Assembly: GCA_032433595.1 (NCBI GenBank)
Contig: JASWJB010000246.1
Span: forward strand, 1-64,000
Direction of reading: 5' to 3'
Length of the DNA stretch: 64,000 nucleotides
Source of the DNA: Conoideocrella luteorostrata
Lineage: Eukaryota > Ascomycota > Sordariomycetes > Hypocreales > Clavicipitaceae
Shown: piece after piece, positions 1 through 64,000 of the stretch
Layout of the letters: each line of letters begins with the position of its first letter
Numbering within the stretch: the first letter of the stretch is position 1
The notes under the pieces: model-generated
The model's input: the letters and a program-made list of their open reading frames with translations, nothing else
Database searches by the model: none
Told to the model about the DNA's origin: nothing
Position numbers and translations under genes: made by a program

Positions 1-1423
1 TTTGATTTTAAGTTTGGCGCGACGTCTGCAGTAACGAGTGGGAATTTATGTTGTGTGGGCGGAAATGATCCTCTAGGGTGACAAGGTTGAATTCATGTGC
101 GTTGTGGACTTGACCAATTTGGTCAATTCACATAGTATAGCTATAAGTAGTGCGATCGTGCCCTTTGAGAGACAGGCCATCATCAAGAATTGAATTGCAG
201 AAGTTTTCCTCCAAAGTTTACTTGGCCTACGTGCCTCACACGTTCATTCATTATTATTTTATTCAATTGAAGTGCGAAGTTGCTCCACGCGAGGCAAGCA
301 ACCTGCAAGACCATTTGATCTCGGCAAGAGAAAGGTCGCTACGAATTACGGGAGGCTTCTGCGAGAAGCCTTTCACGAAAGTGTACGGAGCGTTGCTGGG
401 TGTGTGTCAGACCTCAGTATACGTGAGTGTTGGGTGCGCCTTTTGGGTCGACAAATTGTCACCGCTCCTTGGTCTGTCCAGACAACTGTCATCGATGTTG
501 TCACAGAATATCGTGCATCTCCGCAAATGCCGTTATCTCCCTTAGATCCGGTATGTCCGATATTTCCAAATATTCAGATTAGCTACAAGACATTTATAAA
601 GAGAGGTCTAATTCTTCGTCAGAGTAGCTAGGATAAAAGGACAATTCCACTTATCAGACATCTATGGCTGCTCACTTGTGATAGATGTGGCGTTTCATAC
701 TACGGTTAAGCAGGAAGGGACAAGCAATAACTGGTCAGGAGAGGTATAAATGGGGGAATTCGGAGCATCAAGTAGAGAAGTAGTTCTATTTCTATCTGTT
801 GGAAAGGATGCGAGTGCAGACAAGGTTGTCCCAGTGAGTAGGGGTATGAATGGGGTCTATCCGGAGAGGAATTGTTTGTCCGCAATCATCGGACATCATC
901 ACTGTTAACAGCAGACATGCTCATTATACATGAATTTCACCCCTTCACATTGAATTCAACAACATCATAGTCATCATCATCAGAACCGCCAAATTCTTCA
1001 ATACATTAATGACTTTTAACAATTTGACTGCAGTATTTATTTTATTGAGTCCAAGTTTGTGTCAGGTGACTCTGGCCGATAGGCGCCTTATATAGCTGGA
1101 TACTGGGGGTATTCGGCATGGGCCGCTACTGCTGGGTCTTTTTGTTCCTGGCGCAGTGGGTAAACCCAGTGCTCACCGTGACAGTTTGAACTTTAAGTTC
1201 TTAACCGCATAATAGAGGCTGGCGTCTTATTTAAGCCTTGTGCTCGCTTCCATGACTAAGGCACTGGAAAAGTCTATATCCATCCATGCATGGTCAAATT
1301 CTATCAAGACTTCAACTCTAAAGCGAGGTCTAGTTCTTCTTCAACCAGACAAAATCATGGGACATTTTACCATTCTCAGGACGTACGTATCCCACATTGT
1401 ACGAGAGCATATCCCCAAGAAAC
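1..1423. other. Intergenic, no supported gene
   Basis: I see no convincing gene here. Overlapping reading frames at 150-631 lack recognisable motifs and a preferred frame. The segment just before 1424 would be the promoter of the F-box gene. Confidence 0.5.
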
Positions 1424-2431
1424 ATGAACCCTCTGAAGCGACTTCTCTGCCGTCTACGCCATAGCCGGCAGAGGAGACACAACCGGCCGCCACAGAACGC
1501 GGCAATAATGCTACAGATGCCTATTGAAATCATCCTTCTTATCGCTGATCATCTGCCCCGACATAGCTTATACACGCTTGCTCAATCATGCTCTGCTCTA
1601 CAGACTATTCTACGATACCATTTTCACCTTGAAGCTTTGGAGAACCAGTCTCTTGATCTTTTCCCTTGCCTTTCGAAAGACCTACTCAACCGGTTAGTTT
1701 GCAATAGGTGCATTAAATTTCATGTCGACGAGTACAAGGACTTACCTCGGGGCCAATGGCGCGAATATCAATTAAACACGATGACGCCTGGCTGTGAGCG
1801 TCCGAGACACTGTCTATTACAGTGCTGCCACCCTCCTCATCTTTGCTCATGCTATCGGCGCGATGCTATGTCCTACACCGAAAAGCAGCACATTGAGCTT
1901 GTGCTTAAGTCAACGCGCATAGACAACTCAGCCATCACTGGCATGACCACACCCTCAAGGAGAATTGCCGCTCATCCAAGGTGCTGGCTACGCCGTAAGC
2001 CAGTGCTTTTACTTTCACAACTATCCATGAAGCACCACTACACAGTCATGTCCCGAGTAGTGCAAGGCAGGTTTCTGCTTTTTCGCCAACTTCAATGGAC
2101 AAGTAACGGTCCAGATATCCGACGCATAGAAGCATCCCTGCATTTTCCTGTATGCTCGGCCGTACTGTCTCAGAACCTGTTGCAAGGTCGGCCAATTGAT
2201 AGGCGAGAGTGGATCTGCATTTCCACTCAATACGGTCCAATTATTAAATGCTTTTATTGCATGGCTGAGAGTGCATACTCGGGGAACCGCCATAAAGGTA
2301 TCCTCCGCCTTTGGCAAGACCTTGGGAGCGAGGAGAATCCAAGGCACGAGTGCTGTCTGGATATGGTTTTGGATGCAGACAAGGCAACAAGAGAAGCGGG
2401 GAGCATTATAAAGCTTTTTGGGCACATATAG
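1424..2431 (+). CDS. F-box domain protein
   Basis: Single-exon gene of 335 codons. The frame stays open upstream to a TTG at 1397, but the first ATG is at 1424 in a good context (aaacATGaac), so I start there. Residues about 29-65 have the F-box pattern: 'MPIEIILLIADHLPRHSLYTL', split here as MPIEIILLIAD then HLPRHSLYTL, followed by a Cys-Ser-Ala-Leu helix end. This is the Leu-Pro-x-Glu-Ile...Leu opening known from Skp1-binding F-boxes. The rest is rich in Cys, His and Arg, with several Cys-x2-Cys and His-x-Cys groups that could bind a metal, and has no repeat I recognise. F-box proteins normally recruit substrates to SCF ubiquitin ligases; the substrate cannot be read from the sequence. The family is large and poorly conserved in fungi. 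Confidence 0.75.
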   Translation: MNPLKRLLCRLRHSRQRRHNRPPQNAAIMLQMPIEIILLIADHLPRHSLYTLAQSCSALQTILRYHFHLEALENQSLDLFPCLSKDLLNRLVCNRCIKFHVDEYKDLPRGQWREYQLNTMTPGCERPRHCLLQCCHPPHLCSCYRRDAMSYTEKQHIELVLKSTRIDNSAITGMTTPSRRIAAHPRCWLRRKPVLLLSQLSMKHHYTVMSRVVQGRFLLFRQLQWTSNGPDIRRIEASLHFPVCSAVLSQNLLQGRPIDRREWICISTQYGPIIKCFYCMAESAYSGNRHKGILRLWQDLGSEENPRHECCLDMVLDADKATREAGSIIKLFGHI

Positions 2432-3323
2432 CGCACAAAAGCATGGGGGGAGTGGCATGTAACAGGGTCTTGCTTGTATGGTGGCTTCGGAGCATGGCGA
2501 ATTTCGTGGTATGGTCTATAGTGATTGTTGCGACTTGTTAATAGACTTCTTGGGCATATTCTTGGGAAGCTGTGCACAGGTATGCGCCAGCCGTGACTGT
2601 AGGCATCATTTTGAGTCCCCAGAGTCCTTGTTGTCCTCCTTTTGGGGTCGCCAACGCCGCGGCCCCCGTAGCAAGAGACCTCTAGTGACCGACCAACCGT
2701 CCGACCGACCGACCGACTAGGCCATCAAATCGGTGGAGACGTGGCACTTACCCGAGCCTCTTTTGGGCTGCAGATATCCTGAACACACGGCCGCATGCTC
2801 GTCGAAGGGTTTCCAGCTCGAGACGCCCTCGATAGAGAACTTGCCAAGCACGCCATGGAGTGTTTTGGAAGTGTCTATGCTGCGTAAATTCAGGCCCCGA
2901 GAACATTATCTTGTCACCCAAGGGCTTCTGTTAGGTTATCATCACGTAGCTAGGCAAGAACGTACGGGAACTCTGTGTATTGCACTACAGCTTGTCCTCG
3001 CAAAGATCTACGAGCGCAGCGTGGGGTTTTACTTGTGATTCGCTGCGGTCACGTGGGGTTAGCCATAGGTTTTACGCGGTAGAAGTCCCCAGGAAATACA
3101 GTGGCAAAAGTAGAAAAAGTGGGTCCAGGATACATTTGATCAAGCACTCCGGAATCTAGGAGATAGTTATGTGCACTACCACATTCCTCCTTATACAAAG
3201 GTGCTCTTTGTAAGCTTGTACCAGGTAGTCCTGTAAAACTGCAACAACCCCCATATAAACAATAACCACAAACCACTATAAGCGGCGGCGAAAGATAAGT
3301 CAGCTATGGATATCTGAGTCATC
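2432..3323. other. Intergenic with microsatellite and dispersed repeat
   Basis: Holds a short CCGA/CCGAC microsatellite at about 2690-2718 and repeat D1 (separate entry). The last 250 bases are the likely promoter of the regulator starting at 3324. No gene is supported. Confidence 0.5.
2929..3066 (+). repeat. Dispersed repeat D, copy 1
   Basis: Similar to 52862-52985. Both copies open with TGTTAGG, then share GCTAGGCAAG, GTACGGGAAC, GCGTGGGGTT and GATTCGCTG in order. The TGTTAGG start suggests an LTR end, but I could not find the other end or a target-site duplication. Confidence 0.5.
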
Positions 3324-5419
3324 ATGGAAGTTATGTGGGAGCTCTCAAATACGAGCGGGGTCCCCAGGAAACGTGCTGCAAAAGCATGCGGCGACTGCAA
3401 GAGACGAAAGAAGAAATGCTCCCACACACGATGGACCTCTCGCCGGCGTCGCACATCCAGTCAACAGCCTCCCGGTGACAGCGAAATCCCGCAGATTCAA
3501 CAATTGTCGCATGAGACCCACAGGAGCCAATTCCCCAGCGACGGCAACTTCTATCATGGTGCCAACGATGCCAAATCATCGGGCGAGAGCACGGATCCTT
3601 CCAATGAGCCGATTCCGGTGGGCGACTACCACGTAGAATCGATACTCACCGAATTAGTATCCGAATCGCCCGAGGACACCAGCAGTCGGGCAGCAACCCA
3701 GGATGCCGGAGAGCCATTCAAATCTTCCATCACGCAGCTTGTCGGTCGCAGAAATAACATGTCGCGCTGCTGTTCGAAGACTATTGAGCGCTTTGCAACA
3801 AGATGGGCATTCGACATTTCTCTAAAGCCAAAGACTTGGGTTCTTGAGCACTATCATAGCCATATGCAACCTAGAGCTCCCAAACCCATGGCGCTACCCA
3901 AGGAAACCCAAGATGCGTTGATCACTACCTATATTTCAAACCTCGATGCCCTAGTTCCTATCTTCGACGGAAGCCTGTTCCTCCGCGAGTACGTCCAGGG
4001 CTCCGCATCTCCACATATGGTAAAAGCAATATGCCTTACTGCTTGCAAGATAAAGCAGGCAGCTCCGTACCTAAGATTGACAGATAACGGGCCTGTCTTG
4101 ACTCAGAGCGACTTCGCCAGCCTTATATATAAAGACTTGGAGGTCGCTGTGGATTTGGATCTCGAGCCGAGTCGTCTTGTAAAGATCCAGACCCTCGCTC
4201 TAATGTGGCTTCATCATGATAGCCACCGCGGCATCCACAAAGCCTCCACTTATTTGGTTCAGGCTATTAGAGATGCATTTATACTAGCTCTCAATTTTGA
4301 AGACGCGGATCGGCCAAATCGAGAACAGTGTAGGTCTCTGTGGTGGACTTTACGAGCATTCGACCGCCAAAACACATGTCTTCAGGGCCATCCATTCATC
4401 ATTATGGATCGTGACGTGGATATTTCAGGACCCGAGCCGCGTGAGAATAGCCGATCCCAAGCTGCCTTTATCTCTCTCCGGCTTGGAAATCTTATGGACG
4501 AGGTTATGGAGATATACCGACCTCGACTGCAACGACGAGGGGTAACGGTGTTGGAAGAATTCCCTACTTTCGCCCAAGTATTAGAAGGGACCGACTTGCA
4601 ATTACTACAAGAGTCAAATAAGGGTAATGCTCATTCCAAGGAACGAATGATACGACTGATTGATGAAGCAGAGCGTAATGCTGACTTTTTCGTTTTCTGC
4701 TAGATTACCTTGAGATTTGGTACCTTGTGCTGGCGATGCTCTCCTGCCGACACAGCACGCCGCATACACGCCCTTACGAGCGTCGCTTCCGCAGCGCAGA
4801 GCGCGTGCAGCAGCTGACGGCAAACGGCAGACATTCGAGTCTCCCACCTCTACCCATGGTTCCTTATGCGGTAGCATTGTCATTAACCGTGACGCTTCGT
4901 GCGGCTAAAGATCGCCCTCAGGCTGCGGAAGAGCTCACACCAATGGTTGCATCACTCCAAATTACACTTATAGAGCTTGGCAAATGGTCTGTCCAAGCTG
5001 CTGGCATGAGCAGACTAGCACAAAAGTTGATGGGTAAACTCCTAGTCCCTTCTGCTACTAGTATAAAGTCTAACTCACTTTCGTCAAACACAGCGGAAGG
5101 GGATAGTATATTTGGTAGTGATAGGACCTCCTCGCAATCGCATGGTGATTTAGGTACAAGTGGCGAGCTGGGGAGTAAAGCGCCGTTTGTTCTACACAGC
5201 AGCGTTCACGACACGACTTGGGAGATACCCGCTTCTAGGATGAGCTCTGGGCATTCCTTGGAAGCGACCCTTCCGAATGAGCTTCAACCGGCAGGCCCGG
5301 ACTATGCAATCGAAGATTTATCATTTGGAGTTTTCATGGGATTCGAAGAGGGGATGAACAGCTTTCAAGCTCTTACAGCACCAGGCCTGTTTGACTTTTC
5401 ATCCGATAATTTCTTGTAG
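3324..5419 (+). CDS. Fungal-specific transcription factor (fungal_trans domain)
   Basis: Two exons, 3324-4623 and 4704-5419, giving 671 aa. The intron 4624-4703 has GTAATG, a TGCTGAC branch site and CTAG, and restores the frame exactly; without it the protein would stop just before the conserved YLEIWYLVLAML stretch. The N-terminus reads RKRAAKACGDCKRRKKKC, the first half of a Zn2Cys6 cluster (Cys22, Cys25, Cys32). The second cysteine triplet is missing: no Cys follows until about residue 150. Residues about 200-370 match the fungal_trans (PF04082-type) middle domain, with 'LDALVPIFDGSLF', RSLWWTLRAFDR and PFIIMDRDVDI. The C-terminus is Ser-rich and acidic, as in activation domains. It is convergent with the sugar transporter, and its position beside transporter and alpha-galactosidase makes it the candidate cluster regulator (inference). 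Confidence 0.85.
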
Positions 5420-5729
5420 TTCAAATGGAGACATACTTAATTTTTATTTGCATCTGCCCGAGCTCAACATGTAGAAATATACCCCCCATTCCGGGCAAAC
5501 TATTTTAGGGTTTGACCTGGACCTAGGGCTCAACATAGGCGAATGTGGGAGTGGCTTGCTCGGTACGTTCAAGTGGAGTGCGAAGTTCTGGGGAAAATAG
5601 GTTAATCGAAGATGGATTCAAACAATTGTCTCATCAATTTATCCAATACTCAGATTGATGTATGTAGTGTATCAACTTTCCATAATATGCCCGAGTTCCG
5701 AAAACCTTCTAGGTAATCATGCAACAAGC
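5420..5729. other. Convergent 3' intergenic gap
   Basis: The 310 bases between the stop codons of the regulator (plus) and the transporter (minus). It must hold both 3' UTRs; I see nothing else. Confidence 0.6.
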
Positions 5730-7518
5730 TCACTCGTCCTGGCCATACAGAGTGACATTAGTTTTCTTAAACTTGTGAGCGTTGACCTTCATCGAGAAAA
5801 GCATATCCAACTCCTCGTAAGTGCGGTCTTTGGTTTCAGGGAGGCGAAAGTAAGCCCACACAAAGACGAAGAACGCAGTTGCACCCCAGAAGAAACCAGT
5901 GTAACCACGAAGGTTCCATGATGAGGGATTCATGAAGTAAGGCTGGAGGACCCCAGCAACGATGTTGACAAGGTAGTACGAGACTCGTGCCAAGCAAATT
6001 GTCTTCTGACGGAGACGAGTGGATCCGATCTCAGCAGGTATAGCCCAGCCAAGCTGGCCGACGGTCATGTCGAAAACCAGGTTCCAAAACATGGCGAGTC
6101 CCGCTTGGGCGTATACAACGGAAGATTTTCCCTGCCATACGTTGAGAATACCGATGATAAATAGGACTATAGCCATTCCGACCATGCCCGAGATATATAG
6201 GAATCGGCGACCGAAGTGCGGCATGCAGAAGAACCAGTTGATCAAGGTACCGAGGAAGGCAAGTGCCAGGCCACCAATACTCAGCGAATAGACCGTGAAT
6301 GTGTCGAGACCAAGCTGCTCGAAGAAGTAGGATGAGTTATCTAGGCATGTTAGCCTTCTTCATTGTTGTCTCTTGCTCGCTCGACTGATATGAAGTGATT
6401 AAACTTACAAGCAAAATTAGACCCTGATAGGACCTGGCCAACGAAAGCCATACAGGCGATCTCTGTTCGACGACGTTCCGCTCCCTTGAAGCAGTCCCAG
6501 TAGGTTGTTCCAACCGACATCTCTTGCTCAAAGTTGTTGGTGTGAATAATCTCGGCAAGGGTCTGTTTAGCATCGATACCAGTAGACGATTGCTGTAAGC
6601 GGCGAATATTCTTTTCGGCGCTCTCTATGCGACCTTTGCGGACCTCGTGCCAGGGGCTGTCGGGGGCAAAGTAGAGAAGGGGAATGAGAAAGATAGGCCA
6701 AACCCATTGTAGAGCAAAGGGTATACGGAACCCCCATTCATCAGTTCGGCTGGAAAGACCACGCAGGACGCCGGCGGCGATCAGTTGGCCAATGCAGAAG
6801 CACATGTTGGCCCAAGATGTAAGGTATACGCGCAGCTTCATGGGTAGGCACTCGGAAGCGTAGGCGGGAGCAACGGTAGCAAAAATCCCCCATGGCACTC
6901 CGGCTATCAGCTGTCCGACGCACAAAACAGCGACGCTATTGGAGAAAAAGGTAATGAAGATTGAACCAATCATAGCGACGAGAGAAGCTTGGAGGACGTG
7001 ACGGTGGCCGAAAATGTCAACTACATATCTAAAGCATCAATAATTAGCGTCGAATTTCTGTTGGAAGCCTCCGAATAAGAATGCGCATCAATGCAGAAAG
7101 ATCCTAAGATATTTGGAGTTCAAGATCCTTACCCATTGAGGAGTGTTCCAGCAAGGGCTCCAACAACAGCAGCGTCGCTGAGGCCGGCTTGCCACGCGGC
7201 AGAGAGTTGATATCTGGCATTGCCGTCATTGTCGTAGCCAATAAACTCACCGTACTTTCTCTGAAACGTAGGATATGCAAAAAGAGAAGGCACCAAGATC
7301 TGGTCATAGCCTTCCATGATGATGCACATCGAGATAGTAAAACACCAGAAGAGAGCCATAGGATATGCCCGGATAGCCTCAGAAATGCTAAGACTATGCG
7401 CAAGCGCCGCGCTTTGCTGAGCGTCGGCAGTAAGCTTCTGTCGAGCTTCATGAGTATCAGGCTCCTCCTTTGGTTTGTCGACATGATCGACGGTGGTCGG
7501 CTCTGCTTCTTTCTCCAT
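5730..7518 (-). CDS. MFS sugar/alpha-glucoside transporter
   Basis: Three exons on the minus strand: 7518-7133, 7028-6409 and 6340-5730, 538 aa. Intron 7132-7029 starts GTAAGG and ends TTTAG; intron 6408-6341 starts GTAAGT, has GCTAAC and ends CCTAG. Both phases fit. The start at 7518 gives MEKEAEPTT, preferred over an upstream in-frame ATG at 7629. The protein shows sugar-porter hallmarks: MEGYDQ in the first loop, YVVDIFGHRHVL after helix 2, PDSPWHEVRKGR after helix 6, NSSYFFEQLG at helix 7, and a C-terminal PETKDRTYEELDMLF. It is a plasma-membrane proton symporter of the maltose/oligosaccharide type. Divergence from a GH36 gene suggests alpha-galactosides as cargo, as described for the Metarhizium robertsii raffinose transporter Mrt; orthology to Mrt is not shown here. 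Confidence 0.9.
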
Positions 7519-8306
7519 GGTGGGCAAGGCTACAAAGGACAAAGAAATGAATGTGACTGTTGAAGAGCAGGTCAGACCCACAGACGGAATAAAAGATGAC
7601 TTATATACTCCTAATGATTTATGCAGCAATATATGCCGCCTGACGCTTCTTCCGGGGGTGGCCTGGGGAGCACGGGGTTAGAAAATGGGGTAAATAAGGC
7701 GTGGAGGAGCCCTGTATGGGAAGACAGTGGGGACGGCAACTTGACCTGTTTATTGTTGACTTCGTCGAGCTCGCCTGGAAATGTGCATGATACTGACGGG
7801 AAACCCCAGTTCTGGAGGCATCAAGCCCCAGCTGGCGCATTATTCGTGCGGGTCCGACGGGGTCCGAACTCAATGGACACGGAAGCCCAGGCGGAGACTG
7901 AACTGACTGGCGTGAACAAAGAAGATCAATGGTCTTCCAGATCTACACGTCGATTGGGGCGCATAGTTTGCCATCACAGAGCCATGGATAATTCAAGTTA
8001 GAGCCGCCGAGATTTCAGATCGTTCGAACAGTAACAGGAAGTGTGATATCTGCCGCCCCCGATTAGGAAATGCAACCGCCCGACTCCGATCGTCCTGTCT
8101 AACCCGACGCGGCAAAATTCCAGAAGTGGAATCGTTTCCGCTCTAAGCATGTATCCTTTCTGCCACTACCGACAATGAAGCTAAGACCATTGAATAGTTT
8201 GACATGGTTTTACAAATTCTATACATTTACCTTCTCCCTATTATTATTATCACGCTTCGATAGGATTCTTAGCCTCCTAAAGAATAGTGAAATACTAATA
8301 TGTAAA
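7519..8306. promoter_or_regulatory. Divergent promoter of transporter and alpha-galactosidase
   Basis: A 788-bp gap between two start codons facing away from each other. For the transporter a TATATAA-like box lies at about 7601-7610, some 85 nt upstream of its ATG. Two CGG inverted repeats sit side by side: CGG-GT-CCG at 7849-7856 and CGG-GGT-CCG at 7858-7866, the kind of site bound by Zn2Cys6 regulators. Four matches to the CreA consensus SYGGRG occur at 7663, 7727, 7804 and 7826 (the last two on the minus strand), which fits glucose repression of sugar uptake. Site functions are inferred from consensus only. Confidence 0.6.
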
Positions 8307-10502
8307 ATGAGTTCAACATCGAACCATGGTATGTTCATCTCATAGTGTAGTTTAGAATGGGCTACTACTGACATGTGGTATTTAGATCCCATTGAATGGA
8401 TTCGATGGGCACCGGGCTCTCTGAGTCTTGATTTCTTGATAGACGCTGACCGTCATATTTATCTTTGTCATATCCGTCCGACTGGGTCGAAGTCCATCGT
8501 TTACGGCATAAACAAAGAGGTTGAGCATGCACTGCCTTTAACACAGATCAGACTTCTCGGAGAAGGATCCATATTTGGCACATCGGAGCGTCAAGTCTAC
8601 AGTGCTACAAGCAGCCGTCTAGTCTACGTGAGCCATCAGGAGTTACCTACGGACGATGATACATGTATACTGGAGATCTTGACGCGAGACCCATTGACCA
8701 AGATTGAAATCTTGAACAGGTACACTGTCTTTGGTGAAGTCCCTGTTGTCCGCAGTACAGCCACTGTCACGAATCTCGGCTCGAAAGAGGTCTATTTAGA
8801 GACCTTTGCTTCGCTGTCGCTTGGATACCTGAACCGTGGCTCTGAGCAGTGGTACAACGACTTCCAGGTTGTCGTTGCGAATAGTACCAACTTCCGCGAG
8901 GCCCAATGGAAGGCATTCAACTTTCCTGACATCGGTATGGACTGGGTAGGAGAGAGCGATTTCGACAAACCTGGCACGAGAGCTTCCATCTCTAAAAGTA
9001 ACCTGGGAACGTTCTCCTCATCCGGCTCACTCCCCATGGGCGCGCTCGTGAAGAAGGATGGCACGAGCTCCGTTGCCTGGCAAATCGAATCCAGTGGATC
9101 TTGGCAGTGGGAGCTTGGCAACATCGTTTCCGGACTTTATGTGGTCGCCGGCGGGCCCAACGACCAGAACCACCAATGGACCAAGAAACTCAGCCCACAA
9201 GAGACATTCACAAGTGTCACAACCGCTTTGACAGTCACCAACGGCCCGTTACCGTCTGTATTCCCGCCCCTGACGCAATATCGCAGACGAATCCGTCGAA
9301 AGCATGCTGACAATGAAAACCTACCGCTCATTTTCAACGATTATATGAATTGTCTAAAGGGCGATCCTACGACCGAAAAAGTCACCGCGCTGATTGGGCC
9401 AGCACTCCGCTGCGGAGCAGAGTACTTCGTCATTGACGCCGGGTGGTACGCCGAAGAGCCAGGTTGGTGGGATACGGTTGGTGAATGGAAGCCTTCGACA
9501 GCTCGTTTCCCTGGTGGACTCAAGACACTGCTCAAAGAAATCCGCAACAAGGGCATGATCCCCGGCCTGTGGATGGAGCCGGAAGTCGTAGGCGTCATGA
9601 GCCCTACAGTCAACGAGCTACCCCCAGAAGCCTTCTTCCAGCGCCGAGGGGTTCGCGTTGTCGAACAGAGTCGTTACCAGATGGACTTCCGCCATGAGGC
9701 AGTCGTCTCTCGTCTTAACGCTATCATCGACGACCTTGTCGAAAATTACCATGTAGGCTATTTCAAGCTGGACTATAACATTGACGTTACCCACGGCACG
9801 GACGTAGATGCATCCAGCCCGGGTGACGGTATGCTGGGTCATCGTCGTGCATATATGTCGTGGATCAACTCGGTTTACGATCGCTACCCAGACGTCGTTC
9901 TGGAGACTTGCTCCAGTGGTGCTTGCAGGCTTGACTACGAGATGCTGTCAACTCATTCTATCCAGTCGACTAGCGATCTTCAAGACCCGATTCTATACGC
10001 TGGCCTTGCAGCAGGTGTACCCACCGCCGTTACGCCTGAGCAAAGTGCTTCCTGGTCGTATCCTCAGCCTCACTACACTGACGATCTCAATGCCTACTGT
10101 ATGGTCAATAGCATCCTAGGCCGAGTCCATCTAAGTGGTCGCATTGATCTATTGAGCCACAATCAGCTACAATTGATCATTGAGGGTTGCGAGGTATACA
10201 AGCAGATCCGGCATCATATAAAGGATTCGGTGCCTCTCTGGCCACTGGGCCTCGACCAGTGGAATGAGGATTGGGTTGTTCTGGGCCTTCAGACTGGGAA
10301 ACACCTTTATTTAGGAATTTGGAGGCGAGGTGGCGATGCGATGCTTCGAGTCCCTCTTCCGGACATCGTGAAAGACAACGCTTTGGTGCAAACGTTATAT
10401 CCCAGGGCCTGGGAGACCAGCCTTGAGTTGTGTGGACGGGAATTGAACGTAACTATCCCGGGTTCGCCATCAGCTCGATTGATACATATTAAGTTCCTTT
10501 AA
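8307..10502 (+). CDS. GH36 alpha-galactosidase
   Basis: Two exons, 8307-8328 and 8386-10502, 712 aa. A tiny first exon (MSSTSNH plus one base) is followed by a 57-nt intron with GTATGT, ACTGAC and TTTAG. I prefer this to the in-frame ATG at 8373, which lies inside the intron. The protein has the beta-sandwich N-domain and TIM barrel of GH36. The barrel shows 'FVIDAGWY', the WMEPEVVG stretch, FKLDYN with the nucleophile Asp at about 470, CSSGACRLDYE, and QSTSDLQDP with the acid/base Asp at about 538. It removes terminal alpha-1,6-galactose from melibiose and raffinose-family sugars. There is no signal peptide, so it should act inside the cell on imported sugar, consistent with the divergent transporter. 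Length matches bacterial-type GH36 enzymes of about 730 aa. Confidence 0.93.
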
Positions 10503-12186
10503 ACTAGATGAACATGAATACAAAGCTCGCATTTTCTCACCACAAATATTCCTACATGTATCCATTACCAGTGCCAATGTCTTCTTTCACGGATCCGAGT
10601 ATTCAATTAGACTAGAGAGTGTGATTGCGAAGGGGAATAACCACATAACCTGCCCCATGATTTTCTAACTAATGTTCAAAATCTCGTTCCAAAAAGTTTA
10701 GTTCTGACAAAAGAGTTATGACTTTACTCCCTCAATACAGTACTAGCGAACTCAGAGCCTAATACCAGTTGATATCACCAGTCAAGAAGTTGGTATGAGC
10801 ACCCCAGGGTAGCTGCATGGAGTGAGAATTTTCCTTGACAAGGGTGATTTTAGTTAGCCTTGATCAGTGTATTTATAGTTAACGTAGCTCCAAGCGCTAC
10901 CCCTGCTATAACACGTAACTCCTAGAGTAAAATAAGGGTTATTTTGTAATAAAGGGAAGGATTTACTCCTGTCTTAGTAAAATGAAGGTAAACCTCTGTG
11001 AAGGGTTTACCTAGGAAATAGTAAACTATGTACTATATAGGCACTACTAAATTACACTCTATAGATATCTTAAATAGTTAGTCTTTAGTAGTTATTTAAT
11101 TATTATAATTATTTATCTATGTTTATTAATTATTCAAAGTAACAACCCCTTGCTCAGAACGTACGACGCCCTGTAATCTCTGCCAACATAAACCCACGAC
11201 CGAGGTTTATCCCTTGGAAACCAATCACAGCAGTCACAGTAATGGTCCGTTGTCATTAAGCCGCAATTGCTATATACCCAGGGTCGCTGGTGTCGTCGTC
11301 GTCAGAGAACGCTAAATTGCCATGCTCTGAATCGGATATCTCCCTTAATGCCTCCGTCGCAGCCCTTCTACCAGGCTGTATCTGTTGCGCCTCGATACAT
11401 AGTCCGACCGTTCACTACATTGAGCGGACGTTTCAATATTTGAATCCTCGTTGTCTGAATCGTCGAGCATTGGATCTTGTCGCCCTGTAGAATTGGGACC
11501 GTCTACGAGTTCAACTGGCGGACATGCTGAGAATCGGGTGAAGCTTAGGCGAAGATGTAACTGGCTCACGACAAGCTCAGTGAGCGACGTGTGGCTCTCT
11601 GAGTTACGCTTGAGTAGTGCCCCAGTGCCTGAGTAGCTCCTGAGCGAGCGTGACTAAAAGCGGCGACGTAAATAATAGTTTTCCCGGTATAATGCAGAGG
11701 TGGCACGCATGACTGGAGGCAAGAAGTTCAAACAGGATCCGTGCCGCAAAGCCAACTTTCGAAGAACTGCAGCTAGCAAGAAGGAAGTACTAGCGAGTCC
11801 TTGAGCCGATCGTGAAGCACTATCGATATGGCTTGCGTTACTTTCAACCTAGAACAAAGCCTAAGAGAAGGTCTATACGTGTTGCTGTGTTTTGGTTGAG
11901 TCAATTTGATTCTCATTGCGGTCATTTTGACGGATCGATCTAAAAAAATCTACTCTGAGTGTATTTTAAAAACAAAACATACAGTGCCACACCCAAAGCT
12001 CACATGAAAGTGCTGCGGTACCTCCCAACTTGGCCTTCTTTAACGAAAACAACTGATCTCCATATAGTCCACCAAAACGCATGCTCGACAGCGAATACCT
12101 ATTACGCGCACTCTTAAGTCGCTTGCCCAGTTGTACCAGTTTCCGAGGCTCCGACACGTCTCCAAGCTCGGTGGTTGGTATCCCGG
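10503..12186. other. Intergenic, with decayed repeat DNA
   Basis: No gene is supported. Short frames at 11290-11640 on both strands lack motifs. An AT-rich block at 10880-11140 has its own entry. Confidence 0.5.
10880..11140. repeat. AT-rich block, possible decayed transposable element
   Basis: A sharply AT-rich stretch with many TTAATTA, TAGTAAA and TTATTTA words, unlike the flanks. This is the usual look of an old element eroded by C-to-T mutation (RIP-like). No termini or coding remnant can be named. Confidence 0.35.
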
Positions 12187-13686
12187 CTACTCCACAACAC
12201 GATCTACCCATGTCATCCAGCACTGATCCGAGCACAACTTGGCCATAGACATGGCATCTAGCGTGACGAGAATCTCATACTTCTTGCTACACTGTCTGCC
12301 CGGTAGGATTAACCCCGCACTCATGTTCCAAACAGGTTGGGCCCTGCGCACCGCATCGGGGCAGACGCTGCCATCAGCATCACGAGCCTCCTCGTCTCCA
12401 ATCACGCCTGGGAGATTCCACCGCGTGTCCGCGCCAAGATGTCGCCACGAGTTGATGATGAAATCGTGCGGATCAAGGGGATCATGATCAACGCCTATCA
12501 TGCGGGGATCTGGCGCCGCACGGATCATAGCCGTGCGTGTAGCAACGAAATCATCTGTGATGCTGGCGAGAGCGACTTCGATCAAGTGCACGACTTTGGC
12601 GAACGCTCTTCCCGTGGCTGGTGTCACTTCTTGAGACAGTCTTGCAGTGACTAGGTTGCTGAGCTCGACTTGTAGGTTGACCATGGCGACTGTGTTGCCG
12701 TTGGCGTTGGTGTTGCTTGTGGAGTCGTGAATCAGCTTGGTGAACGCCCGCCGTGCCCACGACGCATTCAATAGCAAGCGTGCAGATTTTTCCATGGAAA
12801 CCGTCTGTGCGACCTCGCGGCGGCTGATAATCACAGACACCCAAGTAAGTGCTGTGAGACAGGCGAAAGTGGAAGGGCGAATGTATACATCGTTATCGAT
12901 GAGGGGGTGGTATTTCGTGGCGGTTTCTTTCAGCAGCTCGATGCTGTCCGCATTGAATACGAAAATTCGGCCTTCCTTAGTGATTGATTCGAACGGTACT
13001 TCGCTCGGACTGAAATTAAAGGTAAGCGGGCCACTGTATTTTGGCGCTATCCAGTATTCCGGACATTGTTCCATCAAATGCTCAAAAGAATTCTGGTCAG
13101 TGGGTGCAGATGTGATATCGTCGGGCAACTCGAAATGCTTTTTGATGCTGGCATCTCTCAGATGATAGACAGAATAGTCCGGGAGAAGAGTATAGCGTGC
13201 AAATCTGGACATGAAATTGTTCATGCCCATACCATCGGTTGTAGAGTGGTGAACATAAACGCAAAGCATCAAGCCGCCGCTGATGATGCGAGCATGGACC
13301 TTGACGACCGGAATTTTGGAGCGGTCCGTCCAGGAGTGCTCGAGGTCAAAGGAGGGACCAACAAAAGCTTGTGCTGGAAATCCTTTTGCCTTGAGCTCTG
13401 CATAGTCAAATGGGAAAGTTTTGGAATGATCAACGACCTCAAGGACGGGCTCATCATGTGCTTGCTTTAAGATGGCGAGATGACCGGGTTTCCCCTCTAG
13501 GCCGACCTTTCCAGCAAAGTCTGGCAGCTCAACGCAGGTACGATCAAGAGCCACTCTAAGAGCATTGTAGAGAGGTTGGAGAGCACCACACTGAGCGGGC
13601 TGGTAAGGAAAACAATATACTTGACGGATGTACTGACGCGGAGCGATCTGGTCCCAAGTGGACAGGGGCACGGCGGACTCGGCCAT
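12187..13686 (-). CDS. BAHD/transferase-family O-acyltransferase
   Basis: Single exon, 499 aa, starting at the ATG complement at 13684-13686. The HxxxD catalytic motif is clear: VHHSTTDGMGM, with His147 and Asp151. The second family motif, usually DFGWG, appears to be the degenerate DTRWNLPG after the conserved FIINSWRHL at about residue 415. Together these place it in PF02458-like fungal acyltransferases, which include the trichothecene 3-O-acetyltransferase (TRI101-type) group. It would use an acyl-CoA to acylate a hydroxyl or amine on a small molecule; the substrate cannot be read. There is no signal peptide, so it is likely cytosolic. No backbone synthase lies next to it, so it looks like a stand-alone tailoring or detoxifying enzyme. 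Confidence 0.85.
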   Translation of the reverse strand: MAESAVPLSTWDQIAPRQYIRQVYCFPYQPAQCGALQPLYNALRVALDRTCVELPDFAGKVGLEGKPGHLAILKQAHDEPVLEVVDHSKTFPFDYAELKAKGFPAQAFVGPSFDLEHSWTDRSKIPVVKVHARIISGGLMLCVYVHHSTTDGMGMNNFMSRFARYTLLPDYSVYHLRDASIKKHFELPDDITSAPTDQNSFEHLMEQCPEYWIAPKYSGPLTFNFSPSEVPFESITKEGRIFVFNADSIELLKETATKYHPLIDNDVYIRPSTFACLTALTWVSVIISRREVAQTVSMEKSARLLLNASWARRAFTKLIHDSTSNTNANGNTVAMVNLQVELSNLVTARLSQEVTPATGRAFAKVVHLIEVALASITDDFVATRTAMIRAAPDPRMIGVDHDPLDPHDFIINSWRHLGADTRWNLPGVIGDEEARDADGSVCPDAVRRAQPVWNMSAGLILPGRQCSKKYEILVTLDAMSMAKLCSDQCWMTWVDRVVE

Positions 13687-14887
13687 GGCGAAGAAAGAAT
13701 GGCCAAACCTGAAGCCTGACGGGGTGTTTTCACAGAAACGAAATGACCCAGTGAGAATTTACCGAATCTTCACGTAAAAAGCCGGGGTGAAGATGGTGAT
13801 AAAGGGAAGAACATCCTGCTAATCCATGAGCAAAGGAGCCCGACATTTAAGCAGAGCTGCTGCGGGAGCCGCACTGTCAGGGGCGGCTGAACAATCTGAA
13901 AATCTGTGAACCGCAGCACCCGTGAAACGAAAGCTGGAATCGTGATCATGAGATCCAGCCCAATGACGCGACGGATGAGTTAGGACGAGACGGAATTTAG
14001 ATTGTCACAGCCAAACCGGTGAGGCGGTCATTGGCCCGAGCGTCACTCACGCTGGACACCATCGTTCGTCGACCGCGCTGGTCAGTCACACAAGAGCCCA
14101 TGCTGGCGGACATATTCGTAGGGAGGGTCAATGGAGATGCTTGGATGGACACTAGACAATCTAAAAGTCGCTTACAATACGTGATGGGATAGTTAGGTAT
14201 CGCCACTCCAAAACTGGGCGGCATTCAGTTCACCGCCACCGATGCCGCCAAGGCAAAGCTAACTTGGGAGGCGCCGGCCCGGTTCCGCGACCCGGTTCCC
14301 CGGTAAAGCAACAAAGGGACAGTCGGAGACTGTAGACGAGGTCGGTCGGTTGTGCGAGCGGAGAGAAGGTCGACCGGTCGACCTGGGGATGTGCGTCATC
14401 GGCTGATTCGCGTGCTAACTTTTTTTTTTTTGGTGGCTATAACGTTAGGTCGAGGCTACGGCCGCCGATTGCAATGGGCTAGGACAAGGCTTTTCGGAGC
14501 GAGCCTTGTCCTCATTCGTCCGAGACGACAATGACAGCTGTGCTGTATTTCAAGGACTGGCCTGTTCGGCTGCCGCCTGCCGTGGAACAGTACTTCTGCA
14601 GTCCAGCAAACGAGACACCCATACTTCTTCCGGCCTTGACGTGTCGTCTTGCGAAGCGCCGATCCTCATGCTGCCTGCCAAGAAAGCAAACAGAGCAATA
14701 CACCTGGGGGGAGGTTTATGGCACGACGGAGCAATACGGTTCGTGGCGCTGTGCAGTCCATAATCTATTGCTTAGCGACACCTGTGTCTCTCTTATTCTA
14801 ACCTGGAAGTTTGATGACAGGCAATGCGACTCAGACGTTGACGCCGTGTACATGCTCTCACCCGCATGCTAGACACATAACGTCTAT
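13687..14887. other. Intergenic: acyltransferase promoter and carrier 3' region
   Basis: Promoter side of the acyltransferase (13687 onward) and 3' UTR of the carrier gene. Contains a 12-nt poly-T at about 14420. Overlapping short frames at 14506-14872 occur on both strands and show no motif. Confidence 0.5.
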
Positions 14888-16139
14888 CTACGCCGATGCG
14901 CCGTCCACTGCTTTCCCCCAAACCAGAATTTGCAACTGGTCGTAAATAGACAGTACCCCGGCGCCAGCGACGGCACGAAGGATATTCGCGCCAGCCCCGT
15001 TGAACAGAGACTTTACTCCGTTGCTTGCAATGATTTTCCGAGCAGCGTCAAGTGTGTTTCTGTACTTCGCAGTCTCCCCCGAAGTCATCATCATACGACG
15101 CCGGATGGTGTCAAACGGATAAGCAACCGTGCTGGCGCCCGTTGTTATACACCACGCCAGGGCGAAAGAGGCTAAGAAGTTGTTCTGCAGCGGTCCGACC
15201 AGCACCATTGCCTTGAGAGAGTCATAGAGGCCGAAATACAAACCGCGGTACACAATGATGCCGCCGAGCGACGGCATGAATCCTCGATAGAGGCCCGCAA
15301 TGCCGTCGGTTGCTAGGGTCTTGCGATAGACGTCAAATAAGCCGTTGAACTGGCGCTCTCCACCCGTCTTGGTTGTCTTGGCGTCATTGGCCAATCGGGT
15401 CCGAGCATAGTCAAGCGAGTAGATAAAGACCATGCCTGTTGCCCCAGCCGCCTATAAAACCGTCAGCAGTTGCTTTAGATATCTTGCAGATTTGACAGCT
15501 AATTTCGTGGACGCGGGTGGAGCAGACATACAGCGCCGGAAGCAACATTTCCCAGCACCCACAGGGGAAACCCATCGCGGTCCTTCTTGTAACCAAACAG
15601 TTTCTTGTACTTGTCCTTGAACGCAAAGTTGAGCGCCTGAGACGGGAAATAGCGAATCACATTGACAGTATTGCCCCGCCAGAGAGACAGCACCCCTTCG
15701 TTGGCAGTGGTGCGGCGGAAACAGTCGATTATACCTCCGTATCGGCGATCAAGACGCCCGGACTTGATCATTTCGTCCTGGTGTCTCGTTATTAGTCTGA
15801 TTCTGACGCGAATATCCGGCCATGCCAGCGCAAAGTGATCATGCGATCAGAGGGGTTTTGTCAGTCTGTCACGCCGAGTACCTACCGTTCAAACTGACCC
15901 GATGGACAAACCGGCGAGGCATGGCCCTGTGCAAGTGTGCAAGTGCTGTTGCTTACGGAGTACACGGACCTGGTTTTGGACGAGGAGTTTGACGCGCTCG
16001 ATTGGTGCGCATACTGTCTTGGACACAGCCCCAGACACTCCTCCCACTAGTATGAAGACGTCAGAACTCTACTTGGGGGGTACAAAGTAGAATCAAGAGG
16101 TGATTGATTTTACGGAGACATACTGAGGAAGTCGACCAT
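14888..16139 (-). CDS. Mitochondrial ADP/ATP carrier
   Basis: Four exons on the minus strand: 16139-16124, 16046-15970, 15777-15532 and 15451-14888, 300 aa. Introns are 77, 192 and 80 nt. Introns 1 and 3 have GTATGT and TGAC branch sites; intron 2 opens with the unusual GTCCGT. Phases close exactly and give [20 protein letters not shown] then [11 protein letters not shown]. Three mitochondrial-carrier signatures are present: [14 protein letters not shown] and [17 protein letters not shown] is the signature of ADP/ATP carriers. The protein swaps cytosolic ADP for matrix ATP across the inner membrane. The short N-terminus is typical. It may be one of several AAC paralogues; Val-Cys in SKTVCAP replaces the usual Ala-Ala. 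A TACGGAGTA motif lies in intron 2. Confidence 0.95.
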
Positions 16140-19100
16140 AAACTAGAGATTCGCCAAGTTAGCAAGTCTTGTACGGCAGCAATCGCACGGGGGAGAAGTT
16201 ATCTAGCTGCTCTTCTTGTATAAGCTCTTTCTAAATAACGATGCAAAATTGCGATAATACGTGCAACAGAGCATGCGCAACTTACCGGACTGAGGAACAT
16301 ATTTCGATCAGAGGATGCCATTGCAGAGTTTCGTGTATAATTGTGTCAGACAAAGAGTGGAGATGTTGGTACTTTGAATCTATTGAGAATGCCTGGGTAC
16401 GGAAATATCACAAGTTACCAGTAGCGAAATAAAGTCTTTTATAATTACAATACTATCGCATATTGTCGGCGATAAGATTTAGAAAAAGGCTCACTTACAC
16501 GAAATTTCCGGATTTGCCCGTCATGGCGGTCACGCGACGCATTCTAGCGGGCACCGATGCATTTACAGCTTACGGCCATAACTGGATTGGGTTTTTGATA
16601 GGGGCTGTGGTCAGCATCTCACTGGGGCCGCAGCAGGTGGACGAAGGTAGACGCACTAACGATCTTGGTGCGCCGGTACACCCATTTATTCCCGGCTGCA
16701 CCCGAAGAGGCTCCTGGCACAGTACCGTGTACCGCTTTCTCCCGCACGACTCGAAACTAACAGTGCTGGTTACTACAAAGGTTCCGGATGGGCCGTAGAA
16801 AGGCCACGGGTTTCGGTGAGCGGTATTCATTTCTCCCAAATAACGTCACTATATTATTAAAAATGAAATTTTGGGTGTTATTCAGGTCTGGCCTCTTACG
16901 AGGTAGCTCGCTCTACCGGCTTTGGACCCACTAGCCTGGTCCACGATGCGGAATGGCGTACGGAGCGCAAGCGGCAATACTGCGCAGTACTTGCATTCGT
17001 TCTTCTTTATTTAGGGGCAGTTGCGTATGTGGATCCGAATTGGAATCATCTTTTTTCCGGTCGCTACTTCGAGATAACGCAAGTGTGAGTCCTAGGCCCA
17101 ACTCGGTGACTTGAGACGACGCAGCACTGAATACTCTTCCACGCCGGCAACTATCCGTGAATATTGTCTTATTAACGCGCTCATAAATAGTATGTTGTCC
17201 CGTGGCAGTGATTGCCGTTGACTAGACTCCTCTACTGTGGCAAATCAACTCTGCTCCTTTTCGCTCTGTAGTTGTTGTCTTTGTCAGAAACCCTTTCACA
17301 CGCCCCCTCAAGTTCCTGTTTTGTCGACCAGAAGCACACCCCCAGAACACTCGTATGCTGGTGTCTGACACACAGCCAGTAAAAGAACTTCAATTCAGTC
17401 ATGGGTTCAACTAAGGACACGGATCAATTCGTAGAGGTCTTGCATCGGCCGAGATCAAATAGTTCAATTGCTCAATTAGGTTATCGGGCATTAGCACACT
17501 TTAATAAGATAATGTAATAGGCACAGGTCCGACGGGGAAACTTGTTAATCTACGTAAATAGTTAGGTTAGGACCTCTCTTGCAGCTAGTTCACCAGACTT
17601 GACTAAATGGGTCAAGCCTGATCCCGCGTGAGAGCAATCGTATTATGAAAGAGGCTCTTTTCCGCCAACACACTGTCTGCCACTTAGCTTAGAACAATAG
17701 TTTGAGCTGCCGGATTGAGTTGCATATAGCATTGCCATCTTGCGGTAACTTCATGCCATTGTCTTGGCGAGGGTTAATCATCTTACTAACATAGACAAGC
17801 TTGAATTTCACCAAATCTTGCATATCGTGTCTAATATCCCTCGGCAATCTCGGTATTTAGCTATCTGCTACCATCCAGCTGCATTACCAAGCGGGGTGTT
17901 GGGGGTGTGGACCAACTAGGCAGCTTCAAGGACAATATTTTCAGCGTATTTGACACGCTGCCTGATATAAACCGAGGGTCTCATGTTTTCTGCAGGAACC
18001 CTGCTGTGCAACAATAAGCAAAGATTTCTCCGCTTCTCAGCGATGTAGCATGCAATCATTATTGTTCATGCCGTACTTGAGCTATTGGCCGAAATATTAC
18101 GGACTAGACTGCAGTCCTTCAGACCTAACTGGCCATTGAACGACACAATAACAGGAGCGTGTGTGGATATAGAAAATCAGTTGGATCTTGCCATTTTGGC
18201 CACAGAGTCGATCCAGATGAGTTATGTGGTTCTCTCTCCTCTCCCCGGGCTGAGTTCTTTCTCCACCCCCCAAATATTTGGCGCTGTCTTTTGCAAGGTA
18301 CATTGTTGCGCATCCTGCTGATGCTAATGTCACCGATCAATGACCCTGCTACCCCAGGATAGCCAAAATAGACCTTCAAGAGCAAGGGCATATCCCGGCT
18401 GCCTTTTCTCCTGGTGGAACGCATTTTATCTGCGTTAATAATATGTAGGGAATAAGCAGTTTTTGGTGCTACCTACGCGCTACTCATTTGTATGCATGTC
18501 TCACAAACATTGACTTTCCGCTCACAGTCTTTGCCTGTGTTGTTTGTACCCAGTTGTTCTGGCGCCTCAAGGCTAGATTTGGATACGAATAATAGGCTCC
18601 GTTGGCATGTTCCTCTGATGTTCGGGAACTTTCATTTCCATGCGGGATAGAGCCTCTGCCGCGCCATGGGGCAGCTTTCTAGGTGACAATCAAGCTGACG
18701 ATAGCTACAGATCATATTGAACGGTGCGGTTTACTCAACCGGGATAGTAACTTGAAGGCTGCGGGGTGGGGCGTCGTGACGGAAACTTAAACCGGCACCA
18801 CGACCGATTCGACCAGACTGGCGATGTTCAGCCATCTCCGTACTTTGACCAGGGGAAAGGGTGCCAGGGCCGGGGTGTGGTTAGTAGGACTGAGAGCCAC
18901 ATGACAGTCTGGGGCAGCAAATGGTTAATAAAACACTCGGTATAACACATTGTACTATGCAATGCGGCCGACTGCTCCGTTCAGAGTACCAGTTTGGTTT
19001 TCAACCTCACCGCAACTCGTTTCCTATTCTAGCCTGCCTCCGTGCACTAATGCAGTGGTCGGGGTCCGTCCGTCACCCTACCCATCACACTCATGAATGA

Positions 19101-19626
19101 TTCTCTGGCTGACGCATCCGTGCCAACATGATTGTTCTCCATATCACATTCGAAAGCAGATCTGACGCCGCGAAAGTATCGCGCCACATACATATCCGAC
19201 AATACTTATTGCTCTATTTCGGCTGGCGATAGGCTGGCGTTTGGTTTGTATCGGTACAGTTGCCAGCTAAGACCCCCCACTAATACTCTAGTTATCCTTG
19301 GCCATGATGGCGAGATACTTCGGTTAACCGGTTGCTGCGAGATTGCCCATTGGGATGTGGAGCTCTGAAACGGATTTGCCCGACCGCTACTGCTCGGTTC
19401 CGTTGTTAATTGCCGATCGACGCAGCCCTGCCTTGTCCCGCAGAGACTATATAATGAATCCCGAGGAACCTTGCTGATGCGAACGAGGGAGGACACTCAG
19501 GGTAGGGAGCAGTCGTCCATCGGTAGGCACTTGCCTCGGATTGCCCTACACAGCTCGCAACAATACGGGGCACCCTCTGTCGGTTGGCCATACCCTATGT
19601 TTGATCAACCGGTCAGTTTATGCAAA
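16140..19626. other. Large intergenic region with one dispersed repeat
   Basis: About 3.5 kb without a supportable gene. It holds repeat C1 and, at its right end, the lipase promoter. A 63-codon Cys-rich frame at 16241-16432 was examined and not accepted. Other frames (18085-18424, 19132-19368) conflict between strands and lack motifs. Confidence 0.45.
17396..17675 (+). repeat. Dispersed repeat C, copy 1
   Basis: Shares a collinear similarity of about 280 bp with 49785-50090. Shared anchors in order are GGATCAATTCGT, GAGATCAAAT, GGTTATC, GCACACTT, TAGGACC and GGCTCTTT, ending CACACA-like in both. It may be a solo LTR, but I could not fix TG...CA ends or a target duplication. Confidence 0.5.
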
Positions 19627-20985
19627 ATGAATACCTTTCCGTGCCTCAGATGGGTGCTGTTTGCCGTCTTTGTGGCTTTCATCCAAGCCGTCCCTATCGA
19701 GGAGAGACGTGTCCCGACTCTGCCAACCCAAGATTCATTTTATACTGTTCCCGCGGGGCTCGACAACGTCAAGCCCGGGACCATCTTAAAACATAGAGAG
19801 CCGCCGTCCCCCATTGCAGCCTTCCGGCTTCTACAGACCAACTTGAAGGCCAGCTACCAGATCTTGTACAGAACGTCAAACAACTTTGGCAACTCAACAG
19901 CAACCGTGCTCACGGTCTTGGTCCCCCATAACGCCGATTACGGCAAAGTGATATCGCATCAGGTTGCCGAGGACGCCGGCTACGCCAACTGCGCGCCGTC
20001 ATATGCACTCCAGTTCGCCTCTGACGACAGCGGCTTCTTCGGCACCATCGAAACGCAGGCGGAGCTCATCATCCTCCAAAGCTTCCTCGAACAAGGCTGG
20101 GTGGTCATCGTGCCGGACCATGAAGGTCCGCAGGGTGCATTCCTGGCCAACAAGATGGCCGGACACGCTGTCCTCGACGGCATCCGAGCGGCGCTTCGGT
20201 CCACAGACATCACGGGAGTACTGAGCGACGCCAAAGTCGGACTTTGGGGTTACTCTGGAGGCAGCGTCGCCTCGACTTTTGCCGCCGAGTTGCAGCCAAC
20301 TTATGCGCCGGAAGTCAAGATTGCCGGGGCGGCTATTGGGGGGCTCGTTCCGAATATCGCGAATGCCGTGAACGCAATCAATGGCGGCGCATTTGCTGGA
20401 CTTATCCCGGGTGGTATAGTAGGCTTGTCGCATGAATATCCTGTACTGGAGCAATTGATCGAAGATCAGCTGCTGCCCGAGTACAAAGACCAGTTCTACA
20501 AAGCGCGAACACAGTGTCTGGGCACCAATATCGTTGAAAACCCATTTGTGGATTTCTATCGCAGGGTGAGGGACCCTACCATATTCAGCAGCGAGCCTGC
20601 CAAGTCCATCATGGCAGAAAACTCGCAAGGACGGGCGGTTCCTGAGATTCCATTCTTTGTCTACAAATCCATCAACGATCAGGTCTCCCCGGTTGCGGAC
20701 GCCGACAAGTTGGTCAGATGGTATTGCGACAACGGCGTTTCAGTCGAATACGTCAGAGATTTCGTATCCGAACACGCGACGCTCGCTCTGACAGGCACGC
20801 CGTTGGTCTTGCCTTGGCTAACAATGGTGCTGAATGGCGAGCAGCCAAGTGACGGCTGTTCAACCAAGTCCGTTGCAACTAGCCTCTTGGACCCGCGCAC
20901 TGCTCGGGTGCTCCCCAACTTCATCCTTGATGCCCTTGTCGATCTTCTCGGGAGGCCGGTAGGTCCTGGCGGTGTGCTCCTTTGA
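19627..20985 (+). CDS. Secreted lipase, LIP family (Candida lipase A-like)
   Basis: Single exon, 452 aa. The frame is open from a TTG at 19471, but the ATG at 19627 (tgcaaaATGaat) gives a clean signal peptide: MNTFPCLRWVLFAVFVAFIQ followed by Ala-Val-Pro, so this start is chosen. The nucleophile elbow is GLWGYSGGS with Ser at about 210, matching the GxSGG form of the LIP family (PF03583). The conserved WVVIVPDHEGP oxyanion-region stretch precedes it. The later SINDQVSP and SEHATLAL segments supply the expected acid Asp and catalytic His. It would hydrolyse triacylglycerols or long-chain esters outside the cell. Paired cysteines fit secretion. Such lipases are common in insect- and plant-associated ascomycetes. 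Confidence 0.92.
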   Translation: MNTFPCLRWVLFAVFVAFIQAVPIEERRVPTLPTQDSFYTVPAGLDNVKPGTILKHREPPSPIAAFRLLQTNLKASYQILYRTSNNFGNSTATVLTVLVPHNADYGKVISHQVAEDAGYANCAPSYALQFASDDSGFFGTIETQAELIILQSFLEQGWVVIVPDHEGPQGAFLANKMAGHAVLDGIRAALRSTDITGVLSDAKVGLWGYSGGSVASTFAAELQPTYAPEVKIAGAAIGGLVPNIANAVNAINGGAFAGLIPGGIVGLSHEYPVLEQLIEDQLLPEYKDQFYKARTQCLGTNIVENPFVDFYRRVRDPTIFSSEPAKSIMAENSQGRAVPEIPFFVYKSINDQVSPVADADKLVRWYCDNGVSVEYVRDFVSEHATLALTGTPLVLPWLTMVLNGEQPSDGCSTKSVATSLLDPRTARVLPNFILDALVDLLGRPVGPGGVLL

Positions 20986-22030
20986 TAGAGACGGTTTCAG
21001 GGTATGCGGGGTTAGGACAGGGATGATAAGAATTATGTTGAGTGACGGCCATGTATCTGTAAATAGGTACGCAGTGCTTAACTTGTATTGGCGCGCGCCC
21101 GGGCTTTTTGGTATGCGGGTATCAGTTAATTTATATTGTTAATAGATTTTGACCGCTGTGAACGAAAGTTCACGCACTGTAAATAAAGCTAGTTGCCGCA
21201 AGGCTCCAAGGACCAAACACCATGCGCTCGGCAGACGAGCTCGGCAGAGTAATGTGGTAAAGACACTCGGGGAGAGTTGCGACATTGCGTCCCCAGAATG
21301 CCTCCGCTTCCGGCCGCTTAATGTTTGAAGATAGTTGGACAACTCAAGCTACTGGTATTGTACCCGGCATCATAGTTGAAGCTGCCAATTTGCGTGGGAG
21401 AGGGGATGGACTCGATGAGCAAATTAATTAGTTACCAGTCCTACGGAGTGCCACCTGCTGCTACGGCCTACTGCGACCGGAAAATACCTGTGCAATGCGG
21501 CATGAGAGTACGCAGTACCGGTTAATAATACTAGGGTTTAGCCTGTTGATGATCTTGCACGTCAGATCAACGAAACTGCGCGGTCGATGGCTAAGGTATT
21601 TATGTAGACGGATGAGCGATGGAACAAGTGCGACCCACCAATCACGCATCATCGCCACCTATCTGTAGGCTCCGTGGTTTACCAATTACGCTCACCTGAA
21701 GAGCTGGTAACGTCGCCGTGTTTTAAAAATTATGGTCCCTAACTACTCGACAAAGCCTCCTGGAATAGTTGCGGGGTTTGAACAGGCTTATACTCCGTAC
21801 ACATAGTTACTCTGTACGTAAAATGGGTCTTATTCGAACGCACATGAGTTGGAGGGCTGGCGTAAGCAGAACCCCGCAGCGTTACCAAATAATTTGAAGG
21901 ACGGGCACACTGAGCCTCAATTTTGAACATTGTCGTCTTAAATTTTCACATCATCTTCAGGTAATATACAAGCGCCGAAATCAGAGTACAAGCTTACTAG
22001 CCCGGCACATGAACAAATGAACCAGCCAAA
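20986..22030. other. Intergenic: lipase 3' region and ALDH promoter
   Basis: No supported gene. One TACTCCGTA motif at 21791. The last few hundred bases precede the aldehyde dehydrogenase start. Confidence 0.5.
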
Positions 22031-23725
22031 ATGACCGGATCCGCGCCAATTGTTGTCCCCTCCATCATCCACGGCAAAGAAGAGACGGGCTCGTCCACAT
22101 TCGACGTCATCAGCCCGTACACAGCCAAGCCATGCTGGACAGTTGCGTCCGCCACGCCAGAGGATGCAATCAGGGCGGTTGAATCCGCGAGTGCCGCTTT
22201 CCCAGCCTGGTCCCAAACGAAACCTACGGCAAGGCGGGATATCCTCCTCAAGGCGGCCGATATACTAGAGAGTCGACTGGAGGAAAATGCGGAGATTATG
22301 AGGACAGAAATGGGGGCCGACGTGGGAACGTCGCAATTCTTCATCATTCCAATGGCCATCCGCATGCTGCGGGACATTGCTGGGCGGATTACCTCGATAT
22401 GTGGTAGTGTGCCGGTGCTCGAGCAAGAAGGTCAGAGTGCCATCGTGTTCAAGGAGCCTATGGGTGTCATTTTGGGAATCGTCCCCTGGTATATCAACCT
22501 CCAAGTGCCTCTTCATGAGTTCATAGTGTCGCATACTTACTGACGCGCGCAAAGGAACGCCCCGCATGTATTTGGTATCCGCTCTGCGGCGTGTGCTCTC
22601 GCTGCGGGAAACACCACGGTCCTGAAATCCTCTGAACTATCACCACGATGCTACTGGGCTGTCGGCCGCGCATTCGAAGATGCTGGTCTTCCGGCAGGTT
22701 GCTTGAATGTGCTGTCATGCCGGTCGCAGGATGCACCGGCCGTTGTCAATGCAATGATTGAGCATCCAGCCGTGCGTAAAGTCAACTTCACTGGTAGCAC
22801 TGCCGTGGGACGCAAAATCGCCGCAATCTGCGGGAAGAACTTAAAGCCTTGTTTGATGGAGCTAGGCGGAAAGAATAGCTCGATTGTTTGCGAGGATGCG
22901 AACTTGGAGGTTGCTGCCCGGGAGGTGCTGACCGGTGCATTTGCCAATGTAAGTGCTGCTTGGATCGATTTGTCTGTCTCTCTATCTCTCTCTCATCTCT
23001 CATTCCCTCTTTCTTCTTCTTGTTTTTGTGGCGGACCATGCTAAGAACAATGGCAACAGGCTGGCCAGGTTTGTATGGCTACGGACAGAATCATTCTTCA
23101 CTCCTCTATCGCACCAGCTTTCATTAATGCCCTCAAAGCGGCATTGGGAGCTGATTCCGATGCTCCCACGCCAAGACTAGTGACTGCTGCCTCTAAAGCA
23201 CGAGTACAGGCTATCATCGACAGCGCGCTCTCTGACGGAGCTCACTTGATTCATGGGTCCTTGGACAAGAACGATAAGTCTTTGGACGGTGTCCAAATGG
23301 TTCCCCTTATTCTTGGCGGCGCGAAAGAAGACATGAAACTGTGGCAGGAGGAGGTATTTGCGCCGTTGGCCGCCGTCATGGTTGTTGATGACGATGAGGA
23401 GGCTGTCACGCTTGCAAACAGTGGCGGCTACGGGCTATCGGCGGCAATCTTTTCTGAAGATTTGCGAAAGGGTCTCAAGCTTGCGAAGAAGCTGGAGTCA
23501 GGGTGAGTTGTCCGAAATAAAAGAACACATTGGGTGATTGAGTTGGCAGTCCTGTGCAGACCGCTAATTGTTCAAAACAGGGCGGTACACATCAACAGCA
23601 TGACAGTTCATGATGAGCCAGTCCTTCCACACGGCGGAGTGAAAAACAGTGGATGGGGGAGGTTCAACGGAAACATGGGACTGGATGAATTTCTGTTCAC
23701 TAAAACTGTCACATGGAAGGACTAG
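22031..23725 (+). CDS. Aldehyde dehydrogenase (salicylaldehyde/vanillin dehydrogenase-like)
   Basis: Four exons: 22031-22488, 22555-22948, 23060-23502 and 23581-23725, 479 aa. Introns of 66, 111 and 78 nt begin GTATAT, GTAAGT and GTGAGT, and all phases close. Intron 2 carries a long TC-rich tract. ALDH landmarks are in place: GIVPWNAP across intron 1, the cofactor loop NFTGSTAVGR, the catalytic Glu in MELGGKNSS (about 255), the catalytic Cys in GQVCMATDR (about 289, just after intron 2), EEVFAPLAAVMV, and the C-terminal GGVKNSGWGRF. It oxidises an aldehyde to the acid with NAD(P)+. The sequence style (short N-terminus, VCMATDR) resembles aromatic-aldehyde dehydrogenases; the actual substrate is unproven. 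Confidence 0.93.
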
Positions 23726-26700
23726 ATACGTGTTCATGCATTTGATGTGAAGGATGCGCCAAATAGGCTCTTCTGTCGCAAGGTCAATTCTCGCTGTAAA
23801 AACATTATGCTCCACATATTTGGCATTAACCAAGTTTCACTGATCAATTTCTCGTTCTCTGGGAAATGCCCCCGTTTGTAACCAGACAAGCATGAGGTGA
23901 CTTATGTGTCGTGCTGTAGGGCATGGACACTTCAAATATTACTAAATATGGAGTATGGATGAACGCACATGATGTGAAACGTCAGCCTTGCTTGGTGAGT
24001 TGTGTGGTGGAAGCATCTCTTTCTAGCAATATGGCGAGAGAAACAAGCAAGCGACTCCAGCGACAGCCATAATTATGCTCACCTCATTCTCGCATCAGCT
24101 CACGCAATATATCCTCTACTTTAGTTGCATTAAGCCATCATACTGAAGCAACCGAAGTACGCGGCAAATCGGCTACCGGCATCCAGTCTGCAATAGCTCC
24201 CTACCTTTTGCCTGCGAACGCTATTTCTTGCCAAACTCATTGATGACACTGGGGAAAATGGCAAACCCATCCCATACGAATACGCGGCTCATTACAGAAT
24301 CGCCATATCCCAGTACCTGCAAGCTGACACGACCATTCAACCAGACATATTGTCATGTTTGATCTCGAAATGCCAACCGCATGTTCCCTACTCAGCAGGC
24401 GGGCATGAACTTGCGGGACTTATGTGAGAAATGCCGGGAGGCACATTTGGAGATGCGAGCAATTAGACAGTGATTCACGCGGTGATCAGAGAAACCAAGG
24501 CGGACGTGAAGACAGGTCAGTACTTGGCGGCATCCGCCGTCTATTGGCCGTGGTCGACTTCCTAGATGCCGTCGAGGTATTGATGAAGTTTCGATAGCAT
24601 CAGCTCCCGTCCGAGGTCTCATGAAAACAAGATCGAGGCGCACGCGGTGGATAACATGGAAGCCGATTGATCAGGCCATGGAATTGGATCCCGAAGATCA
24701 TTGTAACGGGGGGAGGAGGGGGATGGAATATGAAATCGGAAGTGGAAAACGGCAAGCACGACAATGGTGAGCTTGGGCTAATGGTACCCGTACAACGACG
24801 ACATTGTGAAAGCTGCCGCTCGGTTTTCTTCGCCAAGAACCCTCCCGAAGCTCTGTGCGCCTGGCGGGTCTTGTAAAAGAAGGTGCATGGCGCAACATAA
24901 CCACGTGCACGCCGTGGGTAATGGTGTCATCGGTCCGCGGAGGAAGCCAAGGGATATGGAGTAGAAGCGGGCGCTCCATTATGTGATGCATATTCGATGT
25001 CGGCACGGAGTAGTTGTGCTGCGAATGGTCGTGTCCCTGAGCCACTTGACGAATTATTGTTGCGCCAATAGTCTGACGCAACACCTCCCATGTCCAGAAT
25101 GCATCGCCAGCAAGGAACATCTCGACGGGCACTGCCCACTTATTATCGTCGATGGCGACACCATGCAACGTCCCGCCGTCCATCCAGGCACACAGCCAAT
25201 GAAATGGCGCCTGCCTTGCCTCTCCTGACAGCTGGGAGTGGGAGGCATCGAAGGGGTTTTTGGTCATCATTGGCGGAACGTCGGGCTGTGGAGTGCTTCA
25301 GATGCCCAAACCGAGCAATTAGTGGTTGAGTTTGCTGCCCTATGCGGCACTAGCCCGGTTTTGATTGGAACAATCACTGTGTTAGCGCAAACAGGCACAG
25401 GCTTGACAGGCCCTGCGGTGATGCCAGAGGGCTGGTAGTTGGCCCCCAATCGTGATAGCCATGCTGCAACCGCCCGCCCCATTGCCCTTGGGGTAGACAA
25501 GGTCGCTCGCAATATGCAGTCGCAGGCGCGCCGACAGACGCCAGCTTGAGCGTTGGTTCGTGGGGCATCTTTTCTCGTGTAAAAGCTCGCCCCATGTGAT
25601 CCCTGACCATGAGCAAGGGGCAATACGATAAGTATGACACTGTAAGAGCACTCTGTATGGACGCCAAAAAACATGCATTGTGTTTGTATGTACATAGGTA
25701 CACCACCCACAGGTGCCAGCAAGCACACGAGATAAGATGTACTGGCAGATGTGGTTCGGTCCAACAGTCCAACAGGATAAATTTAGCATGTGCGCCTTGA
25801 AACCCTGTCACGGCCCTCCAACGGAAGCCGCCTTGACTTCGGGTCCCCGTTATGTACTCTCGGCCATGTCAGTTCAAGTCTCAAAATGAGACTCCATATT
25901 TTCCGCCGCAGATGACAGAGGCTCCGCCTTTGCTGGCAGGAGTCTGAGAGAATGCTAGTCCAGGAGCAGAGAGCGCGTCAGTCTATCATGTCTCTACTAC
26001 TCCGTACGGACCATGGACTGCGGACTAAGGACTACGGACTACGGATGACAGGCTACGGACGCGCCGTTGCATGATTTCATCGTTCCACCGGCATAATGTC
26101 ACAAAGGGAAAGAGGAAGGCAGAATGGAAGGGGGAAAAGGGACAGATGGGGGTCGGGCCGCTTTCGAAACAGGGTTGTTCCTGTCGCATAAGAGGAGGCT
26201 TGGGTCATTCATGCCCCATGCAGGTCCAAGAAGGAGCGACAGCTAAATACCGAGTCATTTCCACCGTTGGCCGCGTGGTGAAGCAGTATTTCCCAACCGC
26301 CCCCCATTCGGCCCAGGGTCCTGCGTCTGAACAGCTACGGTCACTGGTCGGTCTGGTACCTGGACTCAATTTGCAAGTTCCTGCGCACACGCTATCCGCC
26401 GGATTAGTTATTGTGCCAGCGCCCTGACCCCACCACCACGCAAGCCAATACAATAGTTACAGCACCGAGTGACGGCGCACGTACTGAGTGCTTTCCCACC
26501 ACTCGCACTCACCACCACCACCATCGACAGGCCGACAAGCCAACTGGTCCAGTGTGGCGGGTTGGGCTCAGGCACTGGCTCGTCCTTCCCTCGCCTATCA
26601 CCGATCGCAGTCACCTCTCTCCGCCGTCCTTCTCCTATTTCCTTATCGACGTTTCAACATTCCAACCCGACCTGCGAAAGCTTACCAGTCACCGCCGCCG

Positions 26701-26920
26701 CATCCGCTGCGATTCCCCGATTCACTTCACACCCAACCGCCGACAAAGGGATCATAATAGGGGGCATGCCATCGAGCGGGCAGCCTGCCTGAGCCTCGAA
26801 TTCCGTCTCACCACCCGGCTGAGCAGCAACCCATTCCTCCTCTCCACCGTTCGAGCAGAGAAACCGACCGCATCCCCGGAATCATCCCCCTCACATTTGA
26901 CCACTTCATTGCTCGTCGGC
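23726..26920. other. Large intergenic region and MAPKK leader
   Basis: About 3.2 kb with no supported gene. Long frames at 24600-25811 overlap on both strands and lack motifs. At 25998-26060 there is a TACTCCGTA motif followed by a degenerate 10-bp array built on GGACTACGGA. From about 26480 the DNA is rich in C and A with CACCAC runs, then ACCC and TCCTC runs, as in long fungal 5' leaders. Confidence 0.5.
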
Positions 26921-28667
26921 ATGGCTGATCCATTTGCACCGCGCTCGATGAAGCGCAAAAATGTCAAGGGACTGGCCTTGACACCTGCTGCCCCGCGACC
27001 CCCGCCAACTGCGGAGAGCTGGGGCGGTGCTGACGGCGGCAAAGACGATAGTAAAGATGAGCAGCTCGAAATCGGTATCGAGTACAAGTTGGATCTTCGA
27101 CCCGAGGACCTCCAGATTATCAAGGAACTCGGATCTGGAAATGGGGGTACTGTCAGCAAAGTCAAACACATCAACACCGGGAGCGTCATGGCTCGTAAGG
27201 TTGGTAGTTCTGCCTCCGCCCCTTCCGGATTGTCACAGTCACACAGGACCTCCTCGCCAGGATGCTAATATCATTTTGTCAGATCATTCACGTCGAAGCC
27301 AAGAAAGAGATGCGAAAACGAATCGTCCGGGAGCTTCAGATTATGCATGGATGCCATTCCGATTATATTGTCGACTTCTACGGTGCATTCCTCAACACCA
27401 ATAATGACGTGATTATGTGCATGGAATATATGGATGTGGGGTGAGTGTTGCAGCTGCCCTACCGCATTCTCGGTCGAAAGATTAGGAATACTAACACCAC
27501 CTGCCTCATTACAGATCACTTGACAGGATTTCTAGAGTGTTCGGTCCGGTACGAGTCGACGTACTCGGCAAAATTGCTGAAGCCACTCTCGGAGGATTGA
27601 CGTACCTCTACTCCAAGCATCACATCATGCACAGAGATATCAAGCCGTCCAATATTCTTGTCAACTCCCGAGGCTCCATCAAACTTTGCGATTTCGGTGT
27701 GTCCGGGGAATTAATCAACTCCATTGCAGATACCTTTGTTGGTACCTCCACATACATGGCCCCAGAGCGTATCCAAGGCGAGAGGTATACTGTCAAGTCA
27801 GATGTATGGAGCTTCGGCTTGTCCATTATGGAGCTTGCCATTGGCAAGTTTCCATTTGCTTCCAATGAACAATTTGCCGACGAAGACTCTGCTCCAGTGG
27901 GAATTTTAGATCTGCTGCAGCAGATTGTTCATGAACCTGCGCCACGACTGCCCAAGAGCGACGCCTTTCCCAGCATTCTCGAGGACATGATTCAAAAGTG
28001 TCTATATAAGCAACCGAATCAAAGACCTACACCGCAAGAACTATTCGTAAGTTGATACTGAAACTGTTCAACTCAAGATAGCATGCAATATCTGACCTCT
28101 GGTTAGGACCGTGATCCATTCGTACAGGCTGCAAAGAGAACCCCGGTCGATCTTAGAGAATGGGCAGTAAGTCTCATGGAGAGAGACAATCGAAAATCCC
28201 ATCTCGCACCCCAGTTGTCCCCTGCTACTCAAGACCTTCTTCGATCAAGCGACTCCCCCACATACGCCGCACAAGCCGAAGACCGCTCAATCAACACTCC
28301 AACATCTGGTGAGATTCCCATCGCCGGTGCTGGAATCATGTCACCCCGAGATCATCAAAGCCGGTCACCGCCCCGTAATGGCGGCAGTGGCCCAAGCCGT
28401 ACGCCTGCCACAGCCCACCATCCCGGCATGGGCATGCGAGTGGCAACAACCAACTCAGTCCCTCAAACCTCACATTATGCCGACGCACCCGGCCCTGCCA
28501 GCGCGAGCGCAGCAACCTTCAGCCTACCGGTCCGACCGGGCCCTCCAGGAAACCCCATACCGCCGCCTCTAGCACGACGACAGACACCCGACGACTTCCG
28601 TAGAGAGAACCGCCGACAAGCTACGTTTGGCTTGCCTGCCAATCCAAGTCCTAGCTATGGACTATAG
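26921..28667 (+). CDS. STE7: MAP kinase kinase of the Fus3/Kss1 (pathogenicity) cascade
   Basis: Four exons: 26921-27199, 27283-27440, 27515-28046 and 28107-28667, 509 aa. The ATG gives [13 protein letters not shown]. The kinase domain shows [11 protein letters not shown] (Gly loop), VMARK with the catalytic Lys93 at the very end of exon 1, HRDIKPSN with Asp187, DFG with Asp205, and the MAPKK activation loop SIADTFVGT with phospho-sites Ser215 and Thr219. The C-terminal tail of about 150 residues is Pro/Ser-rich. This layout matches fungal Ste7 homologues such as Magnaporthe MST7 and Ustilago Fuz7, which link the Ste11-type MAPKKK to the Fus3/Kss1 MAPK controlling mating, appressoria and invasive growth. 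The basic N-terminus would be the MAPK docking site. The first donor (GTTGGT) is unusual. Confidence 0.95.
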
Positions 28668-29196
28668 ATGAGATAAGATGTCCAGGGGTCAAAAAGAAGA
28701 GCTAAGAACGAGTCTTGTAAAGAAGAGCAGACCCCGGTACTTCTCTTCACATGCCTGCATGGTCTGAACGATGCCACGCTGCGCGAAACAGCGTGGCATC
28801 ATTCAGCGCATCTATTTATGAAAGCTTTATACGCAACATTTTGTCCCATGATGATGGCTCTAAAGCCACGTATGGTCAGGTGAACTAACAAGCAAAGCGC
28901 TGTTCGCCATTTCTTGTTCTATTTTTCTGAAACAAAGCGACCTTACCGTTAATTACACTGTTTATTGTGTCTTGTGGTACTCTTGGACGGAAAATGGCTT
29001 TTGGCGATGAATTTTCAATCAGGATGGGATAGCAAGCACGGGCTCATATGTTCAAGTTAGGAACAAGTCAAGCATACAGATGACAAGTAGGAATGTACTA
29101 CTGAAGGATGCTACTTTTCTACTTCTGCCATATTCTGCGCTCAGGTGTTTACGTGACTGAAGCATTAAAACGTCTCAATCAATCCCCAATAAGTCG
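28668..29196. other. Convergent 3' intergenic gap
   Basis: Lies between the stop codons of the MAPKK (plus) and the HAD phosphatase (minus). It holds the perfect hairpin at 28770-28800; nothing else is seen. Confidence 0.55.
28770..28800 (+). promoter_or_regulatory. Perfect stem-loop in presumed MAPKK 3' UTR
   Basis: Twelve-base perfect inverted repeat GATGCCACGCTG / CAGCGTGGCATC around a 7-nt loop (CGCGAAA), about 100 nt after the MAPKK stop codon. If transcribed it would be a very stable RNA hairpin. Function is unknown. Confidence 0.5.
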
Positions 29197-30043
29197 TTAC
29201 AGCCCAGCACTCGTAGGCTCACCCGCCAAATCCTTCTCGTCCAGCTTCTTGACGTCCTCCGTAAGATCCCTCCCCTCAAACCCACGGTCCAGCAAATCTA
29301 TTAACTCATCCAGCCTCTCAATCACCAAGTCCGTACACTCATGCTTCGCCAGCCTTCTATTCGCGTCATTCGCTAACAGCACGGTCGCTGCGCCGGCCCT
29401 CCTCCCCGCAGTCATATCATCAATAGAGTCACCCACCATGATCAGTCCCTTTGCGTCCTCCAAGCCCCATTGGGTTGCAATGTGCAGAATACCAGCAGGG
29501 TCCGGCTTAGGCGGTTTGAAGTCTCTAGTGACCAATGGGTGAAATGTCGAGCCGGAAAGGAATTTCTGGAGCAGGTGCTGCACAGGAACATCAAAGTTTC
29601 GCGTGCATATGGCTTTGCGAACGGCCTGCATGTCCAGGTAGTTCATCAGGTTGGCGAGGCCGGGCTGCGGGGTTTGAGAGGCCATGGCTTTGCGCTCGAT
29701 GGCGCGGATGGCTTCTATGGCTGCGGGTTGCGAGGCTGGTGGGAGGGATTCGATGTGGCCGAGGATGTCGGTGGATTTGGGAATGTTGAGAGCGGCGCGC
29801 ATGTCGGCGAACATGTAGTTTTGGGGCTCGCTGAAACATGGAGTGAGTGAAGTTGAAGGTCTTGCGCATGAGGGATGTCGTGTGGATGGGTGTGATCATC
29901 TATGTGAGGTTGTCACCGAGCGCGGGTTAAACTGACCACAGTGTTCCGTCCATGTCAAACACAATGCCTTGCAGTTTCGGTGTGCCGTTGTGTGCAGCGC
30001 CAACCTTTAGAGGCGCGAACCGTTTGACGGCGGATGAGGCCAT
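29197..30043 (-). CDS. HAD-superfamily phosphatase (phosphoglycolate phosphatase-like)
   Basis: Two exons on the minus strand, 30043-29937 and 29830-29197, 246 aa. The 106-nt intron starts GTCAGT and ends TTTCAG; it splits the Cys codon in DMDGTLCEPQNYMF, and the joined frame is exact. HAD motif I is FDMDGT with nucleophile Asp30 and acid/base Asp32. Motif III Lys is in KPPKPDP, and motif IV is GDSIDDMTAG. The helical cap lies between motifs I and II. It should dephosphorylate a small phosphorylated metabolite with Mg2+; the substrate is unknown, and fungal members of this type are mostly uncharacterised. The first 20 residues are basic and hydroxylated (MASSAVKRF), so mitochondrial import is possible but uncertain. 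Confidence 0.9.
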
Positions 30044-31601
30044 TGTTGATACGAGTCGGCGCATGCAAGTCCCGCCTATGGTCTATGATACAAAGACTCA
30101 ACTCTGTGCATTTGCAGGTCTAAAGCAGGTTGACGTTGGTGTGGTAAGTTTCTCCGATTCTGGAGATGGAGCGCTCCACCTCAAGCCCTGATTGGTTGAT
30201 GGCGACACATACAGTAGCAGATGCAGTGAGGAGCAGGAGCGGATTCCGGAGTGCACGAAAGTCTCGAATACCACCTCCGCCCATGCCATGCGCCCCGAGA
30301 GAAAAAAAATTGTTATTGCCTCTGTGGTTTCCGTGATAATGCGCTATTGCTGGTGCAGGTAGGGGGCAATTGGGCGAGCGGGACATGAGCATTGAACCGT
30401 GGTCCGAATTCCCATTGTGGTAGAGAAATTATCGCAGCCTTGGGAACGGAAAATCCTGCATGTTACATATCTTTCTTCTTACTCGATCGAGCGCTTTATA
30501 TAGCATTCTGATGCCAAAGTCCGGGCTACCGAGCCCCGGAGAAGACCGCGGCGCTCGAGGGCGAATTCCCGAAACAAGGCGTGCATTTTGTTGGTGGGGA
30601 CACGACCGGTCGTGATATGAAGATCGTAGAACTCGATGAGGTCATCTAATCAATTCTTTGCGTGCATTATTCAAGAGTTGTTGCATCCGCTGTTAAAGTA
30701 AGAGAGACATGTTGTCGCTGCTGCTACTATCCAGAACAATACACAGCCCACATCTGGATAGCGTATCGTAGCTTAGTGAATCTCGATGATTCTATCAGAT
30801 CACTGCACTCTGAAGATATCCTGCATATCCCGGGGTCGGAGATGCATTCATCACAGTAACTATCACTACACCTTGCCGTTCTTTACATGATACTATTAGA
30901 TATCGCATCCGCTGTTACGTGAACCAGAAAACAGGGTTTCTATCTCGATAAGCAGAGTGAGTAGTATCGGGGCCTCATTTTATTACCTTGTTGCTACCTC
31001 TACTTAATTTGTGGATGTTTCTTTCTCATAGTCGACTCGGCGGTCAAAGGGCTCGCCGGACAATCACAGCCGGAGGACTCCTTTGAGATTCTTGGACTGT
31101 TGTTCCTGCGTAGTATGGACAAATGCTAACCAGATTATAGTACTATATTTATTGATACGCTAGCCAAAAACTATTTCGTAGAAGCGCAGCATCATAGAAA
31201 ATACTATTCACTACCGTATGTTGGTTCTCCGTCATAGTTACCAGCAGAGTTTTTGTTGGAATCCTGCCGCCAAGCACACAATAAGAGCCGGAGCGAGTCA
31301 CGTGGTCACCTTTCGGCCACCCTATTTATACGAGCATCTTGAGCCTCGTATCCTGACTTGTATTTCCCCTCTTAGAAAGACAGAGATTATTATTGAATAT
31401 ATTGTATTTTGATGCATTTGATCTAGATCAACTTGCACAGCACCCCTGTGCAACCCACAGTTTTAGCTTCCCAGGATGCGGAGGCCGAATAAACGTATGA
31501 TTGCATGCCGAGCTACACGTACGGTCTCAGTCCATCGCATCTGCCCATGAAATCGACCATAAGCCTTACCTTTTTCCCCCAGGAATCTTCGTAACATCTA
31601 C
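30044..31601. other. Intergenic at the start of the accessory region
   Basis: Contains the promoter of the HAD gene and the solo LTR at 31254-31459. No gene is supported; short frames at 30662 and 31218 are motif-free, the latter lying partly inside the LTR. Confidence 0.5.
31254..31459 (+). mobile_element. Solo LTR, family B, copy 1
   Basis: A 206-bp element starting TGTTGGAATCC and ending CCCACA (TG...CA), flanked by the 5-bp direct repeat GTTTT at 31249-31253 and 31460-31464. It aligns along its length with 48760-48964 in reverse. It contains a CACGTG box, a TATTTATA-like box at about 31323, GATCTAGATC and a terminal hairpin TTGCACAG/CTGTGCAA. TGTTGGAAT is a common Ty1/copia LTR start. 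No internal retrotransposon genes remain, so it is a solo LTR. Confidence 0.85.
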
Positions 31602-31939
31602 CTATGACTCGCAGTAGCAGTTCCTAGGCCTTCTATCAGCATTCAAAACCATTCGAGACCCCCACCGTCACTTACCGCAGGAGAAAGTCACCGCAGTGAC
31701 CCTTCTTATAGCCGTGCTTGCGACACTGTGAGTTATATTAGCGAATAGCCCGCAGGCCAAATAGACACCCCACTGACGCAATTCCAGCAGACGTTGATGT
31801 TGCCTGGGCAGCCCTGCCAGCCTCCTTTGCATCCGCCGTTATCCTTGCGAACCAAGGTGCTTCCCTCGGTGCCCACAGCTGCTGCCATTGCAGAGGACGC
31901 AAGAGTCGCCAGAGTGAGAAGAGAGTATGTGGGCTTCGT
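31602..31939 (-). CDS. Defensin-like (CS-alpha-beta) secreted cysteine-rich peptide; start position is ACG
   Basis: Three exons on the minus strand: 31939-31778, 31725-31676 and 31623-31602, about 77 aa, too short for ordinary ORF calling. Both introns are 52 nt. Intron 1 starts GTCAGT and ends CACAG. Intron 2 starts GTAAGT, has GCTGAT and ends CCTAG; an AG 14 nt earlier also keeps frame. Residues about 1-20 form a signal peptide (core YSLLTLATLASSAMAAA). The mature part has 8 Cys spaced C-x6-C-x6-C-x2-CC-x9-C-x7-C-x-C. It carries all three marks of the CS-alpha-beta fold: CxxxC, GxC (in GYKKGHC, close to plectasin's GYKGGYC) and CxC near the end. The codon where Met is expected is ACG, and no ATG with the signal peptide is in frame. 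It is therefore a recently inactivated gene or uses a near-cognate start. A TAAATATA box lies about 70 nt upstream. Likely role: antimicrobial (inference). Confidence 0.72.
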
Positions 31940-33608
31940 TGTGCTGCTCTGTATCGTGTCACTGTCCGATATTGGTAGTAGCGGTGGATTCGAGGGCTTT
32001 TCATAGTATATTTAGACATCATAAGTGGTACGAAAACACCGAGCCATTAGACCGAGTAGAAGCTCAGAAGATTCAGCATTAGCAAGTGTAGTAATAATGC
32101 ATGTAATTCAACCAGCTCGGATTGCTGGAAGAGTGCTGTATTTCCGCTATACGACCGTTACGAAGGCAGCGCAGAGCCACCAGATCACCACAAAACTCGG
32201 TTGCCCCGCAATTACTTAACCATATCAAGAAAGTCTATTTTTCTCAATGTCCGACCTGGATGATGACCAATATAGTGGCCCTTTTTGTCGTATGGGTCGG
32301 GATGCAATCCAAAGCGGTAGAAATAAAAGGGGTGGGGGTGCTAATGTCTCATATATCACTTATCCGGGCCGGTCAGACGAGAACTTAAAGGCTTTTTTTT
32401 TTTAATAATAATTACACCGACTCCGGTTATTCAGTTTCATCACTTGACAAGCATAGGATTTGCTGAAACAACCTTGCAAAGGTAGCAGATATGAAAAACA
32501 TCCATTTTGCCGGCTTGCGGACTCAACACTCGCGGCCGGAATTGGTGCCTGGAATCGCTTGCAACTAAGCTGCCGTCGAGCTAAAAAAAAAAAAAAAAGG
32601 TATCTTTGCTCTTATTGAGCAGACTTTCTACAAGATTCTCGTGTCTTACATCTCGGTATACCTGCCACAGCGAAGTTAAACCTATGTGGCCAGACCCACC
32701 ACGTAAGCTCCGTTGCATGCCAAAACGTACCACGGTCCGCAAAACGCCAGCCCGAAATACGAGATCGCGAGATACGTGAGCTGTACGCCCTGAAATACGT
32801 AAGCCAGATGTAGGAGAGCCCGAAATACGGCAGCAATACGCCATCGCCAGATAACTAAGACGCATAAGGATCGTTCGACGATCGCCAATTCCCCACTTCC
32901 GACAGACTGCAAAATGTTCTGTGAGTATTAATGTTTGTTGTTAGACACTTGCTTCTGCATGCTAAGAAACAATGAAGGCAGCTGTAATTAAAGTCTATTT
33001 CGCGTTATCTTGGCATTGCGTTGGCGTAGGACGATACCGAAACGCAAGCTGCTTATTTCCACCTTGCGACGACAAATATTAATCCTTACTCCAGATCTCG
33101 TCACCAAAATCCCGTGGCTGTGCTAGAATGGAGGAGGGCAAGCTTAACTACACATAAGTTTGGGCCTGCAAATCGGTTGATCTTGAGTGCAACCCCTACC
33201 GGATGATGATACTTACCTCTGAAGTTCATCTCCGTGCTAAGCGGCAGGTGCTGATTGCAACAAAAGATACAATTCTATCACTCATTATATTAACTTCCAG
33301 GCTCCGGTCCTGTGGATACTCTCGCGGTCACCCAGAATGGGCAGTTTAATGAGATGTGCGGCAAGCAGTGTCGCGATTCCTCGGACGCAACGAATAGAGA
33401 AACTACTATGCCCGCCCCATATTGTTTCAATGGTAGAAGACCCGCGTTATGTTACAAATGGACCAAATAAGATCCCACCAAGCTTGGTACATAAATATAT
33501 CGCGTGGCAAGGGAAATGAATACTTTTAACGGGTAGACACTGATTACTCTGCTAATGATAGTTATATAGCCGTACCGTCCTAGCTTAACACAAGATATAT
33601 AAGTCTAG
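31940..33608. other. Intergenic with poly-A/T tracts and a short motif array
   Basis: No gene is supported. It holds the presumed defensin-like promoter, a 13-nt poly-T at about 32390, a poly-A at about 32583, and at 32730-32840 a spaced array of CGTATTTCGGGCT-like words (minus strand). Short frames over the array are products of the repetition. Confidence 0.45.
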
Positions 33609-34826
33609 TTACTTGACCTTCATACTTGCAGCTATTAATCTAAAATAACACTTGTCGTATTGTACAATCGGACACTTCGTTATTTCGCTAAAGGGTCTGT
33701 CGCAGCATGGCACAGGATTTTTCCCCACGTTGCGTACTGTGAACCGCAGGTTAAGGTAAGCGTTCTTTGCTTTAGCGTCAAGCGAAGTTGGCCCGAAGCT
33801 ATCCCAAACTGTGACGTGTGTAATCTCCTTATTCCCTAACTGCATTTTATGTTGTATGAGAAGATAGGCTGCTCCGGCCCCATGAGGCGTTCCAAGAATA
33901 GCCTTGCCTTCGGGGGTCGACATAGGAATGGTAATCCGATTCTTCCAAGATGGAATTTTTTTGCGTCCTCTTAACTCCACTGCATCCGCAACGACGTCAT
34001 AAGTATTCTGATTAACTATGTGAGCTCGGAAGATGTATTTAAGGGAGGACTTCTTCACGCCGGTTAATCGGCAGGCGTTGGCCCATTGAAAATAAACTAT
34101 GTCAGACCAGTTCTTCAGCGATGGAAGCTCTTTTGGTTTCAGGTTTGGGGATTGGCTGCTGGGACTGAAGTTAAAATCCGCTATAATCGCCCCGGATTTA
34201 GGATTCATGACGTTCGAGTAGACCGCCTTGGTTGCCTTGACACCAGGCGCAGTAAGTGTAAGCCATTGGAGCGGTACCATGGAAAGCATGGGTAATTAAC
34301 TTACATATCTGGGAGTTCCATCAATCTTATAACAGTTAATGTGCTTGTCGGTGTATAGCATCTCGGTGTTTTTCGAAATCATGGCGTCTTTGTCCTTGAA
34401 TGCAGCGTCCAGGTTATTTTTGTAGTACGGCTTAATATTCTTTCTATTAAACCACCCCTTCCACCCCCATTTTGGAAGTGATGTACTCTTTACCCAAGGA
34501 CTTGCTAGTCTTAGCTTGTCCCTAAATGAGGTTTTGCGGAAGGCACGCTTAAGCTCATCCCCTTTCTTTATGCACTCTTTCCAGGTTCTGTACTTCTCAG
34601 CTCTGTTGTTAAGGCCTGAAGTGGAAGCTCTATTACGAGAGCCGGTTGGAGCGGGTCGCGGCGGCGGACAAGCCGCTTTGCTATCTACTCGTGTTGTGCT
34701 AATAGCAGTCGTAGGTTTGGCGACGCAGCCGACAAGTACTAGTTGCGCGAATATGAAGAGTAATATAAAAACCCTAGCAAGTCCGGCTGGGCGCCTGCCC
34801 GTGGGTGACTGACGAGGTTCGGCCAT
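33609..34826 (-). CDS. Predicted secreted protein of unknown function
   Basis: Two exons on the minus strand, 34826-34305 and 34235-33609, 382 aa. The intron has a perfect GTAAGT donor; the acceptor is placed at 34236 (GTCAAG), keeping frame, although a second AG six bases on would also work. The N-terminus is basic, then strongly hydrophobic (ARVFILLFIFAQLVLVGC), a signal peptide or an anchor. After a Pro/Ser/Arg-rich linker comes a Lys- and Trp-rich region (SLPKWGWKGWFNRKN). The second exon has a beta-rich look with TVWDSFGP, PVPCCDRPF and a final CYFRLIAAS. Cysteines are few and clustered. I do not recognise a family. Its place in a repeat-rich, gene-poor stretch fits a lineage-specific secreted or effector-like protein (inference). 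Confidence 0.65.
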
Positions 34827-37081
34827 GACGAAAATTTAACGAGAACACACAGTAGTGTACAATAACTAATGTTTGAAAGAGTGTAGGCCGCGCGGTGACT
34901 GAATACTTTTTTTTTTTTCGTTGACAACTTCGGAGCTCTTTCTTCGGGCAAGCTGCTATTTTATACATCACAAATAATGTCGCGTCAGGTCGAACCGTTG
35001 GCCGTCGGCAACATCCGCAGTATTGTTGGGCTTGTCTCCGCTAGCAAGATAGCGGCTCGCAAAGACCCCTGGTATCCCGAGGCTAGTTTGCAGACCAGTA
35101 GGTTGAGTGATCCATCATGTGGACTGATGTGATAGTTTTTTTTTAGACAAGATTGGGATCGCCCGCTCGCCCCATGAGTTGCTGCTCCCTTTGCCGCATC
35201 CACTTGTACGCTTTCCCAGCAATTGGTAATACTTTTACTTCTTCTGAGCCGCTTGGTGCTATTCTTTTACAAGCACTCTGCCGAAATATTTGGAAGATCT
35301 TACAGAAGAAAATTTCACTAAATATGTGACCATATTCAGCCCTCTGCAGCGAAGAGCGAAAAGATAGAGACGCACACAAAGACTCTTTGCTTCTTTACAA
35401 ATACATGTAAACTAAAGTCACCTGCTTAATACTACCGAGTGTGTGAATATCTTTGGCAGTCATATGATGGGATGGAGATTATTTTTATTTGCATGGCAAG
35501 TTGAACTGAATCGAGAACGATTTAAATGAAATGGTAGAAGGCTTGAGAGCTAGCTAATTGCTAAGAGAATTACTACACTACTACAGGAAACTTTACCAAG
35601 AAACAGAAAATATCTACTATATGGATAGATAACTAGCGGGTAAAGCTCGTGTGAAATTAAAAAATTACTCTCTAGAACCCTGCATAGTTGAACGCACCAT
35701 GTTAGGAGATTTAGAGAACCAGTGCTAGCGGGTCCTGTTTTCAAGCATGTGGGTTAACGCAAGAAGCCGCACGGCATCTACCGCCTGCGGAGCTCGTGGA
35801 GTCGTTTGAGTTGAAGGGAAAACCCGACGAAGCCGGCCCGGCAACTCAATGAATGGGGGGGGGGAATACAGGTAGAACTGCATTTCAGAGTGGATCATAC
35901 GATCAGAACTATTCTCGTCCCGCATAATTACGAATTATTGGTGGCGTAAATGACGGTCCGCCCCATGACTAAAGACTTCGAGCCACGGTTGATGCCAAAA
36001 TTTGTGTCCTTGTGCATTGGAACGGGCTGATATCCGGCCCTAGCTGAATCGTCATGCTTGCAGCATTATATCCCGCACGGCCCGAGGTCGGCCCTCTCTC
36101 ACCGTTGCAAATTTCCGATTGAGTATTGACGTTGTACTATCCATTCACTCATCTTATTTTCGTAGCCTAATTCGCGGAATTTAGGCTACCCAACTGTATC
36201 GGCTCCACTTTGAACTTTGGGGCTTCATTTCCTCTTATACTCTTGCATCGTAGAGCCCTGCAGGTAGCAACTTGTCGCTTGCCGCGCCTCAATGTTTCGT
36301 AATCGGACAGCACTTCAAGGTAAAACGCTACACCGTTGAATGTACAGCATTGTTGCTCCATTGCAGGTGCTTCACGACCCGGAATATGATGCTGAGACAG
36401 GAGACATGGCTATTTCTGCCAGATAAAGCTTCTTCTCTATTGCTAATGCTCGAAACGGCAAAAGACGAGCGTTGCTATCGCCGACGCCGGTGATCGGCAT
36501 AAAACTTACACAATTGACGACCAAATACTTCACTGACGCGGGCGGATCTTGAAGCAATCCAGGACAAGGGCTGACGGACATCCAACTCAAAACATTAGAT
36601 TAAATACAAATAGTAGCTAGCAGAAAGCTAAACAATTGATAGGTGGTATTGATAATCCTTGACGATTGTGACTGGCAGGGTTTGGTGCATTTCATGCAAA
36701 TGGACCGTGTGTCTGCGTCATAGAAAACGAACCCAAGTTGGAGCACGGAGTATGGATACCTACCATTTACATAGACCAATGGCGCCGAGGGAAGCGTGCT
36801 CTCTGGCAAGCCTTTGATGTCATCGACCTTTGGCTAAATTGGGCGAGCGGACGCGGGCAGCTTCGCGTCGACAAGCGGCCGAGAGGCGGCGCCAAAGAGC
36901 CCCACTGCGGACTTAACGGCCGAGAAGTATCGATCGTAGCGCCTGTGTAAGCGTCGACCAAATATTAATTTAAACATTCCTAAATCCGGCACAATGAACT
37001 ATCTTCTTCTTTCCGTATATTCACTGAAAATTCAGACATAATTTCTCACTTCAATACTTCGTAGCCACAACCCACGTCTTC
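34827..37081. other. Intergenic, no supported gene
   Basis: About 2.3 kb with short conflicting frames only. Contains a 12-nt poly-T at 34908, an 8-nt G run near 35856 and AT-rich stretches at 35400-35700. The right end is the promoter of the dehydrogenase at 37082. Confidence 0.45.
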
Positions 37082-38013
37082 ATGTCTAGCAAGGTAGTTC
37101 TCGTCACAGGGGCTAACACCGGCCTCGGGCTGGAAATTGTACGAGCCCTTTGCGGCTCAGATGCGAACTACGAGATATTGCTCGGCGGGAGGTCCCTCGA
37201 GAAAGCAACGAAAGCTGTCCAGAATGTAATTGCGGCTTTCCCCAAGGTAGAGGGTCGTGTATCGGCCATTCAGGTGGATATTGAGGACGACGACTCTATT
37301 TCCGCTGCAGTCGATACCGTGAGTGCTAAATATGGGCACCTGGATGTGTTGGTGAACAACGCGGGTAAGCAATCTACTTTCTTGCGTATTACTTTATTGC
37401 TTGAGACTAATTTGAACCGAACCGTCACAGGTGGACAATTCGACCAGCACTTCAGTGCCGGCAAAATGACCATGCGCCAGGTTTGGCACCAGTCATGGAG
37501 CGTCAACACCGCGAGCACGCAGATAATGACGGCGAATTTTGTGCCTTTGCTTCTAAAGTCGTCAGACCCGCGCTTGCTGTTCATCACGAGCGGCACGTCC
37601 ACTCTCCAGGGTGCCGAGAACCTAGAACTGCCAATCAATCGTGTGCCCCAAAAAGGGTGGCCCAAGAGCGGCCCTGCGCAGAGCAGCATCCCTGCCTATC
37701 GGAGCGCAAAGACCGGCATGAACATGATGATGAGGTTTGTGGACCGCTTGCTTTATTTGTTGCGACTTGGTTCAATATGCTAACACTGTCTAGGGAATGG
37801 TACCGGATTTTGAAGGAAGACGGTGTTAAGGTGTGGTGTGTCTCGCCTGGATATCTCGCGACGGGTCTGGGGGGTAGCCTGGAGCAGAACCAGAAACAAG
37901 GTGCTCAGGATCCATCGCTGGGTGGGCAGTTTGTGAAGGATGTTGTTGAAGGGCAGAGGGATGGTGATGTCGGGAAGGTCATCCTGAGAGAGGGCAAGAT
38001 CCAGCCGTGGTAG
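37082..38013 (+). CDS. Short-chain dehydrogenase/reductase (SDR)
   Basis: Three exons, 37082-37364, 37431-37734 and 37794-38013, 268 aa. Introns of 66 and 59 nt begin GTAAGC and GTTTGT and end CACAG and TCTAG; the second has TGCTAAC. Phases close exactly. The Rossmann start VTGANTGLG carries the TGxxxGxG cofactor loop, NNAG is split by intron 1, the catalytic Ser lies in FITSGTSTL, and the YxxxK pair is YRSAK. SPGYLATGLGG follows the active site. It is a soluble NAD(P)(H)-dependent oxidoreductase acting on a carbonyl or alcohol; the substrate is unknown. It ends 80 bp from the stop of the broken repeat gene on the other strand. It is a complete, apparently intact metabolic gene inside the repeat-rich region. 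Confidence 0.9.
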
Positions 38014-38095
38014 ATGGGATGTCGCTGGCCTGCTTGCAGTCTATTCCGCAAAATGTGCGTTCTCCGTTGAAGACAGCTACTAAATGAATGACACT

Positions 38096-39485
38096 TCAGT
38101 CTATCTTGCGCTGTGGAAAAATCTCTGCAACACGGCGCCATTCTTCCGGGATAGCAATGCGGCCTGACTGGGATAATAGATCTAAGACGTGATTTCCCCG
38201 ACCAACAGGCACGGCATGCTTGAATACCTCCTCTGTGATCGTAATTTCGTGTCCTCGTCCTTCAAGAATCAAGCCTAGCGTATTATTGCTGTAGCAACTA
38301 CCCGTGGCAGCTATTACTACCTCTTCCGTGATTATAATTTCGTGTCCTCGACGGTCGAAAAGGAACGACATAACCTCTTTGCCACTGATTTTATTGCCTA
38401 CGGCAGCTTTCAACATATCCTCTATAATAGTACTCTGGTATCCTTTTTTGCCGAGAAGGAATCCAATAGCTTCCGCACCTTGACTTTCGTTTTGCGCCGC
38501 AGCCACTAGTACTTCTTTAGTGACGCTGATGTCTTGAGCTCTTTTTTCAAATAAAAGAGCCAGGGTTTTTACATCACAGCGCGCTGCAATTATTTTTGGC
38601 ACCCGTTCGGTGATAGGAATGTCTTAGCCTCGCTTCGTAATTAGAATTGATATTATCTTCGCTCCAAAACTGGATGTAATGATATCAATCATATCTGCCG
38701 TGACTGTTAAGTCATGATGTCGATGCTCTAAAAACAGTTCAATAATTTTATCATTATTCCATTTTTGTAGTGCGTATTTTAGTATCAGCGAAGTGACTTT
38801 GATGTCCTCCTTTGAATCTAGGAGAGTTTTCATCATTTTATAATGATGACTTCTCGCCGCAACCGTCTCTTCTGGAAAATCTATCCTATATTTATGCAGC
38901 AGCAGTTCAAGGACTTTTTCGCCGCTCGTATCGCTCTGTGCCGGTGATGTCACCAAATCTGGGGTGACTGTAAACTCATTTTGCTTCGGATGTCCCATAT
39001 TATTTATTAGTTACTGCCACTGCTATTAATTCAGGATTCGCCACGGCGTGATGATTCTCCAACAATGGGTCCACAATCTCCCGGTCAAAGTGTTGGACAA
39101 CTGCACAGATGGCGCCATCGCTAAAATGAGTATCCCCATTTTTGATTAGGCTTTTGAAGGATTCCCGGTTTGTGTAGCTAGTCCGGTCACGGCGACGATG
39201 CTATATCGAAATAGAGATATCAAGCTTGATTGTCCAACCTATAGCTTTTCTGAAGCGGGTGAGCGTCCGGCGAGAGAGAATGAAAACTTGCTCCACGGCA
39301 ACATTTTCTTCCGGAATAGCAAGAGGAGTAAAGCTAAAGAAATCCAAGTGGACCCTTAAACAGTCGGCTGAAGAGCCAATTTCGCGCTTGATGGCCCTCT
39401 CTAACTCTTCCACTGCCGGACTGATTTTGAATGTGACAGTGGCCACCCAGGACTGCGACGACATACTGGACGCCGCAGTTGGCGT
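38096..39485 (-). pseudogene. Broken repeat-domain gene (NLR-tail or ankyrin-like repeats)
   Basis: Minus-strand coding remnant, read from about 39485 down to a stop at 38096. It is interrupted by an in-frame TAG at 39201, a TAA and a frameshift near 39000, and another TAA at 38624. The downstream part consists of units of about 40 residues with the pattern L..LL..RGHEI.ITEEV..AA..N..SG (for example DRRGHEIIITEEVVIAA and EGRGHEITITEEVFKHA). I recall such units from C-terminal parts of fungal STAND/NLR-like proteins, but no nucleotide-binding domain is visible here. Intact ORFs persist on both sides of each break with the same repeat pattern, so the decay is fairly recent. It lies head-to-head with the HET-ankyrin gene across a degenerate LTR. 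Confidence 0.7.
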
Positions 39486-40606
39486 ATACGACTAGCCAAG
39501 GGCGTTTGGCTCATCCGCAGTCTCCAAATGTGCGATCTTGCTAGGTAGGCAACGCAAAATATTGGAAGCAAAATAAGAAGCAGAGCAATTCAATTCATCT
39601 GATCTGGGCTATCTTAAGAGAAGAAGAGGAAGAGGAAATGCCCCCGAGCGCGCCGTATAAATGAGGTGCTAGGGTGGCCACGTGACCTTGTCCGCAATTG
39701 CTCAAACGCTTGACGAAGGATTCCAACAAATAACACACCAGCTCCGAGATCTGTGTACTGCATGCTTCCGCGGCCAGCCAGCTTACTCAAGGACAGTACT
39801 CCGTACTCTGTATGCAAAAAGATGTCAGCACCTTGGGCCAAACGCGCCTGTAACTGCGGAGGCGTCCGGATCCAGCCTAGGTACTCCGTATTACTCCGTA
39901 GGTCGTTCCACACGCCAACCGTAACTGAAACTCCGTGAGAATGGTTCACGGAAGTGCAACGTTGTGCTTACCAACATCTTCATTCACAAAGACAGTGAGT
40001 GGATGAGAGAACTGGAGACCAAAATCCAGTCCATCGGTAAATGCCGCCTCCTTTCATACTACTCTGTGGAACTAATCAATCCTCCCTCTCAAGAGAATTT
40101 ACCAGGTGCATGGCAGAGCATGACAGAAAGCCAACGGCTTGGAGGGGAAAGAACAAACGGATATCAGTGCGCACGGCGAGCATTTCATGCGGGCTGCCAC
40201 ACGGCTGGACGCCTGGGTACAGGCGACACCCCTGTAGCTGACGTGTCATTGGCGAAAGACACTCTGGGCGGGCGATTGGTGTGATGGCAACCCCACCCCT
40301 TCACGTAGTATGGACTCGGACGCAGTGAGGCTGTCATCTTGTTCGTCCGTCAATAATCGCAGAGAGCTGCAACTTGCCAGTGGATGAGTTCCTGCGAGCG
40401 GAATAAGGAGTCCGTCCAATCGCTGATTGAAACCTGGCGGGCCGTTTAGGTGCCTGACCCAAACTTCAGCTGAGCTTGAAGGCAGAAAGCAAGACTGCCC
40501 GGCGCAAATAAATGCGGTACATTTATCAAGGGCATAGAGACCATCACTTCCTCGACCTGCGCGGGCACGCGACGCATCCCCTCTCCCAGAAGGGCTGTAG
40601 CCAAGT
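39486..40606. other. Intergenic between repeat pseudogene and HET gene
   Basis: Holds a degenerate family-B LTR and three TACTCCGTA motifs (39797, 39882, 39892). Short frames at 39614-40641 are on both strands and motif-free. The right end is the HET gene promoter. Confidence 0.5.
39577..39728 (-). mobile_element. Degenerate LTR, family B, copy 3
   Basis: On the minus strand it starts TGTTGGAATCC like copy 1. It shares the CACGTG-GCCACCCTA block, a TTTATAC box and the pyrimidine-rich TCTTAAGA region. The far end does not match CCCACA and no target duplication is seen, so it is older or truncated; the left boundary is approximate. It sits about 100 bp upstream of the broken repeat gene, where it could have served as that gene's promoter. 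Confidence 0.5.
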
Positions 40607-43600
40607 ATGTGGCTTGTGCATACATCGACGCTTGAGATCATCAGAAAACGTGATGATGATATTCCGCCCTACGCCATCTTGTCCCATACATGGGGTTCCG
40701 ATGAAGAAGAAGTCACTCTGCAAGAGATGGAAAATGAATATGAAAACCACGGCCCTTACATTAGCACGTGCAATGGGCACCAACGCCGGATCACGCGAAA
40801 GCCAGGCTTTGTTAAGATTCAGCGTGCGGCGCAACAAGCCGTCATGGATGGATTCGACTTTATATGGGTTGATACCTGCTGTATCGACAAGACTTCGAGC
40901 TCCGAACTGTCTGAGGCCATCAACAGCATGTTTCGCTGGTACCGTGAGTCCGCTGTCTGTTACGCCTTCTTGAGCGACGTCGATGACCCGGGGATTTCCA
41001 ATACTTCGTCTGAGAAAACCATTCAAGCCATTGCCAATAGTCGTTGGTTTACTCGGGGATGGACACTGCAGGAGTTGATCTCACCCACAATCGTTAACTT
41101 CTATTCAAAAAACTGGGAGCCTCTTGGTCAGAAGCACAATTCTTTGCTGGAGGTTATTTCTAAAACCACTGGAATCAGTGCAGCTATTTTGAATGGCACA
41201 CAAGACCTGTACGAGTGCGCTGTGGCAACTCGGATGCAGTGGGCCTCTCAGCGGCGAACAACTCGGATTGAAGATGAAGCGTACTGCCTTATGGGACTTT
41301 TCGACGTGAATATGCCGCTACTCTACGGTGAGGGCCGCAAGGCATTTATCCGGCTCCAGGAAGAGATTCTTAAGCGTATGTTGATATCCAAACTACTTCA
41401 GATTCGTTCTGACCGCAGAGAATTCAGAAACCGACGACGAGTCATTATTCCTGTGGAAGTGCCCTCAAGATGACCCCTTCCGCTATCAGCTATCTGGTTT
41501 CCTAGCTAGAAGTCCGCTGTGGTTTAGGGATTCGGGACACTTCATGCCACTTCCCAGAAACACGTCAGAGGATAGTAAACCTTCAGCAGTGACCAACGCT
41601 GGGCTATACATCTGCCTCAATCTCGTATCACCAACCTCATCAATGCATATCAAACCCGGAGATAATGCAAGTGGTGGTGACAAATTTCTCACTGCCCTCA
41701 TGCATTGTAATTTCTATCGTCAACGCAGTATTGAAGATGATAAGGCTTACAAACCCGCGCTCGAGTTACGCCATCTTGGAGGTGACAGATACGCCCGAGT
41801 ACGGCCTGATCGCATCCTATCTGTAGATGGGAAAAGTCCAAGCTGTCGCAAATATCTCTATGTGAGGCAGAATGTAACATTACATGCTGCTCAGGTTGTT
41901 GTGGATGACCATGAGCTTTCGGAAAGCCGACAAAGATCTCGACCCTTATCATTGGTTTGGAAAGACGACAAGGTTCATTGGGATCAAGCCACCCAAACCT
42001 TATATACCACACGTGGGTGTCGTGGGTTTCTTGCACGTTTCAGGTACCATTTGAAATGCTCTGACTTGGCGTCCTGGTCGGTGGACGTTGTTCTGATATT
42101 GGTAGCTGAGACGAGCGCGTACCGGGATACGGAATGGTGTTGTTTTCAGGAAGATGCCACAAAAGAAAACCAGGGAACCCTGCCAACTCTGCCTACTTCT
42201 GGATGGACAGGCGCGTCCCACGAGTATAGAGGTGTGCTTTCTAGTGTGGTGCCTGATGCACACAACGTCTCGTCCAACAGATTTACGCTCCGACTCGCCC
42301 AAACCGGGTGGTTTATGATTTCGAAGAATTGTATTTTTGCGTCATGTCCAAATCAGGAACAGAAACATAGCTTCATCGAAGCATGGGTACCTGATGTGAC
42401 CAAGCCGGATACACTAGATATAGACATCGAGGACTCGTGCATTCGTTACGTTGAAGTTGGTCCAGATCCTTTGGCAAGAATGAGGCGAGAGATAGAGAAC
42501 ACCTTGGATATTGGGAGAAAGCCTGTGGTTATATCTAAAGACACACGGGTTCTTAAGCATCTCGTCAGAGCTCACCTCGCACAGGATTATTCACGCCTGG
42601 AGCAGGAAACATTTCGAGCAGAGATCAAATCAGTGGGAAGAGAATTACTCGGGCTGTCGATCAATCACGACTGGGTCATTTCTGTTAGCCCACTGGCATT
42701 CGCAGCCTTGCTAGGAAACGACACGCTGCTGCAGAAACTTCTGTCATATAATGTGGAGCATGATCCATCTGCACGAAACCCGTACTTATTCTCCAGGAGG
42801 TGGCTTCCGGGGAAGCAAATGTCAGATGGCTTTACAGTAGTTCATCTCGCTGCCATGCTAGGGCATAGTAGTGTTCTGAGGACTCTTCTCGAGTATTTTG
42901 ACCTTCCTCAGAAGATATTTAATCTGAAAATAGACTCACCTATGCATTTCGCGGCAGCCTATGTACGTTCCCAGACGGTGCGAGAGACGTTTGACTGCTT
43001 CGAGGACGTTGTCAAGAGGTTCAACCCGAATGCTGAATCGCCCTGGATCAACAGAATTCTCAATAAAAACAGAGAGTCTCTACTCCATAGAGCAGCACAA
43101 ATGAACAATCATCACGCTGTAAGTGCAATTCTATCCCACCTGAGAAGTGGAAAAGATGTGGATTGCCGTGATGTAAACCAAAGGACCCCTCTCTGGCACG
43201 CCGCCGTTACCGGATCCCACGATACATTGAAGCAACTCCTAGCGCATGGTGCCGATATCGAAGCAAGAGACAAATTCCATACTACTGTTCTACAGACTGC
43301 TTGTCGATCGTCTCTGTCTTTAGATGTGGTTGAAACCCTGTTGCAATCCGGGGCAGATCCCAACGGCTGCACCGTCATCAAAACTGGCTACGATCCGGCC
43401 CCTTATCATTGCGCAACTCCCTGCACGTACGCAGTTGTCAAAGGAAACGCAGACGTATTGCGAGCTCTTCTGAGAGCGGGAGCGAAACCGGATGGGCTGT
43501 ACCCGACTGATATGCACCCTTTACACATTGCCGTCATGGAAAGGAATCTCGAGTTCGTCAAAGTGCTTAAGGAATCGGGCTGTGATCTCGAACCACGGAC

Positions 43601-43778
43601 GCCGTATAGAATTTGGTTTCCCAAGAATTTGAGAGATGTGACCGGGCCTTTGCGATCCGTATCTGGTAAGGGACTGACGCCAGAACACTTGGGCACGGAC
43701 AAGTTTAACAAGCTATGGATCGACGGATATAAACGTTCCAAAATTGTCGAGCAGTTCAACCCACAGCTACATTATTGA
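40607..43778 (+). CDS. HET-domain protein with C-terminal ankyrin repeats
   Basis: Two exons, 40607-41375 and 41419-43778, 1042 aa. The intron is only 43 nt, with GTATGT, TTCTGAC and CGCAG; removing it joins EEILK to QNSETDDESLFLW in frame. The N-terminus MWLVHTSTLEI, then PYAILSHTWG, followed by FIWVDTCCIDK, SMFRWYRESAVCYAFLSDV and RGWTLQELISP, is a full HET domain (PF06985 type, residues about 20-165), closest in style to HET-E/HET-D. YCLMGLFDVNMPLLYGEG follows. The middle (about 260-670) is beta-rich without a named domain. Residues about 680-1010 carry ankyrin repeats (DGFTVVHLAAMLGHSSVL, RTPLWHAAVTGSHDTL, MHPLHIAVMERNLEFV). HET domains trigger cell death after non-self fusion. No NACHT domain is present, so ankyrin repeats are the likely sensor (inference). 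Confidence 0.93.
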
Positions 43779-46272
43779 GAATCCTACCCGCGATTTCTTG
43801 TCTTTACTGTCGTCTTTTGTCACAACTTGGGGTGAATGACTTGGACTGCCGCTTTCTTTTGACCTGTGTTGGCGATGTGTTCAAGTTGGGGTTTCTAAAT
43901 GTACGGCGTGACTATCCAATTTTAATGGCTAAACCTTTAATATTATACAATGGAACCGATGCTTTGACCTGGTGAAAGAATATAGCATAAAGGCCAAGGT
44001 ATCTATTATTGCATCGCCTAGATATTAATTGCTAAGGTGTATATAAGAGTTTGATCAGTAATCTAGCGTTTACTAGCAGTCGTAATTGTATTCTTAATTA
44101 AGTTAGCCTTCTGAAGGGGTATTGCCTTTAGCAGGTCCAGTTCAAGGCTATCTCTACGTTCCTCGTCATTCAATAGCCGACTGGGAGAACAACGGAGATA
44201 TGTAGATACGCTTGGAATACGAATAGTTAAACTGTCTCGCAACCCCGGCTTAGTAGAGACCCTCTGAGCTGTTGATTTCCCTAGACAACACATTGCCCCC
44301 CAACTGATGGCGGTAAATGTAGGTAATTGCTATTAAGATTAGCAGAGTGAGGACAAAATCTCTTGTCACTGCCCACAAAAAGCTCTTCAGCTGTAGCAGG
44401 ATTGCTGCTCGGATTTTGGTGTCTCAGGTGTAGCAGACTCAACTAAGCCGTAGATATCGACTCCACTTTGTGGAAAATCCTGAATTCGATGGATATATTC
44501 GTCGTCAGCGTCGTCGACAGTCCAGCAAGTATCGAAGACTGCATATTCCTGATCTGTCGGGTCACGTCGCTTCAGAGATGTATTGGGAGCAATTGGAGAG
44601 GTTCAAATTCACGTGCATTGATGGAAAGAGCAGTGTTACGGTGACGATGGGTACAGAATTCCTCGTCTGGGGGCTTTGTCTAATCCCCCTTATTTATACT
44701 CATACCATCTGAGACGCCCTTGTCTCGGATTCCTGCCTCAGGCCTAGAGGCCACGTAACTCTTCACCCACTATCCGTGTAAGCCACACATGTCCGTGTTA
44801 TCCAACGGGACGACCAACGTGGCATGAGGGGTGGGGCTGTACGCTTGTATTGATATGTGACGATTTGTTCGCCCAGAACTACACCAACGAATATTGATAG
44901 TGGGCCGTATCAATTAATGCCTTTCGAGACAGTCGGACAGCTGGCACGCACTGCGCTACGACATGAGCATCTTTTGAAGGTGTCTGCTATTCTTCGAGCG
45001 AATTCGAGCTCTACCTTAATACATCTGAATGTCACGTTAGTTATCCCAGTATCCCGAGTTGTTAGGATGCTTAGAAGCAAATGTAAAGAACTTGCTATTA
45101 TCGCTATGGAAAGCATACTAGATGCCCGATAAGAACAGCCCATGCGAAGAGGTAGAATAATGTATGCAGCTAAAGCACTAGCAGTATTGAAATACAACAA
45201 CTAATTATTACCAAGTACAATGCCGGACTACCTACTGGCTCCCCTGCGGAAGATTGCTTTTCGGCAACGCCACGCTTCGGGTTTCCCATTTTGGAACCGT
45301 GGGCTAATGATTGTATTGTGCCCGGCGCATCGGAGAATCATTGTGGGGCGATGTATCTGTGAATGTTTTAGGTTCCGGAAAATTTGCTGAAGCTGCTCCG
45401 ACGACTTTATGCCGCTCGTATGTGGATCTCGAGCGAGATCGAATGGAACAACATTATGTCGAAACATTGCACCGGATTTAAAGAACGGCGCAGTAGCAGG
45501 GCTTCCTAATTTTAGAGGCAAATTTATTGCCGACTAATGCGTACTCCGTAACTAAAATGTAATTAATCTGCATGCTAAGTACTAGGATCTGCGGTTAGGC
45601 TCGGAACTGAGGAGTAAAACGCCGGACAAACCACTTGGGTGGGTGCACCTGCAGCTTTGTTTTCTAATTTATAACCGTAAGAAGAGCAGATGTTGGATAA
45701 TTGAACTTGTTACCTAAACTCAACTGCTGCAAGGTCCGCCTCTCATGGGTTGTACTCCGAATCAAACGCATTGTCTCCGCTACTAACCAACTAGTCATTT
45801 GCCGGGATTCTGCGACATTCTCAGATCCTCAAACAGGCACGCACGACTCCAAAGCGGAGTGGCAACTCGGTTCGGCTCCACAAAAAAAACGTCGTCCCCA
45901 CTAATGGCCAAGTCGTGGCCGCTTTCAAAAACCGTTTTAGATTACATTATCTTATCGTTATGGCTCCATATCAGCTAACATGTGCACATGAGTCCGGTAG
46001 AATTCAAAACAGCCTGGGATAACTGCTAAATTTATTTCTATCTTAAACAGTTATAAAAAAACGGCATAAAACAGTCTGAGGGCAATATCACTAATGGTTT
46101 CCCCTGTCGCTTTCTAGAAGTCTTGGTACTTCCAGATGTGCATATATAGCCGCTGTGTAGTCTCGTAAACCAAAATCCCTTTTTTCTTATCATCATCAAC
46201 ATTCTGACAAGACTTGCATCGTCTACTCGCGCATAACCTCACAACACACCAGCAACCTTATATTCTGTTAAA
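43779..46272. other. Intergenic with decayed LTR and AT-rich DNA
   Basis: About 2.5 kb. Contains an AT-rich block at 43980-44110, the degenerate LTR at 44579-44807 and one TACTCCGTA at 45542. Frames at 44857-45200 and 45228-45521 have no motif and are not called. The right end is the promoter of the secreted protein gene. Confidence 0.45.
44579..44807 (-). mobile_element. Degenerate LTR, family A, copy 1
   Basis: Aligns over about 230 bp with 54886-55124 in the same direction. Shared words are GAGGTTCAAAT, GCATTGATGG, GAATTCCTCGTCTG, ATCTGAGAC, GAGGCCACGTA and TTATCCAAC. One end has changed from CAACA to CAACG and the flanks show no target duplication, so this is an older solo LTR. Confidence 0.7.
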
Positions 46273-47043
46273 ATGAAGGCCGCCAACACTCTTCTTCTCA
46301 TCGGCAGCGGCCTCGCTGCTATTGCAGTCGCTGCTCCTGCAGTTGTTGCTTCTGGAAACAATATTCCTGAACGTATTCCTGCTCCTGGACCACCTGGAAG
46401 TGCTATTCATGGAGATGGTTCTTCCGGAGGTCTTCATGGAAGTGCTACTGGAAACCACCCTGTTAAAAACCCTACTACTGTGAACAATGCTGGTGAGAAA
46501 AACGATAAGGAAGAGTCTGATGACGCTCCTTCTGAGGATTCCAAGACAACATCGTGCCCGAATACAGAAGTGTCTCAAAAATTAAGAGCGCTATGCGGCG
46601 CGAGCATCAGCAAAGCGGATTGCGACGCCGCCATCACGAAGTGCGATAAGTCCAAGGACGAATCTGCGGAGACTTCTCACCATGAAAGACCTGACGAGTC
46701 TTCCAAACATGAAAAGCCCGATGTGTCTCACGACCATAAAAAGCCTAAGGATTCTATTAAGAAACGTGCGCTCGGATCCCCTCATAAAGCTGAGATTCCC
46801 ACAGGCAATGAACATGGATCTTCTGCTGAGGGAGCTGAGGAAGACAAGAATGAAGTTGAGAAGTGTGTTAAAGAGCAAGTAGCCAAGGTAAGTGGCACAA
46901 TACCGCTAACTTTCAGAACATTTCGTCATGAATAAAACCTCTTACATAATATATAGCTGAGCAAGGGAAACAAGAAGGAAGTAAACGAGGAACATCAGGA
47001 AGATAAGAGCGAAAGTAAGAACGAAAACAAGATCGGGGAATAA
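46273..47043 (+). CDS. Small secreted, Lys/Glu/Ser-rich protein of unknown function
   Basis: Two exons, 46273-46887 and 46957-47043, 233 aa. The intron (GTAAGT...ATATAG, 69 nt) lies after EQVAK, and the second exon adds LSKGNKKEVNEEHQ and ends KNENKIGE. The start MKAANTLLLIGSGLAAIAVA gives a clear signal peptide. The mature protein begins with a Gly/Pro-rich stretch (PAPGPPGS). A small Cys-containing module follows: SCPN...LRALCGASISKADCDAAITKC, with a fifth Cys at EKCVKEQ. A highly charged, disordered tail contains a KKR dibasic site. A TATA-like CATATATAG box lies about 130 nt upstream. I recognise no family; small size, secretion, the Cys module and the accessory location fit an effector-like protein (inference). 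Confidence 0.75.
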
Positions 47044-48195
47044 ACTAGTAAGAAAATCCCAAGCTCAAGGGGGTCCAGCGGAGCTGCAAACGCTTAGCTT
47101 GACGCCTTCACCTAGGAGTTGGGGCCAAATCGACTAAAACCGGATGGAATTGAAAGACAAGTCTTCGTTGCAGACATGCTTGCAAGAACACGATGGAGAC
47201 AGTGTGGCAATAAGAATAAGTAGATAGAGGACAGATCATCCAGCTTAGAACGCAATACAATACCTAGGTGATCTGCAAGAACTGTGATAAATCTCGGGCC
47301 AGCTTATTCTTTTTTCGTGTTTGTAGCGGTGAAGAAATTTACCACGACTTTGAAGTTTTGTCTGCCATTTGCTATAATTAATCGTTTTCCCTCACTAAAG
47401 CCGGTGTCTTGGGCCTTCTTGACCTTGTATAATCTTCAATGTCAATAGCGGTACCGTTCAGTGCTCGTCAGGAGAACCATATTATCCAAGATCTGTGCCA
47501 ATTATCTGTATTTTCCATCTCTAGAGAAACAAATAATGATAGAGAGTGCAAATGCACAAGTGTTGATGTAGGATAACGGAAGTGGGAAATCGGATATCAT
47601 ACCCGATGGAGGCTTCGTGCCATATTCTAGAGCTCAACTCCAGCGATGGGCCTGAGGAGTGCAGGGCACCTGGACACTCATAAATCATTTATGAATCTCC
47701 CACCGTGATATCGAACTGGGATTTGTCCAATTCGGACCAGCTGCTTACAGTTACTTTATACGAATGTTATCGCAAAGAGTCTTCATTTAAAGCACCCACC
47801 CTGATTTTAAAAATCCCGTCATTGTCACTGATTTTCGGTCGCTGTAGCCACAGAAAAATATGGAGGCTAATGCTCAAAATAGAGAAAGGGGGGTGTTGAG
47901 AATATCAACGTGAAGTTTGCTGCGCAATGCAGAAGATACCATGTCGCTGTGAATGTGCATTTGATTTATTCCATTTAAAAGAATCGGAGGAGTTTCGTTT
48001 CAAGGTTGGTTCTCGCTGGATTGCACGACAGAAATACATCTACATCATTAAGAAACTAAGGGCAGTTGTCGCGGAGCTTGAAGATTCGGTACTCAGGCGT
48101 TGGTAGAGACAAGCGAAGCACATTCATTTACCAACAGCTCCCCATTGTGTCGTATGACTAATTTAGTGTCAAACGCCTGCTCTCCTCACGAAACC

Positions 48196-48437
48196 TGTTG
48201 GATTACACGTGTGTGTGTGTGTGGGTGGATATGTGGATACACGGGCTGTGACAGAAAGGTTACGTGGCCTCTGGGCCTAAGGTAGGAATTCAGGACGGAA
48301 GTGTCTCAGATTATAGGGGTATTTATAGGGGGATTTGGACGGGACCGTCAGACGAGGGATTCTGCATCCATCATCACAGTAACACAGCTCTTCCCATAAA
48401 TGCAAACATCTTTGAACCTCTCCTATCAATTCCAACA
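48196..48437 (+). mobile_element. Solo LTR, family A, copy 2
   Basis: A 242-bp element, TGTTGGATTACAC ... TCAATTCCAACA, with perfect 5-bp target duplications AAACC at 48191-48195 and 48438-48442. It contains a (GT)n run, CACGTG, TACGTGG and a TATTTATAGGG promoter-like box. Collinear copies lie at 44579, 52633 and 54886. No internal retrotransposon sequence adjoins it. Confidence 0.9.
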
Positions 48438-48759
48438 AAACCCAGTATTGACAAGTAGAATCACTGCATAAACAATCCAATTTCAAAGCTTATAGGACAT
48501 TGTCCATTTGGAGTTCTAGACAGAGTAATGTGCGGACCAATCTCCCTCCACCGTTGCTAACCAGCTCCGGAAAATCTCTCTCTACGAATAGATTCATCAT
48601 GCCACTACTATAGTTAATTAATATTACCTCCGTTTCCGTCCTCAAATTCCAAGCCTTAGAATTGATAGTCCCGTATATATTGTCTCTGTTTCAGTCTCGC
48701 CAGACAGTAGATTCTAGACAAAGCAATCGTAATAGTAGTGTTGCAGCAGATACCGTTAT

Positions 48760-48964
48760 TGTGGGTTGCACAGGGTTGTGCAACAGATGATCTAGATCAA
48801 CTGCTTCAAAATAGAATATATTCAATAGGTCAAGTAGGTTATCTAAGAAGGGAAAACAAGTCAAGCTATGATGCCCACGACACCCGTATAAATAGGGTGG
48901 CCGAAAGGTGACCACGTGACGATATCCGTGCTCTTGTTGTGTGCTTGGCGGCGATATTCCAACA
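48760..48964 (-). mobile_element. Solo LTR, family B, copy 2
   Basis: A 205-bp element, read on the minus strand as TGTTGGAATATCG ... AACCCACA. Perfect target duplications GTTAT stand at 48755-48759 and 48965-48969. Its terminal hairpin GTTGCACA/TGTGCAAC (48765-48784) and GATCTAGATC are shared with copy 1. It has the same CACGTG and TATA-like boxes in the same order. Confidence 0.9.
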
Positions 48965-49784
48965 GTTATCGATAAATCAGCAATCACGTTATAATAACGG
49001 TCATGGTGGTATTTTAACGCGCGAGGTCGTGTTCCAATGATGCGATCACTTTCAAGCTTGTTTTACTCCTCTACTCATTTGGCTTAGTCCAATTTCTACC
49101 GATTGGGAAACGAGCGAGATATAATCTCGCAACGGATGCACTACCACGATTCTATCGACGGTGAAATAATAGGTCTAGTCCGCGGCATCTCAAAGTCCAA
49201 GAGAGTTTGTAAAAGAGTGACTCTGGTTTGTGCTTCTGGTGCGAGCAGCATGGCTCTTGTAGTGCCTGGCTTGATACCTCCATGGCAAAATGCCAGCTTT
49301 CTGGATATTAATGATCAAGATGCGCGTTTGGTTGTTGTACAACGGACTGGCTCCATCCAAAATCGAAAGCCCTGGGGCGTTGTGTTTTTGTCCATCCCAA
49401 CGCAAATATGTAGCCGAATAACGGTTGGCACTTCACCCTCTAATGTCACTTTGATTAACCTCCGCACATATTCTGATTTTTTCAACCTAGGGACGATTTT
49501 ATTCCCCCTTTTAGTCCAAAGAAATCCTTGAAACTCGACTGAAGAGACCAGAGACCAGTGACTCGGAGGTCAATGTCCGTTGCTTTTTGAACACCTCCAG
49601 GTAATCTACGTTGTACTGAGGAAGTCAGGCACACAAGTTCGAACAGACTGGTCTTCAAACATAATAAGCATCACTGGAAATATTGCAGAAGGGCAATCGA
49701 AAAATCCTTTCATCCGTTTAAATATTATATGGGGCGGCAATATTATCATAATATCATCATCTGGTTGCCTACCAGATAGTTGCA

Positions 49785-50090
49785 TCATGGTCCAACCTGG
49801 GACCTGGATCAATTCGTGGAGACGTTATGTTTGACGAGATCAAATGGTCCAGTTGCCCGGACCAAGGTTATCAGGCAGTGGCACACTTCAATAGAGCAAT
49901 TTCATCATACTCTACACAAGAGCAAGGCTCTGGACAGCGGCACAATTCGATTGCGGAGGGGGAAAACCCTTGTTGATTTATTTAGACAGTCCGGGTAGGA
50001 CCCTTCTCATAGCTACTTTTCTTGGCTTTGGCAAGTCCAAATCTCCCGTGAAAATAATCGCTTTTAGCAAAAAGGCTCTTTCCGGCCACA
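49785..50090 (+). repeat. Dispersed repeat C, copy 2
   Basis: Partner of 17396-17675 (see that entry for shared anchors). The left boundary is uncertain; the right end reads GGCTCTTTCCGGCCACACA. Confidence 0.5.
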
Positions 50091-50135
50091 CAATATTAAT
50101 TATAGATCAGCTAAAAATGCCCCATATACCTCACT

Positions 50136-50187
50136 ACAGTATGTAGGTACAGTATGTAGGTACAGTATGTAGGTACAGTATGTAGGG
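50136..50187 (+). repeat. 13-bp tandem repeat, four units
   Basis: Four consecutive units of ACAGTATGTAGGT, the last with a final G. No gene overlaps it. Confidence 0.9.
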
Positions 50188-50398
50188 GCAGTCGATATTG
50201 CTACTAGATGAAGGGAGTTGAGAGTCTAAAGGCCTATATAAGCGCCTAGGATTAAGTATCACACAAATTATGGCGTAGCCAGAGGCCACTTTTCATGTGT
50301 AGTTATGACCCTCAAACAGGTTCATATTTCCCTGCGGCATTGAGTAACTCAAGCCGTCCCTGACTGATATTTACGCGTCCTAGACTAATCTCCCTGGT

Positions 50399-51829
50399 CT
50401 AGCCCCGAGGCAGCAGCCGAAGTTTTCCGGGCTGCCGGCCACTGCCAGGGACAACAGGCTGCAGCAGAGGGACTCCCCCGACCCGCAGTTTGTTGGAGGT
50501 AGACATTGGTGGAGGAAATTCAAGGCCGGAGGGCAGAGGCTGCTGGTTCCCTTCGCCGTCCTGGGGCTGAGGGGAATCACGTCGAAAAAATCCAACGTCG
50601 CCCAGTCCTGCACCCTCGAACCCTCCTCCAGTTTGTGGGAGCTGTGGCTGCGGGACCTCGAACCCTCCTCCACCCTCTGGGAACTGTTGTTGCGGGATCT
50701 CGATCCCTCCACCTTGTGGGAGCTCTGGCTGCGGGACCTCGATCCCTCCGCCACCCTCTGGGAACTGTTGTTGCGGGACCTCGATCCCTCCGCCCTGTGG
50801 CTGCGGGGCCTCGAATCCTCCACCCTGTGGCCGCGGGACCTCACCCTGTGGCCGCGGGACCTCACCCTGTGGCCGCGGGACCTCACCCTGTGGCCGCGGG
50901 ACCTCACCCTGTGGCCGCGGGACCTCACCCTGTGGCCGCGGGACCTCACCCTGTGGGAGCTGCTGCCCTTGACCCGCTGATCCTCCTCCTCCTCCGCCGC
51001 CGCCGCTGCCACCGGCACCCGCGCCAGCCCTCAGGTCCTCCGGCGAGCACCTCAGAGACGCGGCCTGAGCAAACAAGGCCCAAGTGTCGGCATGATTCAA
51101 GTTTTGCTCATACGAGTTGCCCAGGACGGCCCCCATGCCGTATCCTATGTCATCCGTGCCTACCACCGCATGAGAGAACTCGTGAACTATGACGCCGGGC
51201 TGGTCAAGGTTACCGCACCCATTCGGAAGGCCGTCGAAAAATGGCGGACAAAGCTGCACGCGATCACCTCGCGCGCCGGCTTGCGCCTTTTTAGCCCATG
51301 CCACTATATCGGTTCCGCATGCCTCTATCTGCCCGTCTGTGCAGGTGATGGAGATTCCACCGCTCTCTTCCGCCTGGCATTCCTCAGCTATTGCTCTGAA
51401 CTGTTCGGCGACATAGGATTTCTGGCCGACGTTTTCCTCCTTGAAGAACAATTCGAACAGCCCGCTCGATCCGGAACTCGTCTCTTCCGCACCGGCGTTT
51501 GCGTAGGTTACGCAGGTTCGTAGTGCTTCCTGGATCGCCTCAGCGCCGCCCTGATGATTCTGTCCGCAGTCGTTTTCGATAGCTGCTCGTTTGCTAGCGT
51601 CTGTCGTTGCAGATGCAGGCACTAGGCCGCAGCGAAGCCGTCCAAGGATCCCATCTGGATGAGCAGGAATAGTATTATTATTAATGTTATTGTTGCTGTT
51701 GTTGCCGCTGTCGTTGTTGCTGACCACGTTCAAGTTGGCACTGCGTCTTCCCGTACCTCTGGCTCTGCAGCTGCCACAAGCGTCGGCGCCTCCCAATGCC
51801 AAGGCAACTATGAGCAGGGCTCGTCTCAT
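50399..51829 (-). CDS. Secreted M35-like metallopeptidase with repetitive Gly/Pro/Gln tail
   Basis: Single exon, 476 aa from the ATG at 51829. An upstream in-frame ATG at 51898 would bury the signal peptide MRRALLIVALALGGADA, so it is rejected. After an Asn-rich spacer comes a Cys-rich region. The zinc site is HEFSH at about 216-220, followed by GTDDIGYG at 224-231. HExxH plus GTxDxxYG is the aspzincin/deuterolysin (M35) signature, and NHADTWALFAQ fits the family. The enzyme should be an extracellular endopeptidase. The last 200 residues are low complexity: a poly-Gly run, six identical GEVPRPQ heptads and longer GGGIEVPQQQFPEG-type units. Such a tail is not normal for M35 and may bind the wall or vary in length. 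No long prodomain like that of classical deuterolysins is apparent. Confidence 0.85.
   Translation of the reverse strand: MRRALLIVALALGGADACGSCRARGTGRRSANLNVVSNNDSGNNSNNNINNNTIPAHPDGILGRLRCGLVPASATTDASKRAAIENDCGQNHQGGAEAIQEALRTCVTYANAGAEETSSGSSGLFELFFKEENVGQKSYVAEQFRAIAEECQAEESGGISITCTDGQIEACGTDIVAWAKKAQAGARGDRVQLCPPFFDGLPNGCGNLDQPGVIVHEFSHAVVGTDDIGYGMGAVLGNSYEQNLNHADTWALFAQAASLRCSPEDLRAGAGAGGSGGGGGGGGSAGQGQQLPQGEVPRPQGEVPRPQGEVPRPQGEVPRPQGEVPRPQGEVPRPQGGGFEAPQPQGGGIEVPQQQFPEGGGGIEVPQPELPQGGGIEIPQQQFPEGGGGFEVPQPQLPQTGGGFEGAGLGDVGFFRRDSPQPQDGEGNQQPLPSGLEFPPPMSTSNKLRVGGVPLLQPVVPGSGRQPGKLRLLPRG
50823..50948 (-). repeat. Six 21-bp tandem units coding (GEVPRPQ)x6
   Basis: Six apparently identical 21-bp units within the peptidase gene, each coding Gly-Glu-Val-Pro-Arg-Pro-Gln. 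The unit length is a multiple of three, so gain or loss keeps the frame. Longer, less regular units surround it at about 50620-50820. Confidence 0.95.
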
Positions 51830-52632
51830 GATACGTGAACAACAAGCTGCTACCCCTTCAAGTTGCAAAATGGAGTGCAGAGATGTGGCTGTTGGCAATA
51901 CTGCTTCTTATTTCTCGCTCCATTAAACGAGATCCGCCTTGACTTCGTAGATACCGCAGCGTGCAGGAATTATTATAAACATGGACTAATTTGTACCAGC
52001 TATATATCTATCACTCCCTAAAATGCGGAGGTCGTGCTGATGCCCTAACAAGGCAACTAATACGAAGCAATACATATACTAATCACGACTTTCAGACGCG
52101 TTTCAAAACATTCCATGACCGACAGAGGCTCTAAAACAGCTTTATGAACTGCCAATTCATGCGTTACTGCTCCGACGCAGTAGACGCCTAACACAATGTA
52201 GTCTTCCACCCACCAAGCCGCGCTAGAAGATGCTAAACAGGTCAGCTGTTCCTACAACTCCGTACTGTAAAACAAATGCAGATCAACCCCGCACGGCACG
52301 GGAAGAGCCTTACTATAGCAAGAGACTACCGAGACTACCTACGGAGTAGTTACCTCTGAAACTGTTCAGCCAAACAGAGCTACCCCGCTAGAGATGAAAC
52401 GTGCACACATGGAGAGAGCACGCGCGTAGTCCTCAAGTTCTAAGTGGCTTTCTGGCGGAGAATTTCGGACATTTTTGGCTTGTGGGCTTCCATCGATCCT
52501 GAAACGGGTATATAAGCATACGGCCGAGCAGAGATGTATTGTCAGTCGTCCAGTAGGAGTCTCGCATTATCTGGAACAATTTCCAAGTAACGTCATGTTT
52601 ATCTTACTCAGGACCACTGAGCCAGTTGATTA

Positions 52633-52795
52633 TGTTGGATTGCGGCTGCTGTGTGTGGATGACACAGATACGGGGTGAAGTATTCCGTGGCCTCCGGGGC
52701 TGAGGCAGAAAACTAATCGGGGTACAAATAGGAAGGATCTGGACGGGGCCGTCAATGGAGGAATTACGCATCCATCGTCATCGTAACTGTCACAA
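52633..52795 (+). mobile_element. Truncated LTR, family A, copy 3
   Basis: Starts TGTTGGATTG and follows copy 2 through GTGTGGATG, CCGTGGCCTC, GGGGCTGAGGCAG, a TACAAATAGG box and GCATCCATCGTCATC, then loses similarity. The 3' quarter and the target duplication are missing. Confidence 0.65.
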
Positions 52796-52861
52796 AATTC
52801 AGCAAACGGTGAAGCTCCACACTAATAACGTGAATGATGCATTTTATATAACCTGTGACAG

Positions 52862-52985
52862 TGTTAGGGTGTAGTCGAGTGGCTAGGCAAGGATGTACGG
52901 GAACGCTATGTTTTAGTCGCAAGCGTGGGGTTATGCTAGCGATTCGCTGAGGTCCCGTCCCGGGGAGTCAACCTGTGGCTGATCC
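52862..52985 (+). repeat. Dispersed repeat D, copy 2
   Basis: Partner of 2929-3066. Begins TGTTAGGGTG, continues GGCTAGGCAAGG and GTACGGGAACGC. It runs directly into the inverted repeat at 52990. Confidence 0.5.
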
Positions 52986-52989
52986 AAGA

Positions 52990-53064
52990 CGCGGGGGACA
53001 ATTTACGCGACCCTTCCCGGCTAACCCAACCAGCTGCTAAGGGCCGCGTAATTTGTCCCCCGCG
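52990..53064. repeat. 26-bp inverted repeat, 24 of 26 matching
   Basis: Arms 52990-53015 and 53039-53064 read CGCGGGGGACAA...CCCTT and its reverse complement, with two mismatches and a 23-nt loop. It is GC-rich in an AT-rich setting. It could be a miniature inverted-repeat element or the hairpin of a structured RNA. No coding frame overlaps it. Confidence 0.8.
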
Positions 53065-54885
53065 CCGTTACACACTACTCTCACCATTAATGCACACGAG
53101 TTTGTGACGGTGTCCTAGACTTCTAGGGTTTCCGAGGGTTCCGAGAGCTTGATGGAATTAATCCATTTTAACGTGATTCAACGTACGTTGTTGTGGCATT
53201 CTTTCCATCAACCGTTGCTGCGACTGAGCTGGATTAAAGTTCCAACTTATTCTCCACCGAGGCGTGACTCCACTACTAGTCTCTTTAGAGTTCGTTAACA
53301 ACGATGCCTTTCACTCTAAATCAAATTAAACAGTATATTTGTGAATCCGTCAACGATATGAACGCCGTGGATTTAAGTTTACGCCGGCTGGAGACCCTCC
53401 TCCACGTAATTTACAGATTTTCCCCACATTTCCTTTGAAGGTGGTGACCCCAAGTGACTTTTGGAGGTTCCGCACAATTCAATTGTGATGGGACCCCAGC
53501 GACGGAGGTCAAGTGCGACGTCAAAAACTATATAGATTATGTTTAATGCTTCAGAGAACATAGACTGCAAGCTACTAAAATTTCAAAATTGATAATAACT
53601 AAAAGGTCTGCTAACTAATTTTCGGCTTATTACCTCACGCTCCAAAGTCCTACCCCTCAGCCTACAAGCGGCTTAAGTCGTAGCACAGTCGAGCAATCGC
53701 CTTATTTATTGGTGCTAATCTTTTTGTCAAGGGCTGATTGATGGTATGCAGCACTCGTTGCTTTTTTTTTTTTTGGTTCACCATAGACCTTAACGCAGAG
53801 ACAGAGCTCACTATATGTGTCGGAAGCGACAGTATGGAAGTGAATTGGAAAGGAAAATAATAAGCATGTAAATTGATGAATATTGACGATGAAGACCTGA
53901 TTGCCCTTCCAATTGCCGTCCAAATGCTTCCTTTTATGCCTGCTTTCCTTCCTGCTTCGGAAATCTCGTATTCCTCGTCCATCAGGGTCCTCACCGAATT
54001 TCTCCGGTTTCCAGTTAACTTTAGACAACCTCTCTTATCCGACAACATGGTTCCGTTGTTTCCTTAACTAAGGTTGATAAGCCTCTACATAACTTTCTAA
54101 ATCTTTTTGTTTCTATTATACGTCTTTGGATATTCTTATTTATCAGACGATTAGTACTGACTTCTTCGCGCGCCGGGTTAGTGTCACGACTGGGTACTGG
54201 TAAAGCAGAGTGATAGACAAGACTTCTGAAGTATTCGTAGCTTCTTAGCAACAAGGTAGCACTGTATTGTGAACGGTCTTAATCTCTGACCTTCTAACAA
54301 TCTGGTCTCCTTCTCCCCTACTTATGCTTCGCTGTTACCCCGCAGTGAAGGGTTTGCTAGCTGCATGCTATTCTCCTCCCATAGGCTGAGGTGCGTCACT
54401 AGACTCACGACATCACGTGGCTTCTGAATGCCCTCACCAGTAGTAGTCTCTGACAGTTAGCGAATGTTATAATCTCCAAGCCTCGGAACGCCGGATGCAA
54501 AGTAGTCGCATCAAAGCTTGAGGACGGATATAATAGCATACTTGATCAAGGGAGCAGCTCAGGATCACCCGTCGACCAACCATCGCCTTTAGATTCTACT
54601 AATCAACAAGTAATTGAACCTTTGGCTATAAAAGGATTTAGTTATCAACGTTAATTACCATCACAAGGAAATTTCTCTCATAATGTGTTTTCCGTCTTTC
54701 GGCGTTCACTTTCAACGTCGACAGCTTCTAATGGCTTATTGCTAATAATAGTAGATTTTCATAGTGCATGTAGTTTTGATTTTACGAATATTCTCTCCCG
54801 CCACGCGTGGTGAATTTTGCTAGATAACCCAGGTTGTAGCAAAGAACCACCTCCTTCCACCACACACAGATACTTAAGAGCATAG

Positions 54886-55124
54886 TGTCGGAATGGATAG
54901 AAGAGGTTCAAATTTGATTGCATTGATGGCAGGAGTTGTGTTACAATGATGATGGAGGAAGAATTCCTCGTCTGACGGCCCCTGTCCAAATCTCCCGATA
55001 AATACCCCTACAATCTGAGACACGCTTGTCCTGAATTCCTGCCTTAGACCCAGAGGCCACGTATCCTTTCTCTCACGGCCCGTGTACCCACACATCCACT
55101 CACACACACACGTGTTATCCAACA
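54886..55124 (-). mobile_element. Solo LTR, family A, copy 4
   Basis: A 239-bp element read on the minus strand as TGTTGGATAACACG ... CCATTCCGACA, flanked by perfect target duplications CATAG at 54881-54885 and 55125-55129. It is collinear with copy 2, with the same (GT)n run and the TATTTATCGGG box. A long frame across it (54874-55137) is an accident of the LTR. Confidence 0.9.
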
Positions 55125-56695
55125 CATAGCAAGTCATAACTAGACTAGTGACGTCTACGCTGATAGCGAGACTACTACGGGGCTGGCTAAACGTAGGAAC
55201 ATCAATATATTAATTACGAAATGGGACACTTTCCTTTTTGTTGCAACTTGAATTGATGTCTGTCAGTCCAGGAAGCTCACATATATCACACAGAGAGTAC
55301 TTTCACTATGTTCATGTACGTCTAGGCTCAGCTGCTGCCTGCTTCGGTTGAGAAGACGTGTGGTGTAACTGCTCTCTTGCTCCATGCCGTCAATCTTGCT
55401 AGCATGCAATTGTTTGCCGAAGAACTTGCCACTTTGACTATCAATATAGATCTCCTTCATGCCTACCTATCTGTCTACAAATAGTATTCATGAATTTCGA
55501 GACGCGTGTTTACGTCACGTCCAAATTTGACTACCTCGACCGGCGAACGTAATCAAGACTCTTGGAAATTTGCCATGGAATGGGCTGGCCATTACAGATA
55601 TGTTGGTTTTAAGGAACGGAACCCGATTCCACTACTTAAGCGATCCTTTGACTAATCTTCTGGCATTCTTTGTATACTATACGATGCAGTTCGCTGCTTC
55701 CTGGACAAGTTTGGCTGCGTTCAGCGTGACGCAGATTGTAACAAGATGTGCTCCCACTCCGACACCCAGTTTATAAACAGCGTCGCATCAAACGCTTTGC
55801 TCTACTCCCGTCCTGATATCCCGGGTGGCATGTTCGGCCATTTTTAAACATTTATCAATATTGGTTATTCTTCGTACGCAGCCCGATTTTGCCAGCATAT
55901 GTTGTGCGTGGGGAGTGCAGCAATCAGACATTTAGGCTGTGATTTGGGTTGGCCTCACACTTGATGAGCCGTTCAGAAAAATGTTGGAACGTAGTTTCGA
56001 GTTGAGGAAAATAATCACCAAAAATTATGGTGGAGCTTCTTTTTTTATTCAGCGTCGCGCTTGTTGTCAAATGATGAGCCCACTCTGAATTATTTTGAGA
56101 CATCAAATAACTATGTTATGGGTGTGATAATTCCCCAAGCAGCTTCGCTACGTTGAATGTAACAATTGGGTTAGCATCCCAGTACGACAACGATTAAGAG
56201 ATACGAAAGGCAAAATATCCCGCTGGTGTTAAGTACGAATCAGTAGTTTTCTGATAGCGACAAGCATGGATATTAAATTATTTCAAATCTTCAAGGTACC
56301 AATTGGACTGTAACTGCTCCTACGGACAAAATATTGAGGGAGGAGGGCAAAATTCAGAGATGGTGATGGCGCTGGGGCAAGTGGCCGATTATGTAAGCCG
56401 AAATAATTATGGACCGGAACATATGTAATTCCTCGCACCCCTGCCAGTTTCGCGACCAGACTGTAGGTGTTGATGCGACCTCCAAAAAATCGGATGCAGC
56501 TCAGGAAACCATAAAAGCAATCCCTCCTGCTTCCTAGACTAGCTTCGCGGGGACCGAGCATAATCTCTTCATCTCGGGTTCGCGTCCTTAAGCTGTTGGG
56601 ACCGAGTTGGGCAACACCCTTATTCCCAATCCATTGAATCGGCCGCATTTGAACAACCTACAGGGCCGACCCAAAATACACACCAGATTGCTATC

Positions 56696-59600
56696 ATGAG
56701 CAACAGCATGCGCGACCTGATATCGGGCGAGGCCGAATTGGACGATGAGGAGGAGGATGACTCGTACGATGAGGAACCCGGAGAGTCGCGTGTTAGACGA
56801 AATGGAGCTCACATTGATGATTCAAGTGAAGAAGAGGAAGACGACGATGACGAGGAGGAAGCCCGAAAAGTCAGTGCTACTTACTCAGGAGTTCTTATTT
56901 TTTAGTCGCGTTGCAGTCAACACTAATCAGATTGTGCCAAACAGATTCGTGAAGGCTTCATTGTTGATGAAGAGGAGGACGAGGACGAGGGCGAGGACGG
57001 TGATTCCGACGCAGAGCCGCGCCCAGTGAAGAGAAAGCGCGAGCATCGGGATCGAGAAAAAGAAGAACGCCTTGATGAAGACGACTTGGAGCTCATCGGC
57101 GAGCAGTTTGGCGAGCGGCCGAAACCAGAAAGCCAGGTAATAACCCTCCTAACCATCATACGAGAAATTTCGGACGGTCACTGACAGCTTCTCAAGTCAA
57201 AGTTCAAGCGACTCAAGCGGGGTCATCGTGATGAGGATGATACACGCATCGAACGTCGTGGACTCGACGAAATCTTTTCTGACGAAGATGAGGATGCCGC
57301 AGAGCAGCGACCTTACGGCAGGTCTAACCTTCGGGCTCAAGCGGACGATCTTGACGACTTTATCGAAGAGGATTTCCCCGAGGAAGATGACGAAGAGCGA
57401 ACGCGACGATTGGAAGACGAGGAAGTCGCACGACCGAAAGACCGAGGTGTTGGCGCCGTTGTAGACACTTCGGGCCTCGATAAAGATGCCTTGGACGACA
57501 TGGAGGCCATCTTTGGAAATGGTGAAGATTATGATTGGGCTCTGCAAATGGAAGATGATGAGGAGGATCGTGAACGTGAAGAACAAGGCATCGAGCTTAA
57601 AGATGTGTTTGAACCTTCGCAGCTGAAGGAGAAACTTCTTACTGACGAAGACAACGAAATTCGATTCACGGACGAGCCCGAACGATTTCAACTCGAACGC
57701 AAAGCTTTCAAGAACCTTCAGCTCACCGCAGAGCAATTCAAAGAAGAGGCTAGATGGATCACCAACCAACTGTGGCCCAAAAAGGGCTTGGCTCAAGAGC
57801 TCCAAGCACCGTTCGGTAAAGCTGTTGGCAAAGTCCTGGAGTTCTTCATTGTTGATGAAGTCGAAGTTCCATACGTCTTCCAGCATCGCAAAGACTATCT
57901 CTTGCATTCCAAGAAGATCCGAAAATCAACGCGCGATGATCCTGACGGCCCCGATTACACTATCCAATCAGATAAGCTCCTTAACCAGGACGATCTGTGG
58001 AGAATTCTTGAATTGGATGTCAAGTTCAGGTCATTCGTGGACAAGCGGAACTCTCTGGAGAAGACGTTTGAAAGTCTGAAAACTCTTGATGTGGAGGATC
58101 CGACAATGGGGGAAATGATACCTGAAGCGACCACGATGGAGGAATTGCAAGACCTGCAAGACTATGTTCAGTTCCAATATGGTGCGAAGCTAAAGGATCT
58201 TGCTGTCATCTCTGGTAATGTGTCGCAAACGAAACGGCCCGGCTCCAAGTCTTCTCTTCTCGACCGAGTTCGAAACGGCAAGGCGTATTATTTCGTCAAA
58301 GCCTACGGCATTTCCGCCGACCAACTGGCCAAGAACGCTCTGCGGCAAGGCAAGAAAATCACGCCTGATGATGATTCTCAGTACCCCATGGATCTTGCAG
58401 ATAGCTTGATTGACGATAGCTTTAGCACGGGAGACCAGATTATATCTGCAGCTCGTCAAATGTACACCGAAGAGCTATTTGCCAGCCCTCGTATGCGCAA
58501 ATACTTTAGAAGCTCCTACTATCAAGCTGCAGAGTTCAGTTGTCGACGAACTGACAAGGGACTCCGCAAGATTGACGAGTCTCACCCATACTATGAGATC
58601 AAATATCTACAAAATCAGGCCATCGCTGATTTGGTCCACCAGCCCGAACTCTTCCTCAAAATGATGCGTGCAGAGGAAGAGGGCCTCGTGGACGTCAAAC
58701 TGAATATACCTCCTCGATATGACTTCCGGCGACAACTACACCAAGAATTCGAATCCGAAAACTTCAGTGACCGTGCAGAGCAATGGCGAGAAGAGCGCAA
58801 GAAGGTTCTGGAACTGGCTTATCCGAAACTTGAAAAGGTCATTGTCAAGAATGTCAAGGAAGTGATCCGAACATTTTGCCAAGATGAAGTTTTGAAGATG
58901 TGCCGGCAAGAATTTTATCGCAAGCTGGACCAAGCGCCATACAAACCGAAGGGGATGATTCTTGGTACTACACCACGTGTACTAGCTTTGTCGAATGGAA
59001 TGGGCGATCCTGCACGTGAACCCATCTGCTGGACATGGGTAGAGGAAGACGGTCGAGTTCTCGAGCAGGGCAAGTTTGGCAACTTGGCACGAGACGAGGC
59101 CCAGCGAGAGGAATTCGCGGAACTCGTTCGACGTCGCCGACCAGACGTTATTGCCATCAGCGGTTGGAGTGCTGAGACAAGCAAACTAATGCGAGATCTA
59201 GAGGCTCTTGTCAGTGACAAAGATCTTCGTGGAGCCGAATTCGACGATCCCGAGACCAACGACTACAGGACAGAGCCCCTTGAAGTCATCATTGTAGATG
59301 ACGAGGTTGCTCGCCTCTACAAGGATAGCCCCCGTGCTGTTGCTGAGCACCCGTCACTTAGCCCTGTGACGAGATATTGTATCGGCTTGGCTCGATACAT
59401 GCAGAACCCGATGAAAGAATATGCTGCCCTTGGTAAAGATGTTGCCTCGCTCTCCTTCCATCCATGCCAACAACTTCTGCCACAAGACAAGCTGATGAAA
59501 TATCTTGAATCCGCCATGGTTGATACGGTAAACATGGTTGGTGTCAACATTAACGATGCCATGGCTGATGCATATACCGCCAACTTACTTCCGTATATCG

Positions 59601-61175
59601 CTGGTTTGGGCCCACGAAAGGCTACAAGCGTCATCAAGGCCATCAATGCCAATGGTGGTTCAGTAAACACCAGAGACGAGTTAGTTGGTGATCCCGACAG
59701 CGGAAAGCTGCCAGTTGTTGGTCCTCGTGTGTGGAACAACTGTGCCAGTTTCCTGTACATTGATTACGACGCCACCAACCCTTCATCGGATCCTCTTGAC
59801 AACACTCGTGTGCATCCTGAAGATTACGAACTTGGTCGCAAGATGGCAGCCGATGCCTTGGAGCTGGACGAGGAAGACGTCAAGGCCGAGACTGATGAGA
59901 ATGGACCCGGCGCGATTGTTCGAAAACTCTTTAAGCAGGACGAACAGGAGCGTGTCAATGAACTTGTCCTGGACGAATATGCTGATCAGCTGCTAACAAA
60001 CTTCAGCCAACGCAAGCGAGCCACTCTCGAAGCAATTAGCGCGGAACTTCAGGCTCCGTATGAAGAGCTGCGACGCAGCTTCGCTCTCTTGAACCATACT
60101 GAGATCTTCACAATGTTTACCGGCGAGACCGCGTCATCACTATGCGAAGGCATGATTGTGCCTGTCAACGTCCGCGTGGTTCGGGATGACTTTGCCATCG
60201 TCAAGTTAGACTGCGGTATTGAGGGCAGGGTCGAGGCGCACGAAGTTACTAGCCGATCTTCAGTCAAAGATGTCCTGAGCACAGGCCAAACCGTTCAAGG
60301 AAAGATCCTAGAATTAAATTACAAGGACTTCATGGCAAAACTGTCTATGCGAGAAGACTCTCTTCGCATACCATACAAGCGACCCATTAACTTTGGACGC
60401 GACGGTTGGGACTATAACCTGGAGGGTGCCGATAAAGACGAGCTTCGCGAGAAGGACCAGACTACCGGAAGGACACAGCGCGTGGTCAAACACCCCAACT
60501 TCAAGCCCTTCAACTCAATTCAGGCAGAAGAGTATCTTGGGTCACAACCGCCTGGTGAGGTGATTATCCGTCCCTCGTCCAAGGGTAACGACCATCTGGC
60601 GATTACCTGGAAGGTCGCCGACAACGTTTATCAGCACATTGATGTTCTGGAGATGCAGAAGGACACTGAGTTCTCTGTTGGCAAGCTACTTCGTATTGGA
60701 GGCAAATACACATACACCGATCTCGACGAGTTGATTGTGGACCACGTCAAAGCCATGGCCCGAAAGGTGGAGGAGCTTATGCGCCACGACAAGTATCAAA
60801 GCAGGTCACGGTCCGAAACTGGTACGTTTTGCTTCCTCAACTCCTTGCGCTTTTACACAAGCGGCATCAATGACATTGCCTTTGACTGTATGTAATCGTT
60901 ACTGACAGCGCATCTCCACAGAGAAATGGCTTACCACGTATATCGACGCCAACCCTAACCGGTCTGCATACGCCTTCTGCATTGACCCGAAGCATCCAGG
61001 ATACTTTTGGTTGTGCTTCAAGGCCAGTCGAACCGCCAGAGTCATCGGACTGCCCGTGCGCTCCATTCCACAGGGTTACGAGCTGAAAGGGTATCAATAT
61101 CCTGACATGCGTGCTCTATGCAACGGTTTTAAGCTGCGATACCAGAATGAGTTTTCAAAAATGGGGACCAGGTAA
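56696..61175 (+). CDS. SPT6: Transcription elongation factor SPT6
   Basis: Four exons: 56696-56869, 56945-57136, 57197-60821 and 60922-61175, 1414 aa. Introns start GTCAGT, GTAATA and GTACGT. Exon 3 could also begin at 57188, adding three residues; I chose 57197 because the CTGAC branch needs room. The order is typical of SPT6: an acidic N-terminus (about 1-200, the histone/Spn1-binding part), helical core, YqgF/RNase H-like domain near 735 ([16 protein letters not shown]), helix-hairpin-helix near 900 (MVGVNIND...[10 protein letters not shown]), S1 domain near 1100 ([13 protein letters not shown]) and tandem SH2 from about 1220 ([16 protein letters not shown]), finished in exon 4 ([10 protein letters not shown]). 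The SH2 pair binds the phosphorylated RNA polymerase II linker. The protein is a nuclear histone chaperone. Length is normal and nothing is broken. Confidence 0.97.
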
Positions 61176-62556
61176 TGGGGTGTCATCATTTGTCGTTATT
61201 AGAGGTATTTCATTTATATGTATAAGATATACAGGGGCAGCAGATTGCCTTGTGGTTGTGGCAAGTGCCAATAGCTTTCCATTTTTTGTGTCTCAGGGTA
61301 GCGGTGGGAGTGTTTCCATCTTTAAACGATTATATATTTCAAATCAAACCCTAAGTGACGTGGTGCCTGCCTACACATTCTAAAAAAACAAACCCGCCCC
61401 CATTGCCAGCATTATACATATTTCTAAAGGGCTGAACTGGAAAAATAGCGAGAAATAAGTCACAGCAGGAAAAGGTTAAATTGAACGGAGTATTCCAGTG
61501 ATTGCACCCTGCCTAGGATGTGCCGGCAGTGCATTGCATCAATTGCTGATGCTAAGTTGATAGGGAGAATGCCAACAAGTTCGAATTACGCCTCATTAGT
61601 GTAAGTCATGCATGTGCATCCAATGTGGTAACTGCATAACTGTAGGACTGCTGCGGCGACCGACGGATAAACATCGTACTTCCGGAGGCGGTGGGACTAT
61701 ACATATGACATGACCTGCATCGAAAAATGTGTTTCCATATTCGTGGGTCAAGCTTGAACATCAAAGACCACGGGGATCGAGAATAGTTGCAGCGATGTGT
61801 CAAGTTGGCCAGCGAACATGTGTCACCATCCGACAATCAGCCCAGGCAGATAGAGATAGACATGTAATGGAGTACGCGCGTCTTGATATTTTACGGCTGA
61901 GCACCGCACAGCACCTTGCCTTTCCTTTTTGTTTATTCCCATCGAGACAGGGGATCTACGCAAGCGGGCCTGTGACGTCTTTGTCTGATCGTCAGGGATA
62001 GCTTCGCAGCCTGGCACGCTGGGGCGGCGGTCCTCGAAAGATCATGTGGTCTGCCGTATTGGGAAACCGTGGGACCACTATACATACAATAGCGGAAGGC
62101 TTGACGGGCAAGCAGGCTGGCAGAATGCTTCGACAGCATTCTGGGCCACCATCATGTCATTCAGGGGTCCAGCGGCCCCAGCATTGTCTGAGCTTTTTGT
62201 TGGGACAGACGGATGAGTTGCGAGTTTCGGCGCCAGTCGAGGCCAGAATGCAATTCGTTACTCAGTTCGTGGCTCATTGGAGTCATGAGGTCTTGTCGCT
62301 GGTTCCACCACAAGGCTCCCACCGGGCCTGGCGCCACTTCCGAAGTCCAGATCCAGGAGACGGCGACATCGGCCATCAGAGAGTTGCTGGGGGACTAGAA
62401 TGGGCTTGTGGTGCTCCGTAGATGTAGCGTGACTCGGTAGGCAGCAGTTGCTTCCATTGAAATCTGCACTCCGATGACCGGGTGTATTCTTTTCTTGTAG
62501 TGGTCACTCTGCTGTGCCGCGAAGCCCATGGGCCGAAATGGCAACTACCTGCTCCG

Positions 62557-63882
62557 TACGGAGTACTCCGTACTGAAGTTCAATATACCATTGATTTACT
62601 TTAATTAGACGGAATGCCAGGCAGCGAGTCGGGATGGGTCCGTCCAAGGTCTGCATGCGTACCCCATACCCCGCAATCGAGCGTGCGCCTCGTGGATGTG
62701 CCGGGTACCGGCTACAGAGTAGTTACTCCGTACCTTGACATGTATTGTAGTCTACTGCGCTGAATGAATAGCCTTTTGACTGATCGGTACGGAGTAAACT
62801 AGGCCTATGTGGCTTCATCCGATGAAGCCGGTGGCAGGAAACGCAGTGTACACCTGTACGGTCTCCTTCAATCCCATTCATCATATTGGAGGCAGGTGAG
62901 TGCAGCATCCCGTGGGCTGATGTTTTGGGCCCTTGTAAATGTGACTGAAATTGCTACGGAAATAACTAGCACCTTGGTCGAGCGTTCAACGTAGCCCCAG
63001 TGCGAATGCAAACAGCAGATCGTCATACTCGTGGCGCCTGCAGCCCAGCAGGTGAGGTGTTTGCTGCAACCAGACGTGCCGCCCTTGGTCTTGCTCTTGG
63101 TACCCTAGTATTAGACCTGCCACTGTCCTCCGTAAGTACGGAGTAATTACACGAGTGGTTACGGGGCAGCTAGTCGAACTGCTTAGCTACCGGTCTATCC
63201 TCCCTCCACCCAGCCGGTCTCACCAGTACGACAAAACGGCGTCCCAGGGTCCAATCCACCTTTAGCCAGCGCCTCGGGCAATTGCTACACATGACATGGC
63301 AGAGACTCAATTGAATCAGCTTGTCAGAAATGCCGATCCGTTGCCCTTGAACAAAGCTTCAATCGCGCAATTGAGCCATTAAGTAACGAAGGCAATGGCT
63401 GGATACCTTCAGGCCATGACATGACGAGGTGAGGGGCACGGAGTTCGTGATTGAGCACGTCAAGCTCGAGCTTGGGCTGTGGGACGCGGAGGCTTCCAGC
63501 GGGTTCTTGCATCTTGGTCACGCGATAGACTCTGGGGGTCCTGCGTCTCGGGTCCCCCTGTCTTGCAATGGCGATGACATGTAGGTGCCCACTTTGGCTT
63601 CGCTCTTTCGTCGGTGGGCTGCCGGCGACGGCGAGCAGAACAGTCATATTCATCGCCCAACTTGGCCATTTACTGTGGTAGTTAGTATCAGAGCGTTTTC
63701 GGTGGATTTAGAATATGCGAGATCAACTGTGAACACCTTGGGCGCTCCTTTCCGGTCCACGGCCCCGATGACGAGTTGAGGGCGAGCAATTCCTCGCAGC
63801 AATCGTCCCACCGGCCCCTGTCTGCGATGCTAAAATACTGCGTGCTGCGTAGTTACTTCGTACTACTACTCCGTACTCCGTA
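62557..63882. repeat. Cluster of TACTCCGTA / TACGGAGTA motifs
   Basis: Seven exact copies in 1.3 kb: 62557, 62564, 62724, 62788, 63137, 63867 and 63874. Two pairs overlap, forming a palindrome CTCCGTACGGAG next to TACTCCGTA. Eight more copies are scattered in the window, none of them in an exon. Confidence 0.9.
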
Positions 63883-63971
63883 CACCCCGGTCCATTCTTC
63901 CTGCCGCCTGCGCAGCTCGCAACTACAATTCTACCAGTTGACCAGGCAGTGAGGGCTGGGAATGGCTTAAA

Positions 63972-63998
63972 GCAAGTGCAGCAAGTGCAGCAAGTGCG
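63972..63998 (+). repeat. 9-bp tandem repeat at window edge
   Basis: Three units of GCAAGTGCA, the last ending in G. It may continue past the window. Confidence 0.85.
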
Positions 63999-64000
63999 TC

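Follow-up and report, generated by a model that had tools for sequence, protein, structure and literature searches.

A heliomicin-like defensin gene with two extra cysteines, apparently unannotated, in the insect-killing fungus Conoideocrella luteorostrata

Does a chain of three short exons on the minus strand of a contig (JASWJB010000246.1) of Conoideocrella luteorostrata (Hypocreales, Clavicipitaceae) belong to a genuine defensin gene, and, if so, of what kind, in what condition, and of what origin? We examined this locus (31602-31939) within the first 64,000 nucleotides of the contig, which are referred to here as the window. A sequence-only reading had proposed a hidden gene at this position, and rebuilding the chain in frame reproduced the exons, the two 52-nt introns, and the junctions that it had claimed, with good donor, branch, and acceptor sites. 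On the minus strand, exon 1 (31778-31939; 162 nt) begins with ACG; it encodes a signal-like segment followed by a short pro-segment and by the N-terminus of the mature peptide, which holds cysteines 1-4. Intron 1 (31726-31777; 52 nt; GTCAGT...GCTAAT...CACAG) then interrupts the CxxxC motif in phase 0 between cysteines 4 and 5. Exon 2 (31676-31725, minus strand; 50 nt; CRKHGYKKGHCGDFLLR) supplies the end of the helix motif and GxC, intron 2 (31624-31675, minus strand; 52 nt; GTAAGT...GCTGAT...CCTAG) interrupts the c-loop in phase 2, separating cysteines 6 and 7, and exon 3 (31602-31623, minus strand; 22 nt) encodes NCYCES, with the CxC motif, and the stop codon TAG. The CTRAY branch motif starts 16 nt from the intron end in both introns (counted by eye), and the joined frame is open for 77 codons before TAG. 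The spliced product contains eight cysteines in the spacing that had been claimed, C-x6-C-x6-C-x2-CC-x9-C-x7-C-x-C, together with the CxxxC, GxC, and CxC marks, and it shows the cis-defensin (CS-alpha-beta) framework C...CxxxC...GxC...CxC. Its mature part comprises about 45 aa with a charge of +3, and the signal-like segment is of moderate hydropathy (13-residue maximum 1.71). Fractional G+C is 0.573 in the exons, 0.50 in the introns, and 0.456 and 0.458 in the flanks (49% for the window), and exon GC3 is 0.68, compared to 0.57 and 0.53 in two neighboring genes. The exon chain 31939-31778, 31725-31676, 31623-31602 is real, and the defensin-like CS-alpha-beta peptide predicted from its splicing is well supported.

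Assembly of this pattern by chance had been judged very unlikely, and our counts agree. When three-exon chains are built permissively (GTNNG donors, YAG acceptors, intron lengths of 46-80 nt), the window yields 1594 open chains (plus strand, 705; minus strand, 889), only one of which, the present gene, contains a CS-alpha-beta core, while 200 dinucleotide-shuffled windows, with a mean of 1921 open chains each, contain none. Stricter rules that include the branch motif leave four open chains in the window, one with the core, and 30 shuffles gave no core at all. Because we defined the core pattern with the peptide already before us, the similarity tests weigh more than these chain counts. When an ARD1 fragment was compared with the six-frame window using tblastn, which allows no freedom of splicing, the best match was to exon 2 (34.3 bits, E 9.3e-7), with 61% identity over 18 aa at 31734-31681, the first three of these 18 residues lying in intron 1. 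The fragment's next match in the window reaches only 21.6 bits, and none of 200 shuffled windows gave more than 24.6 bits. The fragment also aligns in place with exon 3 at 31622-31605, where its 16.9 bits are not significant alone, and a heliomicin fragment in the same control gave a shuffled-window maximum of 25.8 bits.

Comparison of the 45-aa mature part with PDB chains using phmmer gave ARD1 (E 1.3e-5, 5e-5, and 6.8e-5) and heliomicin (E 1.2e-4 and 9.6e-4) as the closest solved peptides. Up to E 10, 17 sequences matched, the other 12 being weaker than ARD1 and heliomicin; these include the antibacterial peptide 8gxt (0.018) and plant, scorpion, fungal (micasin, 0.38), and arthropod defensins (0.053 to 1), and plectasin is not among the 17. 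The sea anemone toxins Neurotoxin I and Toxin CgNa, listed among the 12 at E 0.014 to 0.046, match the N-terminal half of the mature part only (E 0.007-0.052 when the profile search is included). The likeness to plectasin on which the sequence-only reading had drawn, comparing GYKKGHC with GYKGGYC (the plectasin segment being taken here as quoted in that reading), is consequently not the best comparison, because ARD1 and heliomicin share GYK-GHCG and the exact spacing CxxxC-x9-C-x7-C-x-C. Plectasin-type (ancient invertebrate-type) defensins have the CS-alpha-beta marks and a GYK-G segment in common with the fungal peptide, but the latter has two extra cysteines. Heliomicin (Heliothis virescens) and ARD1 (Archaeoprepona demophon) additionally share the NC-aromatic-CE ending, and from CxxxC to the end of the peptide the alignment is gapless, with 14/27 identities to heliomicin and 15/27 to ARD1. 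The similarity to these solved cis-defensins extends beyond the cysteines: with the cysteines fixed and all other residues shuffled, none of 200,000 sequences reached the ARD1 score and two of 200,000 reached that of heliomicin.

We compiled relatives with a profile built from the fungal peptide together with ARD1 and heliomicin pieces, obtaining 24 proteins from 26 candidates; because the profile included those pieces, its E-values are not used as evidence for the fungal peptide. In gapped comparison of the whole mature part, five of the 24 heliomicin-type proteins have z values between 4.6 and 7.4; shuffled sequences equaled the observed score in 0/3000 cases for heliomicin, P0002, and P0017, in 1/3000 for P0020, and in 2/3000 for P0024. 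Moreover, hhalign against 11 of the 24, in an alignment that left out the fungal peptide itself, reports 97.5% probability and 42% identity over 43 columns. This alignment places fungal C1, C3, and C5 on the first three cysteines of the heliomicin-type proteins, which leaves C2 and C4 as the additional two. The pattern CxxxC-x9-C-x7-C-x-C is present in full in 23 of the 24 relatives (one is truncated) and is identical in the fungal peptide, whereas the n-loop differs, being x10 in heliomicin and ARD1 and in 23 of the 24 relatives, x7 in one, and x13 with a cysteine inside in the fungal peptide, measured from C1 to the first helix cysteine. Exactly six cysteines follow from the first core cysteine in 23 of the 24, the truncated protein having five, and none of them has the extra pair. 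The fungal peptide thus differs from heliomicin and ARD1 in its two additional cysteines, one in the n-loop and one in the helix, and in having two introns in the mature region, and given the eight cysteines and the x13 n-loop it is better described as a heliomicin-like variant than as a plain member of the heliomicin/ARD1 group. The suggestion of a new subfamily is reasonable insofar as a variant is meant, since the array differs from all 24 heliomicin-type proteins, but the subfamily rests on one sequence. A real heliomicin-like fungal defensin gene with two extra cysteines, apparently unannotated, is present, and we consider it very probable that 31602-31939 is a genuine member of the defensin family.

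In Pfam, the spliced product is below every cut-off, the only family to appear being Gamma-thionin (12.4 and 14.6 bits, compared to a cut-off of 25.1), and Toxin_3 is not listed for it. Heliomicin (P0003) itself misses its own four Pfam cut-offs, so that the Pfam gathering score separates poorly; Toxin_3 is passed by two of six heliomicin-type proteins. The NCBIfam actinodefensin family was considered and rejected (E 0.049; 14.2 bits, compared to a cut-off of 65). The spliced precursor, when searched against about 5.8 billion proteins, gave two candidates, neither of which scored, and hence no annotated copy or close relative was found in that collection. Tiny spliced genes are easily missed by automatic annotation, and fungal defensins are probably under-counted as a result. 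Source names are available for 13 of the 24 heliomicin-type relatives, and none of the 13 is fungal. We take the named proteins to be from two tardigrades, from Lepidoptera (heliomicin and three others), and from Bemisia tabaci, Chrysoperla carnea, and Cotesia (two each). The remaining one is labeled Salmonella and lies on a 308-base contig, and it is probably contamination. Because the list was seeded with ARD1 and heliomicin words, it leans to arthropods, and fungal relatives may well exist outside it. The search for homologues that the sequence-only reading had called for therefore yielded relatives with the six core cysteines, none of them found in a fungal genome. Searches of bacterial and archaeal genomes (16 pattern matches) and of viral contigs (27 pattern matches) gave no relatives. 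In the literature on fungal defensins, as represented by titles and abstract openings with few subscription journals, no fungal heliomicin-type peptide and no such eight-cysteine array is mentioned, and a 2016 review, in the portion available, states that heliomicin was then known from Lepidoptera only (PMC4874388).

We also searched the fungus's own genome (an assembly of 46.4 Mb in 620 contigs; the available text of the genome paper gives 47.39 Mb, 864 scaffolds, and 49% G+C for its Illumina assembly, PMC12352038). The mature peptide matched only this locus, through its two larger exons, and no second copy was found. The DNA pattern for GYK-x-GHCG occurs at this locus and, with one mismatch, at one other place, and the reversed control gave one match. 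A search with heliomicin alone missed even this locus, and its negative result is therefore uninformative. Profile searches of the same genome with Defensin_2 and Gamma-thionin likewise did not report this locus.

The first codon used is ACG (31939-31937), and no in-frame ATG precedes the signal-like segment back to the previous stop, though the frame stays open; the sole in-frame ATG (31886-31888, minus strand) falls inside that segment. A signal-like segment is present where a signal sequence had been claimed, but the missing start had been overlooked, and an ATG followed by a signal peptide, as looked for in a gene for a secreted peptide, is not found. A mechanical search for an upstream first exon (ATG at most 450 nt from the acceptor, exon at most 90 nt) returned 14 options, none with a +5 G donor and none with CTRAY near the acceptor; the shortest have an ATG at 32223 right before a GTTAAG donor, and one of these has a 272-nt intron. 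ACG is a usable near-cognate start in yeast. The gene may accordingly have a non-AUG start, a lost start, or an unseen first exon, and it is mainly the missing ATG that places its present function in doubt. One alternative, that this is a recent pseudogene or start-lost allele, a once-whole defensin gene from which no peptide is now made while the rest is intact, would account for the absent ATG and agrees with the absence of a second copy in the genome, with the dispersed repeat about 140 bp downstream, and with the loss of initiation codons described, in the part of PMC5234102 consulted, for some Zymoseptoria defensin genes. There is no other lesion, however, in that stops and frameshifts are absent and both introns and all eight cysteines are intact, and a near-cognate start or an unseen first exon would explain the missing ATG as well. 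We regard such loss as possible, though the less probable outcome, and lean modestly toward a gene that still makes its peptide. On the sequence evidence, the locus is probably a gene, whole or very recently damaged, that is present in a single copy, has apparently escaped annotation, and encodes a secreted heliomicin/ARD1-type CS-alpha-beta defensin.

If the peptide is made, exon 1 would contribute the signal-like segment, the short pro-segment, and the n-loop, and exons 2 and 3 the remaining helix motif and the two strands, giving a secreted mature peptide of about 45 aa. Three canonical disulfides (C1-C6, C3-C7, and C5-C8) would be expected, and a fourth, C2-C4, would connect the n-loop to the helix. 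Fourth disulfides have been described at the termini, in the mollusc/nematode pattern, and in macins, and the text of PMC5116183 that deals with fourth bonds mentions no pair made up of an n-loop cysteine and another within CxxxC. Fungal defensin families 4 and 5 and most of family 3 have cysteine patterns of their own according to the same text, whereas family 2 has the six-cysteine insect spacing and lacks the extra pair of the fungal peptide (PMC5116183). An n-loop-to-helix fourth disulfide would represent a different stabilization of a scaffold that is studied for antibiotics. By family, the peptide would act outside the cell against competing microbes on the insect cadaver, and we hold with moderate confidence that it would most likely be antifungal, acting through glucosylceramide of the fungal membrane as described for heliomicin, for whose action this lipid is important (PMC8074791, as excerpted). 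We put the chances of an antimicrobial function at about even, given that the peptide is made. A role in regulating the fungus's own growth or signaling, which some fungal defensins of the classical insect type have been proposed to play, seems doubtful: the sections of PMC5234102 available describe fungal defensins without antibacterial activity, one of the peptides that lost it being linked to fungal fitness, but the mature part here is cationic (+3) and retains the GYK-GHCG stretch found in heliomicin, which is antifungal. Such a peptide in an insect-killing fungus would raise the question of how the fungus tolerates a relative of an insect antifungal peptide.

The introns bear on the origin of the gene. 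As far as the consulted text of PMC4165938 goes, all fDEF8 genes, three fDEF2 genes, and the micasin-type genes have two introns, in phase 0 in the helix and in phase 2 in the c-loop; two of these three fDEF2 genes belong to species of Clavicipitaceae, Pochonia chlamydosporia and Periglandula ipomoeae (family as given in PMC12352038, in part). The present gene has the same arrangement, its phase-0 intron falling within CxxxC and its phase-2 intron in the c-loop, a structure like that described for fDEF2/fDEF8 genes (pochlasin1, perisin, lecasin, and the dermatophyte peptides) and micasin. Agreement in both position and phase supports the gene model and a fungal history independently of sequence similarity, and it favors a fungal rather than an insect origin. 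Elsewhere among fungal defensin genes there is a single intron, no intron, or, in Zymoseptoria, introns at other positions (PMC4165938 and PMC5234102, both in part), and the agreement is thus with one subset only. The shared positions may also reflect convergent gain, which has been raised for amphioxus (PMC4165938, in part).

Horizontal transfer from an arthropod, possibly the hemipteran host, with the peptide serving to combat microbes or to imitate an immune peptide of the host, is in our estimate very unlikely. Among the relatives found, the closest are heliomicin-type peptides of tardigrades and of insects, the whitefly Bemisia tabaci being one of the latter, and fungi are lacking among the 13 source-named of the 24, but this is a list seeded toward arthropods, and the extra cysteine pair is absent from all 24. 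The known host of Conoideocrella luteorostrata belongs, we presume, to a scale family other than the soft scales. This fungus infects elongate hemlock scale and lives on Hemiptera (PMC12352038, in part), which counts in favor of transfer, yet a survey of soft scale insects reports, in its accessible text, no defensin (PMC11084805), and two introns in the mature region at fungal-type positions and phases contrast with the 5' bias of invertebrate defensin introns (PMC4165938, in part). Returning to a gene of fungal origin, fungal intron phases in the gene of a heliomicin-like peptide would link the fungal defensins to an antifungal family known mainly from insects. A whole fungal branch of heliomicin/ARD1 defensins, with its own n-loop-to-helix fourth disulfide and fungal introns, is an improbable extension at present. 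If kin of the gene were widespread in insect-associated Clavicipitaceae, horizontal transfer of fungal genes could be the source of the heliomicin peptides that occur patchily in Lepidoptera, whiteflies, lacewings, parasitoid wasps, tardigrades, and ciliates; alternatively, the fungus could mimic an antifungal peptide of insects. The ciliate peptides, LsAMP-1 and LsAMP-2 from Laurentiella, are also heliomicin/ARD1 relatives outside the arthropods, but they have the six core cysteines and, at a reported 64 and 76% identity, are much closer to heliomicin than is the fungal peptide (PMC10040121, in part). The weakest explanation, that cysteine codons were brought together by chance across false introns, could appeal to the lack of a transcript, an ATG, and an exact homologue, but is opposed by the chain counts, the ARD1-fragment shuffles, the fixed-cysteine and gapped shuffles, and the hhalign profile match, and can be set aside as exceedingly improbable.

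Profile searches of the genome gave five matches for Defensin_2, two of them over the cut-off, and six for Gamma-thionin, none over. One clear second defensin gene (L006; Defensin_2 over cut-off) lies on contig C2 around 375227-375301 on the minus strand. It consists of a single open frame of 214 codons that needs no intron and encodes two CS-alpha-beta domains of eight cysteines each with a spacer between them, a layout resembling that described for manisin-type two-defensin precursors. Its N-domain also has an n-loop cysteine, and 13 residues likewise separate C1 from the first helix cysteine, but there is no similarity to the spliced defensin beyond the cysteines (z -0.1 and 0.6), and the other extra cysteines are placed elsewhere. 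A further locus (L007) is just over the Defensin_2 cut-off, but it contains an in-frame stop with no clear defensin gene around it and was rejected; L008-L010 were examined as translations only.

Several other features of the window were recorded. The dispersed repeat downstream of the defensin stop (31253-31460; about 206 bp) has at least 46 matches in the fungus's own genome, itself included, with 40 of 608 first-look candidates scored, and the window holds another copy, of 81% identity, at 48760-48964; no Rfam family matches the repeat at the gathering threshold, and it resembles a short mobile element that this genome carries in high copy number. Two adjoining ORFs beside the defensin gene (33609-34835, minus strand; 228 and 179 aa) have no Pfam match at E 0.001. 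An alpha-galactosidase gene lies at 8346-10499, and an acyltransferase-like ORF at 12187-13758 has an N-terminal domain resembling trichothecene 3-O-acetyltransferase in Pfam. At 38096-43778, a HET-domain ORF precedes a large ORF with ankyrin repeats, and DUF7104 repeats lie nearby on the other strand (Pfam); this is possibly a locus of the heterokaryon-incompatibility type.
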